Assembly: GCF_001625445.1 (NCBI RefSeq)
Contig: NZ_LWHG01000011.1
Coordinates: forward strand, 496,001-560,000
Source: Haladaptatus sp. R4
GTDB lineage: Archaea > Halobacteriota > Halobacteria > Halobacteriales > Haladaptataceae
Direction of reading: 5' to 3'
DNA length: 64,000 nucleotides
A model generated the notes under the pieces. The model did no database searches. It was given only the letters and a program-made list of their open reading frames with translations, and had not been told where the DNA came from. This document shows, one piece after another, positions 1-64,000 of the stretch. Within the stretch, counting starts at the first letter, position 1. Every line of letters starts with the position of its first letter. The translations under genes were made by a program, and so were the position numbers.

Positions 1-497
1 TTGTTCGCCATCATCAACACGAATGCCGCCACCAGCGCACCTCTCGTCGTCTTTCCGTAGTTTGGAATGAGATACGCCTCCGGGATGAACGCGAGGTGAG
101 CGATGATGATGCCCCAGTAGTCGAGGATACCCGAGTCGGTCCACGGCGGGGCGTAGTAGTGCGAGAAGCCGAGGTTGAGCGCGGTGAAGGTCCAGAGGCC
201 GAATTGGACGAGCCAGACGAACGCGATGGTGTTGAGATACGCGAGCGGCAGGTTCTGCGGCGAGTCCGAAAGACGCCTGCCGAGGTTCGGGAGGAGGGTG
301 AAAAGCGACGCGGCGAACAGTGCAACTGCGGTCGGCGAATCGGCATACAACGGCCAGAGAAAGAGCGGAACGCCCGGCATCGTCTCCACGTAGAAGTTGA
401 CGCCGACGAGGACGAGCGCGAGGTTGAGAATGATAAGCACCACCAAACTCGGAGCGTTTTCGAGATAGTAGCGGGCATAGCGTTCGGGAACTGCCAT
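1..497 (-). CDS. DUF1405 family membrane protein, C-terminus cut by the window edge
   Basis: The reading frame starts MAVPERYARYYLENAPSL and runs off the left edge after about 165 residues. It shows at least four hydrophobic segments separated by short polar loops, including stretches reading LVVLIILNLALVLVGV and FLWPLYADSPTAVALFAAS. The LYADSP element followed by a helix matches the DUF1405 (YpjA-like) integral membrane family, whose function is unknown. The ATG at 495-497 is the first in frame and the region upstream is AT-rich, as expected for a promoter. The gene is divergent from the DUF5802 gene at 648. Family call moderately sure; no role can be inferred. Confidence 0.75.
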   Translation of the reverse strand, partial: MAVPERYARYYLENAPSLVVLIILNLALVLVGVNFYVETMPGVPLFLWPLYADSPTAVALFAASLFTLLPNLGRRLSDSPQNLPLAYLNTIAFVWLVQFGLWTFTALNLGFSHYYAPPWTDSGILDYWGIIIAHLAFIPEAYLIPNYGKTTRGALVAAFVLMMAN

Positions 498-609
498 ATT
501 CTACCCGCGTAGCGAGTTATTAAAAGAACTGCTATCACCGTTGCGTCCCCGAAACCTTCGGAACGAAAACCCGAGTGATTGCCGTTCGACATAACGCTTC
601 CGCATAAGC

Positions 610-619
610 CCTATATAAC
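610..619 (+). promoter_or_regulatory. TATA-type promoter for the DUF5802 gene
   Basis: The sequence CTATATAAC lies about 30 nt before the ATG at 648. This is the normal archaeal TATA-to-start distance and implies a leaderless or nearly leaderless transcript. Confidence 0.5.
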
Positions 620-647
620 TATTGGCCCTTGTGTGTTATTGTCACTC

Positions 648-1016
648 ATGTTCGAATCGTTTTCCAGCGGATACTACCTCGGTCGGCTCTACGTCGAGCC
701 ATACGAGGGTGATCACGCCGTCATGTGTCGTGACGATCACGAATCCGTCAACAAAGCCCTGTACTCCTCCGGCGAAGGCGTCGAGCGGTTGGACTGGCCG
801 CTCGTGATGAAAATCGATCAGCAACACTTCTCCGTTCATGCGGAGGACGATATCCCGGACAATACACTCGTGATTCCCGACGAGTTGCTCGACAACACTC
901 GTATTCGTAACCCTCCCGAACTGAAGGAAGTCCTGCTGGCGAAAGCGGATCGTGTCGAACAGCTTATCGGATTCCAGCGTCGCCATCCCGGTTTCGGAAG
1001 CGGCGGCGCGGTCTGA
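648..1016 (+). CDS. DUF5802 family haloarchaeal protein
   Basis: A 122-residue soluble, mildly acidic protein starting MFESFSSGYYLGRLYVEPYE. It resembles the haloarchaea-restricted DUF5802 family from memory of its conserved N-terminus (SSGYYLGRLYVEP and HAVMCRDDHE). No catalytic motif, membrane segment or signal peptide is visible. I chose the ATG at 648 because it follows a TATA box at the right distance and the conserved block begins there; an upstream in-frame ATG at 579 would put that TATA inside the gene. It converges on tmk, with 6 nt between the stops. Function unknown. Confidence 0.75.
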   Translation: MFESFSSGYYLGRLYVEPYEGDHAVMCRDDHESVNKALYSSGEGVERLDWPLVMKIDQQHFSVHAEDDIPDNTLVIPDELLDNTRIRNPPELKEVLLAKADRVEQLIGFQRRHPGFGSGGAV

Positions 1017-1022
1017 CGGGTC

Positions 1023-1625
1023 CTACTCGTCGGCTCTGTCGAGCACGCGTTCGATCGTCGAGACGACGTTGTCGATAACCGTCTCGGGCGAATTGGTCGC
1101 ATCGACGCGAACGAACCGCCCCGGTTCGGCTTCCATCAGTCGCTCGTAGTTCGACTGTACCTGCGCGAGGAATCCGGCCTGTTCGAACTTGTTCGTCGCG
1201 CCGCTTCGCGCCGCGCCCGTCTCCGGATCCACGTCGAGATAGATGGTACAGTCCGGTGGCCGCGTCCACGGTCGGTGCACGCCGATGATGTACTCCATCG
1301 GGCGAGTGACGGCCCCGTCCAGTGCGACCGCCTGATAGGCGTACCGCGAATCGGAGTAGCGGTCGGAGATGACGAGTTTTCCCTCCTCCAGCGCGGGTCG
1401 AACGGTGTTCGCGAGGTGGGCCGCGTGGTCCGCCGTGTAGAGAAACAGTTCGGCGATCGAGTCGGCGTCGTCGTCCCCTATCGAGCGGTTGACCGCATCG
1501 CCGTACCACGTGTTCGTCGGCTCACGGGTGAACACCGCTTCGGGAAACTCCTCGTGAAGCACCTCCCAGACGGTCGTCTTTCCGCTCCCGTCCAGTCCCT
1601 CCAGCGTTAGCAACATATCCCCCAC
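1023..1625 (-). CDS. tmk: thymidylate kinase
   Basis: dTMP kinase phosphorylates dTMP to dTDP with ATP in dTTP synthesis. The P-loop GLDGSGKTT sits near residue 10, the TREPT motif that positions the substrate near residue 34, and the [11 protein letters not shown] segment near residue 88, all diagnostic of the family. The 200-residue length is normal. The start at 1625 gives [13 protein letters not shown]; the internal ATG at 1616 (MLLTLEG) is equally plausible. It converges on the DUF5802 gene and has no obvious operon partner. Very likely correct. Confidence 0.93.
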
Positions 1626-1767
1626 TTCGGGTCGCCGGGTAAAACGTTCGTGGATTTCGGAAGCGGGACGGTGCGGTTCGAGTCTACTGGCGTGACTATT
1701 TCGATTGCAGTCTCACGTCGTCGCTGGAGGAACAATCACTAACTCCGTGGCCCGCGCACGGGAACGT

Positions 1768-2494
1768 ATGATGCGAACGGCAATTCAGTTGTACACGCTC
1801 CGTGAGATCGACGAACCCCTCCCGGAAATACTCGCGAGAGTCGGCGAGGTGGGATTCGACGGCGTTGAATTCGCGGGACTCGGCGACGCAGACCCGGCGG
1901 ACGTGGCCGACGCGCTGGACGATACCGGGTTGGATGTTGCCGCCGCCCACGTCCCCATCGACGAGTTGGAGGACGACCCGGGACGGGCGGCGCGCATCTA
2001 TCACGAAATCGGCTGTGAGTGGGCGGTCGTTCCGTATCTCGACGCGTCGCATTTCGAGAGCGTGGAGGAGGCGACGCGGACGGCGCGGCGACTGGACGAA
2101 CTCGCCGGCGCGGATGGAGGGCCACAGCACGTCGCTCTGTTATCACAACCACGACCACGAGTTCGTGGACGTCGGTGGGAAGACCGGGTTCGAGGTCTTT
2201 CTCGACGAGTCCGAACTCGAAATCGAACTCGACCTCGGGTGGACCGTGGCGGCGGGACGGGACCCGGTCGCGCTCATCGACTCGCTCGGGGATCGTACCC
2301 CGTTGGTTCACGTCAAGGACACACTCGACGGGGAACCCGTCGAACTCGGCGAGGGTGACGTCGATTTGTCCGCCTGCGTGAACGCGGCGCGGAACGCGGG
2401 GACCGATTGGCTCGTCTACGAACACGACGCGCCGAGCGACCCGCTGGCGTCGCTCGCTCACGGTGCGGAACATCTCCGGAAGTTGAACGAGTAG
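1768..2494 (+). pseudogene. sugar phosphate isomerase/epimerase (AP endonuclease 2 fold), single-base frameshift
   Basis: The product is a TIM-barrel protein of the xylose isomerase-like/IolE group. The first part reads MMRTAIQLYTLREIDEPLP and continues through VGFDGVEFAG; the second, in another frame, contains SLCYHNHDHEF, EIELDLGW and LVHVKDT, the usual metal-ligand blocks. The frame changes near 2107-2112 at a GGCGCGG run: one extra base separates LDELAG from RMEGHSTSL. The total span is one base over a multiple of three, consistent with a single insertion. Read through, it is about 241 residues, normal length. Both halves look intact, so a sequencing error is as likely as a recent mutation. 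Substrate unknown. Confidence 0.8.
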
Positions 2495-2676
2495 CGGGCC
2501 GATCATCAATCCGACCATCAATGGTGATGATTTTACACGCGAATTTGTGGTAGGATCGCAGGAGGGAACCCCCGTGACGACAGGTATTTGGGCGTTGGAG
2601 CGCCACACTGAGACGTATCCATGGCCACGCTCATGGACGGTACAATCACGCCCTCCCGGAGGGCAGTTCATCACTC

Positions 2677-4101
2677 ATGGACGATACAGCGAAATACCTC
2701 ATTCACGCAGACATTACCGCCGACGGGGTGGTAGAACGCAGTGATGTCGTCGGGGCGATTTTCGGGCAGACAGAGGGTTTGCTCGGAGACGACCTCGATC
2801 TACGCGACCTCCAACAGTCCTCGAAAGTCGGTCGAATCGACGTGCACGTCGAGAGCCAACACGGCCAGTCGTTCGGGACCATCACTATCGCCAGCAGCCT
2901 CGACAAGGTCGAGACGGCGATTTTAGCGGCGTCGCTCGAAACCATCGAGCGCGTCGGGCCGTGTCGCGCCAGCGTCAGCATTGCGAGCATCGAAGACGTG
3001 CGGGCGGCGAAACGACGCGAAGTCGTGGACCGTGCGAAAGACCTGCTGTCGTCGTCGTTCGACGACAGCGTCATGACGAGCCAGGAGATTCTGGACGAAG
3101 TCAGACAGAGCATCCGCGTCGAAGATATCACCGAATACGAAGGGTTCCCGGCCGGACCGAACGTCGTCGACAGCGACGCCATCATCGTCGTCGAAGGTCG
3201 ATCCGACGTACTGACCTTGCTCCGTTACGGCGTGAAAAACGCCATCGCGGTGGAGGGGACGAACGTCCCGGACACCGTCGCCGACCTCACGCAGGCGCGG
3301 ACGACCACGGCGTTTCTCGACGCCGACCGCGGCGGCGACCTGATCTTGAAGGAACTCGACCAGGTCGGCGACATCGACTACGTCGCCGTCGCGCCGACGG
3401 GAAAATCCGTCGAGGATCTCTCGCGCGACGAAGTGATGGCGTCCCTGCGAGGGAAGCGTCGGTTCGACCGCTTCGACGCGGACGAGACGGTGATGGCCGC
3501 AACCGACGGAAGCACGCTTCCCGCACCCGAAATAGACGAATCCTCGACCGTTCGACCGCTGAAATCGTCCACCGAAACGAACGCCTCGGAAGCGGACGCG
3601 ACGTCCACGAGCGAATCGTCTACCGAAGAAACTGACACGACCGTCGAACCGACGGAAAGCGCTGAAACCGACGAAGACGCTGAAACGGACGGGACGGCCG
3701 AAACGACTGACGGGTCGGAAACGGGCGAGACGGCGGATTCCGAGACGGCGGATTCCGAGGTGGCCGACTCCGACCCGACCGATTCGGCCACGACGGACGA
3801 ACCGACGACGCTTCGCGGTCATGTCGAAGCGGTCATCGACGACGGGGCGGCGACGGTTCGACTACTCGACGACGACTTCGGTATTCTGTCCGAAGCACCG
3901 TCCGACGAGACGTTCGCGGCCATCGAAGGGTCGGAGACGGTGCCACACGCCGTCGTGTTCGATGGCACGCTCAGCCAGCGGGTCCTCGACGTCGCCGCCC
4001 AGCGCGGCGTCGAACAGATAGTCTCCCGCGACGAAGGCGAGTTCGTCAAAAAACCGACGACGGTCCGTATCATCACGGCCGATCGGTTCCACGAGGAGTA
4101 G
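2677..4101 (+). CDS. dnaG: DNA primase DnaG (archaeal)
   Basis: Archaeal DnaG-type primase; the family is linked to RNA priming and also associates with the exosome. The N-terminal archaeal domain starts [14 protein letters not shown] Toprim domain follows, with the glutamate motif [15 protein letters not shown] near residue 170 and the acidic motif [10 protein letters not shown] near residue 215. Residues 290-375 are a Thr/Ser/Glu/Asp-rich low-complexity linker (repeats such as SETADSE), a common haloarchaeal insertion. A conserved C-terminal domain ends at 474 residues. The only nearby gene in the same direction is the isomerase, 182 nt upstream, so it is probably transcribed alone. Confidence 0.95.
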
Positions 4102-4111
4102 CGTTCCCTTT

Positions 4112-4531
4112 TCACTGGAGTTGGTTCTCGAACAGCAACCCGTCTCCACCGTCGGCGTAGTATTCCGATTCGCGCCCGACGAGTTCGAACCCCATCGACT
4201 CGTAGAGCGACCGAGCGCCCTCGTTTTCCTCGTGAACCGTGAGCGAGACGCGAGTACAACCGCGGTCACGGGCCGAATCGAGCACGGTTTGGAGAAGCCG
4301 TCTCGCCCGACCCTCCCTGCGGTGTATCGGTTCCACGACGAGTTCGGCGATGTACGCATCGGTGCCGACGAGGCAGAGGACGTAGCCGACTGGTTCGTCG
4401 TCAGCAGTCGAGACGAAGACGGAACCCGGTTCGGAAATCGTCGTTTCGAGGAGTTTCGGCGTCGGTTCGGAAAGCCACGACCGAACCTCCCGGAGTCGGG
4501 GAAGGTCGTCGGGCGTCGCCGGTCGGATCAC
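4112..4531 (-). CDS. GNAT family N-acetyltransferase
   Basis: A 139-residue single-domain GCN5-related acetyltransferase. The acetyl-CoA motif appears as IHRREGRARRLLQTVLDSAR near residue 70, followed by VSLTVHEENEGARSLYESMGF, typical of RimI-like members, and the protein ends soon after. The GTG start at 4531 overlaps the DUF92 stop by four bases (GTGA), so translation is probably coupled. Its substrate cannot be told from sequence; RimI-like N-terminal protein acetylation is possible. It converges on dnaG. Confidence 0.85.
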   Translation of the reverse strand: MIRPATPDDLPRLREVRSWLSEPTPKLLETTISEPGSVFVSTADDEPVGYVLCLVGTDAYIAELVVEPIHRREGRARRLLQTVLDSARDRGCTRVSLTVHEENEGARSLYESMGFELVGRESEYYADGGDGLLFENQLQ

Positions 4532-5844
4532 GTCGCTAGGCCCACCGCCAACGCCAACCCGGCACCGATGAGTCCCCCGGCAAGCGTTGCGAGGAAGTTG
4601 ACGCTCTGATTGCCGAGTCCCTCTCCCTCCACGGTCGCACCGAGGAGGCTATCCACCGTCATGCCGCCGATTCCGGCCAGCGCGATGACGCCGCCGCCGA
4701 GCGGACCGATGGAGCCGAAGAGGGAGACGGCGATGAGGGCGACGATACACGACCCGGTCGCTCCGGCCAGTTCGCCCTGCCACGTCACGCCGCCGTCGGT
4801 GCCGGGGTCGACCCGCCGCCACGTCGTGATGAGTCGGGGGTTGTCGAACACGCCGCCGATTTCGCTCGACAGGGTGTCGCTCATGGCGGCCGCGATACTT
4901 CCCGCGAACGCGTAGAGGAAGACGCTTTTCGTGACCGGCAGCCAGTCGCTGGCGGCGAACGCGAGTACCGCGACCAGCGCCACCGCGGCGTTGCCGAGGA
5001 CGTTACCGCCGCCGCGAGCGCCTTCGTTGGCCTCCGCGACGCCGTTTTTACGTTTCTGTTCGTATTTGAACTTCGTGGACAGTCCCCCCAGCGCGAAGAA
5101 GGAGATGAGGACGGCGAACCACGGGTAGCCCCCGAGGACGATGGTGAGCAACGCGAGGAGGATGCCGGTGAGCATGCCGGTGACGGACGCCGTGTCGAGC
5201 GCCCACGAGACGTAGCCGAAGCCGACCGTGATGGCGATGGCGAGGATGATGTCCCACTTCGTCACCGTCATCGTGAGGTCGGTGAACAGCCACAGCAGGA
5301 CCGCGACCGAAAACATCACTACCGGATCGTCCCGCTCGAAGAGCACCGAGCGGAGCAACCCCGCCAATAGCGCACCGCTCGCTGCGAGAAAAACCAGTTC
5401 CGGAACCTTCGGGCCGATTGGGTTCCCCTGAATACCCCGGACGATCATTTGCGCGAAAACAGCGGCGACGAAGCCGCCGGTGGTGAACCCGGCGGTCGCG
5501 GCGATGGTCGCGCTGCTCCGCGTTCGAACGACCTGTTCCGTGAGGTTCCCGTACGCGAGCAGACAGACCGCCGCGACGAAGACGCTCGTCGGCAACCCGA
5601 CGAGCATGACGAGCATGGCGAGCGCGGCAGTTGCAAAGGAGAACGCGGCCAATCCGCGCAGGCGTCCCTCGTTCCGGTCGCTCGGCCGCGCGAAGAGGTC
5701 GAACAACGTCCCTTCGTCGAGGACGAGCGCGACTGCACCGATTGCGGCGAACAACGCCGCTACGGCCGCCACCAGCACCGACGCGGCGAGCGAGAGCGTC
5801 GCAACCCCTGCGAACGCCGCCGCCCGCCGAATGCTCGAAGTCAC
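4528..5844 (-). CDS. DUF92 family integral membrane protein, possible isoprenoid-phosphate kinase
   Basis: A 438-residue protein with about ten hydrophobic segments and the DUF92 signatures SDTLSSEIG (near residue 325), GVTWQGELAG and GGMTVDSLLGATVEG near the C-terminus. DUF92 includes plant VTE6, a phytyl-phosphate kinase, so an archaeal role in phosphorylating an isoprenoid phosphate is reasonable but not shown here. The gene is divergent, with a 96-nt gap, from the divergent cis-prenyltransferase subunit at 5941, and it is translationally coupled to the GNAT gene downstream. Family assignment is secure; activity is inference. Confidence 0.85.
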   Translation of the reverse strand: MTSSIRRAAAFAGVATLSLAASVLVAAVAALFAAIGAVALVLDEGTLFDLFARPSDRNEGRLRGLAAFSFATAALAMLVMLVGLPTSVFVAAVCLLAYGNLTEQVVRTRSSATIAATAGFTTGGFVAAVFAQMIVRGIQGNPIGPKVPELVFLAASGALLAGLLRSVLFERDDPVVMFSVAVLLWLFTDLTMTVTKWDIILAIAITVGFGYVSWALDTASVTGMLTGILLALLTIVLGGYPWFAVLISFFALGGLSTKFKYEQKRKNGVAEANEGARGGGNVLGNAAVALVAVLAFAASDWLPVTKSVFLYAFAGSIAAAMSDTLSSEIGGVFDNPRLITTWRRVDPGTDGGVTWQGELAGATGSCIVALIAVSLFGSIGPLGGGVIALAGIGGMTVDSLLGATVEGEGLGNQSVNFLATLAGGLIGAGLALAVGLAT

Positions 5845-5940
5845 GAGTTTCGTTTTCGCGGAGGGCCACTTAATATTCTCGAAGGAAGCGAACGGCGCGG
5901 GGCGTGACGTTTATGCGTCGATGGTGGTTACTCCGTTCCA

Positions 5941-6549
5941 GTGGGACTCTACGACCAGTACCTCACGGCCCGCGTTCGCCGTCAGAACGCCGACCCGCCG
6001 AGCGATATCGCCGTCGTCATCACGGAACGCGACTTGCTGGAACAAGGCGCGTACGAAACGCTCGAATCGTTCCTCCAGTGGGCGTTCGACTACGGCGCGG
6101 AACGCATCACGGTCTACGTGAGCGTGCTGGATTCCGGCGCAGTACCGACCCTTCAACGCGAACTCGAAAACGTCCGCGCACCGCGAGAAATCGCCGTCCG
6201 CGGCCCCGAAGACCTCACCCCCGCCGACGCGCCGATCCAAGTGAGCATCGGCCTCGGCGGCAAACACGAATTCGCGGAAGCAGTGCGTGCGGTCGCGGAG
6301 GACGTGGAGGCCGGGACGGTCTCGGCCGACGAGGTCGGCGAGGAGGAGATCGAATCCCGATTGGTGTTCCCGGCCGACCCCGACCTCGTCATCAAAACCG
6401 GCGCGGAACGCCTTTCGGACTTCATGATCTGGCAGTCGGTGTACTCCGAACTGTACTTCACCGACGTGAACTGGCGCGACTTCCGCAAGCGTGACTACCT
6501 GCGGGCGATTCTGGATTACAAGAACCGACAGCGGCGGTTCGGCCGGTAG
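5941..6549 (+). CDS. cis-prenyltransferase family subunit lacking the catalytic DGNR motif
   Basis: A 202-residue member of the undecaprenyl diphosphate synthase fold. The N-terminal region that should carry HxxxxDGNRR instead reads IAVVITERDLLEQGAYETL, so the diphosphate-binding Asp motif is gone. The C-terminus is very well kept: KTGAERLSDFMIWQSVYSE, then LYFTDVNW, and a final RQRRFGR that contains the RxG motif. This is the pattern of the non-catalytic partner in heteromeric enzymes (NgBR/Nus1 type). The canonical subunit lies 2.3 kb away on the other strand (8836-9759). The start is GTG. It probably acts with that subunit to make the dolichol-type carrier used in glycosylation. Confidence 0.85.
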   Translation: MGLYDQYLTARVRRQNADPPSDIAVVITERDLLEQGAYETLESFLQWAFDYGAERITVYVSVLDSGAVPTLQRELENVRAPREIAVRGPEDLTPADAPIQVSIGLGGKHEFAEAVRAVAEDVEAGTVSADEVGEEEIESRLVFPADPDLVIKTGAERLSDFMIWQSVYSELYFTDVNWRDFRKRDYLRAILDYKNRQRRFGR

Positions 6550-6648
6550 GAATCCCGGTTTTGCGAAGCGTTCCGACTCACATCCCGAGAACGGTTTTTC
6601 GAACGACGATATCCGAAATCTTTTGTTCTCTATTTAACATAATCGCCT

Positions 6649-7233
6649 ATGGACGACACACGAGCAAGACGACTCGCGCGGTATCTGTCGGTATTGTTGG
6701 TTCTGCTCGGCGCGGTCTTCGTCGGGTTCAGCGTCCTCACCGACGATAGTGTGGACATCGTTCTCGGCGTCGTCGTCGTCCTCTCCGGCGTCATTTCCCT
6801 TCGGTTCTTCCGGGTTGCCGACTCCGATATCGAGTTCGATCTCACCGAGTTCCCCTCGTTCGTCGTGAACGTCTTCCAGTTGGTACTGGTGCTCGTGGTC
6901 TTCGTACTTCTCGCCTACTTGATAGACGATCTGGAGAACGTCGTCCGACTGTTCGACACCGGAGTCCCATCGTTGACGTTCGTCGCCGTCGTTGGAATCC
7001 TCATCGGCCTCGTGCTCGGCGGGGCCGTTCCCGTTCTCATGCAACGAATCGACGCTATCGGGAAGGAGATGAGCGATTCCCGTTCCGCTCGAACCGTCGG
7101 CTTCTCGTTCACGTTCGGGACGTTCGTTCTCTTACTCGTTCTGCAACCCGCCGCGAGCACGCTGTATGGCATCGCGTACACCGTGAGCCGAATCGGCGTT
7201 CTCGTCGGGACGTACGCCCTGCCACGATTGTAA
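6649..7233 (+). CDS. small integral membrane protein, function unknown
   Basis: A 194-residue protein starting MDDTRARRLARYLSVLLVLL, with about five or six hydrophobic helices; a short charged stretch (MQRIDAIGKEMSDSRSART) separates the C-terminal helices. No family motif is recognised. It follows the cis-prenyltransferase-like gene by 99 nt on the same strand and could be cotranscribed, but the AT-rich gap before it suggests its own promoter. Haloarchaeal codon use and an intact frame support a real gene. Confidence 0.7.
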   Translation: MDDTRARRLARYLSVLLVLLGAVFVGFSVLTDDSVDIVLGVVVVLSGVISLRFFRVADSDIEFDLTEFPSFVVNVFQLVLVLVVFVLLAYLIDDLENVVRLFDTGVPSLTFVAVVGILIGLVLGGAVPVLMQRIDAIGKEMSDSRSARTVGFSFTFGTFVLLLVLQPAASTLYGIAYTVSRIGVLVGTYALPRL

Positions 7234-7423
7234 CCGCCGATTCGTGTTCGTCCCGGTGTCGTGTTCGGATTCGTGAACGAACCGTTCCCACGGTAGGCAC
7301 CGTGTGACTCCGCGGCGCATCACGCTTCGACTTCGAAGGGACCGATTACTCCCTGAAACGCGGTTGTAGACTTCCTCTACCCCCGCAACCGTGAAATAGC
7401 GCACCGCTGTGACTCCGACTGGG

Positions 7424-8794
7424 ATGGGAACGCCGAGCGACAGGACTACGAGACGGTCGTACCTCCGAGCGGCCGGTGTCGCCCTCGCGGCGACGATTGC
7501 GGGATGTGACACGAACTCCGGGCGGAGCAAGGAGTCGGTCGTCGGTCCATATCGCGACCGGTTCGAGGAAGTCGTCGACGTCGGTTCGTTGGACGTGGAC
7601 GACACGGGTACCGAACCCGTCGATGCGGCGGTCAGTCGGGCGCTACGGGACGGAAGATTGCTTTACTTCCCGCCCGGAACATACCGACTTTCGAACCTCG
7701 ATTGCTCCCGTCACTCGAACTGTGGACTCGTCGGAAACGACGCCACGTTCCGCGTTCCGTCGGGGAACCAGGGGAACTGGCTGTACGGTGAACCGGTTCG
7801 GAACTTCGTGCTCGACGGGTTCACCTTCGACTACACGAAGCCCGATGCCTCCCCGGTCGTCGCGTTCTCGGTCGCCGGTTCCCGGAACGTCCTGCGAAAC
7901 CTTCGGTTCGAGGGTGACCACGGAACGTCCTCCCGGAGCGGTCTCGAACTGGAGGTGCCCGAGCGGTCGGCGTCCCTGCTCGTCGAACGGGTTCACATGC
8001 GAGGTGGATCACGGGGCGGAAACGCGATTTTCACGCACACGGGAGAGGGTTCGCTACGGTTCGTCGATTGTCAGGTCGAACACTGGACCGAAGGCCTCTA
8101 CGCGTCCCCCCACTCCGGCCCGCTGCTCGTTCGGGGCGGGACGTACGCGAACAACGGCATCGACCAGATACGCATCGGTGGGGGAACGAGCGGTGCGCGC
8201 GTCGAAAACGCGACCGTCCGAATCGATAACCCGCGGAATCCGGAGGCGAAACCGAACATGCGCGGGATTTGGATGGAGGAGGGAACGAACGCGGAAATCG
8301 ACAACTGTACCGTCGAGATTACGGACTTGAGTGGAACGTACAGTTCCGGCGGTGTCGTCGTGGGAAAGCAGTTCGGCACCGCACGAATCACGAACACCAC
8401 GATTCAGACCAACTACAGCGTCCCGGCCGTCAACGTCCGCTCTCCGGCCACCGAATACGACCCGGCCACGATGCCGAGCATGCAAGCACTGCCATCGAAC
8501 CACGGCGTCGCCTGTGAGAACCTCTCGATTTACGGCGCGGCCCCGGACGGAACCGCCATTCTGCTCACTGGACGGGACGGCTGTCGGTTTTCGGGGGTTT
8601 CCGTCCAACACCACTTCGGCAGTCGGGACGGAATCACGATAGAGAACGGCCGACGGACGACGCTCAACGACGTTCGTTTCCGCGTGAGCGGCACGCCGAT
8701 AGTGGCCGACTCGACGCCGATAACGAGGAACGTCGAGACGGGCGGAATCGGATCGCTCTCGAAGTTGGGCGATTCATTGCTCGATACCCTGTAA
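7424..8794 (+). CDS. exported right-handed beta-helix (pectate lyase-like) lipoprotein
   Basis: The N-terminus reads TTRRSYLRAAGVALAAT followed by IAGCDT: a twin-arginine signal with a lipobox Cys, so the protein is probably Tat-exported and lipid-anchored. The body has repeated strands rich in N, G, V and T (NVLRNLRFEGDHGT, VENATVRIDNP, AEIDNCTVEITD, ARITNTTIQTN), typical of parallel beta-helix polysaccharide-binding or cleaving proteins. No catalytic residues can be assigned. A GTG at 7409 could add five residues; the ATG at 7424 is preferred. It resembles the beta-helix protein at 53034 in the central GLYAS...RGIW region. Confidence 0.8.
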   Translation: MGTPSDRTTRRSYLRAAGVALAATIAGCDTNSGRSKESVVGPYRDRFEEVVDVGSLDVDDTGTEPVDAAVSRALRDGRLLYFPPGTYRLSNLDCSRHSNCGLVGNDATFRVPSGNQGNWLYGEPVRNFVLDGFTFDYTKPDASPVVAFSVAGSRNVLRNLRFEGDHGTSSRSGLELEVPERSASLLVERVHMRGGSRGGNAIFTHTGEGSLRFVDCQVEHWTEGLYASPHSGPLLVRGGTYANNGIDQIRIGGGTSGARVENATVRIDNPRNPEAKPNMRGIWMEEGTNAEIDNCTVEITDLSGTYSSGGVVVGKQFGTARITNTTIQTNYSVPAVNVRSPATEYDPATMPSMQALPSNHGVACENLSIYGAAPDGTAILLTGRDGCRFSGVSVQHHFGSRDGITIENGRRTTLNDVRFRVSGTPIVADSTPITRNVETGGIGSLSKLGDSLLDTL

Positions 8795-8835
8795 CGGTGT
8801 CCGAATCGAAAAACGGGTCGTCAGAAATCGTCCGT

Positions 8836-9759
8836 CTACTCTGTCGTTCGTCGCTCTTCCCCGCTCTCGATCTCCTCCATCGAAACGCTGTCGGGAACGT
8901 ACTCCTTGAACTTCCGGAGGACCGAGCGCGCTTCGTCCAGTTCGACACCGCCGACGGCGCGCACGAGCGCGAGCGCGCGCTGGACTTTCGCCTGCCGGAA
9001 CGACTGTTCGCGGGATTCGTACGTTCGGACCGCGCGCAGGAAGTCGATCTTCGAGAATTCGGGCCAGTACGGCGTACAGAAGAAGACGGCCGCCTCGTTA
9101 CCGTTGGCGTGCCACGGGAGGAAGTTGCTGGTTCGCTCGTCCCCGCCGGTTCGGATGATGAGGTCAACGTCGCGGAGCGGACGGTCGTAGAGTCTGGACT
9201 CGATGGTTTCGACGGAGATGTCGTCGGGGTCGAGGGTCCCCGATTCGACTTCGTGGGCCACGTCGCGGGCCGCACGAAGGAGTTCGTTCCGGCCGCCGTA
9301 CGCCAGCGCGATGTTGAGGACGAAGTTGTCGTACTCTCCGGTTCGTCGCTCGGCGTAGTCGATGGCCTCCCTGACGCGCTCGGGGAGTCGTGGAACGTCT
9401 CCGATGGCGCGGATGCAGACGCCGCTGTCGTGAACGCGCTCGGCGTCGGCGAACTCGTACAGTTTGTCCTCAAGCAGGTCGAACAAGGACTCGTTCTCCT
9501 GTTCGGGCCGCTCGAAGTTCTCGGTGGAGAACGTGTACAGCGTCAGTTCCTCGACACCGATGTCGTCACACCAGTCGAGGACGCGCTCGGTCGTCTTCGC
9601 CCCTTCTCGATGACCGTCCGACGCCTCGTCGCCCTGCTTGCTGGCGTAGCGCCTGTTGCCGTCCTGAATGACCGCCACGTGCGTCGGCGCACCGGAAACG
9701 CTGCGTTGTAACTGCCGTTCGTACGCCGTTTCCAACTGTCGCCGAAGCCGCGTCAACAT
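8836..9759 (-). CDS. uppS: cis-prenyltransferase, catalytic subunit (UppS/dehydrodolichyl diphosphate synthase family)
   Basis: Chain-elongating cis-prenyltransferase that condenses isopentenyl diphosphate to make the long polyprenyl diphosphate glycan carrier. It has the catalytic motif HVAVIQDGNRRYA near residue 30, LTLYTFSTENF, YGGRNELLRAARD and RTGGDERTSNFLPW. The usual C-terminal block is eroded: HANGNEAAVFFCTPYWPEF replaces the common sequence and there is no RRFG, which the partner at 5941-6549 retains. The C-terminal tail is longer than bacterial UppS. I use the ATG at 9759 (MLTRLRRQLE); an in-frame ATG at 9777 adds six residues. It converges on the beta-helix lipoprotein gene. Confidence 0.9.
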   Translation of the reverse strand: MLTRLRRQLETAYERQLQRSVSGAPTHVAVIQDGNRRYASKQGDEASDGHREGAKTTERVLDWCDDIGVEELTLYTFSTENFERPEQENESLFDLLEDKLYEFADAERVHDSGVCIRAIGDVPRLPERVREAIDYAERRTGEYDNFVLNIALAYGGRNELLRAARDVAHEVESGTLDPDDISVETIESRLYDRPLRDVDLIIRTGGDERTSNFLPWHANGNEAAVFFCTPYWPEFSKIDFLRAVRTYESREQSFRQAKVQRALALVRAVGGVELDEARSVLRKFKEYVPDSVSMEEIESGEERRTTE

Positions 9760-9852
9760 CGTCTTGTTCGTTTCCACTCACCCGACGGGTATCAGCCTTG
9801 TCCTCTTGGGGTCGTGCGGGCTGTTCACTCATCTCATTGGCAGTTGCATAGC

Positions 9853-9860
9853 TTTTTAAG
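9853..9860 (+). promoter_or_regulatory. TATA-type promoter of the cold-shock gene
   Basis: TTTTTAAG sits about 30 nt before the csp ATG at 9886, so the mRNA is expected to be nearly leaderless. Confidence 0.5.
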
Positions 9861-9885
9861 TATGGAATTACTTTGGTAAAACGCA

Positions 9886-10080
9886 ATGGCGAAAGGTACG
9901 GTTGACTTCTTCAACGACACCGGTGGCTACGGCTTTATCGACACAGAGGACTCTGACGAAGACGTTTTCTTCCACATGGAAGACGTCGGTGGCCCTGACC
10001 TCGAAGAGGGGCAAGAAGTCGAATTCGACATCGAACAGGCTGACAAAGGACCGCGCGCGACGAACGTCCAGCGCCTGTAA
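9886..10080 (+). CDS. cspA: cold-shock domain protein
   Basis: A 64-residue OB-fold nucleic-acid-binding protein and RNA chaperone. It has both RNP motifs in modified form: TGGYGFID (RNP1, K/G-F-G-F type) near residue 12 and DVFFHMEDV (RNP2) near residue 26. The ending KGPRATNVQRL is typical. It is much more acidic than bacterial Csp, as usual in haloarchaea. It stands alone with its own promoter and is divergent from uppS. Confidence 0.93.
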   Translation: MAKGTVDFFNDTGGYGFIDTEDSDEDVFFHMEDVGGPDLEEGQEVEFDIEQADKGPRATNVQRL

Positions 10081-10195
10081 ACGGCATCAGTAGTAACTGA
10101 TTCTCGCGGGAGTTGACGCTGCCGCGCGAAAACAACGATTTTTGAGCCACGGTGACAACCGTAGGCCGTATAACCCGGGACGCGTATCCGTGAAT

Positions 10196-10597
10196 ATGGA
10201 CAGTGCCATCGACGATGACCTGTATCAGCGGACACTGAAACTGCTCGAACCCGGAGAGATACAACTCAACGGGGCTATCGTTCACACCGACCTCGGTAGC
10301 GACGAGGACATCGAGATGCACCAAGCGTCGGTGGATATCGGTGACGTCATCGCGGAACACGCGGGTCACGACCCGCGCGACACCTACGTCTACTCCGGGA
10401 CCGACGACACGGACTTCGCGTCGAACCAGCACCAAGGGCTCACCCTCGACGGCGAGGAGTTCGTCTGGGAGTGCCAACAACTGCTTCGGAACGGCACGTT
10501 CGATATGGTGTTCTACTACGAGGCGAGCGCCGACCAGGAGGCGATCCTGGCGGGCATCCGCAACCTCGGTTTCGAAGTCACGGGCGTCGAAGGGTAG
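10196..10597 (+). CDS. DUF5778 family haloarchaeal protein
   Basis: A 133-residue acidic soluble protein. The segment THE YVYSGTDDTDFASNQHQGL region (near residue 65) and the following FVWECQQLLRNGTFD match the haloarchaeal DUF5778 family as I remember it. No catalytic motif is visible. The ATG at 10196 is the first start that gives the conserved N-terminus MDSAIDDDLYQRTLKLLEPG. It lies upstream of hemA with a 112-nt gap that has promoter-like AT-rich sequence, so cotranscription with hemA is uncertain. Confidence 0.75.
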   Translation: MDSAIDDDLYQRTLKLLEPGEIQLNGAIVHTDLGSDEDIEMHQASVDIGDVIAEHAGHDPRDTYVYSGTDDTDFASNQHQGLTLDGEEFVWECQQLLRNGTFDMVFYYEASADQEAILAGIRNLGFEVTGVEG

Positions 10598-10709
10598 ATA
10601 TTCGTGCCGACTTAGAAGGCTTTACGTACGTTCCTTTCTAATCACGTGATAAGACCGTCGGAGTGTTTCGTATGAACTGTGTATCTTCTATTCACCGGGG
10701 GCAGAACCA

Positions 10710-12005
10710 GTGACACCGAGTACCGGCGTCATCTCTGGTATCCGCATCTCCCACGACCGGGCCAGCCTCGATGACGTGGCGGCTGCCTGCCACGACGACC
10801 AGCAGGACACCGTCGCTGCGCTCGCCGCGCAATCCGAGGTATCGGAGGCGTTCGTGTTGCAGACGTGCAACCGATTCGAGGCGTACGTCGTCACCGGCGC
10901 ACCGGCGACGGGCCGAGCGGTGCTCGCCGATTTCGTTCCCGGGGTGAACGAGATGGCCGTCGAGATGAGCCACGAGGAGAGCCTTCGACACCTCCTCCGC
11001 GTCGCCGCGGGATTGGAATCGCTCGTCCTCGGCGAGGACCAGATCATCGGGCAGGTGCGCGACGCCTACACCTCGGCACAGACCATCGGTGCGGTCGGCC
11101 CGACGTTGGAGGAGGCGCTGACGAAGGCGCTTCACGTCGGCGAACGCGCCCGGACCGAGACGGCGATCAACGAAGGGGTCGTCTCGGTCGGCAGTGCCGC
11201 CGTGGCGCTCGCAACCGACCAGTCGGGATTGGACGACGCGACCGCTCTCGTCGTCGGCGCGGGCGAGATGGGGACCATTGCGGCCCACGCCTTCGCCGAT
11301 TCGGACGTCGAGACGCTCATCGTCGCCAACCGCTCGATCGAACGCGCCGAAACCGTTGCCGAAGCCGTGAACCTGACAGATACCCGCGCCGTCGGATTGG
11401 ACGCGCTCCCGGCCTGCCTGTCGCACGCGGACGTCGTCGTCACCGCGACCGGAAGCGACGGACACGTCCTCGACGCGACCCTGCTCGACGACTGTGGCGA
11501 GACCTTGGTCGTGGACATCGCCCAACCACGTGACGTGTCCCCGGCCGTCTCGGCACTCGACGGAATCACCGTCCACGATATGCAGGCGCTCGAATCCGTG
11601 ACGGACGAGACCCGCGCGCGACGACGCGCCGCCGCCGAATCGGTCGAGGCGATGGTTGACCGTGAGTTCGAGAACCTGCTCGAACAGTACAAACGAAAGC
11701 GGGCCGACGAGGTCATCGCCGGGATGTACGAGGGTGCAGAACGGGTCAAGGAGCGCGAACTGCAGACCGCGCTCTCGCGCCTCGAAGCCAAAGGATTGGA
11801 CGAGGAGCAACGGGCCATCGTGGAATCGATGGCCGACGCGCTGATCTCCCAGATGCTCGCACCCCCAACGAAAAGCCTCCGCGACGCCGCCGCGAACGAC
11901 GACTGGACGACCATCAACACCGCGCTCCAACTGTTCGACCCCGAGTTCCGCGACGAAGCGCCCGCGTTCGTCACCGAACACCTCGAATCGACGGCCGACG
12001 ACTGA
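10710..12005 (+). CDS. hemA: glutamyl-tRNA reductase
   Basis: Reduces glutamyl-tRNA(Glu) to glutamate-1-semialdehyde, the first step of tetrapyrrole synthesis, using NADPH. The catalytic cysteine is in QTCNRFEAYVV near residue 50 (the family usually has TCNRTE). GLESLVLGEDQIIGQV follows near residue 105. The Rossmann motif is LVVGAGEMG near residue 178, and the long C-terminal dimerisation helix follows. The 431-residue length is standard and the start is GTG. In some haloarchaea hemA follows a precorrin-2 dehydrogenase gene; none is visible here. It is followed by the 25-nt repeat array. Confidence 0.95.
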   Translation: MTPSTGVISGIRISHDRASLDDVAAACHDDQQDTVAALAAQSEVSEAFVLQTCNRFEAYVVTGAPATGRAVLADFVPGVNEMAVEMSHEESLRHLLRVAAGLESLVLGEDQIIGQVRDAYTSAQTIGAVGPTLEEALTKALHVGERARTETAINEGVVSVGSAAVALATDQSGLDDATALVVGAGEMGTIAAHAFADSDVETLIVANRSIERAETVAEAVNLTDTRAVGLDALPACLSHADVVVTATGSDGHVLDATLLDDCGETLVVDIAQPRDVSPAVSALDGITVHDMQALESVTDETRARRRAAAESVEAMVDREFENLLEQYKRKRADEVIAGMYEGAERVKERELQTALSRLEAKGLDEEQRAIVESMADALISQMLAPPTKSLRDAAANDDWTTINTALQLFDPEFRDEAPAFVTEHLESTADD

Positions 12006-12019
12006 AGTATCGCGGGTTT

Positions 12020-12144
12020 TCACAGCCGCCGGAAACGCACAGAGGATTTTTTCTCTCGAATCAGCAGGCGACACAACCGCCGGAAACGGCCGGTGACACA
12101 ACCACTAGAATCGGCCGACTACACAACCGCTAATCACTAGCATC
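12020..12144 (+). repeat. 25-nt degenerate tandem repeat array, copy 1
   Basis: Five units start at 12020, 12045, 12070, 12095 and 12120, exactly 25 nt apart. The best-conserved core is ACACAACCGCCGGAA; the second unit keeps only the tail (TCGAATCAGC). The period is not a multiple of three, so this is not a coding repeat, and no unique spacers separate the units, so it is not CRISPR. The same family recurs at 19861-20035 in the same orientation. Between this array and the element at 12204 lies a perfect 10-bp palindrome (12148-12170, loop TCC). Confidence 0.85.
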
Positions 12145-12203
12145 TCTCCGGAAAATCTCCGATTTTCCGGGCCGACGAACCCCCGAAGTGGGGTGAGGAA
12201 GGC

Positions 12204-12262
12204 TTTTGGTCCAGATTTTGCCAGGGAGCGCGGCGACGCCGCGCTCCCGCAGCAAAAGGTGG
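12204..12262 (+). repeat. hairpin-capped intergenic element, copy 1
   Basis: The left flank, TTTTGGTCCAGATTTTGCCA with one further base at 12204-12224, and the right flank GCAGCAAAAGGTGG (12249-12262) are identical to those of copy 2 at 20109-20190. Between them is a perfect 11-bp stem with loop GAC (12224-12248). The flanks can themselves pair, CCAGATTTTGC with GCAAAAGGTGG, at 9 of 11 positions. A TATA-like CTTTATTTA and the start of the pterin dehydratase gene follow within 40 nt, so the element is upstream of that gene's likely promoter. Confidence 0.8.
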
Positions 12263-12301
12263 GCGAGTGGCTTTATTTACACCCCTGCCGTGAGGCGACG
12301 T

Positions 12302-12577
12302 ATGGCAAGCTTGCTCTCGGATGACGAGGTGGAGAATCGAAAACCGAGCGACTGGGAGCGTGACGGTGACGAAATCGTTCGCACCTACGAGTTCGACGAC
12401 TACTTGGACGGCGTCGCGTTCGCATCCGAAGTCGGGGAGGTCGCCGAGGAGGAGTTCCATCATCCCGAGATGATAATCGGCTACAAGGAAGTCGAGGTTC
12501 GGTTGACCAGCCACGAGGAGGGTGGAATTACGGATCAAGACGTCGAGATGGCCGAGCGCTTCGACGACCTGCGTTGA
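12302..12577 (+). CDS. 4a-hydroxytetrahydrobiopterin dehydratase (pterin-4a-carbinolamine dehydratase) homologue
   Basis: A 91-residue PCD/DCoH-fold protein. The motif EEEFHHPEMIIGYKEVEV (near residue 53) carries the family's His-His-Pro active-site signature, and the C-terminus GGITDQDVEMAERFDDL is typical. In haloarchaea it may recycle a pterin cofactor or act in molybdopterin metabolism; the sequence cannot decide. Its stop overlaps the start of the LWR-salt gene by one base (TGATG), so the two are probably cotranslated. Confidence 0.9.
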   Translation: MASLLSDDEVENRKPSDWERDGDEIVRTYEFDDYLDGVAFASEVGEVAEEEFHHPEMIIGYKEVEVRLTSHEEGGITDQDVEMAERFDDLR

Positions 12578-12948
12578 TGGACGCGCGTTACGTGTTCGCG
12601 GTTCGGTTCCGCCTCGAACCGGACGTTTCTGGAGTCTCGCTCGAACCCCAAGAGTTCGAAACGCGGCTCTTTCGTCGTGCCGACCCGCCCGGTGAGGACG
12701 GGTGGCGGTTCTTCCGGGACAACCTCTGGCGGGGGGACGTCGGCGACGAACGCTACTTCAGGAAGTTGACGAGCGAGGCGCTCGGCGTCCCCGTGACGAG
12801 CGTCGAGTACCGCGCCTTCGAAACCGACGAGGAGTACTACGACGCGCTAAAGGCGGAAATCGCGGCGGATTTGGCGACGTTCAAGGCGGATTCGGTGTCG
12901 GAAGTGATATCGAAATACCTCGGGAGTTCGGTCGAAGTCGAACGCTAA
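12577..12948 (+). CDS. LWR-salt protein
   Basis: A 123-residue haloarchaeal protein named for the invariant NLWRGD segment, seen here near residue 50 after WRFFRD. No catalytic site is known for the family. The ATG at 12577 shares its A with the TGA of the preceding pterin dehydratase gene. A TTG one codon earlier is possible but unnecessary. The PvlArgDC gene follows 38 nt later, suggesting a three-gene transcript. Confidence 0.85.
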   Translation: MDARYVFAVRFRLEPDVSGVSLEPQEFETRLFRRADPPGEDGWRFFRDNLWRGDVGDERYFRKLTSEALGVPVTSVEYRAFETDEEYYDALKAEIAADLATFKADSVSEVISKYLGSSVEVER

Positions 12949-12986
12949 TCGACAGACCCTTTCCCGCGACGGACCGACCACCGACC

Positions 12987-13460
12987 ATGAGCACGATTCG
13001 GGTCGTCTGGGGAACCGCGAGCGGACCGACGAAGATGTCGTCGTACGACGCCGCACTGGCCGAAGCCAACGTCCACAACTACAATCTCGTCTCGGTGTCG
13101 TCGGTCATCCCCGCCGACACGCCGGTCGAAGCGGTCGGAACCGCGCCCGACCTCGGCCCTGCCGGAAACCGTCTGACCGTCGTGGAAGCGCGGGCGACGC
13201 GCCCGGGTCCGGGTCACGTCTCCGCCGGACTCGGATGGAGCGAAAGCGACGGTGCAGGACTGTTCTACGAGGCGTCCGGCGACACCGACGCGACGGAAAT
13301 CGAGGAACGGGTCCGCGCCGGATTGGAAGCGGGCCGTGCCCTGCGCGACTGGGAGTTCTCCAACGAGACGACGAAGGTCGTCACCGCGGACGCCGAATCG
13401 GGGACGTACGTCACCGCCGTCGTTCTCGCGGTGTACGGACGGAGCGAGCCGATTTGTTAG
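12987..13460 (+). CDS. pdaD: pyruvoyl-dependent arginine decarboxylase
   Basis: Decarboxylates arginine to agmatine, which archaea need for agmatidine-modified tRNA-Ile and for polyamines. The proenzyme self-cleaves at a serine in VSVSSVIPADTP near residue 39 to make the pyruvoyl group; that segment is intact. Further family markers are VWGTASGPTKMSSYDAALA at the N-terminus and GLGWSESDGAGLFYEASG in the middle. The 157-residue length is normal. I chose the ATG at 12987 because the conserved strand starts there. Confidence 0.92.
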   Translation: MSTIRVVWGTASGPTKMSSYDAALAEANVHNYNLVSVSSVIPADTPVEAVGTAPDLGPAGNRLTVVEARATRPGPGHVSAGLGWSESDGAGLFYEASGDTDATEIEERVRAGLEAGRALRDWEFSNETTKVVTADAESGTYVTAVVLAVYGRSEPIC

Positions 13461-13517
13461 TTTCCGGGGGCGACGGGTTTATACCGTGCTCTAACTTATC
13501 AGAGGGTAGTTGACCGC

Positions 13518-13913
13518 ATGAATGGAAATACTCCCTACGCTGGCATTCCCGACGTGACGCAGGCCGGACAGCGTGCGTCCGTGGATGTCGAAGAACTCAC
13601 TCCAAAACAGCGCCGCCTTCTGCGGGACAGCGTCTCCGATATCGCCACTTTGACCCGTAAATATCTCCCCGAAGAGTACATCATCGGCTCGCAGGTGACG
13701 AACAGTATGACCGGGCCGCAGGCGTCGGTGTCGGTGCAACCGCCCGTCGGTCACATCGTCAGCGCCGGGTTCGAACCGGAACGAGACGAACTCGACGACG
13801 AAGAACTCATCGGCGAGGAAGAACGCGACGAAGTCGCTCGCGGCCTCGCGGCCAGTGCCGCGCTGCAAGTGAAACAGGCCATCGAGGACCAAGTCACACC
13901 GACCGCCCGCTAG
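13518..13913 (+). CDS. DUF5811 family haloarchaeal protein
   Basis: A 131-residue acidic soluble protein starting MNGNTPYAGIPDVTQAGQRA, which I recognise as the DUF5811 type. It has an EELTPKQRRLLRDSV helix and a central VTNSMTGPQASVSVQPPVGH segment. No known enzyme motif is present. Its last 20 nt overlap, tail to tail, the small membrane protein gene on the other strand. Function unknown. Confidence 0.75.
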   Translation: MNGNTPYAGIPDVTQAGQRASVDVEELTPKQRRLLRDSVSDIATLTRKYLPEEYIIGSQVTNSMTGPQASVSVQPPVGHIVSAGFEPERDELDDEELIGEEERDEVARGLAASAALQVKQAIEDQVTPTAR

Positions 13914-14115
13914 GCGGCCGGTTGAACATCGCGTCGCCGAGCACGAGCGCCGACACGATTCCTGCAGCAGTTATTCCTGCGTGAGACGGAACCGGAAGGA
14001 GGACTTCAGCGACCGCTCCGACGAGCAACACGACCGGCAAGGCGAACAGAACGATGTCGTAGTACGAAATCGACCAGCGAGCGATACGACTCTGGAACTT
14101 TTCCTGTATACTCAC
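13894..14115 (-). CDS. small two-helix membrane protein
   Basis: 73 residues, starting MSIQEKFQSRIARWSISYYD, with two hydrophobic helices (IVLFALPVVLLVGAVAEVLL and AGITAAGIVSALVLGDAM) joined by a short loop. No family recognised. It overlaps the 3' end of the DUF5811 gene by 20 nt. The sharp amphipathic/hydrophobic pattern and suitable ATG support a real gene, but it is short. Confidence 0.65.
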   Translation of the reverse strand: MSIQEKFQSRIARWSISYYDIVLFALPVVLLVGAVAEVLLPVPSHAGITAAGIVSALVLGDAMFNRPPSGRSV

Positions 14116-14194
14116 TATGCATCCCTCCGGGAGAGTGTATTACTGCCGAAAACTAAAACGTAACTCTTTGGACGAAATCGGCCGTGTTGAACCC

Positions 14195-16000
14195 TTACTT
14201 GCCCCAGAACGGATCGCGCTTTCGCTGTTTGTCGAGGTACATCTGCAACGCTTCGAGTTCGTCGGCCGGGATGTCGTCCGAGAGTTCCTGTTCCAAAATC
14301 TTGGCGTGTTTCTCGGGAAGTTCGATCCACAACTCGTCGCCCTCGTCTATCTGCCTGCCGACGGTCGGCCCGTCGATGGCGACGCTGACTCGGCTTCCGG
14401 CGCGCGCTTCGTCCACGTCCTCGCCCTGTTCTTGGATGCCTTTGATGCTACCGACGCGTTTCGGCTCGTTGGCTTCGAACTTGGCGACGAAGGAGTTGTT
14501 CCGTACGGTCCCCGACATGACTTCCACGCCGACGACGGCGGGGTCGTTCTGTCGGAAGACGTGGTCTTCGAGGATGCGGAAGCGGGCCGGGCGGGTGATG
14601 TTGTCGAGGACGGTCTGTTGTTGGGCACGCTCCATCTCGTCCACGTACTCCTCGTACTCCTCGATGAGTTGGTAGATCACGTCGCTGTCGAACATCCGAA
14701 CGTCCCGCTGGTCGGCTTCGTCCGCGGCCTCGGCGAGCGTGTCCACGTTGAACGCCAGAATCGTCCGGTGTTTCGGCTCGTCGGCGGTCGTCGCAAAGCG
14801 AATATCGCGCGGAGCGACGTCGCCGACTTCCGCACGCATGACGGGAATCTCTTGCTCTTCGAGCGTGCTCACGATGGCTTCGAGGCTTCCGAGGGTATCG
14901 GCTTTCACCGTGATTCCCTCCTCCTGCGTCCCGACTTCGACCTCCGCCAATTCGGCTTGTACCTCGGCGATGACGTCGTCGATTTCACGGTCACGGACGA
15001 CCCTGACCGGTGCTCCGGCCATCGCGTCGTCGAGGTCGGGTGCGGCGATTTTCACACCCGATGCCGCCGCGATGGAATCGACCTTCTCGAATCTGTCCTC
15101 GGTTCGGATTTCGGCGAGCGGTCGCGGCTTCAACAAGGCACGAACGTCCGTCACGATGGGTTCGTTCTTCCCACCGACGACGATGGTTTCGTCGGCGTGG
15201 ATAGTACCGTCGTACAAGACCACGTCGATGGTGGTCCCGAACCCTTTCTCTTCCTTGACTTCGAGGACGGTTCCGGCACCCGGTCCGCCCACGTCGATTT
15301 CCATGTCCTCGCGCATGTAGCGCTGGGCCAGCCCCATCAACACCGTGAGTACGTCCGGGACGCCTTCGCCCGTTTCCGCACTGACGGGGACGACGCCGAT
15401 GTTGTTCTGGAAGTTCTGCACGCGCCAGTAGAGGTCGGCCGAAAAGCCCGCGTCGCTGAGTTCGCCGATCAGTTCGTAGAGGCTTCCGTCGAGGGTCGAG
15501 CGCGCACGGTCGCTTTGGGCCTCGTACGTCTGCTGCACCGGCGCATCGGTTTGGGGGTTCCACCCCGGCGTCGTGTCGATTTTGTTCGCCGCGACGACGA
15601 ACGGCGTCTGTGACTGTTTGAGGATGTTGATGGCCTCCTCGGTCTGTGGCTGAAAGCCGTCGTTGACGTCCACGACGAGGATGGCGATGTCCGCGAGCGC
15701 GCCGCCACGTGACCGAAGGGTCGTGAACGAGTGGTGTCCCGGGGTGTCGATGAACAGTAGCCCCGGCAGGTCGAAGTCGTCCGGGTTGACCAGTTTCCCG
15801 GCGACTTTCGACACCACGTCGAGTGGCACGGCCGTCGCGCCGATGTGTTGTGTAATCGCTCCCGCCTCACCCTCGATGACCGTCGAGCCTCGAATCTTGT
15901 CGAGCAGGCTGGTCTTGCCGTGGTCGACGTGACCGAGGACTGCGACGATGGGAGTCCTGAGGGATTGAGTTTCCGTTTCGTGTGTATCTGTGTCCGACAT
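14195..16000 (-). CDS. infB: translation initiation factor aIF5B (IF-2)
   Basis: GTPase that promotes ribosomal subunit joining at initiation. G1 is GHVDHGKTSLL near residue 22, G3 is DTPGHHSF near residue 82, and G4 is AANKID near residue 138. Domains II to IV follow to 601 residues, without the long N-terminal extension of eukaryotic eIF5B. I chose the ATG at 16000 (MSDTDTHETETQSL); the frame stays open for 31 residues upstream but with un-protein-like composition. The PRC-barrel and NOB1 genes are divergent from it. Confidence 0.96.
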   Translation of the reverse strand: MSDTDTHETETQSLRTPIVAVLGHVDHGKTSLLDKIRGSTVIEGEAGAITQHIGATAVPLDVVSKVAGKLVNPDDFDLPGLLFIDTPGHHSFTTLRSRGGALADIAILVVDVNDGFQPQTEEAINILKQSQTPFVVAANKIDTTPGWNPQTDAPVQQTYEAQSDRARSTLDGSLYELIGELSDAGFSADLYWRVQNFQNNIGVVPVSAETGEGVPDVLTVLMGLAQRYMREDMEIDVGGPGAGTVLEVKEEKGFGTTIDVVLYDGTIHADETIVVGGKNEPIVTDVRALLKPRPLAEIRTEDRFEKVDSIAAASGVKIAAPDLDDAMAGAPVRVVRDREIDDVIAEVQAELAEVEVGTQEEGITVKADTLGSLEAIVSTLEEQEIPVMRAEVGDVAPRDIRFATTADEPKHRTILAFNVDTLAEAADEADQRDVRMFDSDVIYQLIEEYEEYVDEMERAQQQTVLDNITRPARFRILEDHVFRQNDPAVVGVEVMSGTVRNNSFVAKFEANEPKRVGSIKGIQEQGEDVDEARAGSRVSVAIDGPTVGRQIDEGDELWIELPEKHAKILEQELSDDIPADELEALQMYLDKQRKRDPFWGK

Positions 16001-16159
16001 ACCTACCACCCGGGAGAAGTTCTTATCACAGAACAGCCCCGCACGGCATTTAACTCCATCGCCACGCCTGTGCGGCCTTCGAACTCCATTCATCGGAATT
16101 CGTCGGGAAGCAAGTCCTCCCCGTGGAGTTTATGTAGTAGCGCTCGGTAATCACCTCGT

Positions 16160-16405
16160 ATGCCGAGCATACTCGCTGAAAACCTCTCGGGGAAGGCCGT
16201 CATGGGTTCTGACGGTACGGAACTGGGAATGCTCTACAACATCACCATGAACCTGAAGACGGGGGGGCTGTCGAGTCTCGTCGTCGAACCCGACGAACAG
16301 CTCGACACCGACACCGTGAACCTCGACATGAACGAGGACGGTCATTTCGAACTGCCCGTAAACCGAGTGCAGGCGGTCAAAGATTACATCGTCGTTCAGC
16401 GGTAA
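16160..16405 (+). CDS. PRC-barrel domain protein
   Basis: 81 residues forming a single PRC-barrel: LAENLSGKAVMGSDGTELG opens it and LPVNRVQAVKDYIVV closes it. PRC-barrels occur in RimM and photosynthetic reaction centre H subunits and usually mediate RNA- or protein-binding. Its stop codon abuts the NOB1 ATG with no gap (TAA then ATG), so the two are one transcript and this protein may work in rRNA maturation with NOB1; that is inference from linkage. Confidence 0.9.
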   Translation: MPSILAENLSGKAVMGSDGTELGMLYNITMNLKTGGLSSLVVEPDEQLDTDTVNLDMNEDGHFELPVNRVQAVKDYIVVQR

Positions 16406-16864
16406 ATGTACATCCTAGATTCCTCAGCGTTTATCAACGAGTACCACACCACCCAACAGACCGCGTCAATTCCGATGGTTCAGGAGGAACTGGAGGGCGA
16501 ACACGCCTTCCGGTTCGACGCGATGGAGGGTTCGGGAATGCACATTCACATCCCGAGAGACGACGCCGTCGAGAAAGTCCGACGCGCGGCGGACCACACG
16601 GGCGATTTGGACGTGCTCTCGGACACGGACATCCGGCTCATCGCGTCCGCGTTCGAACTCGACGGAACGCTCGTCACCGACGACTACGCGATGCAGAACG
16701 TCTCCGACCGACTCGACGTTTCCGTCGAAGTCATCGCGCAGGACGGCATCGAGGAACAACGAAACTGGTCGTTCCAGTGTGCGGGTTGTGGTCGGGAGTT
16801 CGACGAGAAGAAAGAGCGCTGTCCGATCTGTGGCAGTCCCCTCACGCGGAAAAACCCGAACTGA
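16406..16864 (+). CDS. nob1: NOB1-type rRNA maturation endonuclease (PIN domain plus zinc ribbon)
   Basis: Archaeal Nob1 cleaves the 3' end of pre-16S rRNA. The PIN domain has the acidic residues expected: Asp in YILDSSAFI (residue 4), the pair in LSDTDIRLIA (near 72) and TDDYAMQN (near 94). A C-terminal zinc ribbon, CAGCGREF then CPICGSPL, completes the Nob1 layout. The 152-residue length fits. It follows the PRC-barrel gene directly. Confidence 0.93.
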   Translation: MYILDSSAFINEYHTTQQTASIPMVQEELEGEHAFRFDAMEGSGMHIHIPRDDAVEKVRRAADHTGDLDVLSDTDIRLIASAFELDGTLVTDDYAMQNVSDRLDVSVEVIAQDGIEEQRNWSFQCAGCGREFDEKKERCPICGSPLTRKNPN

Positions 16865-16868
16865 CTCG

Positions 16869-17627
16869 TTAGCTCGTGAACTGGAGGTATATCGTGGCGA
16901 AAGCGATGGCGTCGAACGTGCCGTGAACGAGCGCGGACGCGGTGAGGTTCTCCGTTTTGAGATACACCGTCCCGAGCACGAGCGAGAGGAGGAATATCGT
17001 GGCGAGTGTCCCTCCCAGTTGTGCAGGCGTCGAACCCGAACTGTACACGAAGACGTGTGCGAGCGCGAAGATCACGCTCGCGACGACGACGGCACCGTAG
17101 CCTGAAAACGTATCGTACAGCGATTTTTGAATGATGTTCCGGTACAACAGTTCCTCACACGGCCCGATGATGAGCCACGAGAGCGGGATGAAAAGGAGGA
17201 GTATCTCTGGATTCCCGCTTTTCGCCGTCTGCTCGACGCTGTGACTCGCCTCTTGGACCCCGAACAGCGACAGGAGCGCGGAACTGAGATACGTTAGTAG
17301 CAATATCGCCACGATCCCCGCGAGGGCGTAGCCGAGATCACGCCTACTCGGAACCTCGAAATCGACGTAATCGAGTCCACGCTTGGCGATGACGGCCAGC
17401 GCAATCGTCCCGGTTCCGAGTCCGAGCGAAACGATGCTCAGCGCGGACTGTACCATCACGCCGACGCCCGTTCCCCCCGCCAGAGCGACTAGCACGGTCG
17501 CCCAGAGGGAGATAGCGAAGAGACCAAGCGCCCCGAGGGCACCGCTTCGGAGCACTGCTTGTACCATCCGAGCGTGTGAAGGCTGGTTCGAGGACTCGCC
17601 CGAACTCGTCGCGGTACCGTCTTCCAT
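16869..17627 (-). CDS. CPBP family intramembrane metalloprotease
   Basis: A 252-residue polytopic membrane protein with about seven or eight helices. All three CAAX-protease/bacteriocin-processing (Rce1-like) motifs are present: EELLYRN (EExxxR) near residue 160, FALAH near residue 190 and HGTFDA near residue 237. The substrate is unknown; haloarchaeal members may process prenylated or surface proteins. The N-terminal 20 residues are polar. It converges on NOB1. Confidence 0.9.
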   Translation of the reverse strand: MEDGTATSSGESSNQPSHARMVQAVLRSGALGALGLFAISLWATVLVALAGGTGVGVMVQSALSIVSLGLGTGTIALAVIAKRGLDYVDFEVPSRRDLGYALAGIVAILLLTYLSSALLSLFGVQEASHSVEQTAKSGNPEILLLFIPLSWLIIGPCEELLYRNIIQKSLYDTFSGYGAVVVASVIFALAHVFVYSSGSTPAQLGGTLATIFLLSLVLGTVYLKTENLTASALVHGTFDAIAFATIYLQFTS

Positions 17628-17667
17628 GTGAAAAACTAGGAGTTGGGCAGTAAATGTGCTCCGACCG

Positions 17668-18384
17668 CTATGCGTTTCGACGGACGAGACCGATTCCGAC
17701 GAGCGCGAACAGTGCGATCACGATTCCGAATCCCGGTTGACCGTCGCTCGCCGTCCGTTCGTTCGCCATCGTTTCGGTCACGGAATCCGTGTCGGTGGTG
17801 TCGTTTATCGCTCGGTTGGTCGGCGTGGTGCTCGACGTGGTCGATGCCATCGTCGCGTCCGTCCGTGTCGTCGCCGTCGTCGAAGTCATCGTGGCTGTCG
17901 TGTTCCTCGTAGTCGTCGAACCGGCGGCAGATTTCTCCGGTCGCTGGAGGACTCCGTCGGCAGTCGCCAGCACGTCGATTTCCGTCGAGTTGTTCCGTGG
18001 GTAACCGACGGCGACGCCGAACTCCGTGCCGGGTTCGTATTCGCTGAAGTTGAACGAGGCGTTGAAGCTGCGGTTCGGTTGCACGGTCACCGAATCGGAC
18101 ATGAAGAACTGCTTCGTGGCGTGGACTTGCACTTCGAGCTTCGTCCCGGGATCGAGCGTGGTGTTCCCGCGAATCGTCTGATTGGACGCAGCGTCGAGGG
18201 AGATCGAATCCCCTCCGTGCCGGATCGAAACGGCGCTGTTGTTTGCCGGTGTTTTGTCGTGGCTGAACGGCGTGCTCCCCACCGAATCGGGGGCGTACCG
18301 TCCGTGGGCCGTTGTCACACCCGTGACGAGCGAGAGAGTGAGAAATGCCACGAGTGCCATACAGAGTGATTTTCGTCTGTTCAT
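17668..18384 (-). CDS. secreted PGF-CTERM surface protein with a BGTF-like domain
   Basis: A 238-residue exported protein. A Sec signal (SLCMALVAFLTLSLVTGV) is followed by a beta-rich domain (residues 30-150) like the BGTF domain of haloarchaeal surface proteins. Residues 150-205 are a Thr/Ser-rich linker, probably O-glycosylated. The C-terminus GQPGFGIVIALFALVGIGLV is a PGF-CTERM signal, recognised and removed by archaeosortase ArtA with lipid anchoring. The terminal RR is kept. A second PGF-CTERM protein is at 58820-60715. Ligand unknown. Confidence 0.85.
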   Translation of the reverse strand: MNRRKSLCMALVAFLTLSLVTGVTTAHGRYAPDSVGSTPFSHDKTPANNSAVSIRHGGDSISLDAASNQTIRGNTTLDPGTKLEVQVHATKQFFMSDSVTVQPNRSFNASFNFSEYEPGTEFGVAVGYPRNNSTEIDVLATADGVLQRPEKSAAGSTTTRNTTATMTSTTATTRTDATMASTTSSTTPTNRAINDTTDTDSVTETMANERTASDGQPGFGIVIALFALVGIGLVRRNA

Positions 18385-18468
18385 GCTGGAAACGCGCCGT
18401 CCGGGAGACGACGCAGTTGATGTCGAATGAAAATTCGTGGTCCGGTATATGCTTTGTGAACGCGCGAG

Positions 18469-19761
18469 TTATTCGACAACCAGCTTTGATTTTTCGGCGA
18501 CTGCTTCCGCCTCCTCGAACTCGCCGCCACCGAGAAGGCCGCGGGCGGCGCGCTTGCCCCATTCGACGGCGGGTTGGTTGAAGGTCTCGACGCTGTACAG
18601 TTCGCCCGCGAGGACACACGCCGCTTCCAAGCAGTAACAGAGTTCGCCGAGCCCGTACTCGTCGACGCGGTCGATTTCCAGACGGACGTTCGGTTGCCCG
18701 GACGCCGCGAGACTCGCCTCGGTCGCCTCGAACTCGGCCGACAGGAGCGTTCCGAGACTGCTCCCGCCCAGATATTCGAGACCGGGGAGGTCGGTCTCGG
18801 GAATCGAACGGTCCGCCCGTTCCGTCGGACGGACGAACGTCACCATCTTGTCCGACGGTCCGGCCCGGTACAGTTGGAGTTGTGAGTGCTGGTCGGTCGC
18901 ACCGAGTGCACGTACCGGTGTCTGTCCCACGCCGTCTTTCCCCAGACTTTCGGCCCACAGTTGCGCGAACCATTCCGCGTACGTCTCCAGTGATTCGGCG
19001 TAGGGCATCATCGCGTTGATCCCCGCGCCGCGTTCGTCCAGCGCGTAGGTGATGGCCCCGTAGGCGTACGCTGGCGACTCGAACAGCGACCCCCCTAATC
19101 TATCGGCCTCGGCCTGCGCGCCGTCGAGGACCGCCTCGATGTCGTGGCCCTGGATCGCGGCACACGCCAGTCCGACCGTCGAGAGCATCGAAAATCGACC
19201 CGGGACGCCGTCGGGAACGTCGAGCGCGGGCAGGTCGTGACGGTCGGCGAGGTTGCGGAGGTTCCCCTCTTCGCCCGTCGTGACGAACGTCTGCTCGGTC
19301 CAATCCACGCCCGCCGACTCCATCGCGTCGCGGACGACGAGGAAGTTCGCCAGCGTCTCCGCCGTCGTTCCGGACCGTGAGACGACGTTGACCGCGGTGT
19401 CGGCGAGCGAAATCCCGTCGAGCAGGGACGCGACGTGTTCGGGGTCCACGTTGTCGAGGAAGTAGGCGTCCACGTCCGACTCCAGTCCGTGCGCGAGCGT
19501 CGCCGCGCCGAGCGCGCTGCCGCCGATGCCGACCGTTAGCACCGTCTCGACGTCGGCGAACGGTTCGACTGCGGTCCGGATCTCCGCCGGATTCGTCGTC
19601 TCCGGAAGGTTCAGGGCCGCGTAGCCGTGTTCGTCGTTCGCTCGTCCGGTTTCGATTCGCTCGTGGGCGTCCGCGACGCGGTCGTCCAATCGGGACAGTG
19701 TGTCGCGCGAGACGCCGGGCGAGGCGACGCTGTCGAGAGCGTTGCCGAGATCAACTCGCAT
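18469..19761 (-). CDS. pgi: glucose-6-phosphate isomerase
   Basis: Interconverts glucose-6-phosphate and fructose-6-phosphate. SIS-domain signatures: VGIGGSALGAATLAHGL near residue 73, VVSRSGTTAETLANF near 108, and catalytic-region blocks ALGATDQHSQLQLY and ELCYCLEAACVLAGELY later. 430 residues is usual for archaeal PGI of the bacterial-like group. I chose the ATG at 19761 (MRVDLGNALDSV) because everything upstream in the frame is repeat-array sequence. It is separated from PAN upstream by the array and hairpin element. Confidence 0.93.
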   Translation of the reverse strand: MRVDLGNALDSVASPGVSRDTLSRLDDRVADAHERIETGRANDEHGYAALNLPETTNPAEIRTAVEPFADVETVLTVGIGGSALGAATLAHGLESDVDAYFLDNVDPEHVASLLDGISLADTAVNVVSRSGTTAETLANFLVVRDAMESAGVDWTEQTFVTTGEEGNLRNLADRHDLPALDVPDGVPGRFSMLSTVGLACAAIQGHDIEAVLDGAQAEADRLGGSLFESPAYAYGAITYALDERGAGINAMMPYAESLETYAEWFAQLWAESLGKDGVGQTPVRALGATDQHSQLQLYRAGPSDKMVTFVRPTERADRSIPETDLPGLEYLGGSSLGTLLSAEFEATEASLAASGQPNVRLEIDRVDEYGLGELCYCLEAACVLAGELYSVETFNQPAVEWGKRAARGLLGGGEFEEAEAVAEKSKLVVE

Positions 19762-19860
19762 ACGAAATTCCCCACCGTCGGACGTAAAAAAGACACCCCC
19801 TTCGAGGCGAGAAAATAGTTCCCGAACGGTAGGTCGGCGTTCCGTCGGGACGGAAGTTCC

Positions 19861-20035
19861 GACAACCGTCGTCGTTTCTCGAACGGACACGACCGCCGGA
19901 ATCAGCGATTGGCACAACTGCCGGAATCTCGCATTTTCACAACCACCAGAATCAGCAATTGAGACAACCACCGGAAACTCGAATGGACACAACCGCCAGA
20001 GAACAGCAATCGACGCAACCGCAGGTTCCTCGTTA
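19861..20035 (+). repeat. 25-nt degenerate tandem repeat array, copy 2
   Basis: Seven units start at 19861, 19886, 19911, 19936, 19961, 19986 and 20011, an exact 25-nt period. The core consensus is RACAACCRCCRGAATC; the middle five units are strongest. The orientation is the same as at 12020-12144. Flanking genes are both on the minus strand here (pan stop, pgi start) but on the plus strand at copy 1 (hemA stop, pterin dehydratase start), so the array does not keep one orientation relative to transcription. Confidence 0.88.
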
Positions 20036-20108
20036 CTTCCCGTGAGCGAAGCGAACGGACTCGGCGCGGACCGGAGAGGCACGAAGTGCCTCGAAGGGAG
20101 CACCGAGG

Positions 20109-20190
20109 TTTTGGTCCAGATTTTGCCAGAGAGCCAGCCGAAACGACGACAGTGGTCGTCGTTTCGGTCTGCGACCGCAGCAAAAGGTGG
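20109..20190 (+). repeat. hairpin-capped intergenic element, copy 2
   Basis: The left flank at 20109-20129 matches copy 1 over 21 of 21 bases and the right flank at 20177-20190 over 14 of 14. The insert differs completely in sequence, yet again folds into a perfect stem: 13 bp with loop AGTG (20138-20167). A smaller 7-bp palindrome with loop GAA lies just before it at 20076-20092. The element ends 19 nt before the pan stop codon, in the pan-pgi intergenic region. Confidence 0.8.
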
Positions 20191-20208
20191 CAGTTAAAAG
20201 GTGGGTTC

Positions 20209-21432
20209 TTAGTAGGCGTACCGCAGGTTCGGGACCGTCGTGTCGTCACCGGCTTCCATCTTTTCGAGCGCGTCTTCGAAGTCGGCCATGGTGACTTCGG
20301 TCCGCTCGTCGCGGATGGCGACCATGCCGGATTCGGTGGTCAGGCTCTCTATCTCCGCACCGCTGAAGCCGTCGGTTTCCTCGGACAGGCGGTCGAAGTC
20401 CACGCCGTCGGCGAGGTTCATGCGCTGGGTGTGGATTTCGAGGATACGGCGACGGCCCTCCGCGTCCGGGTTGGGCACTTCGATGAGGCGGTCGAAGCGA
20501 CCGGGGCGGAGGATGGCGCTGTCGAGCATGTCGAAGCGGTTGGTCGCCGCGATGATGCGGATGTTGCCACGGTCCTCGAAGCCGTCCATCTCCGAGAGCA
20601 GTTGCATCATCGTCCGCTGGACTTCGGCGTCGCCCGATGTCTTCGAGTCGGTCCGCCGCGAGGCGACGGCGTCGATTTCGTCGATGAAGATGACGGCGGG
20701 TTCGCGTTCGGCCGCGAGCGAGAACAGGTCGCGGACGAGTTTCGCACCCTCGCCGATGAACTTCTGGACGAGTTCCGACCCGGCCATCTTGATGAACGTG
20801 GCGTCGGTTTCGTTGGCGACCGCTTTCGCCAGCATCGTCTTCCCGGTTCCCGGCGGTCCGTGGAGGAGGACGCCGCTCGGGGGTTCGATACCGGCCTCCT
20901 CGAACTGTTCCGGGTTGACGAGCGGTTCCTCGACCGCTTCCCGGACTTCCCGAATCTGGTCGCCGATGCCACCGATGTCCTCGTAGGTGACGCTCGGCGA
21001 CGCGTCGACTTCCATCGCCTGCGCACGGGCATCCTTTTCGGTGTCCAACACCCGTTGGATGGTGAACGAATCGTTGACCGCGACGCGGTCCCCTGCCTCG
21101 ATATCGGACCGCATCTGGACCGCCACGTCGGTCAGCACTTCCTGGTTGTTGCCGTGTTGTTTGATGATGATGCCGTCGTCGGTAACGTCCTCGACGGTCG
21201 CGACGTACAGCGAAGTCGTTTTCAGCATCTCGTTTTCGCGCTGTAGTTTGTCGACTTCCTCGGAGAGGTTGTCGTGTCGCTCCGCGGCCGCATCGACGCG
21301 CTCACGCAGTTTGTCGTTGACTTTGGTGATATCCGTAAAATGATCTTGAAGTGCCGACAGGCGCTCCTCGTCGGACATGTCCGGGTCCAGTTCAAGCGTT
21401 GGACGGTCGGGAACGGATGGACTACGTGACAT
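20209..21432 (-). CDS. pan: proteasome-activating nucleotidase
   Basis: AAA+ ATPase that unfolds substrates for the archaeal 20S proteasome. An N-terminal coiled coil (about residues 25-75) precedes an OB domain. The AAA module follows with Walker [15 protein letters not shown] near residue 190, Walker [15 protein letters not shown] near 250, and [10 protein letters not shown] arginine-finger region near 310. The C-terminus is NLRYAY, so the penultimate residue is Ala rather than the Tyr of a strict HbYX gate-opening motif. 407 residues is normal. Haloarchaea often have two PANs; which one this is cannot be told here. Confidence 0.95.
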
Positions 21433-21577
21433 TTGTTATTCGTTCGTAAGGCGCCACATTAAAAGTGCCTTTGGGTCGCGGGGTATCCACAAAGTTGGTA
21501 TAGCTGCATCTATCGGCGCGGATTGCCGGGAAATTCAAAGCAAAAAAGGCGCTGACGAGTGGAAAAAACGACGCGCG

Positions 21578-23368
21578 TTAGAGCAGTTCTTCCATCTCGT
21601 CCAGTCGCTCGCCGTACACGTCCAGCGCGCGCTGAATGGGTTCGGGCGAACTCATATCCACGCCCGCACCTTGAAGCAGTTCGAGCGGGTACTCGCGCGA
21701 CCCGTTACGCAGGAAGTCGAGATACCGTTCCGCGGCGGGTTCGCCTTCCTCCAAAATCTTGTCCGCCAGCGCGACGGCGGCGCTGATCCCCGTGCTGTAC
21801 TGGTAGACGTAGTAGGCGCGATAGAAGTGCGGGATACGCATCCATTCGCGCTCGATTCGGTCGTCGACGACGGCGGGTTCGTAGAACTCGCGCTTCAGGT
21901 CGCCGTACACCCCGTCGATCCTGTCGGGCGTGAGCGCCTCGTCGTTTTCCGCGAGTTGGTGTACTTGGTGCTCGAAATCGGCGAACAGCGTCTGTCGGTA
22001 GAGCGTCGAACGGAACCGTTCCAGATACTCGTTCAGGATGTGTCGGCGGAGGTCGGGGTCCTCGACCGTTTCGAGGAGGTGGTGGGTCAACAGCGCTTCG
22101 TTGACCGTGCTGGCGACTTCGGCGACGAAGATTTCGTACCCGCTGTACGCGTAGGGTTGTTCCTCGCTCGTCAACTGCGAGTGAAGAGAGTGACCGAGTT
22201 CGTGTGCCAGCGTGTACATCGAGGAGATGTCGTCCTGATAGTTCATCAGGATGAACGGCTGGGTGTCGTAGGTTCCGCCGCTGTAGGCACCCGCTCGTTT
22301 GTCCTTCGTCTCGTACACGTCGATCCACTGCGACTCGATCCCCTCGGCGACACGCGACTGATAGTCGTCACCGAGCACTCCCACCGCGTCCACGACGTAC
22401 TCGACCGCTTGGTCGTAATCGAGGTCCGGGCTTTCGGTGTCCGTCATCGGCATGTACACGTCCCACATCTGCAGTTCGTCCACGCCGAGACTCTCGCGTT
22501 TGAGTTCCACGTGCTTGTGGAGTTTGTCGAGGTTGTCACGGACGGTATCGAGGAGGTTGTCGTACACCTCGACGGGAACGTTCGGGCCGTCCAACGCGGC
22601 CTCGCGTGCGGTCTCGTAGTTCCGGGCGCGGGCGTACTTCACGTCGGATTTGACGCTGTTTTTGTACGCCGCACCGACCGAGTTTCGAACGTCGCTCCAC
22701 TCGTCGAAATAGTTCTCGTAGACGGTCTGGCGGAACTCGCGGTCCTGATTTTTGAGGAGGTTGACGAAGTTGCTCTGGGTGATTTCGACCGACTCCCCGT
22801 CGGGGTTTTCGACCGTCGGGAACGTCATGTCGGCGTTCGAAAGCATGCTGTAAATCTCGTTCGGCGCGCCGGTGACTTCGCCGAACTCCGCGAGCAGGTT
22901 CTCGATCTCGGCCGAGCGGGTGTGCTCTTTCATCCGGATCGTGTCGTCCAACGCGTGTTCGTACTCCTCCAATCCGTCCGTTTCCGCGATCATCCGGTCG
23001 AGTTCCTCGCGGTCGAGCGACTGTATCTCCGGTTCGATGAAACTCGTCGCGCTTCCCGCACGGGACGCGAGCGACTGGGCACGCGAGGCGAGCGCTTGGT
23101 ACTCCTGGTTGGACGTGTCCTCGTCGCTTCGCATTCGAGCGTAGGAGGCGACCATCGACACTTCGCGTCCGAGTTCGTCGGTGAGTCGAAGTATCGTGAG
23201 GAGCGTCTCGCCGTCCTCGGTGACCTGTCCCTCGTACTCTTCGAGTTCGCTCAACCGCTCCTCCACGTCCTCGTAGGCGTCCTCCCACTCGTCGTCTGTC
23301 GCGTAGATGCTCTCCAGATCCCACTTGTATTGGGCGTCGATATCGCTCCGTTCGGGAACAGAACTCAT
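21578..23368 (-). CDS. pepF: oligoendopeptidase F (M3 family)
   Basis: Zinc oligopeptidase that cleaves short peptides in the cytoplasm, likely downstream of the proteasome. The zinc motif is LAHELGHSLHSQL near residue 380, with the third ligand in a following EVASTVNEALLTHHLL helix. The N-terminal helical oligoendopeptidase domain starts near residue 10 (AQYKWDLESIYATDDEWE). 596 residues, full length. The gene order pgi-pan-pepF is on one strand, but gaps of 145 and 447 nt make a single operon unlikely. Confidence 0.94.
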   Translation of the reverse strand: MSSVPERSDIDAQYKWDLESIYATDDEWEDAYEDVEERLSELEEYEGQVTEDGETLLTILRLTDELGREVSMVASYARMRSDEDTSNQEYQALASRAQSLASRAGSATSFIEPEIQSLDREELDRMIAETDGLEEYEHALDDTIRMKEHTRSAEIENLLAEFGEVTGAPNEIYSMLSNADMTFPTVENPDGESVEITQSNFVNLLKNQDREFRQTVYENYFDEWSDVRNSVGAAYKNSVKSDVKYARARNYETAREAALDGPNVPVEVYDNLLDTVRDNLDKLHKHVELKRESLGVDELQMWDVYMPMTDTESPDLDYDQAVEYVVDAVGVLGDDYQSRVAEGIESQWIDVYETKDKRAGAYSGGTYDTQPFILMNYQDDISSMYTLAHELGHSLHSQLTSEEQPYAYSGYEIFVAEVASTVNEALLTHHLLETVEDPDLRRHILNEYLERFRSTLYRQTLFADFEHQVHQLAENDEALTPDRIDGVYGDLKREFYEPAVVDDRIEREWMRIPHFYRAYYVYQYSTGISAAVALADKILEEGEPAAERYLDFLRNGSREYPLELLQGAGVDMSSPEPIQRALDVYGERLDEMEELL

Positions 23369-23468
23369 ACCACGAACTACGACTAGCCCCGCCGTAAACG
23401 TTGATATTCCGGAATGAGGGGATTTCCGCTGAAACGAGGTTTTTAACCGATGACGACGCAGTGGCTGT

Positions 23469-24803
23469 ATGACCGACGAGACGGCACGCGCACTCGGCGA
23501 AATGTGGCAGGACGACTACCCGTGGGCCTTCCTGACGAAACTGACCGAACTCGAAAACAGGATGGGCGGCCATCCCGGCGAGGAACGAGCGGCGGAACTG
23601 GTCGTGGAGGCGTTCGAACGTGCCGGGGCACGGAATGCACACACCGAGGCGTTCGACATGAACTGTTGGACCCGCGGGTCGGCCGAACTCGCCGTCACCG
23701 ACCCGGTCGAACGGTCGTTCGAGACCATCGCGCTCCCGTACTCGCTGGCGGGTGACGTGCAGGGAGAACTGGTAGACGTCGGTCACGGTATGCCCGAGGA
23801 GATAGACGCGGTCGACGTGGCCGGAAAGATCGCCGTCGCCAGCACGACGACGCCCGACGGAAGCCGGTTCATCCACCGAATGGAGAAGTTCGGACACGCC
23901 GCCGCCGCGGGTGCGGAGGCGTTCATCTTTCACAACCACGTTCCAGGACAGCTTCCGCCGACCGGTTCGCTCACGTTCGGGGACGAAGCCGCACTTCCCG
24001 CCGTCGGCGTCAGCAAGGAGACCGGCGCGTGGTTGACCGAATACGCCGAGACGGGTGCGACCGCGAGGCTGGTCGTCGACGCGACGACCGAACCGGGAAC
24101 CAGTCACAACGCCGTCGCGGAATTCGGTCCCGAGACCGACGAAGAGGTCGTCGTCGTCGCCCACTTGGACGGACACGACATCGCGGAGGGGGCACTCGAC
24201 AACGGCTGTGGCATCACTACCGTCGTCGCGGCGGCCCACGTGCTCGCGAAGATGGACCTCGACACGCGCGTCCGGGTCGTGGGCGTCGGCTGTGAGGAGA
24301 TCGGGTTACTGGGCGCACAAGCGTTGGTCGAGTCGCTCGATACGGAGCGGACGAAAGCCGTCGTGAACGTCGACGGTGCCGGGCGGTTCCGTGACATGCT
24401 GGCGTACATGCACGGCTCCGAGACGATGCGTTCGGTGATCGAAACCGTCTCGGATGAGGCGAACCAACCGATCTCGATTCAGGAGGGCGTGCATCCGTTC
24501 AGCGACCACTGGCCGTTCCTGAAGGCAGGTGTTCCGGCGCTCCAACTCCACAGTGAAGCCGACGTCAGCGCACCCGGTCTTCGGGGACGCGGGTGGGGTC
24601 ACACGCACGCCGACACGCGGGACAAGGTGGACGACCGCAACCTCCGCGAACACGCCATGCTGGCGGCGTTGTTGATCCGGGAGGTCGCATCGCGCGGCGA
24701 GATTCCGCGTCCGGAACCGGACGGAATCGTGGAAAACCTCCGCGAACAGGAGTACGAGGAGGGAATGCGAGCGGCGGGTATCTGGCCCGACGGCTGGAAC
24801 TAG
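23469..24803 (+). CDS. M28 family zinc aminopeptidase
   Basis: A 444-residue metallopeptidase of the aminopeptidase Y/glutamate carboxypeptidase group. Metal ligands can be seen in VVAHLDGHDI (His, Asp), EGALDNGCGITT (Asp), CEEIGLLG (Glu-Glu, catalytic and ligand) and FSDHWPF (ligand His). A PA-like insert (residues 75-170) precedes the catalytic part. No signal peptide is evident, so it is probably cytoplasmic. It is divergent from pepF (100-nt gap), and its last 4 nt overlap the convergent small membrane protein gene. Confidence 0.9.
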   Translation: MTDETARALGEMWQDDYPWAFLTKLTELENRMGGHPGEERAAELVVEAFERAGARNAHTEAFDMNCWTRGSAELAVTDPVERSFETIALPYSLAGDVQGELVDVGHGMPEEIDAVDVAGKIAVASTTTPDGSRFIHRMEKFGHAAAAGAEAFIFHNHVPGQLPPTGSLTFGDEAALPAVGVSKETGAWLTEYAETGATARLVVDATTEPGTSHNAVAEFGPETDEEVVVVAHLDGHDIAEGALDNGCGITTVVAAAHVLAKMDLDTRVRVVGVGCEEIGLLGAQALVESLDTERTKAVVNVDGAGRFRDMLAYMHGSETMRSVIETVSDEANQPISIQEGVHPFSDHWPFLKAGVPALQLHSEADVSAPGLRGRGWGHTHADTRDKVDDRNLREHAMLAALLIREVASRGEIPRPEPDGIVENLREQEYEEGMRAAGIWPDGWN

Positions 24804-25036
24804 GCTCGGTTCGTGATTTCCACCTGAACGATTTCTTCGACGAGTATCGCAAGTCCGCGAACGATGAGATACACGCCACCGACGAGCGATGCGAGCGCGA
24901 GGAGGGCGAAGACGACGGTTCCGAGGAACCCGAACGCTCCCATCACGAACACGCCGAGCGTTCGTCCCAAAAACATCGCCAGCAGCCCCAGCACGATATT
25001 TACCGTTACTTCCCACAGCAATCCATCATTGACCAT
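24800..25036 (-). CDS. small two-helix membrane protein
   Basis: 78 residues with two long hydrophobic segments (TVNIVLGLLAMFLGRTLGVF and GTVVFALLALASLVGGVYLI) and a short charged tail. No family recognised. It lies 30 nt after truA on the same strand and overlaps the M28 gene by 4 nt tail to tail, suggesting it is the last gene of the truA transcript. Confidence 0.65.
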   Translation of the reverse strand: MVNDGLLWEVTVNIVLGLLAMFLGRTLGVFVMGAFGFLGTVVFALLALASLVGGVYLIVRGLAILVEEIVQVEITNRA

Positions 25037-25066
25037 ACCGAAAAGAAAGGCGTGTTCGGTATATAT

Positions 25067-25858
25067 CTACTCGATAGTTCGACAGATGTCCCGCGCCACG
25101 CGACTCCTCGTCCGCCGTTCCACTCGGAGGTCGCCGAACACGTCGTGGAGGCTTTTCGTCGCCGCGCCGTCCACCGCGAATTCGAAATCGTAGCCCACGT
25201 CCGCGAGGTAGAGCGGATGGGCGGGTGCGCACGGAACGCCTTCCTTCCCGTCGAGCGGTTCCGACGCGAGCACGCGGTCGATCTTCGCCATCTCCTCCTC
25301 GCCGGTCGCGACGGCGTGAATCAGCGAGACGACCCGCCGGACGAGGTTTCTGGCGAAGCCGCTGGAGCGAAGCGTGAAGACGAGGTAATCGTCGTCCTGG
25401 AGCACGTCGATATCGAGGTCGCGGACGGTTCCCTCGGTGTCCGGGGTCAGGTTGTGAAAGTCGTGTTCGCCCGAGAGCCGTCTCGATGCCTCCTTTGCCA
25501 GCCCGAGGTTGGCTCGTGGCGCATGAGAATGATAGACATACTCCCGGTAGTAGGCGTCGTGAGTCGCGTGAAACGCCGGATCGACGTCCGTGCTGGCCCA
25601 GACGCGAATCTCGCCCGGGAGTTCGCTGTTGAACGCCGACGGGGAGAGCCACTCTGGGCACTCGAAGGCGACCGTCTGTGCGAGGGCGGACACGCCCGCG
25701 TCGGTTCTTCCGGCGGCGGCGTACCCCTCCGGTACGTTGTCCGCGACGCCGAGGGCACACAGGGAATCGAACAGGGTATCCTCGACGGTCGGGACGTCCG
25801 GCTGTCGCTGGAATCCGTAAAACGGGCTACCGTCGTAGGCGACTCGAAAGGCGCGCAT
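25067..25858 (-). CDS. truA: tRNA pseudouridine synthase A
   Basis: Makes pseudouridine in the tRNA anticodon arm (positions 38-40). The catalytic Asp is in AAGRTDAGVSALAQ near residue 50; YREYVYHSHAPR and FTLRSSGFARNLVRRVVSL further on are TruA signatures. The family-conserved start is MRAFRVAYDGSPFYGFQRQ, so I use the ATG at 25858; an upstream ATG at 25873 adds five residues. About 263 residues. It is downstream of dph6 on the same strand. Confidence 0.92.
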   Translation of the reverse strand: MRAFRVAYDGSPFYGFQRQPDVPTVEDTLFDSLCALGVADNVPEGYAAAGRTDAGVSALAQTVAFECPEWLSPSAFNSELPGEIRVWASTDVDPAFHATHDAYYREYVYHSHAPRANLGLAKEASRRLSGEHDFHNLTPDTEGTVRDLDIDVLQDDDYLVFTLRSSGFARNLVRRVVSLIHAVATGEEEMAKIDRVLASEPLDGKEGVPCAPAHPLYLADVGYDFEFAVDGAATKSLHDVFGDLRVERRTRSRVARDICRTIE

Positions 25859-25993
25859 CGACAGTCGGTACACGAGCCGAGCCTTTAGTTCGTCGGTTGT
25901 TACCGCCTCTGCGGAGGTTCGCTGGGAAATCGTACCGGAAAACAGGGCCGTTGTTCGAATCGAGTATCCTCGGAGTATATTCGAAATCCGGGG

Positions 25994-26592
25994 TTAACGT
26001 TCCCCGGTGAATCCCGTAACGTAGGTCTGTTCGTGGGCGGGGAACACGTCGGCGATGGTCTCGTCCCCGTGTCCGTCGGCGAGGAGCGTTCGAAGCTCGG
26101 CCTCGTAGTCGGCCTTCCGAATCTCGTCGCTCGGCCCGGACTCCACGTCGAGCGTCGCCGCGACGAGACGGTCGACGGCACCCCGGCCGAATCCGGAGAG
26201 CGGAACGATGTAGTCGATACCGTGGCGGTCTTCGAGGCTTTGGGCTTGTGCACGCGAGACGGTCGGCACGCGGTCGTCACGGCGCGTGCGTCGGCAATCG
26301 CGTCGAACCCCATCGCCGCGACGGCTTCCAACGCGTGAAGGTGGACGTGTTGGATGCCGTTTCGCGGATAGCCGTCTTCGACCATCCGCTCGACGGCTTC
26401 GGCCGCGACCTCCCGGTCGAGTTCGACCGACTCGAAGTCGAAACCGGTCGCTTCGGCGGTGTCACGGGCGTGTTTCCAATCGTCCGTGACGCCGAAGTGA
26501 GCCGTTACGAGGGTGATGTCGTAGAAATCGTCCAGTATGAGTGCGGCAAGGGTCGAATCCTTGCCGCCGCTGTAGAGGAGTCCGAGCTCCAT
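25994..26592 (-). pseudogene. dph6: diphthine-ammonia ligase (Dph6), single-base frameshift
   Basis: Dph6 performs the last, amidating step of diphthamide synthesis on elongation factor aEF2. The ATP pyrophosphatase P-loop is LGLLYSGGKDSTLAA at the N-terminus; the conserved VPTVSRAQAQSLEDRHGID and VPLSGFGRGAVDRL blocks lie in another frame. The switch is near 26285-26290: inserting one G restores an IADG...RDDRVPTVSR reading. The span is one base short of a multiple of three. aEF2 modification is conserved in archaea, so I suspect a sequence error rather than a dead gene. Its start is 2 nt after the PDCD5 stop. Confidence 0.82.
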
Positions 26593-26593
26593 C

Positions 26594-26935
26594 TCAGCGG
26601 CGCTTGATGTTGAAGCTCGTCTTATCGGGCTTCAGTTCGCGTAGCAACTCCTTCATCTTCGCGTCGTCTATTTTTCCGTTGATACGGCCGCTCTGTGCGA
26701 TCGCCAGTATCTGTTGTTCGACCTGTTCCGCGAACTGCGGTTTGCTCATGCGAACCGAGTTCAGCCGCTTTCGCGCGCCGTCGGTCAGGTACTGTCGAAG
26801 CAACGCCTGTTTCTGGGCGTTCGCCTGCTGCTGTGCTTGCTGTTGAGCTTCTTCTTGCTGTTGCTGATCCTGTAGCTCTTCCATTTTCTGCTTTCGAAGC
26901 TCTTCCAATCGTTCGTCGTCGGGATTTCCACTCAT
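26594..26935 (-). CDS. PDCD5-like DNA-binding protein
   Basis: 113 residues. A Gln-rich N-terminal helix ([20 protein letters not shown], about residues 22-42) precedes the conserved three-helix core: [19 protein letters not shown] and the ending [14 protein letters not shown]. This is the archaeal homologue of eukaryotic PDCD5. Archaeal genomes commonly place it beside rps19e, as here. Precise role unknown; nucleic acid binding is the usual annotation. Confidence 0.93.
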
Positions 26936-27061
26936 CTCTTATCGGTTGTTTACCCCGCACGACCAAAAACAATTACGGACGTTCTCTCTCGGACGCCGTG
27001 ACGTGGAGTCGAATACCCACGACTGGTCGAAAGAAGGTGAAAAACGGAAAAACGGACGTAT

Positions 27062-27517
27062 TCAGGCGTAGCGTTCGAGTTCCGGTCGGTCGAGGTCGGA
27101 GAGGACTTCACCGGCGGTGTCGTCGAGAAGGCTTCGACCGTCAGCCGTGATTTCGCGGCCGCGGTGTTCGTTGGACTGGATGAGGTCTTCCTCTTCGAGT
27201 TGCTGGAGGATGGTTCGGATGACCTTCTTGCTGCCGTCCGATCGGTGGCTCGGAGCGACGGCGTAGCGGTTCGAACCGCCCTTGCTGCCGCCGTATTCGG
27301 TCGAAAGTCGCTCGACACCGATGGGGCCGTTCATGGCGACCTTGCGAAGGAGGCTTCCGGCGCGGATGTGCCAGAAGTTCTCCTGTTCCGGAGGCAGTTC
27401 GCGCTGAGCACCCGTCTTCGTGAATTCTGCCCAGTCCGGTCGGTCGAATCGTTCTTCGAGGTCGTCGGCGAGCGCGTCGATAAGCGCATCCGCCGGAACG
27501 TCGTAGAGCGTCGTCAT
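27062..27517 (-). CDS. rps19e: 30S ribosomal protein S19e
   Basis: An archaeal/eukaryotic small-subunit protein needed for late 40S/30S maturation. Markers: MTTLYDVPADALIDALAD start, PEQENFWHIRAGSLLRKVA near residue 45, and the basic YGGSKGGSNRYAVAPSHRSDG loop region. 151 residues. I chose the ATG at 27517; upstream residues in the frame are implausible (Arg-rich). It probably heads the rps19e-pdcd5-dph6-truA transcript. Confidence 0.95.
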   Translation of the reverse strand: MTTLYDVPADALIDALADDLEERFDRPDWAEFTKTGAQRELPPEQENFWHIRAGSLLRKVAMNGPIGVERLSTEYGGSKGGSNRYAVAPSHRSDGSKKVIRTILQQLEEEDLIQSNEHRGREITADGRSLLDDTAGEVLSDLDRPELERYA

Positions 27518-27575
27518 AGGACAGATTTCCTTGCGACGGCGTTTAAAGCCATCGTTACGGAGTAGGGACCCACCG

Positions 27576-28625
27576 TCAGTCGCTTCTGACGCTGCCGGTC
27601 TTCGCGTTGTCGGCTTCCAACATCGCCGTCGTGGAACCGCCGATGAGGACCGGAAGGAAGTACGTCGCGCCACGGTGAATCAGCGCTGCCGCGCTCGCCG
27701 TCGTCGCCGAGACCCCGGCGATGGGGACGAGCAGGATGACCAACACGGCGTCGACTCCGCCGAGACCACCGGGAAGTGGGGTGATACTGGCCATACTTCC
27801 GAGGGGGATTACGAACAGAACGGCCGCGAACGGGACGGTGTATCCGAGCGCGTAGAACGACAGCCAGAGTGACACCGCCGAGAGAAACCATCCGAACGCC
27901 GAGAAAAATATCGAAAGCGCGAGGCCACGACGGTTCCCCGCGACGCGTTCGATAGCGTCGAAAAACCCGCGGAGGCGGTGAACTACCGCCGCTTTGCTCG
28001 TCGGCGTGAGCCGCGGTACGAACCGGGCCAAGCCGCCGACGACCCTCACGACGATGTCGGCGATTTTCATCTCGACTTGGTCACGGTTCCTCCATCCGAG
28101 GATTGCGACGATGGGAACGGCGATGGCGACTGCGACGATAGTGAGTCCGACCATCACGAGGGCGTGCCCGAGCGTGAGCACTGTCGCGTAGTAGGCCACA
28201 CCGACGAGCGCGAAAGAGATGGACGGGACGAAGTTGATGGAGTCCACGCTGGCGATAGCGCCGAGACTCGACTCGTAATCGGCGTTCGTCGTCCGCGAGA
28301 TGAGCAGCGCGGCGAACGGTTCGCCGCCCGCTTGTCCGAACGGGGTGACGTTGTTGGCGAACGTCGCACCGGCGTAGAGCGAAAACGCGCGCAGCACGGA
28401 GATACGAATCCCGAGAACGCCGAGGACGGTACGGAGCGACATAGACCACGAGAAAAGCCACGCTAGGGCGACGACGGCGACGGCGATGACGATTCGTCCG
28501 TCGGCCATCGTGAGCGACGTCATAATTTCGTTGATACCAGCGAGTGAAAAGATGACGAGCAGAACGGCAATCGCGGCTACGAAGCCGACGATTATCGTTC
28601 GCATGTCACCCAAGTCGAGACGCAT
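27576..28625 (-). CDS. UPF0104/lysylphosphatidylglycerol synthase-like flippase domain protein
   Basis: 349 residues, about eight helices, with the family's NNVTPFGQAGGEPFAALLIS near residue 95 and PLPGGLGGVDAVLVILL near residue 285. Bacterial relatives are the membrane half of MprF; archaeal ones lack the synthase half and are thought to move lipids or polyprenyl-linked substrates. The ATG at 28625 (MRLDLGDMRTII) is preferred over one 24 codons upstream. It lies 58 nt ahead of rps19e on the same strand. Confidence 0.85.
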   Translation of the reverse strand: MRLDLGDMRTIIVGFVAAIAVLLVIFSLAGINEIMTSLTMADGRIVIAVAVVALAWLFSWSMSLRTVLGVLGIRISVLRAFSLYAGATFANNVTPFGQAGGEPFAALLISRTTNADYESSLGAIASVDSINFVPSISFALVGVAYYATVLTLGHALVMVGLTIVAVAIAVPIVAILGWRNRDQVEMKIADIVVRVVGGLARFVPRLTPTSKAAVVHRLRGFFDAIERVAGNRRGLALSIFFSAFGWFLSAVSLWLSFYALGYTVPFAAVLFVIPLGSMASITPLPGGLGGVDAVLVILLVPIAGVSATTASAAALIHRGATYFLPVLIGGSTTAMLEADNAKTGSVRSD

Positions 28626-28706
28626 CACATTTCTAATAACGCGGGGGTGGCTTGAAGCCAACGAAGACCGTTCGGCTTTTTCCCTCACCGCGAGCAAACG
28701 ACGTGT

Positions 28707-29612
28707 ATGGACGAACGCGCCGCGCTCCGGTTACTTGCGGGCGAGCTCCCCGACGCGGGAGATGACGCCGCCGTCATCGACGGACACGTGCTGACTACGG
28801 ACATGCTCCACGAGACCACGGACTTCCCGGGCGGAACGACCCGATACACCGCTGGCTGGCGAGCAGTCGGCGCGTCCCTCTCCGACGTCGCGGCGATGGG
28901 CGCGAGCGCAGTCGCTGGCGTCGCCGTCTACGCGGCACCCGAGTTCGAACCGACGGAACTGGAGTCGTTCGTCGAGGGCGCGAGCGACGTCTGTAAGTCC
29001 GTCGGTGCGCGGTACGTCGGCGGCGACTTGGACACGTTCGAGGAGTTCACCACGTCTACGACGGTGCTCGGTCGAACCGACGACCCCGTTTTGCGTTCGG
29101 GAGCGACCGTCGGCGACCTGCTCTGCGTCACCGGAACGCTCGGCCGAAGCGGCGCGGCCCTTCGACTGTTCGAAGCGGGTGACGTGGAGCGAGCGAACGA
29201 TCTGTTCCGGTTCCAGCCACGGGTCGAGGACGGCCTCGCACTCGCCCCGTTTGCGACCGCGATGATGGATTCGAGCGACGGCCTCGCGCGGTCGGTCCAT
29301 CAACTCGCCGAAGCCAGCGGCTGTGGTTTCGAACTCGACGGCGAATCGGTTCCCGTCGCCGAAAGCGTTCGGGAGGTCGCGGCGGATGAGGGGGACGAAC
29401 GTGATTTGAGCTTCTACTTCGGCGAGGATTTCGAACTCGTGTTCACCGTTCCCGAATCGCGGTTGGCTGACGCACGGACGGCCGCGCCGACGCCGATTTC
29501 GGTCGTCGGCGAAGTCACTGACGGGGGGGACGATTCGGACTCGAAAATCACGATCGATGGCGAACCGTTACCCGACCGCGGCTACACGCACGGGCGGACG
29601 GACGGAGAGTAG
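28707..29612 (+). CDS. thiL: thiamine-monophosphate kinase
   Basis: Phosphorylates thiamine monophosphate to the active diphosphate cofactor. Magnesium/ATP-site Asp residues occur in DAGDDAAVID near residue 17 and TTDMLHETTDF near 31; ASLSDVAAMGA, MMDSSDGLARSV near 188 and FYFGEDFELVFTVP near 232 are ThiL signatures. 301 residues. It is divergent from the UPF0104 gene (81-nt gap) and converges on the M50 protease. Confidence 0.94.
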   Translation: MDERAALRLLAGELPDAGDDAAVIDGHVLTTDMLHETTDFPGGTTRYTAGWRAVGASLSDVAAMGASAVAGVAVYAAPEFEPTELESFVEGASDVCKSVGARYVGGDLDTFEEFTTSTTVLGRTDDPVLRSGATVGDLLCVTGTLGRSGAALRLFEAGDVERANDLFRFQPRVEDGLALAPFATAMMDSSDGLARSVHQLAEASGCGFELDGESVPVAESVREVAADEGDERDLSFYFGEDFELVFTVPESRLADARTAAPTPISVVGEVTDGGDDSDSKITIDGEPLPDRGYTHGRTDGE

Positions 29613-29624
29613 AGCGTCCTCGAC

Positions 29625-30746
29625 TCAGGAGATGATTCTGATGGGCGTCGGCGTGAAACAGAGGATGCCGAGCACGAACGTGAGCAACCCGAGTATCTTC
29701 CGGCGAGTGTCGAGGTCGCCGTCGTCGATGGGCGTCGCGGGGCCCACGTACGCGAAGAACATCGAGAGGAACCCCCAGATGACCCAGAGAACGGTGGCGT
29801 TGCTCACGTCGAGGACGTAGAAGACGTACGCGGCGAGACCGAACAGGACCGCCGGAACGAGCGCGGCGATGCTCTCCTGACGTTCGCCGATCATCGCGCG
29901 GACGATGTGCCCACCGTCGAGTTGCCCGACCGGAATGAGGTTGAGGAACGTGACGAACATGCCGACCCAGCCGCCGATGACGACGGGGTTGACGGATTTT
30001 GCGGGATCATCGAACGTGAGCGGTTGGCCCATCACCATGGCGATTCCCTTGAGGAGCGGCGGGTAGCCGAACTGAATCTCCACGAGGTTCGCGCTGTTCA
30101 TCACCGACTGGGGAACTGTAACTGGATCGAGCGTCAGACCGACGGCGGTGACGATGACCGTCGCGACGAGTCCGGCGAGCGGCCCCGAGACACCGATGTC
30201 GAACAGCGCTTCCCGGTCCGGCATCTGCCCTTTCATCCGGATGACCGCGCCCATGGTCCCGATGAGGGTCGGCATCGGGATGAAGTACGGAAGCGTCGCG
30301 TCCACGCCGTGATAGCGGCTCATCACGTAGTGGCCGAGCTCGTGCGTTCCCAGTACGCCCATCACGGCGAACGCGAACGGCCACGCGGTCAGGACGGCCT
30401 TCACAGGATGAGTAAACGGATGGACGTGGTACCACGAGGCACCCGCTATCAGCGTCGAGAGGACGGTTGCGACGAAGAGAACGACGTTCTTCCACGGGAT
30501 TCCGTCCGGACCGAGGTGAATCGGTTCGGCGACCAGCACGTACTCCCCCATTCGCGTCGAAAGCGAGACCTCGTACCCCTGCTCACGGAAAAGCGGCCAT
30601 AACGTCTGCATCAGGTGCTCTTGAGTGACGAGTGGCTCTCCATAGTAAACTAACTGCTCGCCATCAGTTCGGACATCGTACACCCGAAATACCGAGTGCA
30701 ACCGTTCCAGCGATGGTCCTGCGTTTGGCGGCTCCCTTGAAGCCAT
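29625..30746 (-). CDS. site-2-protease-type membrane metalloprotease (M50)
   Basis: 373 residues. A soluble N-terminal domain of about 85 residues is followed by six or so helices with the zinc site GTHELGHYVMSRYHG near residue 135 and the partner motif VGQLDGGHIVRAMIG near residue 270. The layout resembles plant EGY1/cyanobacterial relatives more than SpoIVFB. Substrates unknown; regulated cleavage of membrane-tethered factors is the usual role. A second M50 protease with PDZ domains is at 36372. Confidence 0.92.
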   Translation of the reverse strand: MASREPPNAGPSLERLHSVFRVYDVRTDGEQLVYYGEPLVTQEHLMQTLWPLFREQGYEVSLSTRMGEYVLVAEPIHLGPDGIPWKNVVLFVATVLSTLIAGASWYHVHPFTHPVKAVLTAWPFAFAVMGVLGTHELGHYVMSRYHGVDATLPYFIPMPTLIGTMGAVIRMKGQMPDREALFDIGVSGPLAGLVATVIVTAVGLTLDPVTVPQSVMNSANLVEIQFGYPPLLKGIAMVMGQPLTFDDPAKSVNPVVIGGWVGMFVTFLNLIPVGQLDGGHIVRAMIGERQESIAALVPAVLFGLAAYVFYVLDVSNATVLWVIWGFLSMFFAYVGPATPIDDGDLDTRRKILGLLTFVLGILCFTPTPIRIIS

Positions 30747-30780
30747 TCGTCCACACTACGGAACGAATAGGTATAAACCC

Positions 30781-31731
30781 CTAGACGACCGCACCCGACT
30801 GCAGGATAGCGATCAGAACGGTCAGAACGGGGACACTGAGTAACGTGCTGACAAAAATTGCGGTGCTCACGTACTCCGGCCCGGTGATTCCGCTCGCCCC
30901 TCGATTGTACTCGATAGTGAGGATGAGCGGCGTCACGGCGGCGGGCATCGCGCATTCGAGGACGAACACGCGTGCGACGGTGACATCCTGAAACCCGAGC
31001 AGGAAGACGATACCGACGGCCAGCGCCGGAGCGACGACCAGTTTCAGGGCGTTCGATACCCCGACACGCGCGATGGCCGCCCCCGAATCCGTGTTCGCCA
31101 ACTGGATGCCGAGCATGAGCAGCATGACGGGAATCGCGGCGTTGCCGGTCAGGTTCAGCGTACTCATCACCGCGGAGTCGGTCGGCGGAACGAGACCCAG
31201 AAACCGAACCAACCCCGCCGCGAGCACGGCGTACACGAGCGGCAGTTTGAACACCTCGCGGAGCGCGGCGAGGCTCGACGTTTCGTCACCGCGCGAGGCG
31301 ACGTAGACGCCGAGCGTGTAGGTGAGCACCGACTGCATCGCGATGTAGAGGATGGCGGTGCTCCGTCCGACATCGTGAAACGCGAACTGCGAGAGGGGGA
31401 TTCCGTAGTTTCCCGCGTTGGGAAACGCGCTCGTCAGAACCAGTGCACCGAGGACGGGTTCGGTCTCGCCGAGTGCGCGGCCGACGAGTTCCGCCACGAC
31501 GACCATTCCGACCGTGAAGACGAGGACGCCGGCGGCGAGCGTTGCGACCGTCCCCCCGTCGAGCGACGATGTCGTGAGACTGTAGAAGACCAACGCGGGG
31601 TTCAACACGTAAATCGTGACGGTACCCAAGGCGCTAACTTCGATATCGCGGACGGTTCCGAGGAGAAAGCCGACGGCCGCAACCGCGAGAACGGGAAGAA
31701 TCGCATTCGTCAACGCTGAGAGGAGTGACAC
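30781..31731 (-). CDS. AEC family transporter (auxin efflux carrier fold)
   Basis: 316 residues with about ten hydrophobic segments in two halves. LTSAFPNAGNYGIPLSQFAF near residue 100 is the AEC signature, and PAAVTPLILTIEYN near residue 265 lies in the second half. Members export or import organic anions such as malate; the substrate cannot be given here. Both neighbours are on the same strand, and a 333-nt G-rich gap lies upstream. Confidence 0.88.
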   Translation of the reverse strand: MSLLSALTNAILPVLAVAAVGFLLGTVRDIEVSALGTVTIYVLNPALVFYSLTTSSLDGGTVATLAAGVLVFTVGMVVVAELVGRALGETEPVLGALVLTSAFPNAGNYGIPLSQFAFHDVGRSTAILYIAMQSVLTYTLGVYVASRGDETSSLAALREVFKLPLVYAVLAAGLVRFLGLVPPTDSAVMSTLNLTGNAAIPVMLLMLGIQLANTDSGAAIARVGVSNALKLVVAPALAVGIVFLLGFQDVTVARVFVLECAMPAAVTPLILTIEYNRGASGITGPEYVSTAIFVSTLLSVPVLTVLIAILQSGAVV

Positions 31732-31759
31732 TGGTCGAACGGAAACAGTCCGGGACTAC

Positions 31760-32050
31760 AAAAGCGTCGAAGGAGGAAAAGGGGGGAGGGGAAGCGTGTG
31801 GCAGATCCGCGGGACAGCTGCGGCATCCCAGGGGGACCGGGGGCTTCGGTGGCTGCTGGGGATCGAGTTTCGGTTCGGGGATTCAGGGATGGGGTGTGAC
31901 AGTCGTGGTTTGGTGGGGGGAGGGTGGTGGTTCGAGTCGGGGTCGTCAGGGATTGCTTGGGTGTTGGGGGCGGGTGTTCGGGTTGTCAGGGGTCGCTTGG
32001 GGGTTCGGAGGTGGGTGACTCGGGCGCGGGGACTTCAGGAGCACACGGGG
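31760..32050 (+). repeat. G-rich strand-asymmetric noncoding tract with an internal 40-nt duplication
   Basis: The gap between the AEC gene and DUF7123 is strongly G-biased on the plus strand, with more than a dozen GGG or longer runs and few C runs. GTCAGGGATTGCTTGGG at 31945 recurs as GTCAGGGGTCGCTTGGG at 31985, 40 nt later. Several sets of four G runs lie within 30 nt, so G-quadruplexes are possible. Since both flanking genes are on the minus strand, the RNA over the tract would be C-rich. I see no gene in it. Confidence 0.75.
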
Positions 32051-32064
32051 GACGTGAGCCGAAG

Positions 32065-32313
32065 TTACGCACGAGCGATACGCCACGTCGTCGCACTCGT
32101 GTACGACCACTTCTCGACTTCGAGTTCGGAGCAGTCGGTCAGTTTCACCATCAGCGCGCCTATCTCCTTCGCGGAGAGGCCGACTTCGTCGGCGATGAAC
32201 TTGCTCTTGAAGTAGAGCTCTCCATCGCTCGCTTTCTCGCACAGGTACTGCTTGAGGCGGGCTTCTTTGGATTCCGGTTCAGGGCTTTCGGTGGCGGCTT
32301 GTGTAGCGCTCAT
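32065..32313 (-). CDS. DUF7123 family winged-helix-like protein
   Basis: 82 residues, starting MSATQAATESPEPESKEARL. A compact helical core (KQYLCEKASDGELYFKSKFI, ADEVGLSAKEIGALMVKL) ends in EKWSYTSATTWRIARA, a beta-wing-like finish. It resembles the haloarchaeal DUF7123 family and is likely a small DNA-binding regulator. It has its own AT-rich promoter. No target can be named. Confidence 0.75.
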   Translation of the reverse strand: MSATQAATESPEPESKEARLKQYLCEKASDGELYFKSKFIADEVGLSAKEIGALMVKLTDCSELEVEKWSYTSATTWRIARA

Positions 32314-32350
32314 GTGCTGACTCCAGTTTCTCCATAGACCGGGGATATGT

Positions 32351-32357
32351 TATAAAG
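32351..32357 (-). promoter_or_regulatory. TATA-type promoter of DUF7123
   Basis: On the minus strand CTTTATAACAT lies about 38 nt before the ATG at 32313. The 200 nt beyond it, up to the MoaE fusion gene, are AT-rich; I see no gene there, only a possible 14-codon frame at 32502. Confidence 0.5.
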
Positions 32358-32557
32358 GAAGGAAGCTTAGGGTAGTTTCGGGAATCTTCAGGTGAATTGA
32401 ACACAAAGTGTCGTGAACACGGGTAAAAACGACATTTTATAACGACTCTAGAATCGGTTTAATAGTTTACAAACACCTCTCGTCTTTTATTCCGGTAGTA
32501 GTATGGAAACAACTCAACTCGCCCAAAATGGGCAGATTATCGACTAATCTCGTCCCG

Positions 32558-33367
32558 TTATCGGTCGTGAACCCAGAACTGCTCGTCGAGCGTCACCTCT
32601 TTTTTGAATATCGGGACCTCCGCTTTCAGACGGTCGATACCGTCTTCGACGGTTCGGAACGCCTCTCCGCGGTGGCCCGCCAGCACGACGACGAAGACGA
32701 TGTCCTCGCCGTAGTCGATTCGGCCGGTTCGATGGTGCATGAGGACACTGAAAACTCCTTCACGCGCTTCGAGGTCGGAACGAATCGCGTCCAGTTTCTC
32801 CTGGGCGACACCGTCGTACATCTCGAAGTCGAGGAATTCGGTCGGCGAATCGTCGTCCGAGTCCTTCGCCCTGACACGGCCGGTAAACGTGGCAATCGCG
32901 CCCGACCGTTCGGCTTCGGGGTCACGTTTCACCCGCGCGACCAGCGATTCGAGCGTCTCGTGTGGTTCTGTCGCTTCGAGCGCAGTCACGACCGCCTCGA
33001 TGTCGAGCGCATCGGGACTCGCCGCTCGCGTGAGGACCTCGCCGGAGCAGTCCGCGTCACCGAGAACGATCCGTGGGATGTCGGCATCCGGAAATCCGAC
33101 CACGACGGCGTACTCGTGGGCCGGAGCGAGCAAGTCGAGAACGTCGGCCACCGATTTATTTTGTCCGCGTGCGCGCCAGCCGTCGCCGAGTTCGAACGCC
33201 GTTTCGGCGGCAGCATCGAACGAGGCCGCCGAACCGGACGGGGCGGGAGCGCCCGACGCGTCCGGCTCACGACGAACGGTTCCAACCGTGCCCGATTCCC
33301 CGAACCGATCGGTGAGTCGGTCGGCGACGGTCTCCGCACCCTCGCCGGTGACTCCCACTACGTACAT
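32558..33367 (-). CDS. moaE: MobB-like/MoaE fusion, molybdopterin synthase catalytic subunit
   Basis: Two domains in 269 residues. Residues 130-269 are MoaE, which with MoaD converts precursor Z to molybdopterin: ARVKRDPEAERSGAIATFTG near residue 145, VLMHHRTGRIDYGEDIVFVV near 210 and the catalytic-lysine region AEVPIFKKEV near 252. Residues 1-125 look like MobB, a P-loop GTP-binding protein, but the loop reads GVTGEGAETVADRL and lacks the GKT/S lysine, so nucleotide binding there is doubtful. The gene is divergent from pyrH. Confidence 0.88.
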   Translation of the reverse strand: MYVVGVTGEGAETVADRLTDRFGESGTVGTVRREPDASGAPAPSGSAASFDAAAETAFELGDGWRARGQNKSVADVLDLLAPAHEYAVVVGFPDADIPRIVLGDADCSGEVLTRAASPDALDIEAVVTALEATEPHETLESLVARVKRDPEAERSGAIATFTGRVRAKDSDDDSPTEFLDFEMYDGVAQEKLDAIRSDLEAREGVFSVLMHHRTGRIDYGEDIVFVVVLAGHRGEAFRTVEDGIDRLKAEVPIFKKEVTLDEQFWVHDR

Positions 33368-33454
33368 GGACGTATTGCAGGGGGCGAGGCGCTTTTAGCC
33401 TTCGGTCGGAAGTTGAGAACGCTTAAGGCCGCGTCCGGGTAAGTCGGCTGTAGT

Positions 33455-34174
33455 ATGAAGGTGGTCGTTTCTATCGGCGGTAGTGTGCTCGCTCCTGATC
33501 TGGAATCCCAGCGAGTGCGCGGACACGCCGAAGTCATCGAATCGCTCGCAACGGAGGGATGTGAAATCGGTGCGGTCGTCGGCGGCGGCGGTGTCGCCCG
33601 CGACTACATCGGTACCGCACGCAACCTCGGCGCGAACGAAATCGAATTGGACGATATCGGTATCGACGTGACGCGGTTGAACGCCCGACTGCTCATCGCG
33701 GCACTCGGCGAACGCGCCGCCCCGAGCCCGGCGGAAACGTACGAAGAAGCGGGAACCGCGATGCACCGCGGTGACATCGCCGTCATGGGTGGCGTGATGC
33801 CCGGCCAGACGACGGACGCCGTGAGCGCGGCACTGGCCGAGTACACCAACGCCGACCTGCTCGTTTATGCGACGAGCGTGAACGGTGTGTACAGCGATGA
33901 TCCCAACGAAGTGGAAGACGCGACGAAGTACGACGAACTCTCGGCGAGCGAACTCGTGGACATCGTCACCGACCTCGAAATGACCGCGGGTAGCTCCGCA
34001 CCAGTGGACTTCGTGGCCGCGAAACTCATCGGACGCTCGGGCGTCAGAACCATCGTCCTCGACGGAACGGAACCGCAACGCATCGCGGACGCCGTCCTCG
34101 ACGGGAAGCACACTGGAACCGACATCATTCCCGAGGGCGCGGACGACGAGATGACCTACTGGGTACAAGAATGA
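33455..34174 (+). CDS. pyrH: UMP kinase
   Basis: Amino-acid-kinase-fold enzyme phosphorylating UMP to UDP. Markers: MKVVVSIGGSVLAPDLE start, AVVGGGGVARDYI near residue 48, DIGIDVTRLNARLL near 68 and YATSVNGVYSDDPNE near 137. The 239-residue form without the bacterial extension is typical of archaea. Its last four bases overlap the lysS start (ATGA), so the pair is translationally coupled. Confidence 0.94.
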   Translation: MKVVVSIGGSVLAPDLESQRVRGHAEVIESLATEGCEIGAVVGGGGVARDYIGTARNLGANEIELDDIGIDVTRLNARLLIAALGERAAPSPAETYEEAGTAMHRGDIAVMGGVMPGQTTDAVSAALAEYTNADLLVYATSVNGVYSDDPNEVEDATKYDELSASELVDIVTDLEMTAGSSAPVDFVAAKLIGRSGVRTIVLDGTEPQRIADAVLDGKHTGTDIIPEGADDEMTYWVQE

Positions 34175-35826
34175 GCGCGGGAACGGCACCGATGGATGAG
34201 CGGGACGAATCGGCGTCGGAAAACCACCACGCATTCTGGGCCGACGAAGTCGCCGACCGAATCGAGGCGCGGGACCCCGACGACCCCATCGTCATCAAGG
34301 GCGGAATATCGCCGTCCGGCGTTCCGCACCTCGGCAACGTCAACGAAATCATGCGCGGCTACTTCGTCGCCGAAGTCCTCCGCGACAGGGGACACGAGGT
34401 TCGACAGGTCTTCACCGCGGACGACCGCGACCCGCTTCGAAAGCTCCCCCGAAAACTGGCCGACTTGGACGGCAACATCGTGGAACTGGGCGATGTGAAC
34501 GCGGGGGCGCTCGGACGGAACCTCGGCAAACCGTACACCGACATCCCGGACCCGTTCGACTGCTGTGACTCCTACGGGGAGCACTTCTCGAACCTCATCC
34601 AACAGAGCGCGGACCTGCTGGGCGTTCCCATCGACGTGGTGTCGAACACCGAGATGTACAAATCCGGCGAACTGGAGGACGTGACCCGCGAACTTCTCGA
34701 AAATTCGGAGAAAGCCCGCGAGGTGCTCGCGGAGTACCAGGACAAGGTGGACGGCGAATACATCCCGTTCAACCCCATCTGCGAGGAGTGCGGAAAGGTG
34801 ACCGAGACGGTCACCGACTTCGACGTCGATGCGGGAACCGTCGAATACGTCTGCACGGACCTGAAGGCGGGCGACAACGTCATCGACGGCTGTGGTCACG
34901 AAGGGACGGCGACCCTCCGCGAGGGGAAACTCCCGTGGCGCTTCGAGTGGCCCGCCCAGTGGAAGACGCTCGGCGTGGACTTCGAACCGTTCGGCAAGGA
35001 CCACGCGGAAGGGTCGTGGCCGAGCGGTGAGGACATCGCCCGGAACGTGATGGAGTTCGAACCGCCGGTGCCGATGACCTACGAGTGGTTCACGCTCAAC
35101 GGCAAGCCGTTTTCCTCTTCCGAGGGGAACATCGTGCTCGTCGCGGAAGTGCTGGAACTGCTCGAACCGGAAGTGTTGCGCTACTTCTTCACCAAGGACC
35201 CGAGCAAGGCGCGGGACTTCGACATCGACCGTCTCGACCTGCTCGTGGACGAGTTCGACCGCTTCGAACGGATCTACTTCGGCGAGGAGGATGCCGACGA
35301 ACGCGAGCGGACGCTCGCCGAACGGGTGTACCCGATGGTCGTCGACGAACCGCAGCAGGAACGGATTCGGATTCCGTACACCTTCGCCGCCATCCTGGGT
35401 ATGACGGACGACCCCGAACTCCGCGAGGAAATCGCGCGGCGTGAAGGGCACATCTCCGACGACGCGCCGGACTGGGCGGTCGAAGATGCGCTCGGACGCG
35501 TCGAACGCGCACAGGCGTGGGCGCGACGCACGGGGAACGAGTACGATTACGACCTGAAGCGGACCGAGATGCCGGACGTGGATATCGACGCCGAGACGGA
35601 CGCCGCGCTCGCTGAACTCGCCGACTTCATCGAGGAGGGCCACGACGGCGAGGAAGTGCAGGGCGAAATCTACGAAACGGCGAAACGCCACGATATCGAC
35701 ATCGGCGATTTCTTCAGCACCGGCTACGGGTTGTTCTTCGGCGAGGAGCAGGGACCGAAACTCGGCCCGTTCCTCTCGAACTTGGACGAGGAGTTCGTTC
35801 TCTGCCGTTTGCGGCGGGAAGGGTAA
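34171..35826 (+). CDS. lysS: lysyl-tRNA synthetase, class I
   Basis: Charges tRNA-Lys; the class I form is typical of Euryarchaeota. The HIGH-like motif is SPSGVPHLGNVNEIMRGYF near residue 50 and the KMSKS-like motif is PFSSSEGN near residue 312. A zinc-binding stretch, CEECGKVTETV near 203, lies between. 551 residues, full length. Coupled to pyrH upstream. The GC-rich frame is clean end to end. Confidence 0.96.
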   Translation: MSAGTAPMDERDESASENHHAFWADEVADRIEARDPDDPIVIKGGISPSGVPHLGNVNEIMRGYFVAEVLRDRGHEVRQVFTADDRDPLRKLPRKLADLDGNIVELGDVNAGALGRNLGKPYTDIPDPFDCCDSYGEHFSNLIQQSADLLGVPIDVVSNTEMYKSGELEDVTRELLENSEKAREVLAEYQDKVDGEYIPFNPICEECGKVTETVTDFDVDAGTVEYVCTDLKAGDNVIDGCGHEGTATLREGKLPWRFEWPAQWKTLGVDFEPFGKDHAEGSWPSGEDIARNVMEFEPPVPMTYEWFTLNGKPFSSSEGNIVLVAEVLELLEPEVLRYFFTKDPSKARDFDIDRLDLLVDEFDRFERIYFGEEDADERERTLAERVYPMVVDEPQQERIRIPYTFAAILGMTDDPELREEIARREGHISDDAPDWAVEDALGRVERAQAWARRTGNEYDYDLKRTEMPDVDIDAETDAALAELADFIEEGHDGEEVQGEIYETAKRHDIDIGDFFSTGYGLFFGEEQGPKLGPFLSNLDEEFVLCRLRREG

Positions 35827-35971
35827 ATGCCAACAGAGTTAAGTTGATTGGCAAGTAGTTCCCAACTGCGTCCTTCTAGCAAGGACATAACAAAGTACTT
35901 CCCAGTAGTACGGAAGGATGTACAGTCGGAATGGCGATTAATCACGTCAACGACTAAACCGATATATTACC

Positions 35972-36280
35972 ATGGCCCTGATAGAACTAAATCTAGAGAA
36001 GCCAGCGTTGAAGCGAACCGAACTCGTCAAAGAATCCGAAGTCGAGACGACCGAGGAACCGGAGACGGAAACGGAAACGGAAGCGTCCGAAGCGGAAATC
36101 GAGGAAACGGAAGTCGAGGAGACGAAGGGACGCGGAAAAGCGCGAACCTTCGTCCGTCGTGCGGCAGTCCTCGGCGGTACCGCCGCCGGACTCGCCGCCG
36201 CCCGTAAACTCCAGCAGAAGCGGGCTGGCAAGGGAGACGACGTCGAGGACTTCGAGGAAGACTGGCAGACTGCGGAATAA
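35972..36280 (+). CDS. hypothetical acidic protein with one short hydrophobic helix
   Basis: 102 residues. Residues 25-55 are Glu/Thr-rich with ETE repeats, followed by a basic patch (GRGKARTFVRRA) and a Gly/Ala-rich hydrophobic stretch (AVLGGTAAGLAAARKL) that could be one weak membrane helix. No family recognised. Position alone after lysS with a promoter-like AT-rich leader supports expression. May be membrane-tethered; function unknown. Confidence 0.6.
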   Translation: MALIELNLEKPALKRTELVKESEVETTEEPETETETEASEAEIEETEVEETKGRGKARTFVRRAAVLGGTAAGLAAARKLQQKRAGKGDDVEDFEEDWQTAE

Positions 36281-36371
36281 GTTCCGTAGTTACCGACTTC
36301 GCCCGACGTTTCGCACTTTTTTCACGTCCGTTCCCAAACGCCTTTGAGCGCCGCGGTCCTTCGTTCCGTCA

Positions 36372-38174
36372 ATGAATACGTTCGTCTGGGTCCTCGTCGG
36401 CCTGTTCATCTATTGGGTGGCCCTCATCGGACTACGGGACAGGGGTCTACTCCCCTCCTATATTGGCACTCAGGGACCGGTTTTAACCCTCCACACGCAG
36501 AAAGGAAAGGAACTCATCGAACGACTCGCGCGACCGAAACGGTTCTGGCGGGCGTGGGGGAACTTCGGCTTGGGAATCGCACTCGTCGTGATGGTCGGGA
36601 CGTTCCTCCTGCTCGTCGTTCAAGCGATCATCGTCGTTCAGAACCCGCCCGAACCGACGGCAGTGACGCAACCCCGGAACGTGCTCGTCATTCCGGGGGT
36701 CAACCAGTTCCTGCCGCTGTCGGTCGCTCCCGAGATACTGCTCGGTCTGCTCATCGGGTTGGTCGTCCACGAGGGCGGCCACGGCATCTTCTGCCGCGTC
36801 GAGGACATCGAAATCCGGTCGATGGGATTGGCGCTCCTCGCGTTCCTCCCGGTCGGGGCGTTCGTCGAACCCGACGAGGAAAGCAGGAGAGACGCCGACA
36901 GGGGGAGCCAAAGCCGGATGTTCGCCGCCGGTGTGACGAACAATTTCGCCATCACAGTCATCGCATTCTTGCTGCTGTTCGGTCCGGTGATGGGGGCGAT
37001 TTCGGTCGCGTCGGGCGCGGCGGTCGGCGGGGTGTTCCCCGGGTCCGCGGCGGACAACGCGAACCTCCAGCGCGGTGATCGAATCGTCGCCGTCGAGGGT
37101 GCAAACGTGACGAGCAACGGCGACCTGCACGACAAACTCGCGAGCATCCAAGGTCGGTCGGTGGACGTGACGGTGAACCGGGACGGAAAGGAGCACCAGA
37201 CGACCATTCAACGCTCCCTACTCATCACGGGAGTTGCACAGGACTCCCCGTTCGCATCGGGGGTCGAGAAAGGTGAGAGCATCTCCAAAGCCAACGGCAC
37301 GTCCGTCTACACCGAGAAAGCGTTGGACCGGGAACTCGGCGGGAAGAAGGTCACCACGATGACCGTGAACGGGTCGAAAGTGAGCGGTCCCATCGGCGGT
37401 CTTTCGACCCTCCAAGACGGTCCCCTCAGCAGTCAGACGAACCTGAACGTCGGCGATTCCGTCGTCATCACGGCTATCGACGGGGAGCGTATCACCAACA
37501 GTACCGACTTGAGTTCGACGCTCGACGGGTACGACGTCGGGCAGACGGCGACCGTCGAAGCCTACGTGAACGACAGTGGCAGGTACACTCAGCACACCTA
37601 CGACGTGACGCTCAAGGACAACGGCGACGGGAAGGCCATCGTCGGCATCCTCGTCTCGCCGGGCGTGTCCGGTATTTCGACGAGTAGCTTCGGAACACAA
37701 CTCTACCCGGCAGGGGTCTTCCACGACCTCATGGGTGGACAGTTCATCTCGATGTTCGGCGGCGGTTCGGGTGGCCCGGTGACGACGTTCCTGTTCGGCA
37801 TCGTCGGAACGCTGTTGCTCCCGTTCGCCAGCCTTTCGATGCCGGTCGGTTACAACTTCGCAGGCTTCGTCGGATGGAACAGCAACTTCTACGCCGTGCA
37901 GGGTCCGCTATCGTCCTTCGGCGGCGGTGTCTTCCTGCTGGCTAACGTGTTGTTCTGGACTGGATGGATAAACCTCAATCTCGGGTTCTTCAACTGCATT
38001 CCGGCGTTCCCGCTCGACGGCGGGCACATCCTCCGCATGGGTGCCGAGGCCATCGTTTCCAGGCTCCCGACCGATCAGGGGCGGCAGGTCACCACGATGA
38101 TAACGACAACCGTCGGGCTGGTCATGCTGGTGAGCCTCGTGCTCATGGTGTTCGGACCGCGTCTGCTGTCCTGA
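36372..38174 (+). CDS. site-2 protease with PDZ domains (M50)
   Basis: 600 residues. After two N-terminal helices, the zinc motif VVHEGGHGIFCRVEDIEI appears near residue 132. Two PDZ-like domains (about 215-290, SADNANLQRGDRIVAVEGAN, and 325-420, LNVGDSVVITAIDGERI) sit in an extracytoplasmic insert, then NCIPAFPLDGGHILRMG near residue 548 gives the third ligand. This is the RseP/S2P layout for regulated intramembrane proteolysis. Substrates unknown. The ATG at 36372 is the first in frame. Confidence 0.93.
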   Translation: MNTFVWVLVGLFIYWVALIGLRDRGLLPSYIGTQGPVLTLHTQKGKELIERLARPKRFWRAWGNFGLGIALVVMVGTFLLLVVQAIIVVQNPPEPTAVTQPRNVLVIPGVNQFLPLSVAPEILLGLLIGLVVHEGGHGIFCRVEDIEIRSMGLALLAFLPVGAFVEPDEESRRDADRGSQSRMFAAGVTNNFAITVIAFLLLFGPVMGAISVASGAAVGGVFPGSAADNANLQRGDRIVAVEGANVTSNGDLHDKLASIQGRSVDVTVNRDGKEHQTTIQRSLLITGVAQDSPFASGVEKGESISKANGTSVYTEKALDRELGGKKVTTMTVNGSKVSGPIGGLSTLQDGPLSSQTNLNVGDSVVITAIDGERITNSTDLSSTLDGYDVGQTATVEAYVNDSGRYTQHTYDVTLKDNGDGKAIVGILVSPGVSGISTSSFGTQLYPAGVFHDLMGGQFISMFGGGSGGPVTTFLFGIVGTLLLPFASLSMPVGYNFAGFVGWNSNFYAVQGPLSSFGGGVFLLANVLFWTGWINLNLGFFNCIPAFPLDGGHILRMGAEAIVSRLPTDQGRQVTTMITTTVGLVMLVSLVLMVFGPRLLS

Positions 38175-38209
38175 AGCGCGAAAATAAATTTTCGACCGTT
38201 AACCGATCG

Positions 38210-38725
38210 TCACTCGTCGAGTCCCATCCGTTCTTTGAACTCCTCGGGCGTGTCGGGAATGCGTTCGAAGTCGCCGAAGTCACGTTCGTGGTGGCGAATT
38301 ATCTGCTCGACGATCCACGCGCTGAAGGTCTCGTCGAACCGCCACTCCCCGTCCGGGCTCTCGACTTCGAAGCGCTCGTCGGTGGCGAAGGAGACGTAGA
38401 CGTGGTAGAAGCCGAGGATCACGTCCGCAAACTCGTGGGCTTTCGTGCCGCTTTCCACGCGTTTCTCTCCGAGTTCCTCGCGTCCCGCGTCGGTCAGCTT
38501 GAAATATTTCCGGTCCGGTTCGTCCTCACGCTCGATTCGTTCGGTCCATCCCTTGTCCTCGAATTTATAAAGGATGGGGTACACCGACCCGTAGGACGGT
38601 TCCCAGTGGCCGCCACTTATCTCGCGTATCTCTTTCAGTATCTCGTACCCGTACCGTGGTTTTTCGTCCAGAAGTTCGAGCACGAGGTACGATATCAGGC
38701 CTTTCGGCGGGCCACTTTTCCGCAT
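38210..38725 (-). CDS. PadR family transcriptional regulator
   Basis: 171 residues. An N-terminal winged helix (GLISYLVLELLDEKPRYGYE near residue 9, then EPSYGSVYPILYKFEDKGW) is the PadR DNA-binding domain, and a C-terminal helical part (HAEF-like ADVILGFYHVYV) serves dimerisation or ligand sensing. I use the ATG at 38725 (MRKSGPPKGL). It converges on the S2P gene and is divergent from pitA across 136 nt, so pitA is a candidate target. Confidence 0.9.
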   Translation of the reverse strand: MRKSGPPKGLISYLVLELLDEKPRYGYEILKEIREISGGHWEPSYGSVYPILYKFEDKGWTERIEREDEPDRKYFKLTDAGREELGEKRVESGTKAHEFADVILGFYHVYVSFATDERFEVESPDGEWRFDETFSAWIVEQIIRHHERDFGDFERIPDTPEEFKERMGLDE

Positions 38726-38861
38726 CGGATGGGGATTTAAGTCCAGATTTTGAAAGGCTTTCGGTCGGGGCGACACCGGCCGGCGTAACCTAAACCGCTG
38801 GATGGACTGAACACAGGTGAAACTCAAAAGTTCCTTGTCCGGTCGTTCCCAACTTCCACGT

Positions 38862-40364
38862 ATGCCGAGAAAAGTACCGCCGACCCGCGAGGGGTGGTAT
38901 GCGCTTCACGACTTCCGAACCATCGACTGGGATGCGTGGCGAGACGCGCCGGAGCGGACCCGCGACGCTGCGCTGGCCGACGGTGTCGAATTTCTGAGCG
39001 CACACGAGGACGTGACCGACGCCGAGGACGGTTCCTCGGCCGTCTTCAGCGTCATGGGTCACGAAGCCGACCTGCTGATACTCCACTTCCGTCCGACGGT
39101 GAACGCGCTCGATACGGCCGAGCGCGCCTTCGAACGGACCGAGTTCGCGGACTTCACCGAGCGGACCGACTCCTACATGTCCGTCACCGAAGTCGGCAGT
39201 TACACCTCCGACGAGATGGTGAAAGACCCGGAGGACATCGAGGACACCGGGATGGCCCGCTACGTGGCGAGCAAACTCTATCCCGACGTTCCGGACGCCG
39301 AGTTCGTGTGTTTCTACCCGATGAGCAAACTCCGCCTGCCCGAGGCCAACTGGTACGACACACCGCACGTCGAGCGCGCCGAGATGATGGCGAGCCACGG
39401 CGAAATCGGGAAGACCTACGCCGGAAAGGTCACCCAAATCATCACCGGTAGCATCGGAATGGAGGAGTACGAGTGGGGCGTGGACCTGTTCAGCAACGAT
39501 CCGACCCACATCAAGGACATCCTCTACGAGATGCGCTTCGACGAGGCGAGTTCCCGCTTCGCGGAGTTCGGCGAGTTCTCCTTCGGGCGGCGCTTCCCGC
39601 CGGAGGACCTCCCCGCATTCATGGCGGGCGAGGAAATCCCAGTGCCGGAGGATGCTCACCCGCACGGGGAAAGCCACCACGGAAGCGGCCACGCACACGG
39701 CGAGAGCGACCACGGGGAAACCAGCGAGGCCGATAGCCCACACGGAACCGGCGAAGAAGAAGCCGAGGGCATCCGCGGAGAACTCGAAGACCTCGACATC
39801 TACGCCGGACAGCCACACGGCGAGGACGTGTACTCCATCGTCCTGTACTCCGAGGCCGACGTGGACGAACTGTTCGAGGAGGTCACCGGACTCCGAGAGA
39901 GCTTCGACCACTACGACACGCACGTCAAGACGGCGGTGTACGAGGGCAACGAGCGGGCGGCCGTCGTGAGTATCTGGGACACCCAGAGCGCGGCCGAGAC
40001 GGCGGGCGGCTTCCTCTCGGATCTGCCCGGAATCGTCGCACGTGCAGGTGAACGTGGCAGTGGCCACGCAGGTGAGGAGAGCGGCTTCGGTACGATGGGG
40101 ATGTTCTACACCGTCAAGCCCGAACACCGCGAGGACTTCGTGGAGAAGTTCGGAGCGGTCGGCGACGCGCTCGCCGACATGGAGGGCCACTTCGACTCCG
40201 AACTGCTGGCCAACCACGAGGACGAGAACGATATGTTCATCTCCAGCCAGTGGCGCTCGAAGGACGACGCCATGGACTTCTTCCGTAGCGACGCCTTCCG
40301 CGACACGGTGAGTTGGGGCCGGGACATCCTGGCTGACCGACCGCGACACGTCTTCCTGGCGTAA
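38862..40364 (+). CDS. pitA: PitA-like fusion of a chlorite dismutase/HemQ domain and an ABM domain
   Basis: The N-terminal domain (residues 1-255) is of the chlorite dismutase/coproheme decarboxylase family: FYPMSKLR near residue 150 (Tyr and Lys of the decarboxylase site), MMASHGEIGKTYAGK near residue 175 (haem-ligand region) and EMRFDEASSRFAEFGEF. A His-rich linker (about 263-290) joins it to a C-terminal antibiotic-biosynthesis-monooxygenase domain. Haloferax PitA has this same architecture. It likely completes haem synthesis; the ABM domain role is unknown. With hemA at 10710 the window has two steps of the same pathway. Confidence 0.9.
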   Translation: MPRKVPPTREGWYALHDFRTIDWDAWRDAPERTRDAALADGVEFLSAHEDVTDAEDGSSAVFSVMGHEADLLILHFRPTVNALDTAERAFERTEFADFTERTDSYMSVTEVGSYTSDEMVKDPEDIEDTGMARYVASKLYPDVPDAEFVCFYPMSKLRLPEANWYDTPHVERAEMMASHGEIGKTYAGKVTQIITGSIGMEEYEWGVDLFSNDPTHIKDILYEMRFDEASSRFAEFGEFSFGRRFPPEDLPAFMAGEEIPVPEDAHPHGESHHGSGHAHGESDHGETSEADSPHGTGEEEAEGIRGELEDLDIYAGQPHGEDVYSIVLYSEADVDELFEEVTGLRESFDHYDTHVKTAVYEGNERAAVVSIWDTQSAAETAGGFLSDLPGIVARAGERGSGHAGEESGFGTMGMFYTVKPEHREDFVEKFGAVGDALADMEGHFDSELLANHEDENDMFISSQWRSKDDAMDFFRSDAFRDTVSWGRDILADRPRHVFLA

Positions 40365-40503
40365 CACGGCGGCTAAGCACGATGGAATCGACTTTTCTCT
40401 AATTACGACGACGGGAGACATCGTCCACGAACATTCCGAACAGAAGTGTTTGGTCGAGATGAAAGAGCAGCGACTGCAAGGAAAACTCCGAGGCCCACGC
40501 TGC

Positions 40504-40531
40504 TAGTTGAATAATTGAACAACTATTCAAC
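40504..40531. promoter_or_regulatory. 9-bp inverted repeat, possible operator, in a 412-nt gap
   Basis: AGTTGAATA and TATTCAACT (10-nt spacer) form a perfect inverted repeat whose spacer also contains TTGAA. The stretch 40365-40776 has no convincing gene: short frames exist on both strands but none has a haloarchaeal composition. A TATA-like CCTATAAGAA at 40747 serves the acyltransferase at 40777. The repeat is more than 200 nt from that start, so a regulatory role is only a guess. Confidence 0.45.
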
Positions 40532-40776
40532 TATTTGTCTGCCGCAAATTGGCAGGGACGTCCGGAGCCTATTCCGGTTGCCAAAGTTACTAGAAAACCA
40601 ACCCCCCAAAAGCGACTCGCCGTAACTCGATTGTTGGCCACAAAGAATGTGGCGTCGTCATCTAAACCCAAGCCAAGAACTGGCGAGACAAGAGCGGGCA
40701 CTCGCCGCCGCAACCAAAACCCCCTTGCCTACGGAAGAGTTACTAACCTATAAGAAAATCGAGAGTGAAATAAGCT

Positions 40777-41676
40777 ATGACAAAGCGACACGTTACCCTC
40801 CCCGAGTCCGCGGAAGCGGGCGTACGCGGGTTTATCGATGAAGTAGACGAGCGACTCGCAAGCGACGAGGATACGTGCCAGGTCGTAAAGGAGGTGCTCA
40901 TCGACCTGCACGGTGACCGCGACGCCTACGAGGCGTGGCAGAGCGGCGAGCCGGTGTCGAACGCCGAGCGCGTCCGACTCCAGAGCTACGATCCGTGTAA
41001 CTCCACGCTGGAGAGCGAATACTACGCCGAGAAGGACGAGGAGAAGTTCCGCCGGTCGAAACACCTCCAATGGCTCTGGCGGCAGTTCGACGCGACGCCG
41101 ATGGCGGACAACGTCGAGTTCGCCCTGCGATTCCGCCAGATGATGGCGAACCACCTCTTCGAGGATGCGGGCGACGACCTCCGTATCTTCAAGGGCGTCA
41201 CGATGACGTACGGCCACAACATCACGGTCGGCGACAACACGGTCATTCACGACGACGTTCACCTCGACGACCGCGGCAAGTTGACGATCGGGAACCGTTG
41301 TTCGATCAGCGACGGCGTGCACATCTACAGTCACGATCACGACATCATCGACCAGACGGACGTGACGAACTTCCACACCGTCATCGGGGACGACGCGCGC
41401 GTGACCTACGACGCGATGGTGCGCGCGGGCGTGAAAATCGGCGAGGACTCCGTGGTCGGTGCGCGGGCGGTCGTCCAGAGCGACGTGCCTGCCCATCATA
41501 TCGCCGTCGGCATGCCAGCCAAAAGCATCAAGATCAAGCCCGGCTACGAGGACGAGGCCGCTCCGTTGGACGACGTTCCACCGACGGAGAAGGAATCACG
41601 CCGTATCGACGACGAACTACCCGACAACCTCGAACAGTTCGACGAGTTCCGGCGTACCCCCTCTTCGTCGGAGTAA
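40777..41676 (+). CDS. hexapeptide-repeat O-acyltransferase (maltose/galactoside acetyltransferase-like)
   Basis: 299 residues. An N-terminal region (1-125) carries a helix-rich MAT-like domain (LRFRQMMANHLFEDAGDD). Residues 135-235 form a left-handed beta-helix of hexapeptide repeats (ITVGDNTVIHDDVHLDDRGK, then LTIGNRCSISDGVHIYSHDH), with the catalytic His in the SHDHD region. AVGMPAKSIKIK closes the helix, as in LacA-type enzymes. The acceptor is unknown; sugars are likely. The ATG follows a TATA box at 40747 by about 28 nt. Confidence 0.88.
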   Translation: MTKRHVTLPESAEAGVRGFIDEVDERLASDEDTCQVVKEVLIDLHGDRDAYEAWQSGEPVSNAERVRLQSYDPCNSTLESEYYAEKDEEKFRRSKHLQWLWRQFDATPMADNVEFALRFRQMMANHLFEDAGDDLRIFKGVTMTYGHNITVGDNTVIHDDVHLDDRGKLTIGNRCSISDGVHIYSHDHDIIDQTDVTNFHTVIGDDARVTYDAMVRAGVKIGEDSVVGARAVVQSDVPAHHIAVGMPAKSIKIKPGYEDEAAPLDDVPPTEKESRRIDDELPDNLEQFDEFRRTPSSSE

Positions 41677-41715
41677 CCCGGACCGTTTTTCTCCTGTCAA
41701 TCCGTGGTGGAGAGC

Positions 41716-42798
41716 ATGCGACGTCGTACGTACCTTCGATCGATCGCGCTCGGCATTACTGGATTTGCCGGGTGTACGGACTCCCCTGGAAGTTCCCATC
41801 GGACGACGGCCAAGGGGGAACCCGGCGTGCGCGTCGAGACGGTTGCGATGAACCTCGAAGTTCCGTGGGGTGCCGATTTCGCCCCCAACGGCGATCTCTA
41901 TTTCACCGAGCGACCGGGACGAATTCGCCGGATTCGAAAGAACAAAAACGAGATCATCGCCGACGTGACCGACCGCATCGCGAACGTCGGCGAGGGTGGA
42001 TTGCTCGGATTGACCTTCCATCCGAAAAACGAGAATTTGGCCTACACCTATCAAACATACGAGAAGGGTGGTGACCTGCAAAACCGCGTCGTCCGGCATC
42101 GCGTCAGCGACGGATTCGAACGGGAGTCGGTCATCCTGGACGGGATTCCGGCGGCGTCCAACCACGACGGCGGGCGACTGCTGATTCACGACGGCGCGCT
42201 GTTCGTAACTACCGGCGATGCTGGGGTCGGGAAACGGGCACAGGACACGGATTCGTTGGCCGGGAAAGTCCTCAGGTTGACGCTGGACGGAAAGCCGCAT
42301 CCCGACAACCCGTTCGACAACGAAGTGTTCACGTACGGGCACCGAAACCCGGAAGGATTGGCGTTCGACGGCGGAACCCTGTTCAGTACGGAACACGGAC
42401 CGGACGAAAACGACGAGATCAACGTCCTCGAAGCGGGGAAGAACTACGGATGGCCCGACGTCACCGGGAAGAGCGAGAACGAGGGGTATACCGATCCGAT
42501 CGCGACGTACACGCCCACGATTGCGCCCGGCGGAGCGGCCTTTTACGACGGACCGATTTCGCAGTGGAGCGGCGACTTCTTCTTCGGCGCGCTCGTCGGA
42601 ACGCATCTCCACCGGGTGCGACTCGACGGTGAAAACGTCGTCGAGCAGGAACGCCTGCTCGTCAACGAGTACGGCCGCCTTCGGACGACGTTCACCGGCC
42701 CGGACGGGCATCTCTACGCGACGACGAGCAATCGGGACGGACGTGCGGAAGGCCCCGCACCGCAGGACGACCGGATACTCAAATTCAAGCCCGCGTAG
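41716..42798 (+). CDS. exported PQQ-type glucose/sorbosone dehydrogenase-like lipoprotein
   Basis: 360 residues. The N-terminus MRRRTYLRSIALGITGFAGC has twin arginines and a lipobox Cys, so Tat export and lipid anchoring are likely. A six-bladed propeller follows with family blocks VPWGADFAPNGDLYFTERPG, GLLGLTFHP, YGHRNPEGLAFDGG and EHGPDENDEIN. Relatives oxidise aldoses outside the cell using PQQ; substrate and cofactor here are unverified. A GTG at 41704 in the same frame could add four residues. Confidence 0.88.
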   Translation: MRRRTYLRSIALGITGFAGCTDSPGSSHRTTAKGEPGVRVETVAMNLEVPWGADFAPNGDLYFTERPGRIRRIRKNKNEIIADVTDRIANVGEGGLLGLTFHPKNENLAYTYQTYEKGGDLQNRVVRHRVSDGFERESVILDGIPAASNHDGGRLLIHDGALFVTTGDAGVGKRAQDTDSLAGKVLRLTLDGKPHPDNPFDNEVFTYGHRNPEGLAFDGGTLFSTEHGPDENDEINVLEAGKNYGWPDVTGKSENEGYTDPIATYTPTIAPGGAAFYDGPISQWSGDFFFGALVGTHLHRVRLDGENVVEQERLLVNEYGRLRTTFTGPDGHLYATTSNRDGRAEGPAPQDDRILKFKPA

Positions 42799-42953
42799 TC
42801 CCTTCGCCTTCGTCCGTTTTGGGGGGTGTCGCTCCCATCGTCTTCGCATCCCGTCAGTCAGTGCCGTTCACATGTCCATCTGCCCCGCTGACAGTTATGA
42901 ATCCTGTCGTACGAAGCTACCAAGTATCATGGGAGCGTATGTCATGGTGTTCC

Positions 42954-43238
42954 ATGAACGTCTGGGGGTGGATAGTCCTGTATGTCGTCCTGTTCGTCGG
43001 GCTACAGCTGCTCATCTACCGATATCTTCGGAGCGACGACGATGCGGCGCTGCTCGCATCGACGCCGTCCGGGTCGGATGGGCACGTGCCCGACGACATC
43101 CGACGGGAACGTATCCTCGAAGAGTTTAGCGAGGCGGAGACGAACTCCGACATGCGCGTGTGCCCGCACTGTGGGACCGAAAACGGCGTCGGATACACGT
43201 TCTGCCGCGAGTGCGTCGGCCCACTCGGCGTGTGGTAG
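42954..43238 (+). CDS. membrane-anchored zinc-ribbon protein (DUF7577-like)
   Basis: 94 residues: one N-terminal helix (GWIVLYVVLFVGLQLLIYRY), an acidic linker, and a C-terminal zinc ribbon with CPHCGTENGVGYTFCREC. This matches small haloarchaeal zinc-ribbon proteins of the DUF7577 type. I chose the ATG at 42954 because it places the helix at the N-terminus; the frame is open upstream but without a plausible leader. Function unknown. Confidence 0.78.
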   Translation: MNVWGWIVLYVVLFVGLQLLIYRYLRSDDDAALLASTPSGSDGHVPDDIRRERILEEFSEAETNSDMRVCPHCGTENGVGYTFCRECVGPLGVW

Positions 43239-43305
43239 CTGTCGAAGGGGGTAGCTACCAAAGGGGGTAGCCACGCTTTTCTCGTTCCCGTCCCCAGCGT
43301 GAGCT

Positions 43306-44001
43306 ATGCCCCGTGCCGTCGCCATCAACGTCGCCGCCAACACCAACCAGCCCGGCGTTCGCGGCCCGATCTTTCCGGACGGGCGGTTCGAATACCTCCC
43401 GATTCCCGAATCCGAACCGACGAACCGGTCGGTACCGACCTACGCGGACCTCGACCCGTCGGTCGAACTGCCGGACGGAGCCGAAACCCTTCCCGTCCAC
43501 CTCGACCCTGAATTCGCGGAGTACCCGTGCTGTGAGCGCTACACCTACGGCGACCCGTTCGGCGTGAAAGCCCGGCCGCTGTTGGAACTGGATCGCGGCG
43601 ATTACGTCTTCTTCTACGCCACGCTCTCGACCGTCGGAGAACCGGCCCGCGACTGGATTTCACCGCGATGGGGTGCGTACATCATCGGCCAGTTTCGATT
43701 GGCGCGGGACCCTATTGCGGGGTCGGAGTTCGCGGGATTGGATTCGGAAGAACAGCGAGCTTTCGAGAACAACGCCCACCTCAAACGGGAGGAGTTCGAC
43801 GCGGAAGTGCTGGTGGAAGGTGCTCCGGACGAATCGGGACTGTACGAAACGGCGGTTCCGTTGAGTAGTCCCGAGAAAGGGTCGAAAGCGAACAGGCTGG
43901 TCACGGAGTTATCGAGTGACTCGGGGAAGGGACCGTGGTGGCGGCGGCCGATGAAGTTCGACGGTGACGGGATTCGGGAAATTTCGGAATTTGGAGAGTG
44001 A
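43306..44001 (+). CDS. Nmad3-like (nucleotide modification-associated domain) protein
   Basis: 231 residues. The opening AINVAANTNQPGVRGPIFPD followed by GRFEYLPIPESEPT resembles the start of Nmad3 proteins, and a conserved central region (RGDYVFFYATLSTVGEPARD, then GAYIIGQF) fits. Nmad3 was defined computationally as a domain near modified-base systems. No methyltransferase or restriction gene lies beside it here, so any role in DNA or RNA modification is unproven. I matched this by eye from memory. Confidence 0.6.
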   Translation: MPRAVAINVAANTNQPGVRGPIFPDGRFEYLPIPESEPTNRSVPTYADLDPSVELPDGAETLPVHLDPEFAEYPCCERYTYGDPFGVKARPLLELDRGDYVFFYATLSTVGEPARDWISPRWGAYIIGQFRLARDPIAGSEFAGLDSEEQRAFENNAHLKREEFDAEVLVEGAPDESGLYETAVPLSSPEKGSKANRLVTELSSDSGKGPWWRRPMKFDGDGIREISEFGE

Positions 44002-44004
44002 CTC

Positions 44005-44154
44005 CGCTCGTCACCTTCGTTCCTCGCAGAATGCACCGACCGGGAGGAACTGGACGAGACGACCTCGCTGCGCTCGGCTGCGACTCGCGTGCTCAACACC
44101 CGCCGGGTACATCGCTCGTCACGTTCGTTCCTCGCAGAATGCACCGACCGGGAG
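44005..44154 (+). repeat. 42-nt direct duplication containing the 3' end of tRNA-Gly
   Basis: 44005-44046 and 44113-44154 match at 41 of 42 bases. The second copy includes the last 15 nt of tRNA-Gly plus its 3' flank; the first is a detached copy 108 nt farther downstream (in tRNA sense). Sequence between the copies shows no gene. Such 3'-end duplications arise from integration at a tRNA or from slippage. Confidence 0.8.
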
Positions 44155-44210
44155 TTGAACCCGGGCTATAAGCTTGGGAAGCTTATGTCCTGCCACTAGA
44201 CCACCGGTGC
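44140..44210 (-). tRNA. tRNA-Gly, anticodon CCC
   Basis: Read on the minus strand, the acceptor GCACCGG pairs with TCGGTGC (one G-T), the anticodon arm is TAAGC-TTCCCAA-GCTTA giving anticodon CCC, and the T arm contains CCCGGGTTCAACTCCCGG. The discriminator is A and no CCA is encoded. Its 5' and 3' ends are each duplicated nearby, and a hairpin cluster lies in its 5' flank (44207-44318). Confidence 0.93.
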
Positions 44211-44318
44211 ATGGCGCTCACTTCGTTCCCACCATGCACGTGATTTGCAAATCCTTCGGATTTGCTCACTACCGTTGGATGAAATCCAACGGCGTGCGCG
44301 ATCCGTTGGATCGCGCAC
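44207..44318. repeat. cluster of four consecutive hairpins in the tRNA-Gly 5' flank
   Basis: Stems in order: 8 bp with a 17-nt loop (44207-44239, its left arm overlapping the tRNA's first bases), 8 bp loop TTC (44247-44265), 9 bp loop GAA (44272-44292), 11 bp loop GTT (44294-44318). All are perfect. The segment is bracketed by ACCACCGGTGCA at 44200 and 44317, the second being a copy of the tRNA's 5' end. No gene is visible in 44211-44478. Confidence 0.85.
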
Positions 44319-44478
44319 CACCGGTGCACTCAACCCGAATAAGCTCAGGCGAACGAGAGCGAGCAGTCGTGTGCTTTCCACTTCATTCCGATTCCACTTC
44401 AACGTAGCGTTTCGGACGTTCGTCCAGAAATACGACGAAGAGGGGAGGTTTTAGTCATCAGCGTTCCTACAGGCGTAC

Positions 44479-45273
44479 ATGATAGATCTCGAACTCTCGA
44501 CGGAAGAACTCGACGCACACCGTGATCACATCGTGTCGTTCATTCGTGAGACGGTGGCCGACGCGGGGACGGATTCGGCGGTTCTCGGCCTCTCCGGCGG
44601 TATCGACAGCACGCTGACGGCGTACCTCGCCGTGGAGGCACTGGGCACCGAGAACGTCCACGGTCTCGTCATGCCCGGCGCTGTGAGTCGGGAGGACAAC
44701 ATGAGCGACGCGGAGTGGGTGGCGTCGGACCTCGAAATCACCTACGACGTGTTCGAAATCAACCCAATCGTGGACACGTTCTTGGACGCCTACTCGGAAG
44801 CGGAGGGTGACCACATGGCGGTGGGCAACGCCCGCGCCCGAACCCGCGCGGTGATGAACTACCTCGTCGCCAATCACGAGGGATCGGTCGTCCTCGGCAC
44901 CGGCAACCGCACCGAGGCGCTCGTCGGCTACTTCACGAAGTACGGCGACGGCGCGGTGGACTGTCACCCCATCGGCAACCTCTACAAACAACAGGTTCGA
45001 CAGCTCGCCGTCCACGTCGGCGTTCCGGACAGACTCGCCGAAAAGGAAGCGACGGCGGGACTGTGGGCGGGCCAGACCGACGAGGAAGAGTTGGGTATCG
45101 ATTACGACACGCTGGACGCGATTCTGGCGCTCCACGTCGATGGACCCCTGTCCGCGTCGGCGACGGCGCGGCAGGTCGACGGCGCGTCGGCCGAAGACGT
45201 CCGACGGATCGACGAGATGTACCGGCTGAGCGAGCACAAACGCGCCGTGCCGCAATCTCCCGAATCGTTGTAA
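44479..45273 (+). CDS. nadE: ammonia-dependent NAD+ synthetase
   Basis: Amidates nicotinic acid adenine dinucleotide to NAD+. The ATP-pyrophosphatase P-loop is LGLSGGIDSTLTAYLA near residue 36, VLGTGNRTEALVGYFTKYGD near residue 138, and IGNLYKQQVRQLA follows. 264 residues without a glutaminase domain, so ammonia is the nitrogen donor. It follows the tRNA-Gly region and is probably transcribed alone. Confidence 0.95.
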   Translation: MIDLELSTEELDAHRDHIVSFIRETVADAGTDSAVLGLSGGIDSTLTAYLAVEALGTENVHGLVMPGAVSREDNMSDAEWVASDLEITYDVFEINPIVDTFLDAYSEAEGDHMAVGNARARTRAVMNYLVANHEGSVVLGTGNRTEALVGYFTKYGDGAVDCHPIGNLYKQQVRQLAVHVGVPDRLAEKEATAGLWAGQTDEEELGIDYDTLDAILALHVDGPLSASATARQVDGASAEDVRRIDEMYRLSEHKRAVPQSPESL

Positions 45274-45368
45274 GTTCCGATTGACTCTCGGTCGATTCTC
45301 AAAAGTACGAGAGAGAAAGAAGTGGTGCCGAATATCCCCGTAGAAGTACAGCGGCGAGAATTCGAGTG

Positions 45369-45449
45369 TTATCGTTGGTAGTAGATTTCAACGAGCTTGA
45401 AAACTGCCCAGATAGTAATGAAAATGAAGCTGATGAAAACCACACTCAT
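45369..45449 (-). CDS. 26-residue hydrophobic peptide ORF following an in-frame TAG
   Basis: The ATG at 45449 begins immediately after the TAG of the upstream small gene, in the same frame, and encodes MSVVFISFIFITIWAVFKLV and six more residues: one membrane helix. It may be a separate peptide, a reinitiation product, or the second half of an 84-residue protein interrupted by one stop. There is no family evidence. Confidence 0.4.
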   Translation of the reverse strand: MSVVFISFIFITIWAVFKLVEIYYQR

Positions 45450-45626
45450 CTAAAGGAGTGGCAGCGGCCGGGCGACCCCAAAGAGGTCCAGCCCAAAGCT
45501 GATGAGCTTTCCAAGGGCTGCATAGATGAGTGGACCAATCACGATTAGCGCGAGGAGTGACGCACCAATGACTTCGAGAACGTTCCGAGCGTAGGGCTTT
45601 TTGAGTGACTGAACAACTGAATTCAT
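45450..45626 (-). CDS. 58-residue single-helix membrane protein
   Basis: Begins MNSVVQSLKKPYARNVLEVI and contains one strong hydrophobic helix (GASLLALIVIGPLIYAALGK), ending ...RPLPLL at TAG. AT-rich sequence (CTATATTCTC) about 30-40 nt upstream can serve as promoter. Composition and start context look real, but it is short and unrecognised. The region 45274-45368 and 45627-45824 around it holds nothing else I can support. Confidence 0.55.
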   Translation of the reverse strand: MNSVVQSLKKPYARNVLEVIGASLLALIVIGPLIYAALGKLISFGLDLFGVARPLPLL

Positions 45627-45824
45627 AGTTACTACTACAACAGCAACGAGAATATAGATTTCTAAGATTTCTCCTCTGTATCTTAGTACGCCGGTGCGGC
45701 GATACCTCCCACTTGTTACTCACTCTGCGCCGACGATGGGCCACTGTTTTGGAGTTCACTCCCGAGGATGTCCACTTCAGCGACTACGAGGCTAAATCGA
45801 CCGATTTCCGTTATGTTCTCGCTC

Positions 45825-46523
45825 CTACTTCCGCTCTTCCGCGATGCTATCGGCGTTCGCGGCGACGAGTTCGCCGAAGGCTTCCGCCTCGCACGCCAGT
45901 TGGACGTCGGTCGATGACCCATCGCGGACTCGTTCCTTGACGACCGAAAGCGCCGCCGGGACGTTCTCCGCGAGTTCGTCGGCGACGGCGCGCGGCGTTT
46001 CCGTGAGGCGTGAAACGAGCCCCATCCGATGGGCCGTTTCGGCCGAGAGGACGCGGCCCGAGAGCGCGATGTCGAGCGCGTCACCCATGCCGACGATTTC
46101 GGGGAGTCGGGTCGTCCCGCCCCATGCGCCGAAGATTCCGAGGCGGACGCCGGGTTCGGCGAACGTCGCGTCGAACGTCGCCACCCGAAGATCACACGCC
46201 AGCGCGAGTTCGACGCCCCCGCCGCGCGCCGGACCGTCGATTCCGGCGACGACGACGCTATCGCTCCCTTCGATGTCGTTTGCGACTCGCTGACCGTGGC
46301 TCGCGAACTCCTCCGCCGACTCCCCATCCAACGACGCGACGACGTCGAGGTCGGCCCCGGCACAGAACGCCCCACCAGCGCCGCGGAGATAGACGACCGG
46401 TTGTGTCGCTTCTCGGACCGCCGAGGAGAGCGCGTCGAGTCCGTCCGGTGTGAGCGCGTTTCGACGCTTCGGGCGGTCGATGGTCACGATTCTAATTTTC
46501 GGCTCGTCGGTGATGCGAATCAT
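45825..46523 (-). CDS. enoyl-CoA hydratase/isomerase family protein
   Basis: 232 residues of the crotonase fold. GAGGAFCAGADLDVVASLDG near residue 48 is the CoA/oxyanion-hole segment, GPARGGGVELALACDLRVAT near residue 98 is the second oxyanion block, and FAEPGVRLGIFGAWGGTTRL follows. Catalytic Glu positions of true hydratases are not clearly kept (GIFGAWGG in place of a GxPEGxG motif), so the reaction is open. ATG at 46523. It is divergent from the next gene with 59 nt between. Confidence 0.85.
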   Translation of the reverse strand: MIRITDEPKIRIVTIDRPKRRNALTPDGLDALSSAVREATQPVVYLRGAGGAFCAGADLDVVASLDGESAEEFASHGQRVANDIEGSDSVVVAGIDGPARGGGVELALACDLRVATFDATFAEPGVRLGIFGAWGGTTRLPEIVGMGDALDIALSGRVLSAETAHRMGLVSRLTETPRAVADELAENVPAALSVVKERVRDGSSTDVQLACEAEAFGELVAANADSIAEERK

Positions 46524-46582
46524 GCTGTCCAGTTGGAGACGCTTTCCAAAGGTCTTTGGCTGTCCCGTCGTAAGTTCCGACA

Positions 46583-47224
46583 ATGGAAGAGGCCGTCCGG
46601 GCGCGCGGGGCTGCGCGCGAGGCTATCGAAGACATTACGCCAGCGCACCTCCGCGACCACATCGATGGGCTACTGCAGTCCTCGACGGTCGTTCCGGGGG
46701 TGGTGACGTTGTTAAGCGCGCGAGCCGTCGAGAGCGGTGCCAAGACGGGCGACGTCGAAGCCCGTGCCGCGGGCGTGCAACTGATCTACGAGGGATTGGG
46801 CCTCACACGCACGCTGGCACGCGACGAACCGTGGAACGGGGAGCAACCGTACATCGAGAGCAACATCGCCGTTCTGGCGGCGGACGTGATGGTCTCCCGC
46901 GGATTCTCCCTGTTGGCACGGACGGAAGCGGCCGATACGGCCGTTCGAACCGTCAAGTCGTTCGGTCGGGACCAGACCGAACGGCGGACCGAGCACGCGC
47001 TCGAAACGGACGTGTTCGAACTCGCCATGGTCGCCGGAACGACAGCGGCAGGTCACGAGGTTCCGACCGGAATCCGGCGATACGCCGAGCAACTGGCGAC
47101 GTCGGTCGCCAACCGCGACTCGACCGAACTTCTGTTCGACGAGGCGGTGGATACGCTGACGAAGCTGTCAGGAAGACATCCAAACTGGTTCGATGAGACC
47201 ACCTCGTCGGCCACCGATCCCTGA
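46583..47224 (+). CDS. conserved haloarchaeal helical protein (DUF7114-like)
   Basis: 213 residues, predicted all-helical and soluble. It starts MEEAVRARGAAREAIEDITP and has a conserved-looking VVPGVVTLLSARAVESGAKT and a middle block ARDEPWNGEQPYIESNIAVL. It resembles the haloarchaeal DUF7114 proteins as I remember them, and the helix-dense layout recalls isoprenoid synthases, but no DDxxD motif is present. Function unknown. Confidence 0.65.
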   Translation: MEEAVRARGAAREAIEDITPAHLRDHIDGLLQSSTVVPGVVTLLSARAVESGAKTGDVEARAAGVQLIYEGLGLTRTLARDEPWNGEQPYIESNIAVLAADVMVSRGFSLLARTEAADTAVRTVKSFGRDQTERRTEHALETDVFELAMVAGTTAAGHEVPTGIRRYAEQLATSVANRDSTELLFDEAVDTLTKLSGRHPNWFDETTSSATDP

Positions 47225-47275
47225 CGCGAATCGAAACGCCTAAACCCAGTTCGGCGTGTAGAAATGAATGCCTGC

Positions 47276-47347
47276 GCCTGGGTAGCTTAGCGGTAAAGCG
47301 CGTCCTTGGTAAGGACGAGAGCCCGGGTTCAAATCCCGGCCTAGGCT
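47276..47347 (+). tRNA. tRNA-Thr, anticodon GGT
   Basis: Acceptor GCCTGGG pairs with CCTAGGC (one G-T), the D arm is GTAGCTTAGCGGTAAAGC, the anticodon arm CGTCC-TTGGTAA-GGACG gives GGT, and the T arm is CCCGGGTTCAAATCCCGG. Discriminator T; CCA not encoded; no intron. 72 nt. Confidence 0.95.
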
Positions 47348-47580
47348 TCTCCGATTTTTGAACCACAAGTTATGTCTTTCGTGTTATGTTTCCTCTGACT
47401 TCGTGGTTGACTACGGAACGATGCTCGGGGACGTACGTGATAACAACACGTGTTTTTAGAAACTCACGTGTCTCTCCGAAAATATAGAATACATTTCCAA
47501 TTATTGGATACATAAATATATTCTTGTGGTTGTTATATGAATTATAGGAAAGGTCGTGTGACCGAGAATGATAGACGAAC

Positions 47581-49290
47581 ATGCCCAAAGACAGCAGGCG
47601 AACGTTCCTGAAGACTGTCGGACTCGCCACCGGGGCCGCGACGGTCTCCGGAACGGGAATGGTCCTCGCACAGCAGAACGACGATAGCAGCGAAAGCAGC
47701 GACGAGAGCGGAGGCGACGACACCACAGGACGCGGTGGCGGTTGGACGACCTTCCGCGGCGACTCGGCTCGCACGGGAGCGACGGACGAGAGCGGTCCGG
47801 CCCCGTACGCGACGACCGATTGGTCGATGGACATCGATGGCACGACGCGGCTGGGTAGTCGATCGACAAACGGCGTGGATCGGAGCCAGATAGAACCGGT
47901 GTTCGCCGACGGGACGATGTACCTCGGCGTGAAGACCGATACCGGAACCTACGACAGCGATGGATACGTCGTCGCGTACGATCCCGACACCGGCGGCGAA
48001 CTGTGGAAGCGGACCGATATCGGCGCACCCGATACGCCGACGGTGAGCGACGGAACGCTCTACGTCACCACGGATATCGCCGGTACCGAACTCGAAAAAG
48101 AAGGTGCCCTCTACGCGCTCGATGCGAGCGACGGTTCGATACTGTGGAAACGGGACGACAAACGTCAATGGGCGAACCCAGTCGTCGCGAACGGCCACGT
48201 CTACACCGCATACGGCCGTTTCTCGAACGATTCCGGCGCGGTCGCCATCAACCCCGAGAACGGAAACACCGTCTGGGAGAACTCCGACGTCTCCACCGAT
48301 GAAGTAGCCTACGCCGACGGAACGGTGTTCGCGCGGACTGGAACGGCCTTGGACGCGGACAACGGGAAGAAATTGTGGCAGCAGGAACTCTCCTCGCTGG
48401 AGGCTGTTCACGACGGAATCGTGTACGGCAGTCGTGAGCGTGACGGGGAGCCAGGCTACGACGTCCTCGCGTATTCGGCGTCCGACGGGACGAAAGAGTG
48501 GATATCGTCGTTCGATATCGAAACTAACGAGAAGTACCTCGGCAACGTCGTCGTCGGAGAGGGGATGGTGTTCGTTCTCAGCTACGATGGCGCACCGGAT
48601 AACCGGAGCGACGACCATCAAAAGGTTCACGTCTTCGACGCGAAGACCGGTGAGAAAGCGTGGACGTACCGAACGCTCGCGTCCACGTACGGCGACCCCA
48701 CGCTCGCCGACGGTACGCTCTATCTCGGTGGAAAATTCACTCCCGCTTCCGAACCCGACCCCGGCCCACCGGCCCACTACAAGTCGGTCGTGTACGCGTT
48801 CGACGCGGCGTCTGGCGACCGGAAGTGGACGTACGTGATGGACGACAGGAGGACTGCAAGCACGCCAGTTGCGAGGAACGGCAAACTGTACGTCACGACC
48901 TACGAACTCGACGGCATCTACGCCGACTACAACGATTCGGAACTGTTCGTTCTCGAATCCACCGACGAAGCACCGGACGCCGACCATCGCATCGCGAACG
49001 ACGAGGCCGTCGATCCGAACGAACAACCGACGGCGCACATCGAGGCTTCGCCCGATTTGGATTCGTGTACGCTCGAAGCGGGTGACGAAGTCACGCTCGA
49101 CGGTTCCGACTCCACCGACGATGACGGTGTCGTCAGCTACAAGTGGGACACGGACGGCGACGGGACGTTCGATGCGACCGGAGAAACCGTGACGGTGACC
49201 GTGCCGCGCTGTGGTTCGGTGGACGTCACGCTCGAAGTGAGCGATGGATACAACGCCGACAAAGCGAGCGTCACCATCTCGGCGAACTAG
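47581..49290 (+). CDS. Tat-exported PQQ-like beta-propeller protein with a C-terminal PKD domain
   Basis: 569 residues. The Tat signal is MPKDSRRTFLKTVGLATGA with a signal-peptidase-like AQQ after it. An Asp/Ser-rich linker precedes seven or eight propeller blades with repeats such as YALDASDGSILWKRDD, AINPENGNTVWENSD and VFDAKTGEKAWTYR (PQQ/PQQ-like, AxxxxTG...W). Residues 480-569 form a PKD domain (VTLDGSDSTDDDGVVSYKWD). It probably sits on the surface or S-layer; no enzymatic activity is implied by PQQ-like repeats alone. The promoter region 47400-47560 is very AT-rich (TACATAAATATA). Confidence 0.88.
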   Translation: MPKDSRRTFLKTVGLATGAATVSGTGMVLAQQNDDSSESSDESGGDDTTGRGGGWTTFRGDSARTGATDESGPAPYATTDWSMDIDGTTRLGSRSTNGVDRSQIEPVFADGTMYLGVKTDTGTYDSDGYVVAYDPDTGGELWKRTDIGAPDTPTVSDGTLYVTTDIAGTELEKEGALYALDASDGSILWKRDDKRQWANPVVANGHVYTAYGRFSNDSGAVAINPENGNTVWENSDVSTDEVAYADGTVFARTGTALDADNGKKLWQQELSSLEAVHDGIVYGSRERDGEPGYDVLAYSASDGTKEWISSFDIETNEKYLGNVVVGEGMVFVLSYDGAPDNRSDDHQKVHVFDAKTGEKAWTYRTLASTYGDPTLADGTLYLGGKFTPASEPDPGPPAHYKSVVYAFDAASGDRKWTYVMDDRRTASTPVARNGKLYVTTYELDGIYADYNDSELFVLESTDEAPDADHRIANDEAVDPNEQPTAHIEASPDLDSCTLEAGDEVTLDGSDSTDDDGVVSYKWDTDGDGTFDATGETVTVTVPRCGSVDVTLEVSDGYNADKASVTISAN

Positions 49291-49342
49291 CACCACGCGA
49301 ATTGCCGTTTTTCAGATCGTGAGTCCGAGATTTGTGGGGTAG

Positions 49343-50866
49343 TCACTCGGTTCCCTCCGGAATGTACCCGTGCAGGAACGACATCTTCGTGTTCGTTATC
49401 CCCTCGATAAAGTCGACTATGACGCCATCCTCCGGTTGTACGCAGTTCGTCGACGAGAACACGACGAGGGTTCCGACGGCCGTCAGTACGAGCGCGACCG
49501 GTAGCGATACTATCGAGAGGGAGATGAATCGAGACGCTATCACGGTGACCGGGATGAGGGCGAGTGGCACACGAGTCATCGTTCTGACGGTCCATCGGGA
49601 AAACGGTGTTATCCCGAATTTCCACCAGAGCACCGAGAACATGAAGAGATTGAGGATGATGTTCGAAGTCGAGGATGCGACCGCGGCCCCGACGAACCCG
49701 TAGATGGGGATCAGGAACAGGTTCATAACGAAGTTGAGGGCGAACGCGATGGCGTTGCCCGCGAGTATCAACCGTGTGTGCCCGAGCGCGGAGAGTGTCT
49801 CACGGTTTCGGCCGCCCGCCGCGTTGGTGAAGAACCCGACGGACAGAATCGCGAGGGCGAGTCCACCGCTCGCGTAGTCGGTACCGAAAAAGATCGAGAT
49901 GACGTCGCTGGGAAACGTAACGAAGAGGAGAAACGCGGGAAACGTGACGAGAAACACCCATTTCGTGGTGAGCTGATATATCTTCGTTATCTCGTCCCGC
50001 TCCCCGTCCGCATCGAGCTTCGATGCGAGGGGCAGATAGAGAAACCCGAACGACGAGAGCGCGATCAGTAGGCTGTTGGCGAGCGGATAGGCCGCCGAAT
50101 AGAGCCCCACTTGATGAGAGGTGGAAAAGTAGCCGAGCATGACGGTATCAGTTCGGGTGAGGAGGTCACCGAGGACCGACGAAACGACGAGCGGTGCGGA
50201 AAACGTCGTAATCTCCCTCACGTGCAGGGTGAATTCACCGAAGAGCGGGATGAGTTTATTGAGGAGGTAGTGAGCGACGAGAAAGGCGACGATGGCGCTA
50301 ACCAGATACGCGTAGCCCGCCGCTTTCGCTCCGAACCCCAACGCCAACAGCGCGCCCAGCAGTAGTACTCTCCCGAACGGATAGAGGAGGTCACCGACGT
50401 ACGTTTTGTAGATGGTGTTCTGGAAGCCGCGAATTCCCCCGATTCCGACGAGATAGCCGACGACGGGGGGGATGGCGAACGCGAACACCGGTATCAGGTC
50501 GCTCGCCCCTCCGTGATCGAACAGTTGTGACGCCACGAAATCCGCGTTGAAATAGAGGATTCCGGCGAACAGTACACTGACGATACCGGCGAGGAGAAAT
50601 CCCGTCAACCACGCGCCCCTCATGTCGCGTTCCGTCTCGAACCGTGAGACGTAGCGCGGGATGCCCTGTCCGAGGCCGATGAGCGCGAACGTCGTTCCCA
50701 GCGCCATCGTCGTGATCGCGATGTTGATCTCGCCGTAGATATCCGGTGAGAAACTCCGCCCCAAAACGATTCGCTCGACCAGTTTCGCTATCGCCGCCAC
50801 ACCGGCGCCAACGAAGACGAGGCTCGCACTCGAAAGGAGCTTTTTGAGTTCACGTTCCGATCCCAT
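49343..50866 (-). CDS. polysaccharide flippase (Wzx/MATE-like)
   Basis: 507 residues with twelve to fourteen helices, the polysaccharide biosynthesis protein fold that moves lipid-linked oligosaccharides across the membrane. Typical pieces: ERIVLGRSFSPDIYGEINIA near the N-terminus and GRNRETLSALGHTRLILAGN in the middle. It starts 3 nt after the stop of the AlkP-family gene upstream, forming a two-gene operon. Substrate probably a surface or N-linked glycan carrier; inference from family. Confidence 0.88.
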   Translation of the reverse strand: MGSERELKKLLSSASLVFVGAGVAAIAKLVERIVLGRSFSPDIYGEINIAITTMALGTTFALIGLGQGIPRYVSRFETERDMRGAWLTGFLLAGIVSVLFAGILYFNADFVASQLFDHGGASDLIPVFAFAIPPVVGYLVGIGGIRGFQNTIYKTYVGDLLYPFGRVLLLGALLALGFGAKAAGYAYLVSAIVAFLVAHYLLNKLIPLFGEFTLHVREITTFSAPLVVSSVLGDLLTRTDTVMLGYFSTSHQVGLYSAAYPLANSLLIALSSFGFLYLPLASKLDADGERDEITKIYQLTTKWVFLVTFPAFLLFVTFPSDVISIFFGTDYASGGLALAILSVGFFTNAAGGRNRETLSALGHTRLILAGNAIAFALNFVMNLFLIPIYGFVGAAVASSTSNIILNLFMFSVLWWKFGITPFSRWTVRTMTRVPLALIPVTVIASRFISLSIVSLPVALVLTAVGTLVVFSSTNCVQPEDGVIVDFIEGITNTKMSFLHGYIPEGTE

Positions 50867-50869
50867 GGA

Positions 50870-52516
50870 TTACAGGTAGCCGAGGTCCTCCAATCGCGAG
50901 GTCACGTCTCCTTCCGTCTCGACCGTTTCCGTCGATCCGTACTCGATATCGCGGTACGAAGACCTCCCCACTGGCAACGTTACCATCCCCTGTGGAACGT
51001 GTCCGGTCATCCGGTCGGGAACGTCCAACCCGGCGGAAGCCATGACGATCGGCGCGACGTCCGTCAGCGAGAGTCGTTCTGGATCGACGGAGGGGTCGAA
51101 CGCCGGTCCGGTGCCGATGAAGACGCCGTCGGGTTTGTGGTTGTATTCGTCTACGGGGAGGAACCGCTCGCCGACGAGTCCCGGAAGGACGAGGTGGTTC
51201 ATGTCCTTCGGCATGAAGACGACGTCCGGCCCGCTTCCCGGGTCCGGGTCGTGGTTCACGTTTTCCGCCCGGTCGACGAAGTCGAACGCCAACCGTCCGT
51301 CCGGCGTTTTGACCGACGAGAGGAGTTCGATCAACTCCGACCGAATAGATTCGTACTCGGATTGCGGAACGACACCGCTGGGGTCTCTCCCTTCGAGGTT
51401 GATACGGATACCGAGTTCACCGAGCGCCCGACAGTACGCCTTCGACCGACGCCAATCGACGGTTCGTTCGGCCGCCGAGCGAACGTTGCTCGGGACGAGA
51501 CGTTTCAATTCTTCACCCAATCCAACACTTTGGGCCACGGTGAGCACCTTCGCCGGGGTTAAGCCGACCTTACCGAGCCCGGTAATCCCCATTGACACTG
51601 CGCGTTCTATCGGACTGGTTTCAGTATCGTCGCGTACTTCCTCGTCCGGGTTAACGATCGATTGTTTAACCGAACTGAGACTGGTTCCGTAGTTGTTCCC
51701 GTTCGAGTCCTCCCGGACGAAGCCGTGCTCTCGGAGAATCTCGTTCACGAACAGTTTGTACCCGTTCGTGACACCCATCCCGTGGTCCGAGCAGACGACG
51801 ATGTTGGCATCGGAGGCACACTGCTGAACGGTGCCGACGAGTTCATCCGCTGCCCGGTAAACCCGCCGAAACGCGCTTCGTTCGTCGAAATTGTGAAAAA
51901 CTGCATCCGTCTTTTGGACTTGGATAATCGCCACGCGCCACTCGTAGTTCGTCAGTAAATATTCTGCCGCGCGCGCACGCATGCCAACGAGGTCAGCGTA
52001 CCCATCGAGTTTGCGTTCCTTGTCGCTCACCATCTCCGCTTGTGAGTAGATGGTGTACTCCTCGCCGAGCGCATCGGACAGTTCGCCTCTGATGTCCTTC
52101 GGATAGCCATCGGCGTCCTCCGATGCGAGGTATCCCGGAACGAGGACTCCGTTCAGCGGCTCCGCAGGATGCGTGACCGGGACGTTGAGCACGATGGACG
52201 GCTCGTCGATGGAGGTGAGGTAGTTCCAAATCGCCGGTTGCTGTACGTCGTTGCGGGTGATGATGTTCGCCTCGTCCGGATACGTGTCCTCGTAGTCGAA
52301 GAACCCGTACGCGTCGTGCCGACTCGGGTCGGTCCCCGTGTACATCGACGGCCACGCGCTTCCGGTCCACGGTGGATGTGTCGAACGAAGTGGTGCGTCG
52401 ATACCCGTGGAACGGAGACGGCCGAAATTCGGCAGCTCGTCCGCAAATTCGTCTAGATACTCGAAAGAAAGCGCATCGAATCCGAGCACGACGGTACGTG
52501 ATCCGTCGGAAGTCAC
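50870..52516 (-). CDS. alkaline phosphatase superfamily enzyme (type I phosphodiesterase/nucleotide pyrophosphatase)
   Basis: About 548 residues. It starts VTSDGSRTVVLGFDALSFEY (metal-ligand Asp). The nucleophile Thr/Ser region is in PPWTGSAWPSMYTGTDPSRH; VVCSDHGMGVTNG near residue 265 and DEYNHKPDGVFIGTGPAFD later carry the remaining Asp/His ligands. Members hydrolyse phosphodiesters or transfer phosphoglycerol-like groups to glycans. The GTG at 52516 is chosen since the conserved strand starts directly after it; the frame extends 50 residues upstream without conservation. Cotranscribed with the flippase, so a role in glycan decoration is plausible. Confidence 0.8.
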   Translation of the reverse strand: MTSDGSRTVVLGFDALSFEYLDEFADELPNFGRLRSTGIDAPLRSTHPPWTGSAWPSMYTGTDPSRHDAYGFFDYEDTYPDEANIITRNDVQQPAIWNYLTSIDEPSIVLNVPVTHPAEPLNGVLVPGYLASEDADGYPKDIRGELSDALGEEYTIYSQAEMVSDKERKLDGYADLVGMRARAAEYLLTNYEWRVAIIQVQKTDAVFHNFDERSAFRRVYRAADELVGTVQQCASDANIVVCSDHGMGVTNGYKLFVNEILREHGFVREDSNGNNYGTSLSSVKQSIVNPDEEVRDDTETSPIERAVSMGITGLGKVGLTPAKVLTVAQSVGLGEELKRLVPSNVRSAAERTVDWRRSKAYCRALGELGIRINLEGRDPSGVVPQSEYESIRSELIELLSSVKTPDGRLAFDFVDRAENVNHDPDPGSGPDVVFMPKDMNHLVLPGLVGERFLPVDEYNHKPDGVFIGTGPAFDPSVDPERLSLTDVAPIVMASAGLDVPDRMTGHVPQGMVTLPVGRSSYRDIEYGSTETVETEGDVTSRLEDLGYL

Positions 52517-52961
52517 CGCCCCCACCTCACGACGGAACGCGTATCGATGGTTCGATGCGTCGAGGATGTCGTTCTGACCCCGATCCGCCCAACGACTCGC
52601 CGACGTATACTGTCGAGAGGATGGAGGTGCCGATGTACAGATGCTCCGCTCATTCACATCGTACACCCCCTTCGTGGTACTTTGTTATACTCTACAGCCC
52701 CGCTCGTAAGCGAAGCCTATGCGTATCACCGCACCCGACTGAATAAATCATCGAAAAAACAATCTGGAATTTTCCCTCGACCGGTGACGCTGGCCACGAG
52801 TAAGCTGTAGATACTCATTTCGCTCCGGGTTTACCTCGGTAACGAGTGGTATCTTCGCTCACGTATCCCAAGAGAACCGCTCTCGTGTACGATTTCGTCT
52901 ATCTCGGTATTCCAGCGTCGGTCCCGTGGTAATCGGTCACAACGTCGTATCATGGGTCTAC

Positions 52962-52968
52962 TTATAAA
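52962..52968 (+). promoter_or_regulatory. TATA-type promoter of the beta-helix gene
   Basis: TTATAAA lies 66 nt before the ATG at 53034, which leaves a leader of about 40 nt. The rest of the gap 52517-53033 (517 nt) is AT-rich with no supported gene. Confidence 0.55.
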
Positions 52969-53033
52969 TTGTTAGTACTACATTGAAAGAGAATCGCTAC
53001 ACTTTTACCATACCAACCTCACGTTGAACCTGC

Positions 53034-53915
53034 ATGGCACGCGAATTCGAAAACGACACAACCGACAATGGATCGTTTCTGAAACGACGTTCGTTCCTGA
53101 AGGCGGCCGGTACCGCAGTGGCCGCGACAGGGGCAGTAGGCGTCAGTTCAGTGGCGAGTGCGAAAGGGTATGATACGATTACCGTCCCCGCTGGCCAGCA
53201 AAAGGCGATCGAAGTCGGCGACGGAGAAACGTTCGAAAACACGCTTATCGATCTCACCGCCGAAGGTGCCGGAGTCGCGTTCACGACGAGCGGAAGCGGA
53301 TGGACGATTCGCAACGTCGGTATCAAGGGACAGGACAGCGGCCAGTCCTACATCATGATGCCCGGCGTCGAATCGCCGGACGGTCACGGTCTCATCGAAA
53401 ACGTCTACATGGGCGACGGTACGAAGCCCGGAAAAAGCGGAGGCGGCATGTGGGTCAACGCCAACCTCCCGCACCAGGGCGTCATCACCGTTCGACGCAC
53501 GCACGTAGCAAAGACGGTCAACAACGGTCTGTACGCGTCGGGTCCGGGGAAACAGGGAGCGAAAGGGATTACGAACGTCGAGGACTCGTACTTCCACTCG
53601 AACAACATCTCCAACATCCGCCTGAACGCGAAGGGTGACCGAACACCGTACGTCAAGAATACAGTCGTAAAAGTCGACGATAAGACGCCCGTCTGTGGCG
53701 AGAACTGCTCGGCACCCGGTACGGTCAACAACCGCGGCGTCTGGTCCTGGTACGGTACGACGAAGGTCATCGACTCCGACATCCAGGGTGGCTTCGCCAC
53801 CACGGACGGCGGAGACTTCAAAACGAAGAACACCAAGACCGGTAAACAGGCGGACACGACGCCTCCGAAGGGCGTCCCGATGTCGGCCGAAGAGGCTGTA
53901 AAAGGCCACAAGTAA
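53034..53915 (+). CDS. Tat-exported right-handed beta-helix protein
   Basis: 293 residues. The signal is LKRRSFLKAAGTAVAATGA ending near VASA, a Tat type without a lipobox Cys, so the protein is released or held by other contacts. The body has beta-helix turns (FENTLIDLTAEGAGVAFTTS, GLIENVYMGDGT, NISNIRLNAK, YVKNTVVKVDD). Two Cys (CGENC) may form a disulfide. The segment from GLYASG to RGVWSW aligns by eye with the lipoprotein at 7424-8794, so they are probably distant paralogues. Likely binds or cleaves a polysaccharide; not shown. Confidence 0.82.
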   Translation: MAREFENDTTDNGSFLKRRSFLKAAGTAVAATGAVGVSSVASAKGYDTITVPAGQQKAIEVGDGETFENTLIDLTAEGAGVAFTTSGSGWTIRNVGIKGQDSGQSYIMMPGVESPDGHGLIENVYMGDGTKPGKSGGGMWVNANLPHQGVITVRRTHVAKTVNNGLYASGPGKQGAKGITNVEDSYFHSNNISNIRLNAKGDRTPYVKNTVVKVDDKTPVCGENCSAPGTVNNRGVWSWYGTTKVIDSDIQGGFATTDGGDFKTKNTKTGKQADTTPPKGVPMSAEEAVKGHK

Positions 53916-54098
53916 CGAGAATTTGAGTTCGCCAGTCTCTTTCCTTTTCTATCTGTTCTCTTTTTATCGCGGATCGAAGACGGTCAACGGTCGCTGATGC
54001 TCCCCGTACGAACTTCGTGAAGCGTAAGCTTCGACTTTTTTGTCAACCCACCTTCACCGACCGTGACGTTTTTGTCGTCGGTCGCGTTCTGAAACAGT

Positions 54099-54758
54099 AT
54101 GCGATTTGTTATCGTTGGGTATGGCCGTGTCGGGATCCGGACCGCACAGATACTCTCGGAGGAGGGTCACGAGGTCGTCGTCGTCGATGACGACCCCGAC
54201 AAAGTTGATCGTGCGCGAGAGGACGGCTTCGATGTCGTCGAAGGGGACGGGTCGGACGAGGACGTACTGACCGAGGCGGGCATCGAGTCGGCGGACGCTA
54301 TCGGCGGGTTGACGGGGGACTTGAACGTCAACTTCGCGGCGTGCATGGTCGGCAAGCATCACGGTTGTCGAACCGTCATGCGCATCGACGAGGACTACCG
54401 GGAGGAGATCTACCAGAAGTTCGCGGACGACGTGGACGACGTGATCTACCCCGAGCGCCTCGGTGCGGCAGGGGCGAAAACCGCGCTTCTCGGCGGCGAC
54501 TTCGACGTCATCGCCGACCTGACCGAAAACCTCCAGTTGACGACGATGACGATTCCGGACGACTCGCCGCTGGTCGGAACGCGCGTTCAGGCGGTCGAAC
54601 TCCCCACGAACGCACGGATCTACGCACACGGTCGAAACCGCGAGCGGATGACAATTCCGCTGCCGGGGACGAAGCTCGAAGCGGGAGACCGTGTCGCGCT
54701 CATCGCTTCACGCGAGGCGCTCCCGGCGGTACGCGACCGGCTCCAAGCGACTGCTTGA
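54099..54758 (+). CDS. trkA: TrkA-type potassium-transport regulatory protein
   Basis: 219 residues: an RCK-N domain (FVIVGYGRVGIRTAQILSEE at the start, NAD(H) binding Rossmann motif GYGRVG; acidic VDDDPDKVD ribose-binding strand) followed by an RCK-C domain (about 135-215). The protein gates a Trk/Ktr K+ channel subunit, not encoded nearby. A single RCK unit rather than the doubled bacterial TrkA. Stand-alone gene between intergenic stretches of 183 and 567 nt. Confidence 0.92.
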   Translation: MRFVIVGYGRVGIRTAQILSEEGHEVVVVDDDPDKVDRAREDGFDVVEGDGSDEDVLTEAGIESADAIGGLTGDLNVNFAACMVGKHHGCRTVMRIDEDYREEIYQKFADDVDDVIYPERLGAAGAKTALLGGDFDVIADLTENLQLTTMTIPDDSPLVGTRVQAVELPTNARIYAHGRNRERMTIPLPGTKLEAGDRVALIASREALPAVRDRLQATA

Positions 54759-55325
54759 GAACGGGTTCGAGTATCGAAATCGGAGAAATCGCTCGTCGGT
54801 CGTATCGAAGCGAAAAACGATTGGGCAGCGCGGGGTTCTAGGGCCGTCCGGGACGAGAACTTTCGTGGGGGGGTTGGTGACACTGTAACGGGAAGCCAAC
54901 CCGTCGCCAGAGCCCCCGGCCCCGCCGGAGACCCACCGCGAGACTGCGACACGCTTCGCGCCCGAGCCGTCGGGCGCAACTGTACGAATGAGCGGACACC
55001 ACTTTGTTATGAACCGTTTGCGCCCGGTACAGGCACTCTTTGTCACGATCAGGATGTGTCTACGGACGAGTGGACGTATCCTAAAACGGAAGAGGGGGAG
55101 TGTCGAACGGGATTGGAGAGCGGAACGGGATGGGAGAGCGGAACGGGATGGGAGAGCGGTACAGGGGCGATGTGGGTGGTGTGTGCCGGGCGCGCAGAGT
55201 GGGAGGATGGGAGAGAGGGTGTTGTGCGCGCCCATTTTCGGATGGGAAACGCGAGAACTTAAAACCGCGTCAGACACCCGTGAGACACTACCGCTACCCC
55301 CGATTTCATACGCTCTCCGGGAGAG
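54759..55325 (+). other. 567-nt intergenic region containing three 18-nt tandem repeats
   Basis: Three copies of GAACGGGATGGGAGAGCG (the first has one T for G) run head to tail at 55105-55158. The rest, from 54759 to 55104, includes a C-rich stretch with short palindromes (for example near 54925) but no convincing RNA or protein gene. Being a multiple of three, the repeat could be coding, yet no frame here has a start, length and composition I trust. Confidence 0.6.
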
Positions 55326-56201
55326 ATGACTGCCATGCACGGAACTGGAGTACCGCTGTTGACGCCGTTCGACCGGGAAGGAACCCTCCGAGAAGACAAC
55401 CTTCGGGAACTCGTCGCGTGGGTCCAAGAGCGTGGCGTGGACTTCATCGTCCCCTGTGGGTCGAACAGCGAAGCGGAACTGATGAGCGTCGAGGAGCGTG
55501 CCCGCGTGGTCGAAATCGTGGTCGAGGAGGCGGAGGTTCCAGTGCTGGCCGGAACGGGCCATCCAGGCTTTCACGAGACGCTCCGTCAAACGTCCCTCGC
55601 GGCGGAGGCGGGAGCAGACGCGGCGCTCGTGGTGACACCGTTTTACTACGGCCACGACGACGAGTCGATGGCCGACTACTATCGTTCGGTTGCTGACGAG
55701 AGCCCCCTGCCGGTGTACCTCTACAGCGTCCCGGCCTACACGAACGTCGTCCTGTCGCCCGAAGTGGTCGGTGAACTCGCCGACCACGAGAACATCGCCG
55801 GAATGAAGGATTCGAGTGGAAACCTCACGCGCCTCCAACGCGAGCGTGCCCGCACCGAGCACGCCGATTTCGATCTGTTCGTCGGAAGCGGAGGGGTCTA
55901 CGCCTCCGCACTCGACGCCGGGGCCGACGGCGGTATCCTCGGTTTGGCGAACGTCGCACCCGAGCGCGCCAGCGAAATCTATCGTCTTCACCGGAGCGGG
56001 CACGGCGAACAGGCCCGACAGTTGAACGCCAGCATCGTGGAGTTAAACCACGCGGTCACGAGCGAACACGGCGTCCCCGGGGCCAAAGCGGCCATGGCGG
56101 AACGCGGCGCACCTGCCGGGGAACCCCGCAGCCCTCACCGACCGGCGTCCGAGGAGGTTCGAGCCGAAATCGTCGCCCTCGTCGATGCCGCCGAACACTG
56201 A
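55326..56201 (+). CDS. DHDPS/N-acetylneuraminate lyase family aldolase
   Basis: 291-residue TIM-barrel class I aldolase. Schiff-base Lys is in IAGMKDSSGNLTRL near residue 160, the proton-relay Tyr in YLYSVPAYTN near residue 134. The substrate loop reads CGSNSEAELMS rather than the GTTGE of true DapA, so lysine synthesis is unlikely; 2-keto-3-deoxy-sugar acid or 4-hydroxy-2-oxoglutarate aldolase are better guesses. ATG at 55326; a second at 55335 is possible. Stand-alone. Confidence 0.88.
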   Translation: MTAMHGTGVPLLTPFDREGTLREDNLRELVAWVQERGVDFIVPCGSNSEAELMSVEERARVVEIVVEEAEVPVLAGTGHPGFHETLRQTSLAAEAGADAALVVTPFYYGHDDESMADYYRSVADESPLPVYLYSVPAYTNVVLSPEVVGELADHENIAGMKDSSGNLTRLQRERARTEHADFDLFVGSGGVYASALDAGADGGILGLANVAPERASEIYRLHRSGHGEQARQLNASIVELNHAVTSEHGVPGAKAAMAERGAPAGEPRSPHRPASEEVRAEIVALVDAAEH

Positions 56202-56391
56202 TCTGTCCTCTTTCCCAATTTGATACGTTCCGTTGATCTGTTGTTCGTTATTATCACGTTCCGTTGTCGTGATAACGGATGATGCCCGCTCTCGTACTGG
56301 GTAATTACAGGTAAAGTTACTTGGTGGTGGGTGCGAATTGACCGGACAATGAACTGTGGGACAAAAGACATATATGTTAGGAGAGTAGAAA

Positions 56392-58218
56392 ATGGCGATT
56401 CGTAGCCTCCTCGGAAAACTGCTCGTGGGAGTGATGACGGTCCTCCTCGTGAGTGCTGGCGGACTGGGCGTGGCGCTCTCCTCCGGCATCGTGACGGTCG
56501 GGCAACCGAGCGTCGACAACGTCGACGCCGCGTGGGGCGGCGTCAGCGCGAAGACGACCGAAATTCGGACGAATATCGACGTGAACAATCCCAGCTCGGT
56601 CGGGATGCCGGGCGTCGCGGACCTCGACTATCGGGTGGATATGAACGACGTGACCGTGGCGAACGGGAAAAAGGAGAACATCGAATTACCGTCCGGACGG
56701 TCCACGATTTCGATGACGACGCGCATGGACAACCGAAAGATTCCGGCGTGGTGGGCGAGCCACATCAACAACGGCGAGAAGACGACGGTCAGTATCTCGC
56801 CGACGGTCAGCGTTCCGCTGTATTCGAAGCGACTTCCCGCACAGAAACGGACGTTCCGGACGGACCTGCTCAGCGCGTTCGACAGCAACGAGACGCGGAC
56901 AATGACCGCTGGAAACCGGGAAATCCTGCGGGTGACGAAAACGAACGCATCGTGGGGACACGCCACGACGGAGCGGACGCCGCTGTCCGTCAACGCGACC
57001 GTCGAGAACCCGACCAGCGGCGAGGTGGTCTTCTCTCAGTTGGGATACACGATCACGATGAACAACGTGACCGTCGCCAACGGAACGACCGACGGCGAGG
57101 TACACATGAAACCGGGGAAGACGACCACGTTCGGTATCGACTCCACGTTCGACAACGGCAAACTGCCGGAGTGGTGGGAAAGCCACGTGGAGAACGGCGA
57201 GAAGACGACGATGGACGTGCAGTTTTACGCGGTCATGCACGACAACGGAACCACGCAAAACGTCGACCTCCCGTTCCTGAGCAAGCGCATCGTCTTTACG
57301 ACCGACGTGCTCGGTGGCGGGAAGACGACGACGAAGGTCGTTCCGCGCGACGGAAACTCGTCGTTCGCGCCGCCCGAACTCGAATCCGTCGAGAGTCACT
57401 GGATCGTTCCCGAGACGGGTGACACCGGCGTTCGAACCCGAGCGACCGTCGTAAACCCGAACGAACCGGGTTCGGTGTTCGCAAAGCACCTCTCGGTTGA
57501 TGCGCGGTATCGAGTGTCGATGAACGACGTCCCGCTGGTCGAGGGGGAGACGACCCGCCAAATCGAGTCAGGAAAGACCCGTCTCGACCTCACCGGGAGG
57601 ATCACTGACGAGACGATACAACGCTGGTGGGTCAGTCACGTCAACAACGGAGAGAGGACCGACCGCGTTATCGAGCGTAACGTGACCGTGGATTCCGGGT
57701 TCGCCCGACTGCCCGTCGGTGGCAAAGCCGACCGGGGAACGATAACGACCGATATGCTCGGCCCCGTCGATTCGGCGTCGAGCCAGTCGTTCTCGATAGC
57801 GGGACGGGAAATCGGACGCATCTCCGACGTGCAGGCGAACTGGGGCAACGCGACGATGGACAAGACACCCATCGACGCATCCGCGACCGTCGAAAACGAT
57901 AGGAGTCAGTCGATTCGTATCGTCGAAGTCGGATCACGCGTGACGATGAACGGCATCGTCCTCTCGGACGGATCGAGGCAGAAATCCGTCGAGGTAGGCC
58001 CGCACAGCGAGGCGACGATTCGGGATACGATGAACCTCGACAACTCGAAACTCGGCCCGTGGTGGAAGACGCACCTTCGGAACGGTGAGAAGAGCACGCT
58101 CGAAGTCAGCTACTACGTCGTCGTCGAATACCACGGCTACACCGAACGGATCGATCTCGATTCGCTGAACTACCGGAAGACGGTGACCACGAACATCCTC
58201 GGAAACTCGACGGCCTGA
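56392..58218 (+). CDS. membrane-anchored protein with four tandem LEA14/WHy-type domains
   Basis: 608 residues. An N-terminal helix (LLVGVMTVLLVSAGGLGVAL) anchors or exports it. Four repeats of about 145 residues follow, each opening around a W (AAWGGVSAKTT, ASWGHATTERT, SHWIVPETGDT, ANWGNATMDKT), with internal YxVxMNxVxV(A/S)xG and a closing WWxxHxxNGEKT block (e.g. WWASHINNGEKTT, WWESHVENGEKTT). This fits the WHy domain (Water stress and Hypersensitive response). Such domains are linked with desiccation tolerance in plants and some archaea; the surface location here is notable. Its RBS-like AGGAG is 8 nt before ATG. Confidence 0.85.
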   Translation: MAIRSLLGKLLVGVMTVLLVSAGGLGVALSSGIVTVGQPSVDNVDAAWGGVSAKTTEIRTNIDVNNPSSVGMPGVADLDYRVDMNDVTVANGKKENIELPSGRSTISMTTRMDNRKIPAWWASHINNGEKTTVSISPTVSVPLYSKRLPAQKRTFRTDLLSAFDSNETRTMTAGNREILRVTKTNASWGHATTERTPLSVNATVENPTSGEVVFSQLGYTITMNNVTVANGTTDGEVHMKPGKTTTFGIDSTFDNGKLPEWWESHVENGEKTTMDVQFYAVMHDNGTTQNVDLPFLSKRIVFTTDVLGGGKTTTKVVPRDGNSSFAPPELESVESHWIVPETGDTGVRTRATVVNPNEPGSVFAKHLSVDARYRVSMNDVPLVEGETTRQIESGKTRLDLTGRITDETIQRWWVSHVNNGERTDRVIERNVTVDSGFARLPVGGKADRGTITTDMLGPVDSASSQSFSIAGREIGRISDVQANWGNATMDKTPIDASATVENDRSQSIRIVEVGSRVTMNGIVLSDGSRQKSVEVGPHSEATIRDTMNLDNSKLGPWWKTHLRNGEKSTLEVSYYVVVEYHGYTERIDLDSLNYRKTVTTNILGNSTA

Positions 58219-58309
58219 GACACGTTCGTCCCATTCCCGTGTTGATTTCCACCCACGCGTTCGTAATTCTCGACGCAATTTATTTGTGTGTGAAGGTAAA
58301 TACTCGCGT

Positions 58310-58780
58310 ATGCCTTCGAGACGTGCCGTGCTAGCATCCCTGTCGGCGGCCGTGGTGGGCGGGGGTCTCGCTGGCTGTTCCGCGTTTGCATCCGTCGGGG
58401 GAGTCGTCCGGAACAAGGAGATAACTGGCAAACGCCGGACCAGCGGCGGTCTTCGTGACGAAACCATCGTCAGCGTCGGGCTAACGAAATCGAGCGACGA
58501 ACCGATAATGGACGTCGCGAAGGAGTGGGCTGACCGTTTTTCCAACCCGGGGGAGTTACACGTCTCGACTACGCTCAACGACCTCCTACGGGACGAATAC
58601 GAGGAGTTCGGCTACGTCATCGGCGTCTGTAGCAAGGATTGGTCGGGTGGTGGTGACCGGATCGGGTGTTACACCGCCTCCACGAGACGCGAGGACTTCA
58701 ACCGGGCACAGGTCGGGGACCACGTGAAAGCCAGTTACTCCGACTCGTCCATCGAGATTCACGGCGTCGAAGGGACGTAA
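58310..58780 (+). CDS. predicted exported lipoprotein of unknown function
   Basis: 156 residues. MPSRRAVLASLSAAVVGGGL followed by AGCSAF is a twin-arginine-like signal with lipobox. After a short linker the mature part is acidic with one Cys pair (VCSKDW...GCYTAS). No family recognised. It sits 91 nt after the WHy-repeat gene on the same strand and converges on the large PGF-CTERM gene; both neighbours are exported. Confidence 0.75.
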   Translation: MPSRRAVLASLSAAVVGGGLAGCSAFASVGGVVRNKEITGKRRTSGGLRDETIVSVGLTKSSDEPIMDVAKEWADRFSNPGELHVSTTLNDLLRDEYEEFGYVIGVCSKDWSGGGDRIGCYTASTRREDFNRAQVGDHVKASYSDSSIEIHGVEGT

Positions 58781-58819
58781 CGTCCGAGCGAGCGAAAAAT
58801 AAGTGCGTGTTTTTGGACT

Positions 58820-60715
58820 TCAGTCGCGCCGGGAGAGCAGTGCCACTGCGGCGAGTGCGACGACCGCAACACCGATGCCGAAGCCGGGTTGGCCGGATTC
58901 GTTTTTCGATTCCTTCGCATCCTGCTGGAGGCCGAGATACGTCGCGGCGTCTTTCGTATCCATCGAGGGGAACGACCGGTTCCACTCGCCGGGCATGTAG
59001 ATTTCCGTGTCGTCGTTCGCGATGGCGAGTGCACGAACGTCCGCCTTCGTCGCGTTCTCCCCGACGAGACCCTTCACACGGACGTACGTCGTCGTCGTGT
59101 TGCCGTTCGTTCGGCCGACGACGTCGGCGACGTTCGCGCCACCGTACGAATCACCGAGGACGTTCGCGAACGCGCTCATGTTGTCGAACTGCGCGCCACC
59201 TTCGACGGTGACGGTTCCCGACTCGACGTTCATATCGACGCGAGCGGTCCGAAACTCGCTCCGCTTGAACGCACGAACCAGTTCCATCCCGTTCGAACTC
59301 CCGGCCGAACTTCCGGCCGTCGAATCCAACGAGGAGAGCATCGAATCGGTGATCTTCGAGAGCATCGCCTTCCGTTCCAGTTCCACCGAACCGTGTGCCG
59401 TCACTTCGTCACCGTCGGATTCGGCGTGGAATTCCACCGAGGACGTTCCGAGTTCGACGCCGCGGTCGTTCATCTCCCGTGTGTATGCACCCCAGTGCTT
59501 CGTCCGGTAGTGAACTTCGGCGCTCACCGAGGTCGTTTCACCCGACGGATGCGTGACGTCGGCGGTCCACGTGACCGTCTGTTCGAGGTCTGCGGCGTTC
59601 TGGGCCGCGAACTGGGTCTTCATCCGGTCGATACTGTCCTGGCTGATCGACGAACTGTCGGTGTTCTCCATCACTTCGAGCGCGTCGACCATTGCGGCAT
59701 CGTAGTCGTCGATTTCGACGTTCCAATCGACGGTCGTTTTGCCACCCTGTCGGTCCATCGCGAGCGTGATGTGGTCGATTCGCATCTTCTCGATGTCCGC
59801 CGTGAGGGAATCGGCCTGCTCGTCGGTGATCGAGACGCTCGACGAGGATTCGAGGCTGCTCACGATCGATTGCGAGAGTGCGTCCTTGACACCGACGAAC
59901 GTGACGTGGTACTGGATGTCGAGTTTCGGTTCGTCACCCGAGGTATCGAACTGGTACTCGTCGATGGTCACTTCCGCGGAGGTTTGCTGGGAAACGAGGG
60001 CGTACTGGGCTTCCAAGCGTTCTTTCGCTTTCTCCTCGGAGTTCCAGTTGCTCGACGTGTACGACGAGAGTTCACCCTTCCGCGAGGCCTTCAACACGAA
60101 CCCGTCGTTCGTCTCTCGAAGGTCGTATTTCAAGTGTTCGTCCAATGCCGAAGCCGTCGCCGTCATCGATCCCGTTCCGTTCGTCCGGAACGAGTCGCCG
60201 GTGACCGTCGCACTGCCGTCGGTGTGGACGGAACCGGCCGTGGACATCGAGGACCCGCTATCGAAGGCGGCGTCCAGCGCCACGTCGGCGTTCGCCTGCT
60301 GTTCGTTCTGGACGCTACTCACGTCGAGGTCGAGGTTCGAAAGCGAATCCGGACCGTCGGCGGTGAGCGACCCGTTTCCGGTGTACCCGTCGGGTGTCAT
60401 CACGAGCGACATCGCCGCGTCCATGTCCGATTCGGTTTCGTCCGTGGCGAGGACGTGGACGAGACCCTTCGTCACGTTCGCCCCGAATTCGAGGCTGCTG
60501 TTGTCCGTGCTGTCCGTGTTCGTGTCGTTGTATGCGAGGACCGCATCGCCGTTGTCCATCACGTAGACGGAATCGGCGGGTTCGTCCGTCGTGAGCGTTT
60601 GCCGTTGGGCGGCTTGCGGTGCGGTCACCGGTGAAATCGCCGCAACGGGGGCGATTAGCACCATCAACACCAGTAACGGTGCGAGGAGGGTATGCGCTGA
60701 TACGTTCCGTACCAT
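58820..60715 (-). CDS. large secreted PGF-CTERM surface protein
   Basis: 631 residues. Sec signal (LLAPLLVLMVLIAPVAAI), then a long Ser/Thr/Asp-rich beta-strand-rich ectodomain, with N-glycosylation sequons (e.g. NNSS, NGTG, NETS-like sites), and the C-terminal GQPGFGIGVAVVALAAVALL plus RRD: a PGF-CTERM sorting signal for archaeosortase. No repeat or enzyme domain is recognised. It converges on the lipoprotein gene at 58780. Likely a cell-envelope protein; function unknown. Confidence 0.82.
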   Translation of the reverse strand: MVRNVSAHTLLAPLLVLMVLIAPVAAISPVTAPQAAQRQTLTTDEPADSVYVMDNGDAVLAYNDTNTDSTDNSSLEFGANVTKGLVHVLATDETESDMDAAMSLVMTPDGYTGNGSLTADGPDSLSNLDLDVSSVQNEQQANADVALDAAFDSGSSMSTAGSVHTDGSATVTGDSFRTNGTGSMTATASALDEHLKYDLRETNDGFVLKASRKGELSSYTSSNWNSEEKAKERLEAQYALVSQQTSAEVTIDEYQFDTSGDEPKLDIQYHVTFVGVKDALSQSIVSSLESSSSVSITDEQADSLTADIEKMRIDHITLAMDRQGGKTTVDWNVEIDDYDAAMVDALEVMENTDSSSISQDSIDRMKTQFAAQNAADLEQTVTWTADVTHPSGETTSVSAEVHYRTKHWGAYTREMNDRGVELGTSSVEFHAESDGDEVTAHGSVELERKAMLSKITDSMLSSLDSTAGSSAGSSNGMELVRAFKRSEFRTARVDMNVESGTVTVEGGAQFDNMSAFANVLGDSYGGANVADVVGRTNGNTTTTYVRVKGLVGENATKADVRALAIANDDTEIYMPGEWNRSFPSMDTKDAATYLGLQQDAKESKNESGQPGFGIGVAVVALAAVALLSRRD

Positions 60716-60879
60716 AAAACTATCATTTGGTGGATGTGTTAAAACACTTCTGCTATTTGATATGGTTGCGGTACGGAAACACGGCTCTCGATGTCAGTAG
60801 TCCGTAATACGCTCGAAATCGGAATTCCACCATCCGTTCATCCATACCAGTTTTCCCGTTCGGCCGCACACGTCGAACC

Positions 60880-60972
60880 ATGACGTGGCGCGACCTGTTC
60901 GACCGAGCGGCGCGATTCGAAACGGACATCGAGACGATTCGGAAGACGCTCGCGGAGCGACGCGATGAGTGA
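60880..60972 (+). CDS. 30-residue ORF overlapping the start of the DUF7384-like gene
   Basis: Encodes MTWRDLFDRAARFETDIETI and ten more residues, amphipathic helix composition. The last 8 nt overlap the next ATG (60965), the pattern of translational coupling. I recall a similar short leader ORF preceding this gene in other haloarchaea but cannot check. Could be a regulatory leader peptide or a small partner. Confidence 0.55.
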   Translation: MTWRDLFDRAARFETDIETIRKTLAERRDE

Positions 60973-61436
60973 CCCCAATCCCGCCCGCCTCGCCGTCGAT
61001 GCCGACGTGTTGGTGGCGGACGTGCTCGTCGGCGGCGATGCCCGCGAGGCGATGGACATCGTCCGTGCACACTCGTGGGTCGAACTCGTCGCCAGCGACG
61101 AACTGCTCGACGATGCCGAGGAAGTCATCCGTGAACTGGCCGACGACGAGTTGGCGAACGGGTGGCGACAAAAGATGGAAGACCTGCGAATCGACGTCGA
61201 ACAGACCCCCGGCGACCACCCTGCCCTCGCCAGTGCACACGCGGGCAACGCGGCCCACATCCTCTCCTACGACGAATACCCTGCGGAGCGCGAAAACGGC
61301 AAGTGCGCTTCAGGGTCGAATCCCGGTCAGCGTGAAGCGCCCCGACGGGTTCGTGACCCTGTTCGACCCCGAAAGCCTGTACGACGCGGTGGTCGGCGGG
61401 GAGTACCCGGGACCGGACCACGATTCGCGGAAATAG
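60965..61436 (+). pseudogene. DUF7384-like PIN-type protein, single-base frameshift
   Basis: The N-terminal part (LAVDADVLVADVLVGGDARE; EAMDIVRAHSWVELVASDEL) looks like a PIN-type nuclease/toxin fold with an early Asp, which I associate with haloarchaeal DUF7384. After HILSYDEY near residue 108 the frame slips: a CCC at 61279-61281 has one extra base, and the other frame continues LRSAKTASALQGRIPVSVKR to a proper end (DPESLYDAVVGGEYPGPDHD). Read through, about 156 residues. Likely sequencing error or recent mutation. Confidence 0.65.
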
Positions 61437-61516
61437 AAAACGTCGGAAACGACGCATCGTGATTTTCATAAATCGATGAACGCGTACGCAGATCCGCACG
61501 GGAGGAAGGTAGCTCT

Positions 61517-62266
61517 GCGACTGCACTACCGAGACGCAGACCCAGAAAGTCCCCGCCCGCTCGCTACGAACAGACGTATTTGGTTGGTGTGTGATTGCAG
61601 TTACTGAGAGGAAGTCCTCGAAAGTCCCCGGCCGTTCGCGGTCGCTGCACGGGATATCTGCGCTCTCCGCAACACTCGCGCAGATACTGGCCCGTGCAGG
61701 CGACTACAACAAGCGCGAACGCGGCCCCTTTCATCCACCCAGACCATACCGCCCCGCCTCCGCACCGCTTGCTCGCGGCGGTGCGGCTCGCTTGCGAGGT
61801 TCCTCCGGAACCTCGTCTGCCACACCCTCCCCAGCCGACTCCTTCGCTCCCGTTGGTCGCTCAGTCATCCCTCGCGCGTTCCTCGCGCGCCGTGCGGCTG
61901 GTCCATAGTACCCATCCCGTCCAACCGGGTGCGCGCGCGGCGACCACTCGGAGGCCAGCGAGGTTTCGAAGAAACCTCTGGTGAGCGTTGTAACCGCGAA
62001 CTAGCGGTCGGCCGACGGGTGGTTGCCTATCGCGCGAGGGATGAGTGGAACGACTGGAATTCCCGTGAGCGAAGCGAACGGGAGCACGGAAGAGCGAAGC
62101 TCTTCCCGTACGAGTCAAGGAGAGATGTTGGCGAGCGTCACGTGAATGCAGTGAGGGTGACCACGGAAGTCGCAGCCCGCGAACGAATGTGAGCCGGAAC
62201 GTCTTCCGGAGGACCGCGAGCGGGCGGGGGCTTTTGAAGTGGTCTGCGTCTCGGTTACTGCAATCG
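61517..62266. mobile_element. ~750-nt noncoding element with terminal inverted repeats (MITE-like)
   Basis: The left end 61528-61542 is the exact reverse complement of 62241-62255 (15 of 15), and 61545-61564 pairs with 62216-62235 at 18 of 20; similarity extends to about 50 nt. A second imperfect copy of the left end lies at 61591-61640. Inside are a long hairpin (61645-61699), a 9-bp palindrome (61795-61815, loop TCC), 8-bp palindromes with loop GAA (61960-61978, 62088-62106) and others. Open frames in it have no start, composition or family support. It separates the DUF7384-like gene from the pyrophosphatase gene. Confidence 0.75.
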
Positions 62267-62318
62267 AAAAAGTGCAAACACGTTTCGTAACGAACCGATA
62301 AACACGAACGGGTCCGTA

Positions 62319-62858
62319 TCACTCCCGCTCGATCAACCAGTCGGCGAACTTCGCCAGCGCGCGGCCGCGGTGTGAGATGGCGTTTTTCTCCTCGGTGCTC
62401 ATCTCCGCGAGCGTCTTCCCTTCGTGTTCGAAGATGGGGTCGTAGCCGAATCCGCCGTCGCCGCGGGGCGCGACGAGCGTACCCGGAACCGCGCCGGAGA
62501 ACGTCTCGGCGGTCTCGCCGTCGTAGTACGCGACGACGCAGCGGAAGTGCGCGCGGCGGTTCTCCTCCCTCTCCGCGAGTTGCCAGACGCGCTCGACGCC
62601 GAGGGTGTCCTCGACGTAGGCCGAGTATGGTCCCGGAAACCCGCCGACGGCGTCGATGAACAACCCTGCGTCGTCCACGATTATCGGGTCGTCGTCGCCC
62701 GTCTCCTCGAACGCCTCGCGCGCGCCGTGGAGCGCGATTTCGGCGAGGTCGTCGCTCTGGACTTCCGTGTAGTCGTAGTCTATCTGGCGAACCTCGTCGT
62801 TCAGATACTCGCGTGCCTCCCGCACCTTTCCCTCGTTGCCGGTGACGAATCGAATCAT
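62319..62858 (-). CDS. non-canonical purine NTP pyrophosphatase (RdgB/HAM1 family)
   Basis: Hydrolyses ITP, dITP and XTP to monophosphates, keeping deaminated purines out of nucleic acids. Signatures: IRFVTGNEGKVREAREYLND at the N-terminus, PIIVDDAGLFIDAVGGFPGP near residue 59, GDGGFGYDPIFEHEGKTLAE near 136 and SHRGRALAKFADWL at the end. 179 residues, normal. It is followed on the same strand by DUF5808 and the Kae1-Bud32 gene, an order I recall from other haloarchaea. Confidence 0.94.
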   Translation of the reverse strand: MIRFVTGNEGKVREAREYLNDEVRQIDYDYTEVQSDDLAEIALHGAREAFEETGDDDPIIVDDAGLFIDAVGGFPGPYSAYVEDTLGVERVWQLAEREENRRAHFRCVVAYYDGETAETFSGAVPGTLVAPRGDGGFGYDPIFEHEGKTLAEMSTEEKNAISHRGRALAKFADWLIERE

Positions 62859-62897
62859 ACGCGAGAGAGGGATGTGCGGGGAAAAAGAAGCGTCGAA

Positions 62898-63170
62898 TCA
62901 GTCGTCGTCGACGATGACTTCGACGGGTTCGTTCTCGGCTTCTGACTCGCCACCCTTCTCGCTCTCCAGGTAGAACATCACGCCAGCGACGGCGAGGATG
63001 ACCCACGAGCGCCAGTTGGCGAGGTTGAGCGTGTAGCCGACGCCGAACGGTTTCTCGACGAGCATCCCCTCGCCGGGCTTCCAGTACGCCGAGAGCATTC
63101 GCCCGACGCTGGGGCGTTCGAAGTTGTACGGGACACCGAAGAGCGTTCCTGACGTTTCTTTGTCGGACAT
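62898..63170 (-). CDS. DUF5808 family membrane protein
   Basis: 90 residues. A single helix (WRSWVILAVAGVMFYL) follows the diagnostic FGVGYTLNLANWRSW stretch, which matches DUF5808. A polar, acidic C-terminus (NEPVEVIVDDD) ends it. The ATG at 63170 is preferred; the frame opens upstream but without conserved sequence. It sits between RdgB and Kae1-Bud32. Function unknown. Confidence 0.82.
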   Translation of the reverse strand: MSDKETSGTLFGVPYNFERPSVGRMLSAYWKPGEGMLVEKPFGVGYTLNLANWRSWVILAVAGVMFYLESEKGGESEAENEPVEVIVDDD

Positions 63171-63309
63171 GTGATAGACATTGTCCGCACCTATTATAGC
63201 GTTTGGGGCATCGGATTGCAAGGCGACGGCGGGTCCGTTTCGGATGTCGTTCGGGAGTCGTTTACGGGTCGGTACGGACGAAGAAGCGGATTCGAAAACG
63301 AGTTCGTTC

Positions 63310-64000
63310 TCACTGATACCGGCCGCGGCCTTCGATCTCACGGAGTTGGTCGAGAACGAGGTCGTCGCCGGTCTCCTCGTAGGCGGATTCGAACTCGCGC
63401 TGGAGGTCCCCCGCGTCGTCGGCGGTTCCGGCGAGGCTCTGGCTGAAGACGTGCAGGTCCATCGCGTAGTCCTCCACGTCGTCCGAGTAGTAGCCCAGTC
63501 CGAAGTCGATGGCGTAGGTTCGGTCGGGCGAACATCGGAAGTTCCGCGTCGTCGGGTCGCCGTGGACGATGCCCTCGTGGTGGAGCGTGCCGAGGTGACA
63601 GCCCACGTCGCGCACGCGGTCGGCGGTGAGTTCGTCGCGCAAATCCGCCTCGCCGACGCGTTCGAACTCGATGGCGAACTCGGCGAGGTCGATGTCGTAG
63701 ACGACCGGCGTCGGGACGCCAGCGCGTCGGGCGTCGCTCGTCAGGCGCGCTTCGAGCGTCGTGCGCTCCTTTCGAAGCGTCGCGTCGAGTGCGGGATGAC
63801 GATAGGATTTTGGCGTCCGGCGCTTTTCCACGCGCTCGGGACCGATGTCCACCGTCGCTTCCGCGCCGCGAACCTCGCGCTCGTCGGGGTGCCGAAGCAC
63901 GTCGGGGGCTTCCGTCCCGCGCCACGACACGGCGACTTGGTCGGGGCGGAAATTCGAATTCACCGCGGATTCGGCCACCGGAATCGTGTCGCCCGCCGCG
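63310..64000 (-). CDS. Kae1-Bud32 fusion (KEOPS complex), N-terminal part beyond the window
   Basis: The frame enters from the right edge with the Kae1 C-terminus (AAGDTIPVAESAVNSNFRPD), then a linker, then a complete Bud32 kinase/ATPase: LRKERTTLEARLTSDARRAG near the start, catalytic HHEGIVHGDPTTRNF and metal-binding AIDFGLGYYSDD. The fused protein makes threonylcarbamoyladenosine on tRNA. Only about 230 residues are in view. It precedes DUF5808 and RdgB on the same strand. Confidence 0.93.
   Translation of the reverse strand, partial: AAGDTIPVAESAVNSNFRPDQVAVSWRGTEAPDVLRHPDEREVRGAEATVDIGPERVEKRRTPKSYRHPALDATLRKERTTLEARLTSDARRAGVPTPVVYDIDLAEFAIEFERVGEADLRDELTADRVRDVGCHLGTLHHEGIVHGDPTTRNFRCSPDRTYAIDFGLGYYSDDVEDYAMDLHVFSQSLAGTADDAGDLQREFESAYEETGDDLVLDQLREIEGRGRYQ

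Follow-up and report, generated by a model that had tools for sequence, protein, structure and literature searches.

Two genes in a stretch of Haladaptatus sp. R4 DNA raise the question of whether haloarchaea make the precursor of their glycan carrier with an enzyme assembled from two different proteins, and if so, how often in the history of the family such a division of labor has arisen. Each gene encodes a relative of the cis-prenyltransferases, and each lacks the motif that the other keeps. A sequence-only reading of this DNA proposed that the two proteins form a heteromer, and that interpretation is supported by the analysis described here. The two proteins are very probably the subunits of a single heteromeric cis-prenyltransferase, which makes the glycan-carrier precursor and arose through a split that happened once, with the eukaryotic split probably a separate one. 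The window (the whole stretch of DNA analysed, 64,000 nucleotides) contains these relevant features, given with the evidence for each:

4528 to 5844, minus strand: DUF92 membrane protein, of a cytidylyltransferase/dolichol-kinase-like family (PF01940, 2.1e-56)
5941 to 6549, plus strand: predicted non-catalytic partner subunit, 202 aa (PF01255, AlphaFold, VIA-align)
6022 to 6033, plus strand: TERD, in place of the DGNR of active enzymes (translation)
6532 to 6543, plus strand: RRFG, the RxG motif at the C-terminus of the partner (translation)
8836 to 9777, minus strand: predicted catalytic cis-prenyltransferase subunit (PF01255, residue table, AlphaFold, Foldseek)
9649 to 9663, minus strand: DGNRR catalytic motif, residues 39-43 counted from GTG 9777 (translation)

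The catalytic subunit is 313 aa long if translation starts at GTG 9777 and 307 aa if it starts at ATG 9759. Its translation contains DGNRR and all other catalytic residues and has no RxG: REQSFRQAK stands at the position of RERRFGG in homodimeric enzymes. The earlier description of the 8836-9759 protein as having DGNRR without a C-terminal RRFG thus stands, with one correction: it left the strand unstated, and the gene lies on the minus strand (the plus strand of 8836-9759 does not encode this protein). The PF01255 match covers profile positions 1-218 with 235.8 bits (cut-off 27), and VIA-align places the protein within the cis-prenyltransferase fold (Z 30.8). The AlphaFold model (pLDDT 91.5) carries extra C-terminal helices, and its top Foldseek matches are chains of human DHDDS, over about 300 aligned columns and with E down to 3e-23.

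The partner gene has a GTG start, and its translation agrees with the sequence-only reading: TERDL replaces DGNRR, the TGAERLSDF...LYFTDVNW segments are kept, and the C-terminus reads RRFGR, with R199 and G201 as the arginine and glycine of RxG. PF01255 matches only the C-terminal half (profile positions 116-219; 98.1 bits, cut-off 27). NCBIfam uppS (TIGR00055) was considered as an identifier for this protein and rejected at 87.3 bits against a cut-off of 109.55. The AlphaFold model (pLDDT 90.0) opens with a short helix (3-14) and shows a cis-prenyltransferase fold whose active site has been lost. VIA-align superposes it on Bacillus subtilis UppS (Z 17.2, rmsd 2.5-2.6, 186-187 residues) and on human NgBR 7pay_B (Z 15.6, rmsd 3.9, 178 residues). 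A profile built from the short proteins also matches NgBR by sequence (E ~1e-10, positions 14-201). The predicted models therefore match DHDDS for the catalytic subunit, and the cis-prenyltransferases and NgBR for the partner. There is one difference from the human protein: while NgBR has an N-terminal transmembrane region, inspection of the 202-aa archaeal partner found none of that type, and its soluble domain begins at the start of the chain (MGLYDQYLTARVRRQNADPP...).

The reciprocal loss extends far beyond this one genome. An alignment was made of 109 catalytic and 106 short sequences together with 14 Asgard enzymes, the UppS of E. coli and A. baumannii, and human DHDDS. All 109 catalytic subunits retain D26, G27, N28, R30, S71, N74, R77, Y145, R194, R200 and S202 (E. 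coli numbering), and the five residues of DGNRR are each 100% conserved among them. At the RxG positions of these same proteins, arginine is found in 4% and the most frequent states do not include glycine. The short proteins present the opposite picture. Their D26 column holds T in 67% of the 106 sequences, with D not among the commonest states, V replaces S71 in 67%, a gap stands at R77 in 86% and K replaces R194 in 80%; R200 and S202 are retained in about 70%. Their RxG motif is preserved (arginine 98%, glycine 100%) and forms the C-terminal end of every one of the 106, within the C-terminal segment, containing E213 and RxG, that is the most conserved part of the protein. One catalytic protein (G352), the best by profile coverage (1-219), was considered as an exception that keeps RxG and was rejected: it ends in RKRQEGV, a remnant. 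Given how regularly the pattern recurs in 109 and 106 homologues, its appearance in the window is not a matter of chance.

The two kinds of gene also occur together throughout the group. In the source assembly (4.9 Mb, 34 contigs, about 96% complete) there are exactly two PF01255 matches. The sequence-only reading had named a third gene carrying both motifs as a finding that would count against it, and the genome holds no such gene; neither window protein, nor any other protein in the genome, combines DGNRR and RxG on a single chain in the manner of homodimeric UppS. Across the class, presumably Halobacteria, 291 of 292 genomes have at least two PF01255 genes, and the short protein finds a match in all 292. 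The two types can be told apart by their matches: full-length but ending before the RxG positions for the catalytic type, as opposed to a short match to the C-terminal half that runs to the last position for the non-catalytic type. When genes were listed one by one for at least one representative of each of 77 genera, every sampled genus of the class (77/77) had one catalytic and one non-catalytic type. In the wider phylum, presumably Halobacteriota, nearly all of 157 genomes have two PF01255 genes, and outside the class 40 of 40 genomes, from 18 families, have one gene of each kind. Departures are few. Two genomes of one family (f18) have no cis-prenyltransferase of any type, a few genomes have more catalytic than partner copies, and in one genome (G072) the partner is present and no catalytic gene was detected; this is perhaps an assembly gap, as the assembly is in 120 contigs and other members of the genus have the gene. 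The co-occurrence survey that the earlier reading had suggested thus found both gene types class-wide and phylum-wide, so that its phrase “lineage-wide split” was right and even an understatement.

How might two such proteins work together? In the proposed mechanism, the 8836-9777 protein would bind the allylic primer, Mg2+ and IPP and perform the chemistry, and the 5941-6549 protein, which appears to keep the fold without a working active site, would contribute its RRFG tail, reaching across the interface to cap the catalytic subunit's DGNRR site. The product would be a polyprenyl diphosphate, the precursor of a dolichol-type glycan carrier. We infer this physical assembly, the action of RRFG in trans, the mutual dependence of the subunits and the identity of the product; closure over the DGNRR site in particular is suggested because the reciprocal losses are what an arrangement like DHDDS-NgBR predicts. 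The eukaryotic counterparts are human DHDDS-NgBR and yeast Rer2/Srt1-Nus1, and the human pair, like the archaeal one, consists of a catalytic subunit without RxG and a non-catalytic subunit (NgBR) with a C-terminal RxG. The RxG tail of human NgBR completes the DHDDS active site: L291 and G292 coordinate the phosphate through their main-chain nitrogens, with R290 positioned between the two substrate sites (PMC7573591). Bacterial homodimeric UppS and the Asgard enzymes share family, fold and catalytic residues with the archaeal pair but have both motifs on one chain, where the archaeal pair has them on two proteins.

A heteromer of this kind has been reported in one archaeon. In Methanosarcina mazei, a heteromeric enzyme built from MM_0618 and MM_1083 yields C45-50 products (Emi et al., 2019, cited via PMC8131916) and is described there as the likely source of the glycosyl carrier lipid. 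Like the window pair, MM_0618 and MM_1083 are two cis-prenyltransferase paralogues thought to make the carrier. A Methanosarcina-like genome (G401) has an orthologue of a further enzyme, MM_0014/MA1831, plus one gene of each window type; by elimination, the window genes would therefore correspond to MM_0618/MM_1083, as a pair only. The likeness that the sequence-only reading saw to DHDDS-NgBR and to a methanogen heteromer is borne out, as the residue anatomy matches both.

MM_0014 itself is a reason for caution. It is homodimeric and active without RxG (PMC8131916), and DHDDS alone forms homodimers of weak activity (PMC7573591), so loss of RxG is no proof that a catalytic subunit depends on a partner. 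Both observations would fit a catalytic protein that functions as an RxG-less homodimer, with the RRFG protein serving as an optional activator or membrane tether and not as an obligate subunit. We regard this as improbable: the partner is kept in essentially all sampled genomes, with RxG 98-100% conserved, and a dispensable activator would occasionally be lost. In addition, the products of MM_0014 are shorter (C25-40), and it is considered unlikely to be the principal carrier synthase (PMC8131916).

The surroundings of the genes bear on a second alternative. In the window the pair is not adjacent, being separated by two unrelated genes (6649-7233 and 7409-8794). Among 76 pairs whose two genes lie on the same contig within a single retrieved region, 74 have a tail-to-tail (convergent) orientation, and in 32 of these 74 the open frames are less than 100 bases apart. 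Neither intervening gene was retained as part of the system: a homologue of the membrane gene at 6649-7233 lies near the partner gene in 0 of 69 halobacterial loci, and the gene at 7409-8794 matches beta-helix proteins only. The steadier neighbor is the DUF92 gene, which is divergent from the partner gene in the window and has a homologue within 3 kb of it in 65 of the 69 loci. A 2015 publication linked DUF92 to uppS and suggested a kinase reaction in the making of isoprenoids (PMC5898192), and the DUF92 protein could possibly act at a later step of carrier synthesis. The same proximity might instead mean that the short protein has retired from prenyl transfer and taken up a different role, for instance as a DUF92 partner, making no contact with the catalytic subunit. 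This is hard to credit. The short protein is best conserved in the C-terminal segment where E213 and RxG lie, a region that known enzymes use for dimerisation and in the active site, and the RxG motif is exactly what the catalytic subunits lack. Two subunits of one enzyme remain the better account of both proteins.

When did the split occur? The short proteins form one clade with support of 100/99, on 109 columns only, and the catalytic subunits form another (99/93). Because each kind forms a single clade, these sequences indicate that the split most likely took place as a single event before the sampled families diverged. It probably proceeded by duplication followed by reciprocal loss, once, before the phylum diversified. 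The portion of Lombard (2016) consulted describes distant euryarchaeal paralogues in the family and mentions no subunit split there (PMC5088576).

The relation to eukaryotes was approached through Asgard sequences, reached via a Baldrarchaeota genome, with human DHDDS as the one eukaryotic member of the trees. Matches were found in 74 of 79 Asgard genomes, nearly always as one gene across the whole profile, and all 30 Asgard sequences inspected carry DGNRR and RxG in one chain. Human DHDDS clusters with these enzymes (98/85). As the Asgard enzymes inspected are single-chain and DHDDS groups with them, the eukaryotic split was probably separate from the archaeal one, which suggests that the likeness to DHDDS-NgBR is functional and the product of two splits. 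The alternative, which concerns origin and leaves function unaffected, is that a single ancestral heteromer gave rise to both the archaeal and the eukaryotic ones, which would make them true relatives. Archaeal and human catalytic subunits do share extra C-terminal helices, and a tree constrained to join DHDDS, a long branch, with the archaeal catalytic clade was disfavoured yet not rejected by the AU test (p-AU 0.064). Against the placement of DHDDS and the 30 of 30 single-chain Asgard sequences with both motifs, we consider a common origin unlikely. The broader proposition, that separate catalytic and RxG-donating subunits arose at least twice (before the archaeal phylum diversified and in eukaryotes) from Asgard-like single-chain enzymes, and not as an adaptation to long chains, is favored with some reserve.

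Chain length is where these findings touch the wider understanding of the family. Heteromeric cis-prenyltransferases have been described as long-chain enzymes (PMC7839719, PMC7573591), and the DHDDS-NgBR type makes long-chain products while archaeal carriers are medium-chain. The dolichol phosphates of Haloferax volcanii are C55 and C60 (PMC3827465), compared with C45-50 for the products reported for the M. mazei heteromer. If the enzyme is as we infer, haloarchaea fall outside the rule that heteromeric means long-chain, because their carriers are C55-60; and if the split reading is true, the heteromer would not be a long-chain adaptation. A search limited to openly accessible papers found none on a two-subunit haloarchaeal enzyme, nor any defining the carrier synthase of haloarchaeal N-glycosylation. 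The kind of enzyme is already known from M. mazei; what is new, and well supported, is its phylum-wide spread and its age. What had been reported as a heteromer in a single methanogen would be the standard state across an archaeal phylum. Both subunits of a candidate carrier synthase for haloarchaeal N-glycosylation can now be named, and the proposal is testable in Haloferax, where HVO_2318 of H. volcanii may be one of the two genes. For the family as a whole, the archaeal pair would be a second example, probably of independent origin, for studying what led a two-site homodimer to give way to a heterodimer with a single active site.

Two further genes stand next to the subunit genes in the window:
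4528-5844 (-), a DUF92 (PF01940) protein gene, divergent neighbour of the partner gene
6649-7233 (+), a membrane protein gene, between the two subunit genes

A DUF92 homologue is present near the partner gene in 65 of the 69 halobacterial loci. The DUF92 protein may supply a kinase-type step that is still missing from the archaeal pathway to dolichol phosphate, a role that a 2015 paper proposed in general terms (PMC5898192). The membrane protein has no Pfam match, and no homologue of it was found near the partner gene at any of the halobacterial loci (0/69); its gene is an insertion that separates the two subunit genes in the Haladaptatus sp. R4 lineage.

Four genomes (G068, G105, G148 and G226) carry one partner but two or three catalytic subunits each, and therefore a single partner may serve several catalytic subunits. 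Genome G002 carries, besides the usual pair, a third, diverged cis-prenyltransferase (L139:3914-5779) with DGHRR and the C-terminus LRRNEGR. No cis-prenyltransferase was detectable in G298 and G306 (family f18, same phylum; both genomes about 91% complete), so these may use another carrier lipid, or the genomes may be incomplete. Separately, actin genes with 53-93% identity to human actin occur on contigs of bacterial genome bins (L203-L208, L210-L214); these genes are probably eukaryotic contamination.

Partner subunits themselves can be modified or strongly diverged:
L130:3781-4530, partner with an inserted acidic stretch (genus g7)
L155:2886-3377, L163:2357-2860, L124:3299-4336 and L126:3139-3657, strongly diverged short partners (families f20 and f11)

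The acidic insert (roughly 20 residues) lies on the N-terminal side of the VGLGGK segment; it is probably shared by partners of other g7 genomes, and would account for the partner match falling into two pieces in many genomes of this genus. The diverged partners retain the E213 region (E. coli UppS numbering) and the RxG tail and hardly anything else, and a minimal partner could be sought through them.
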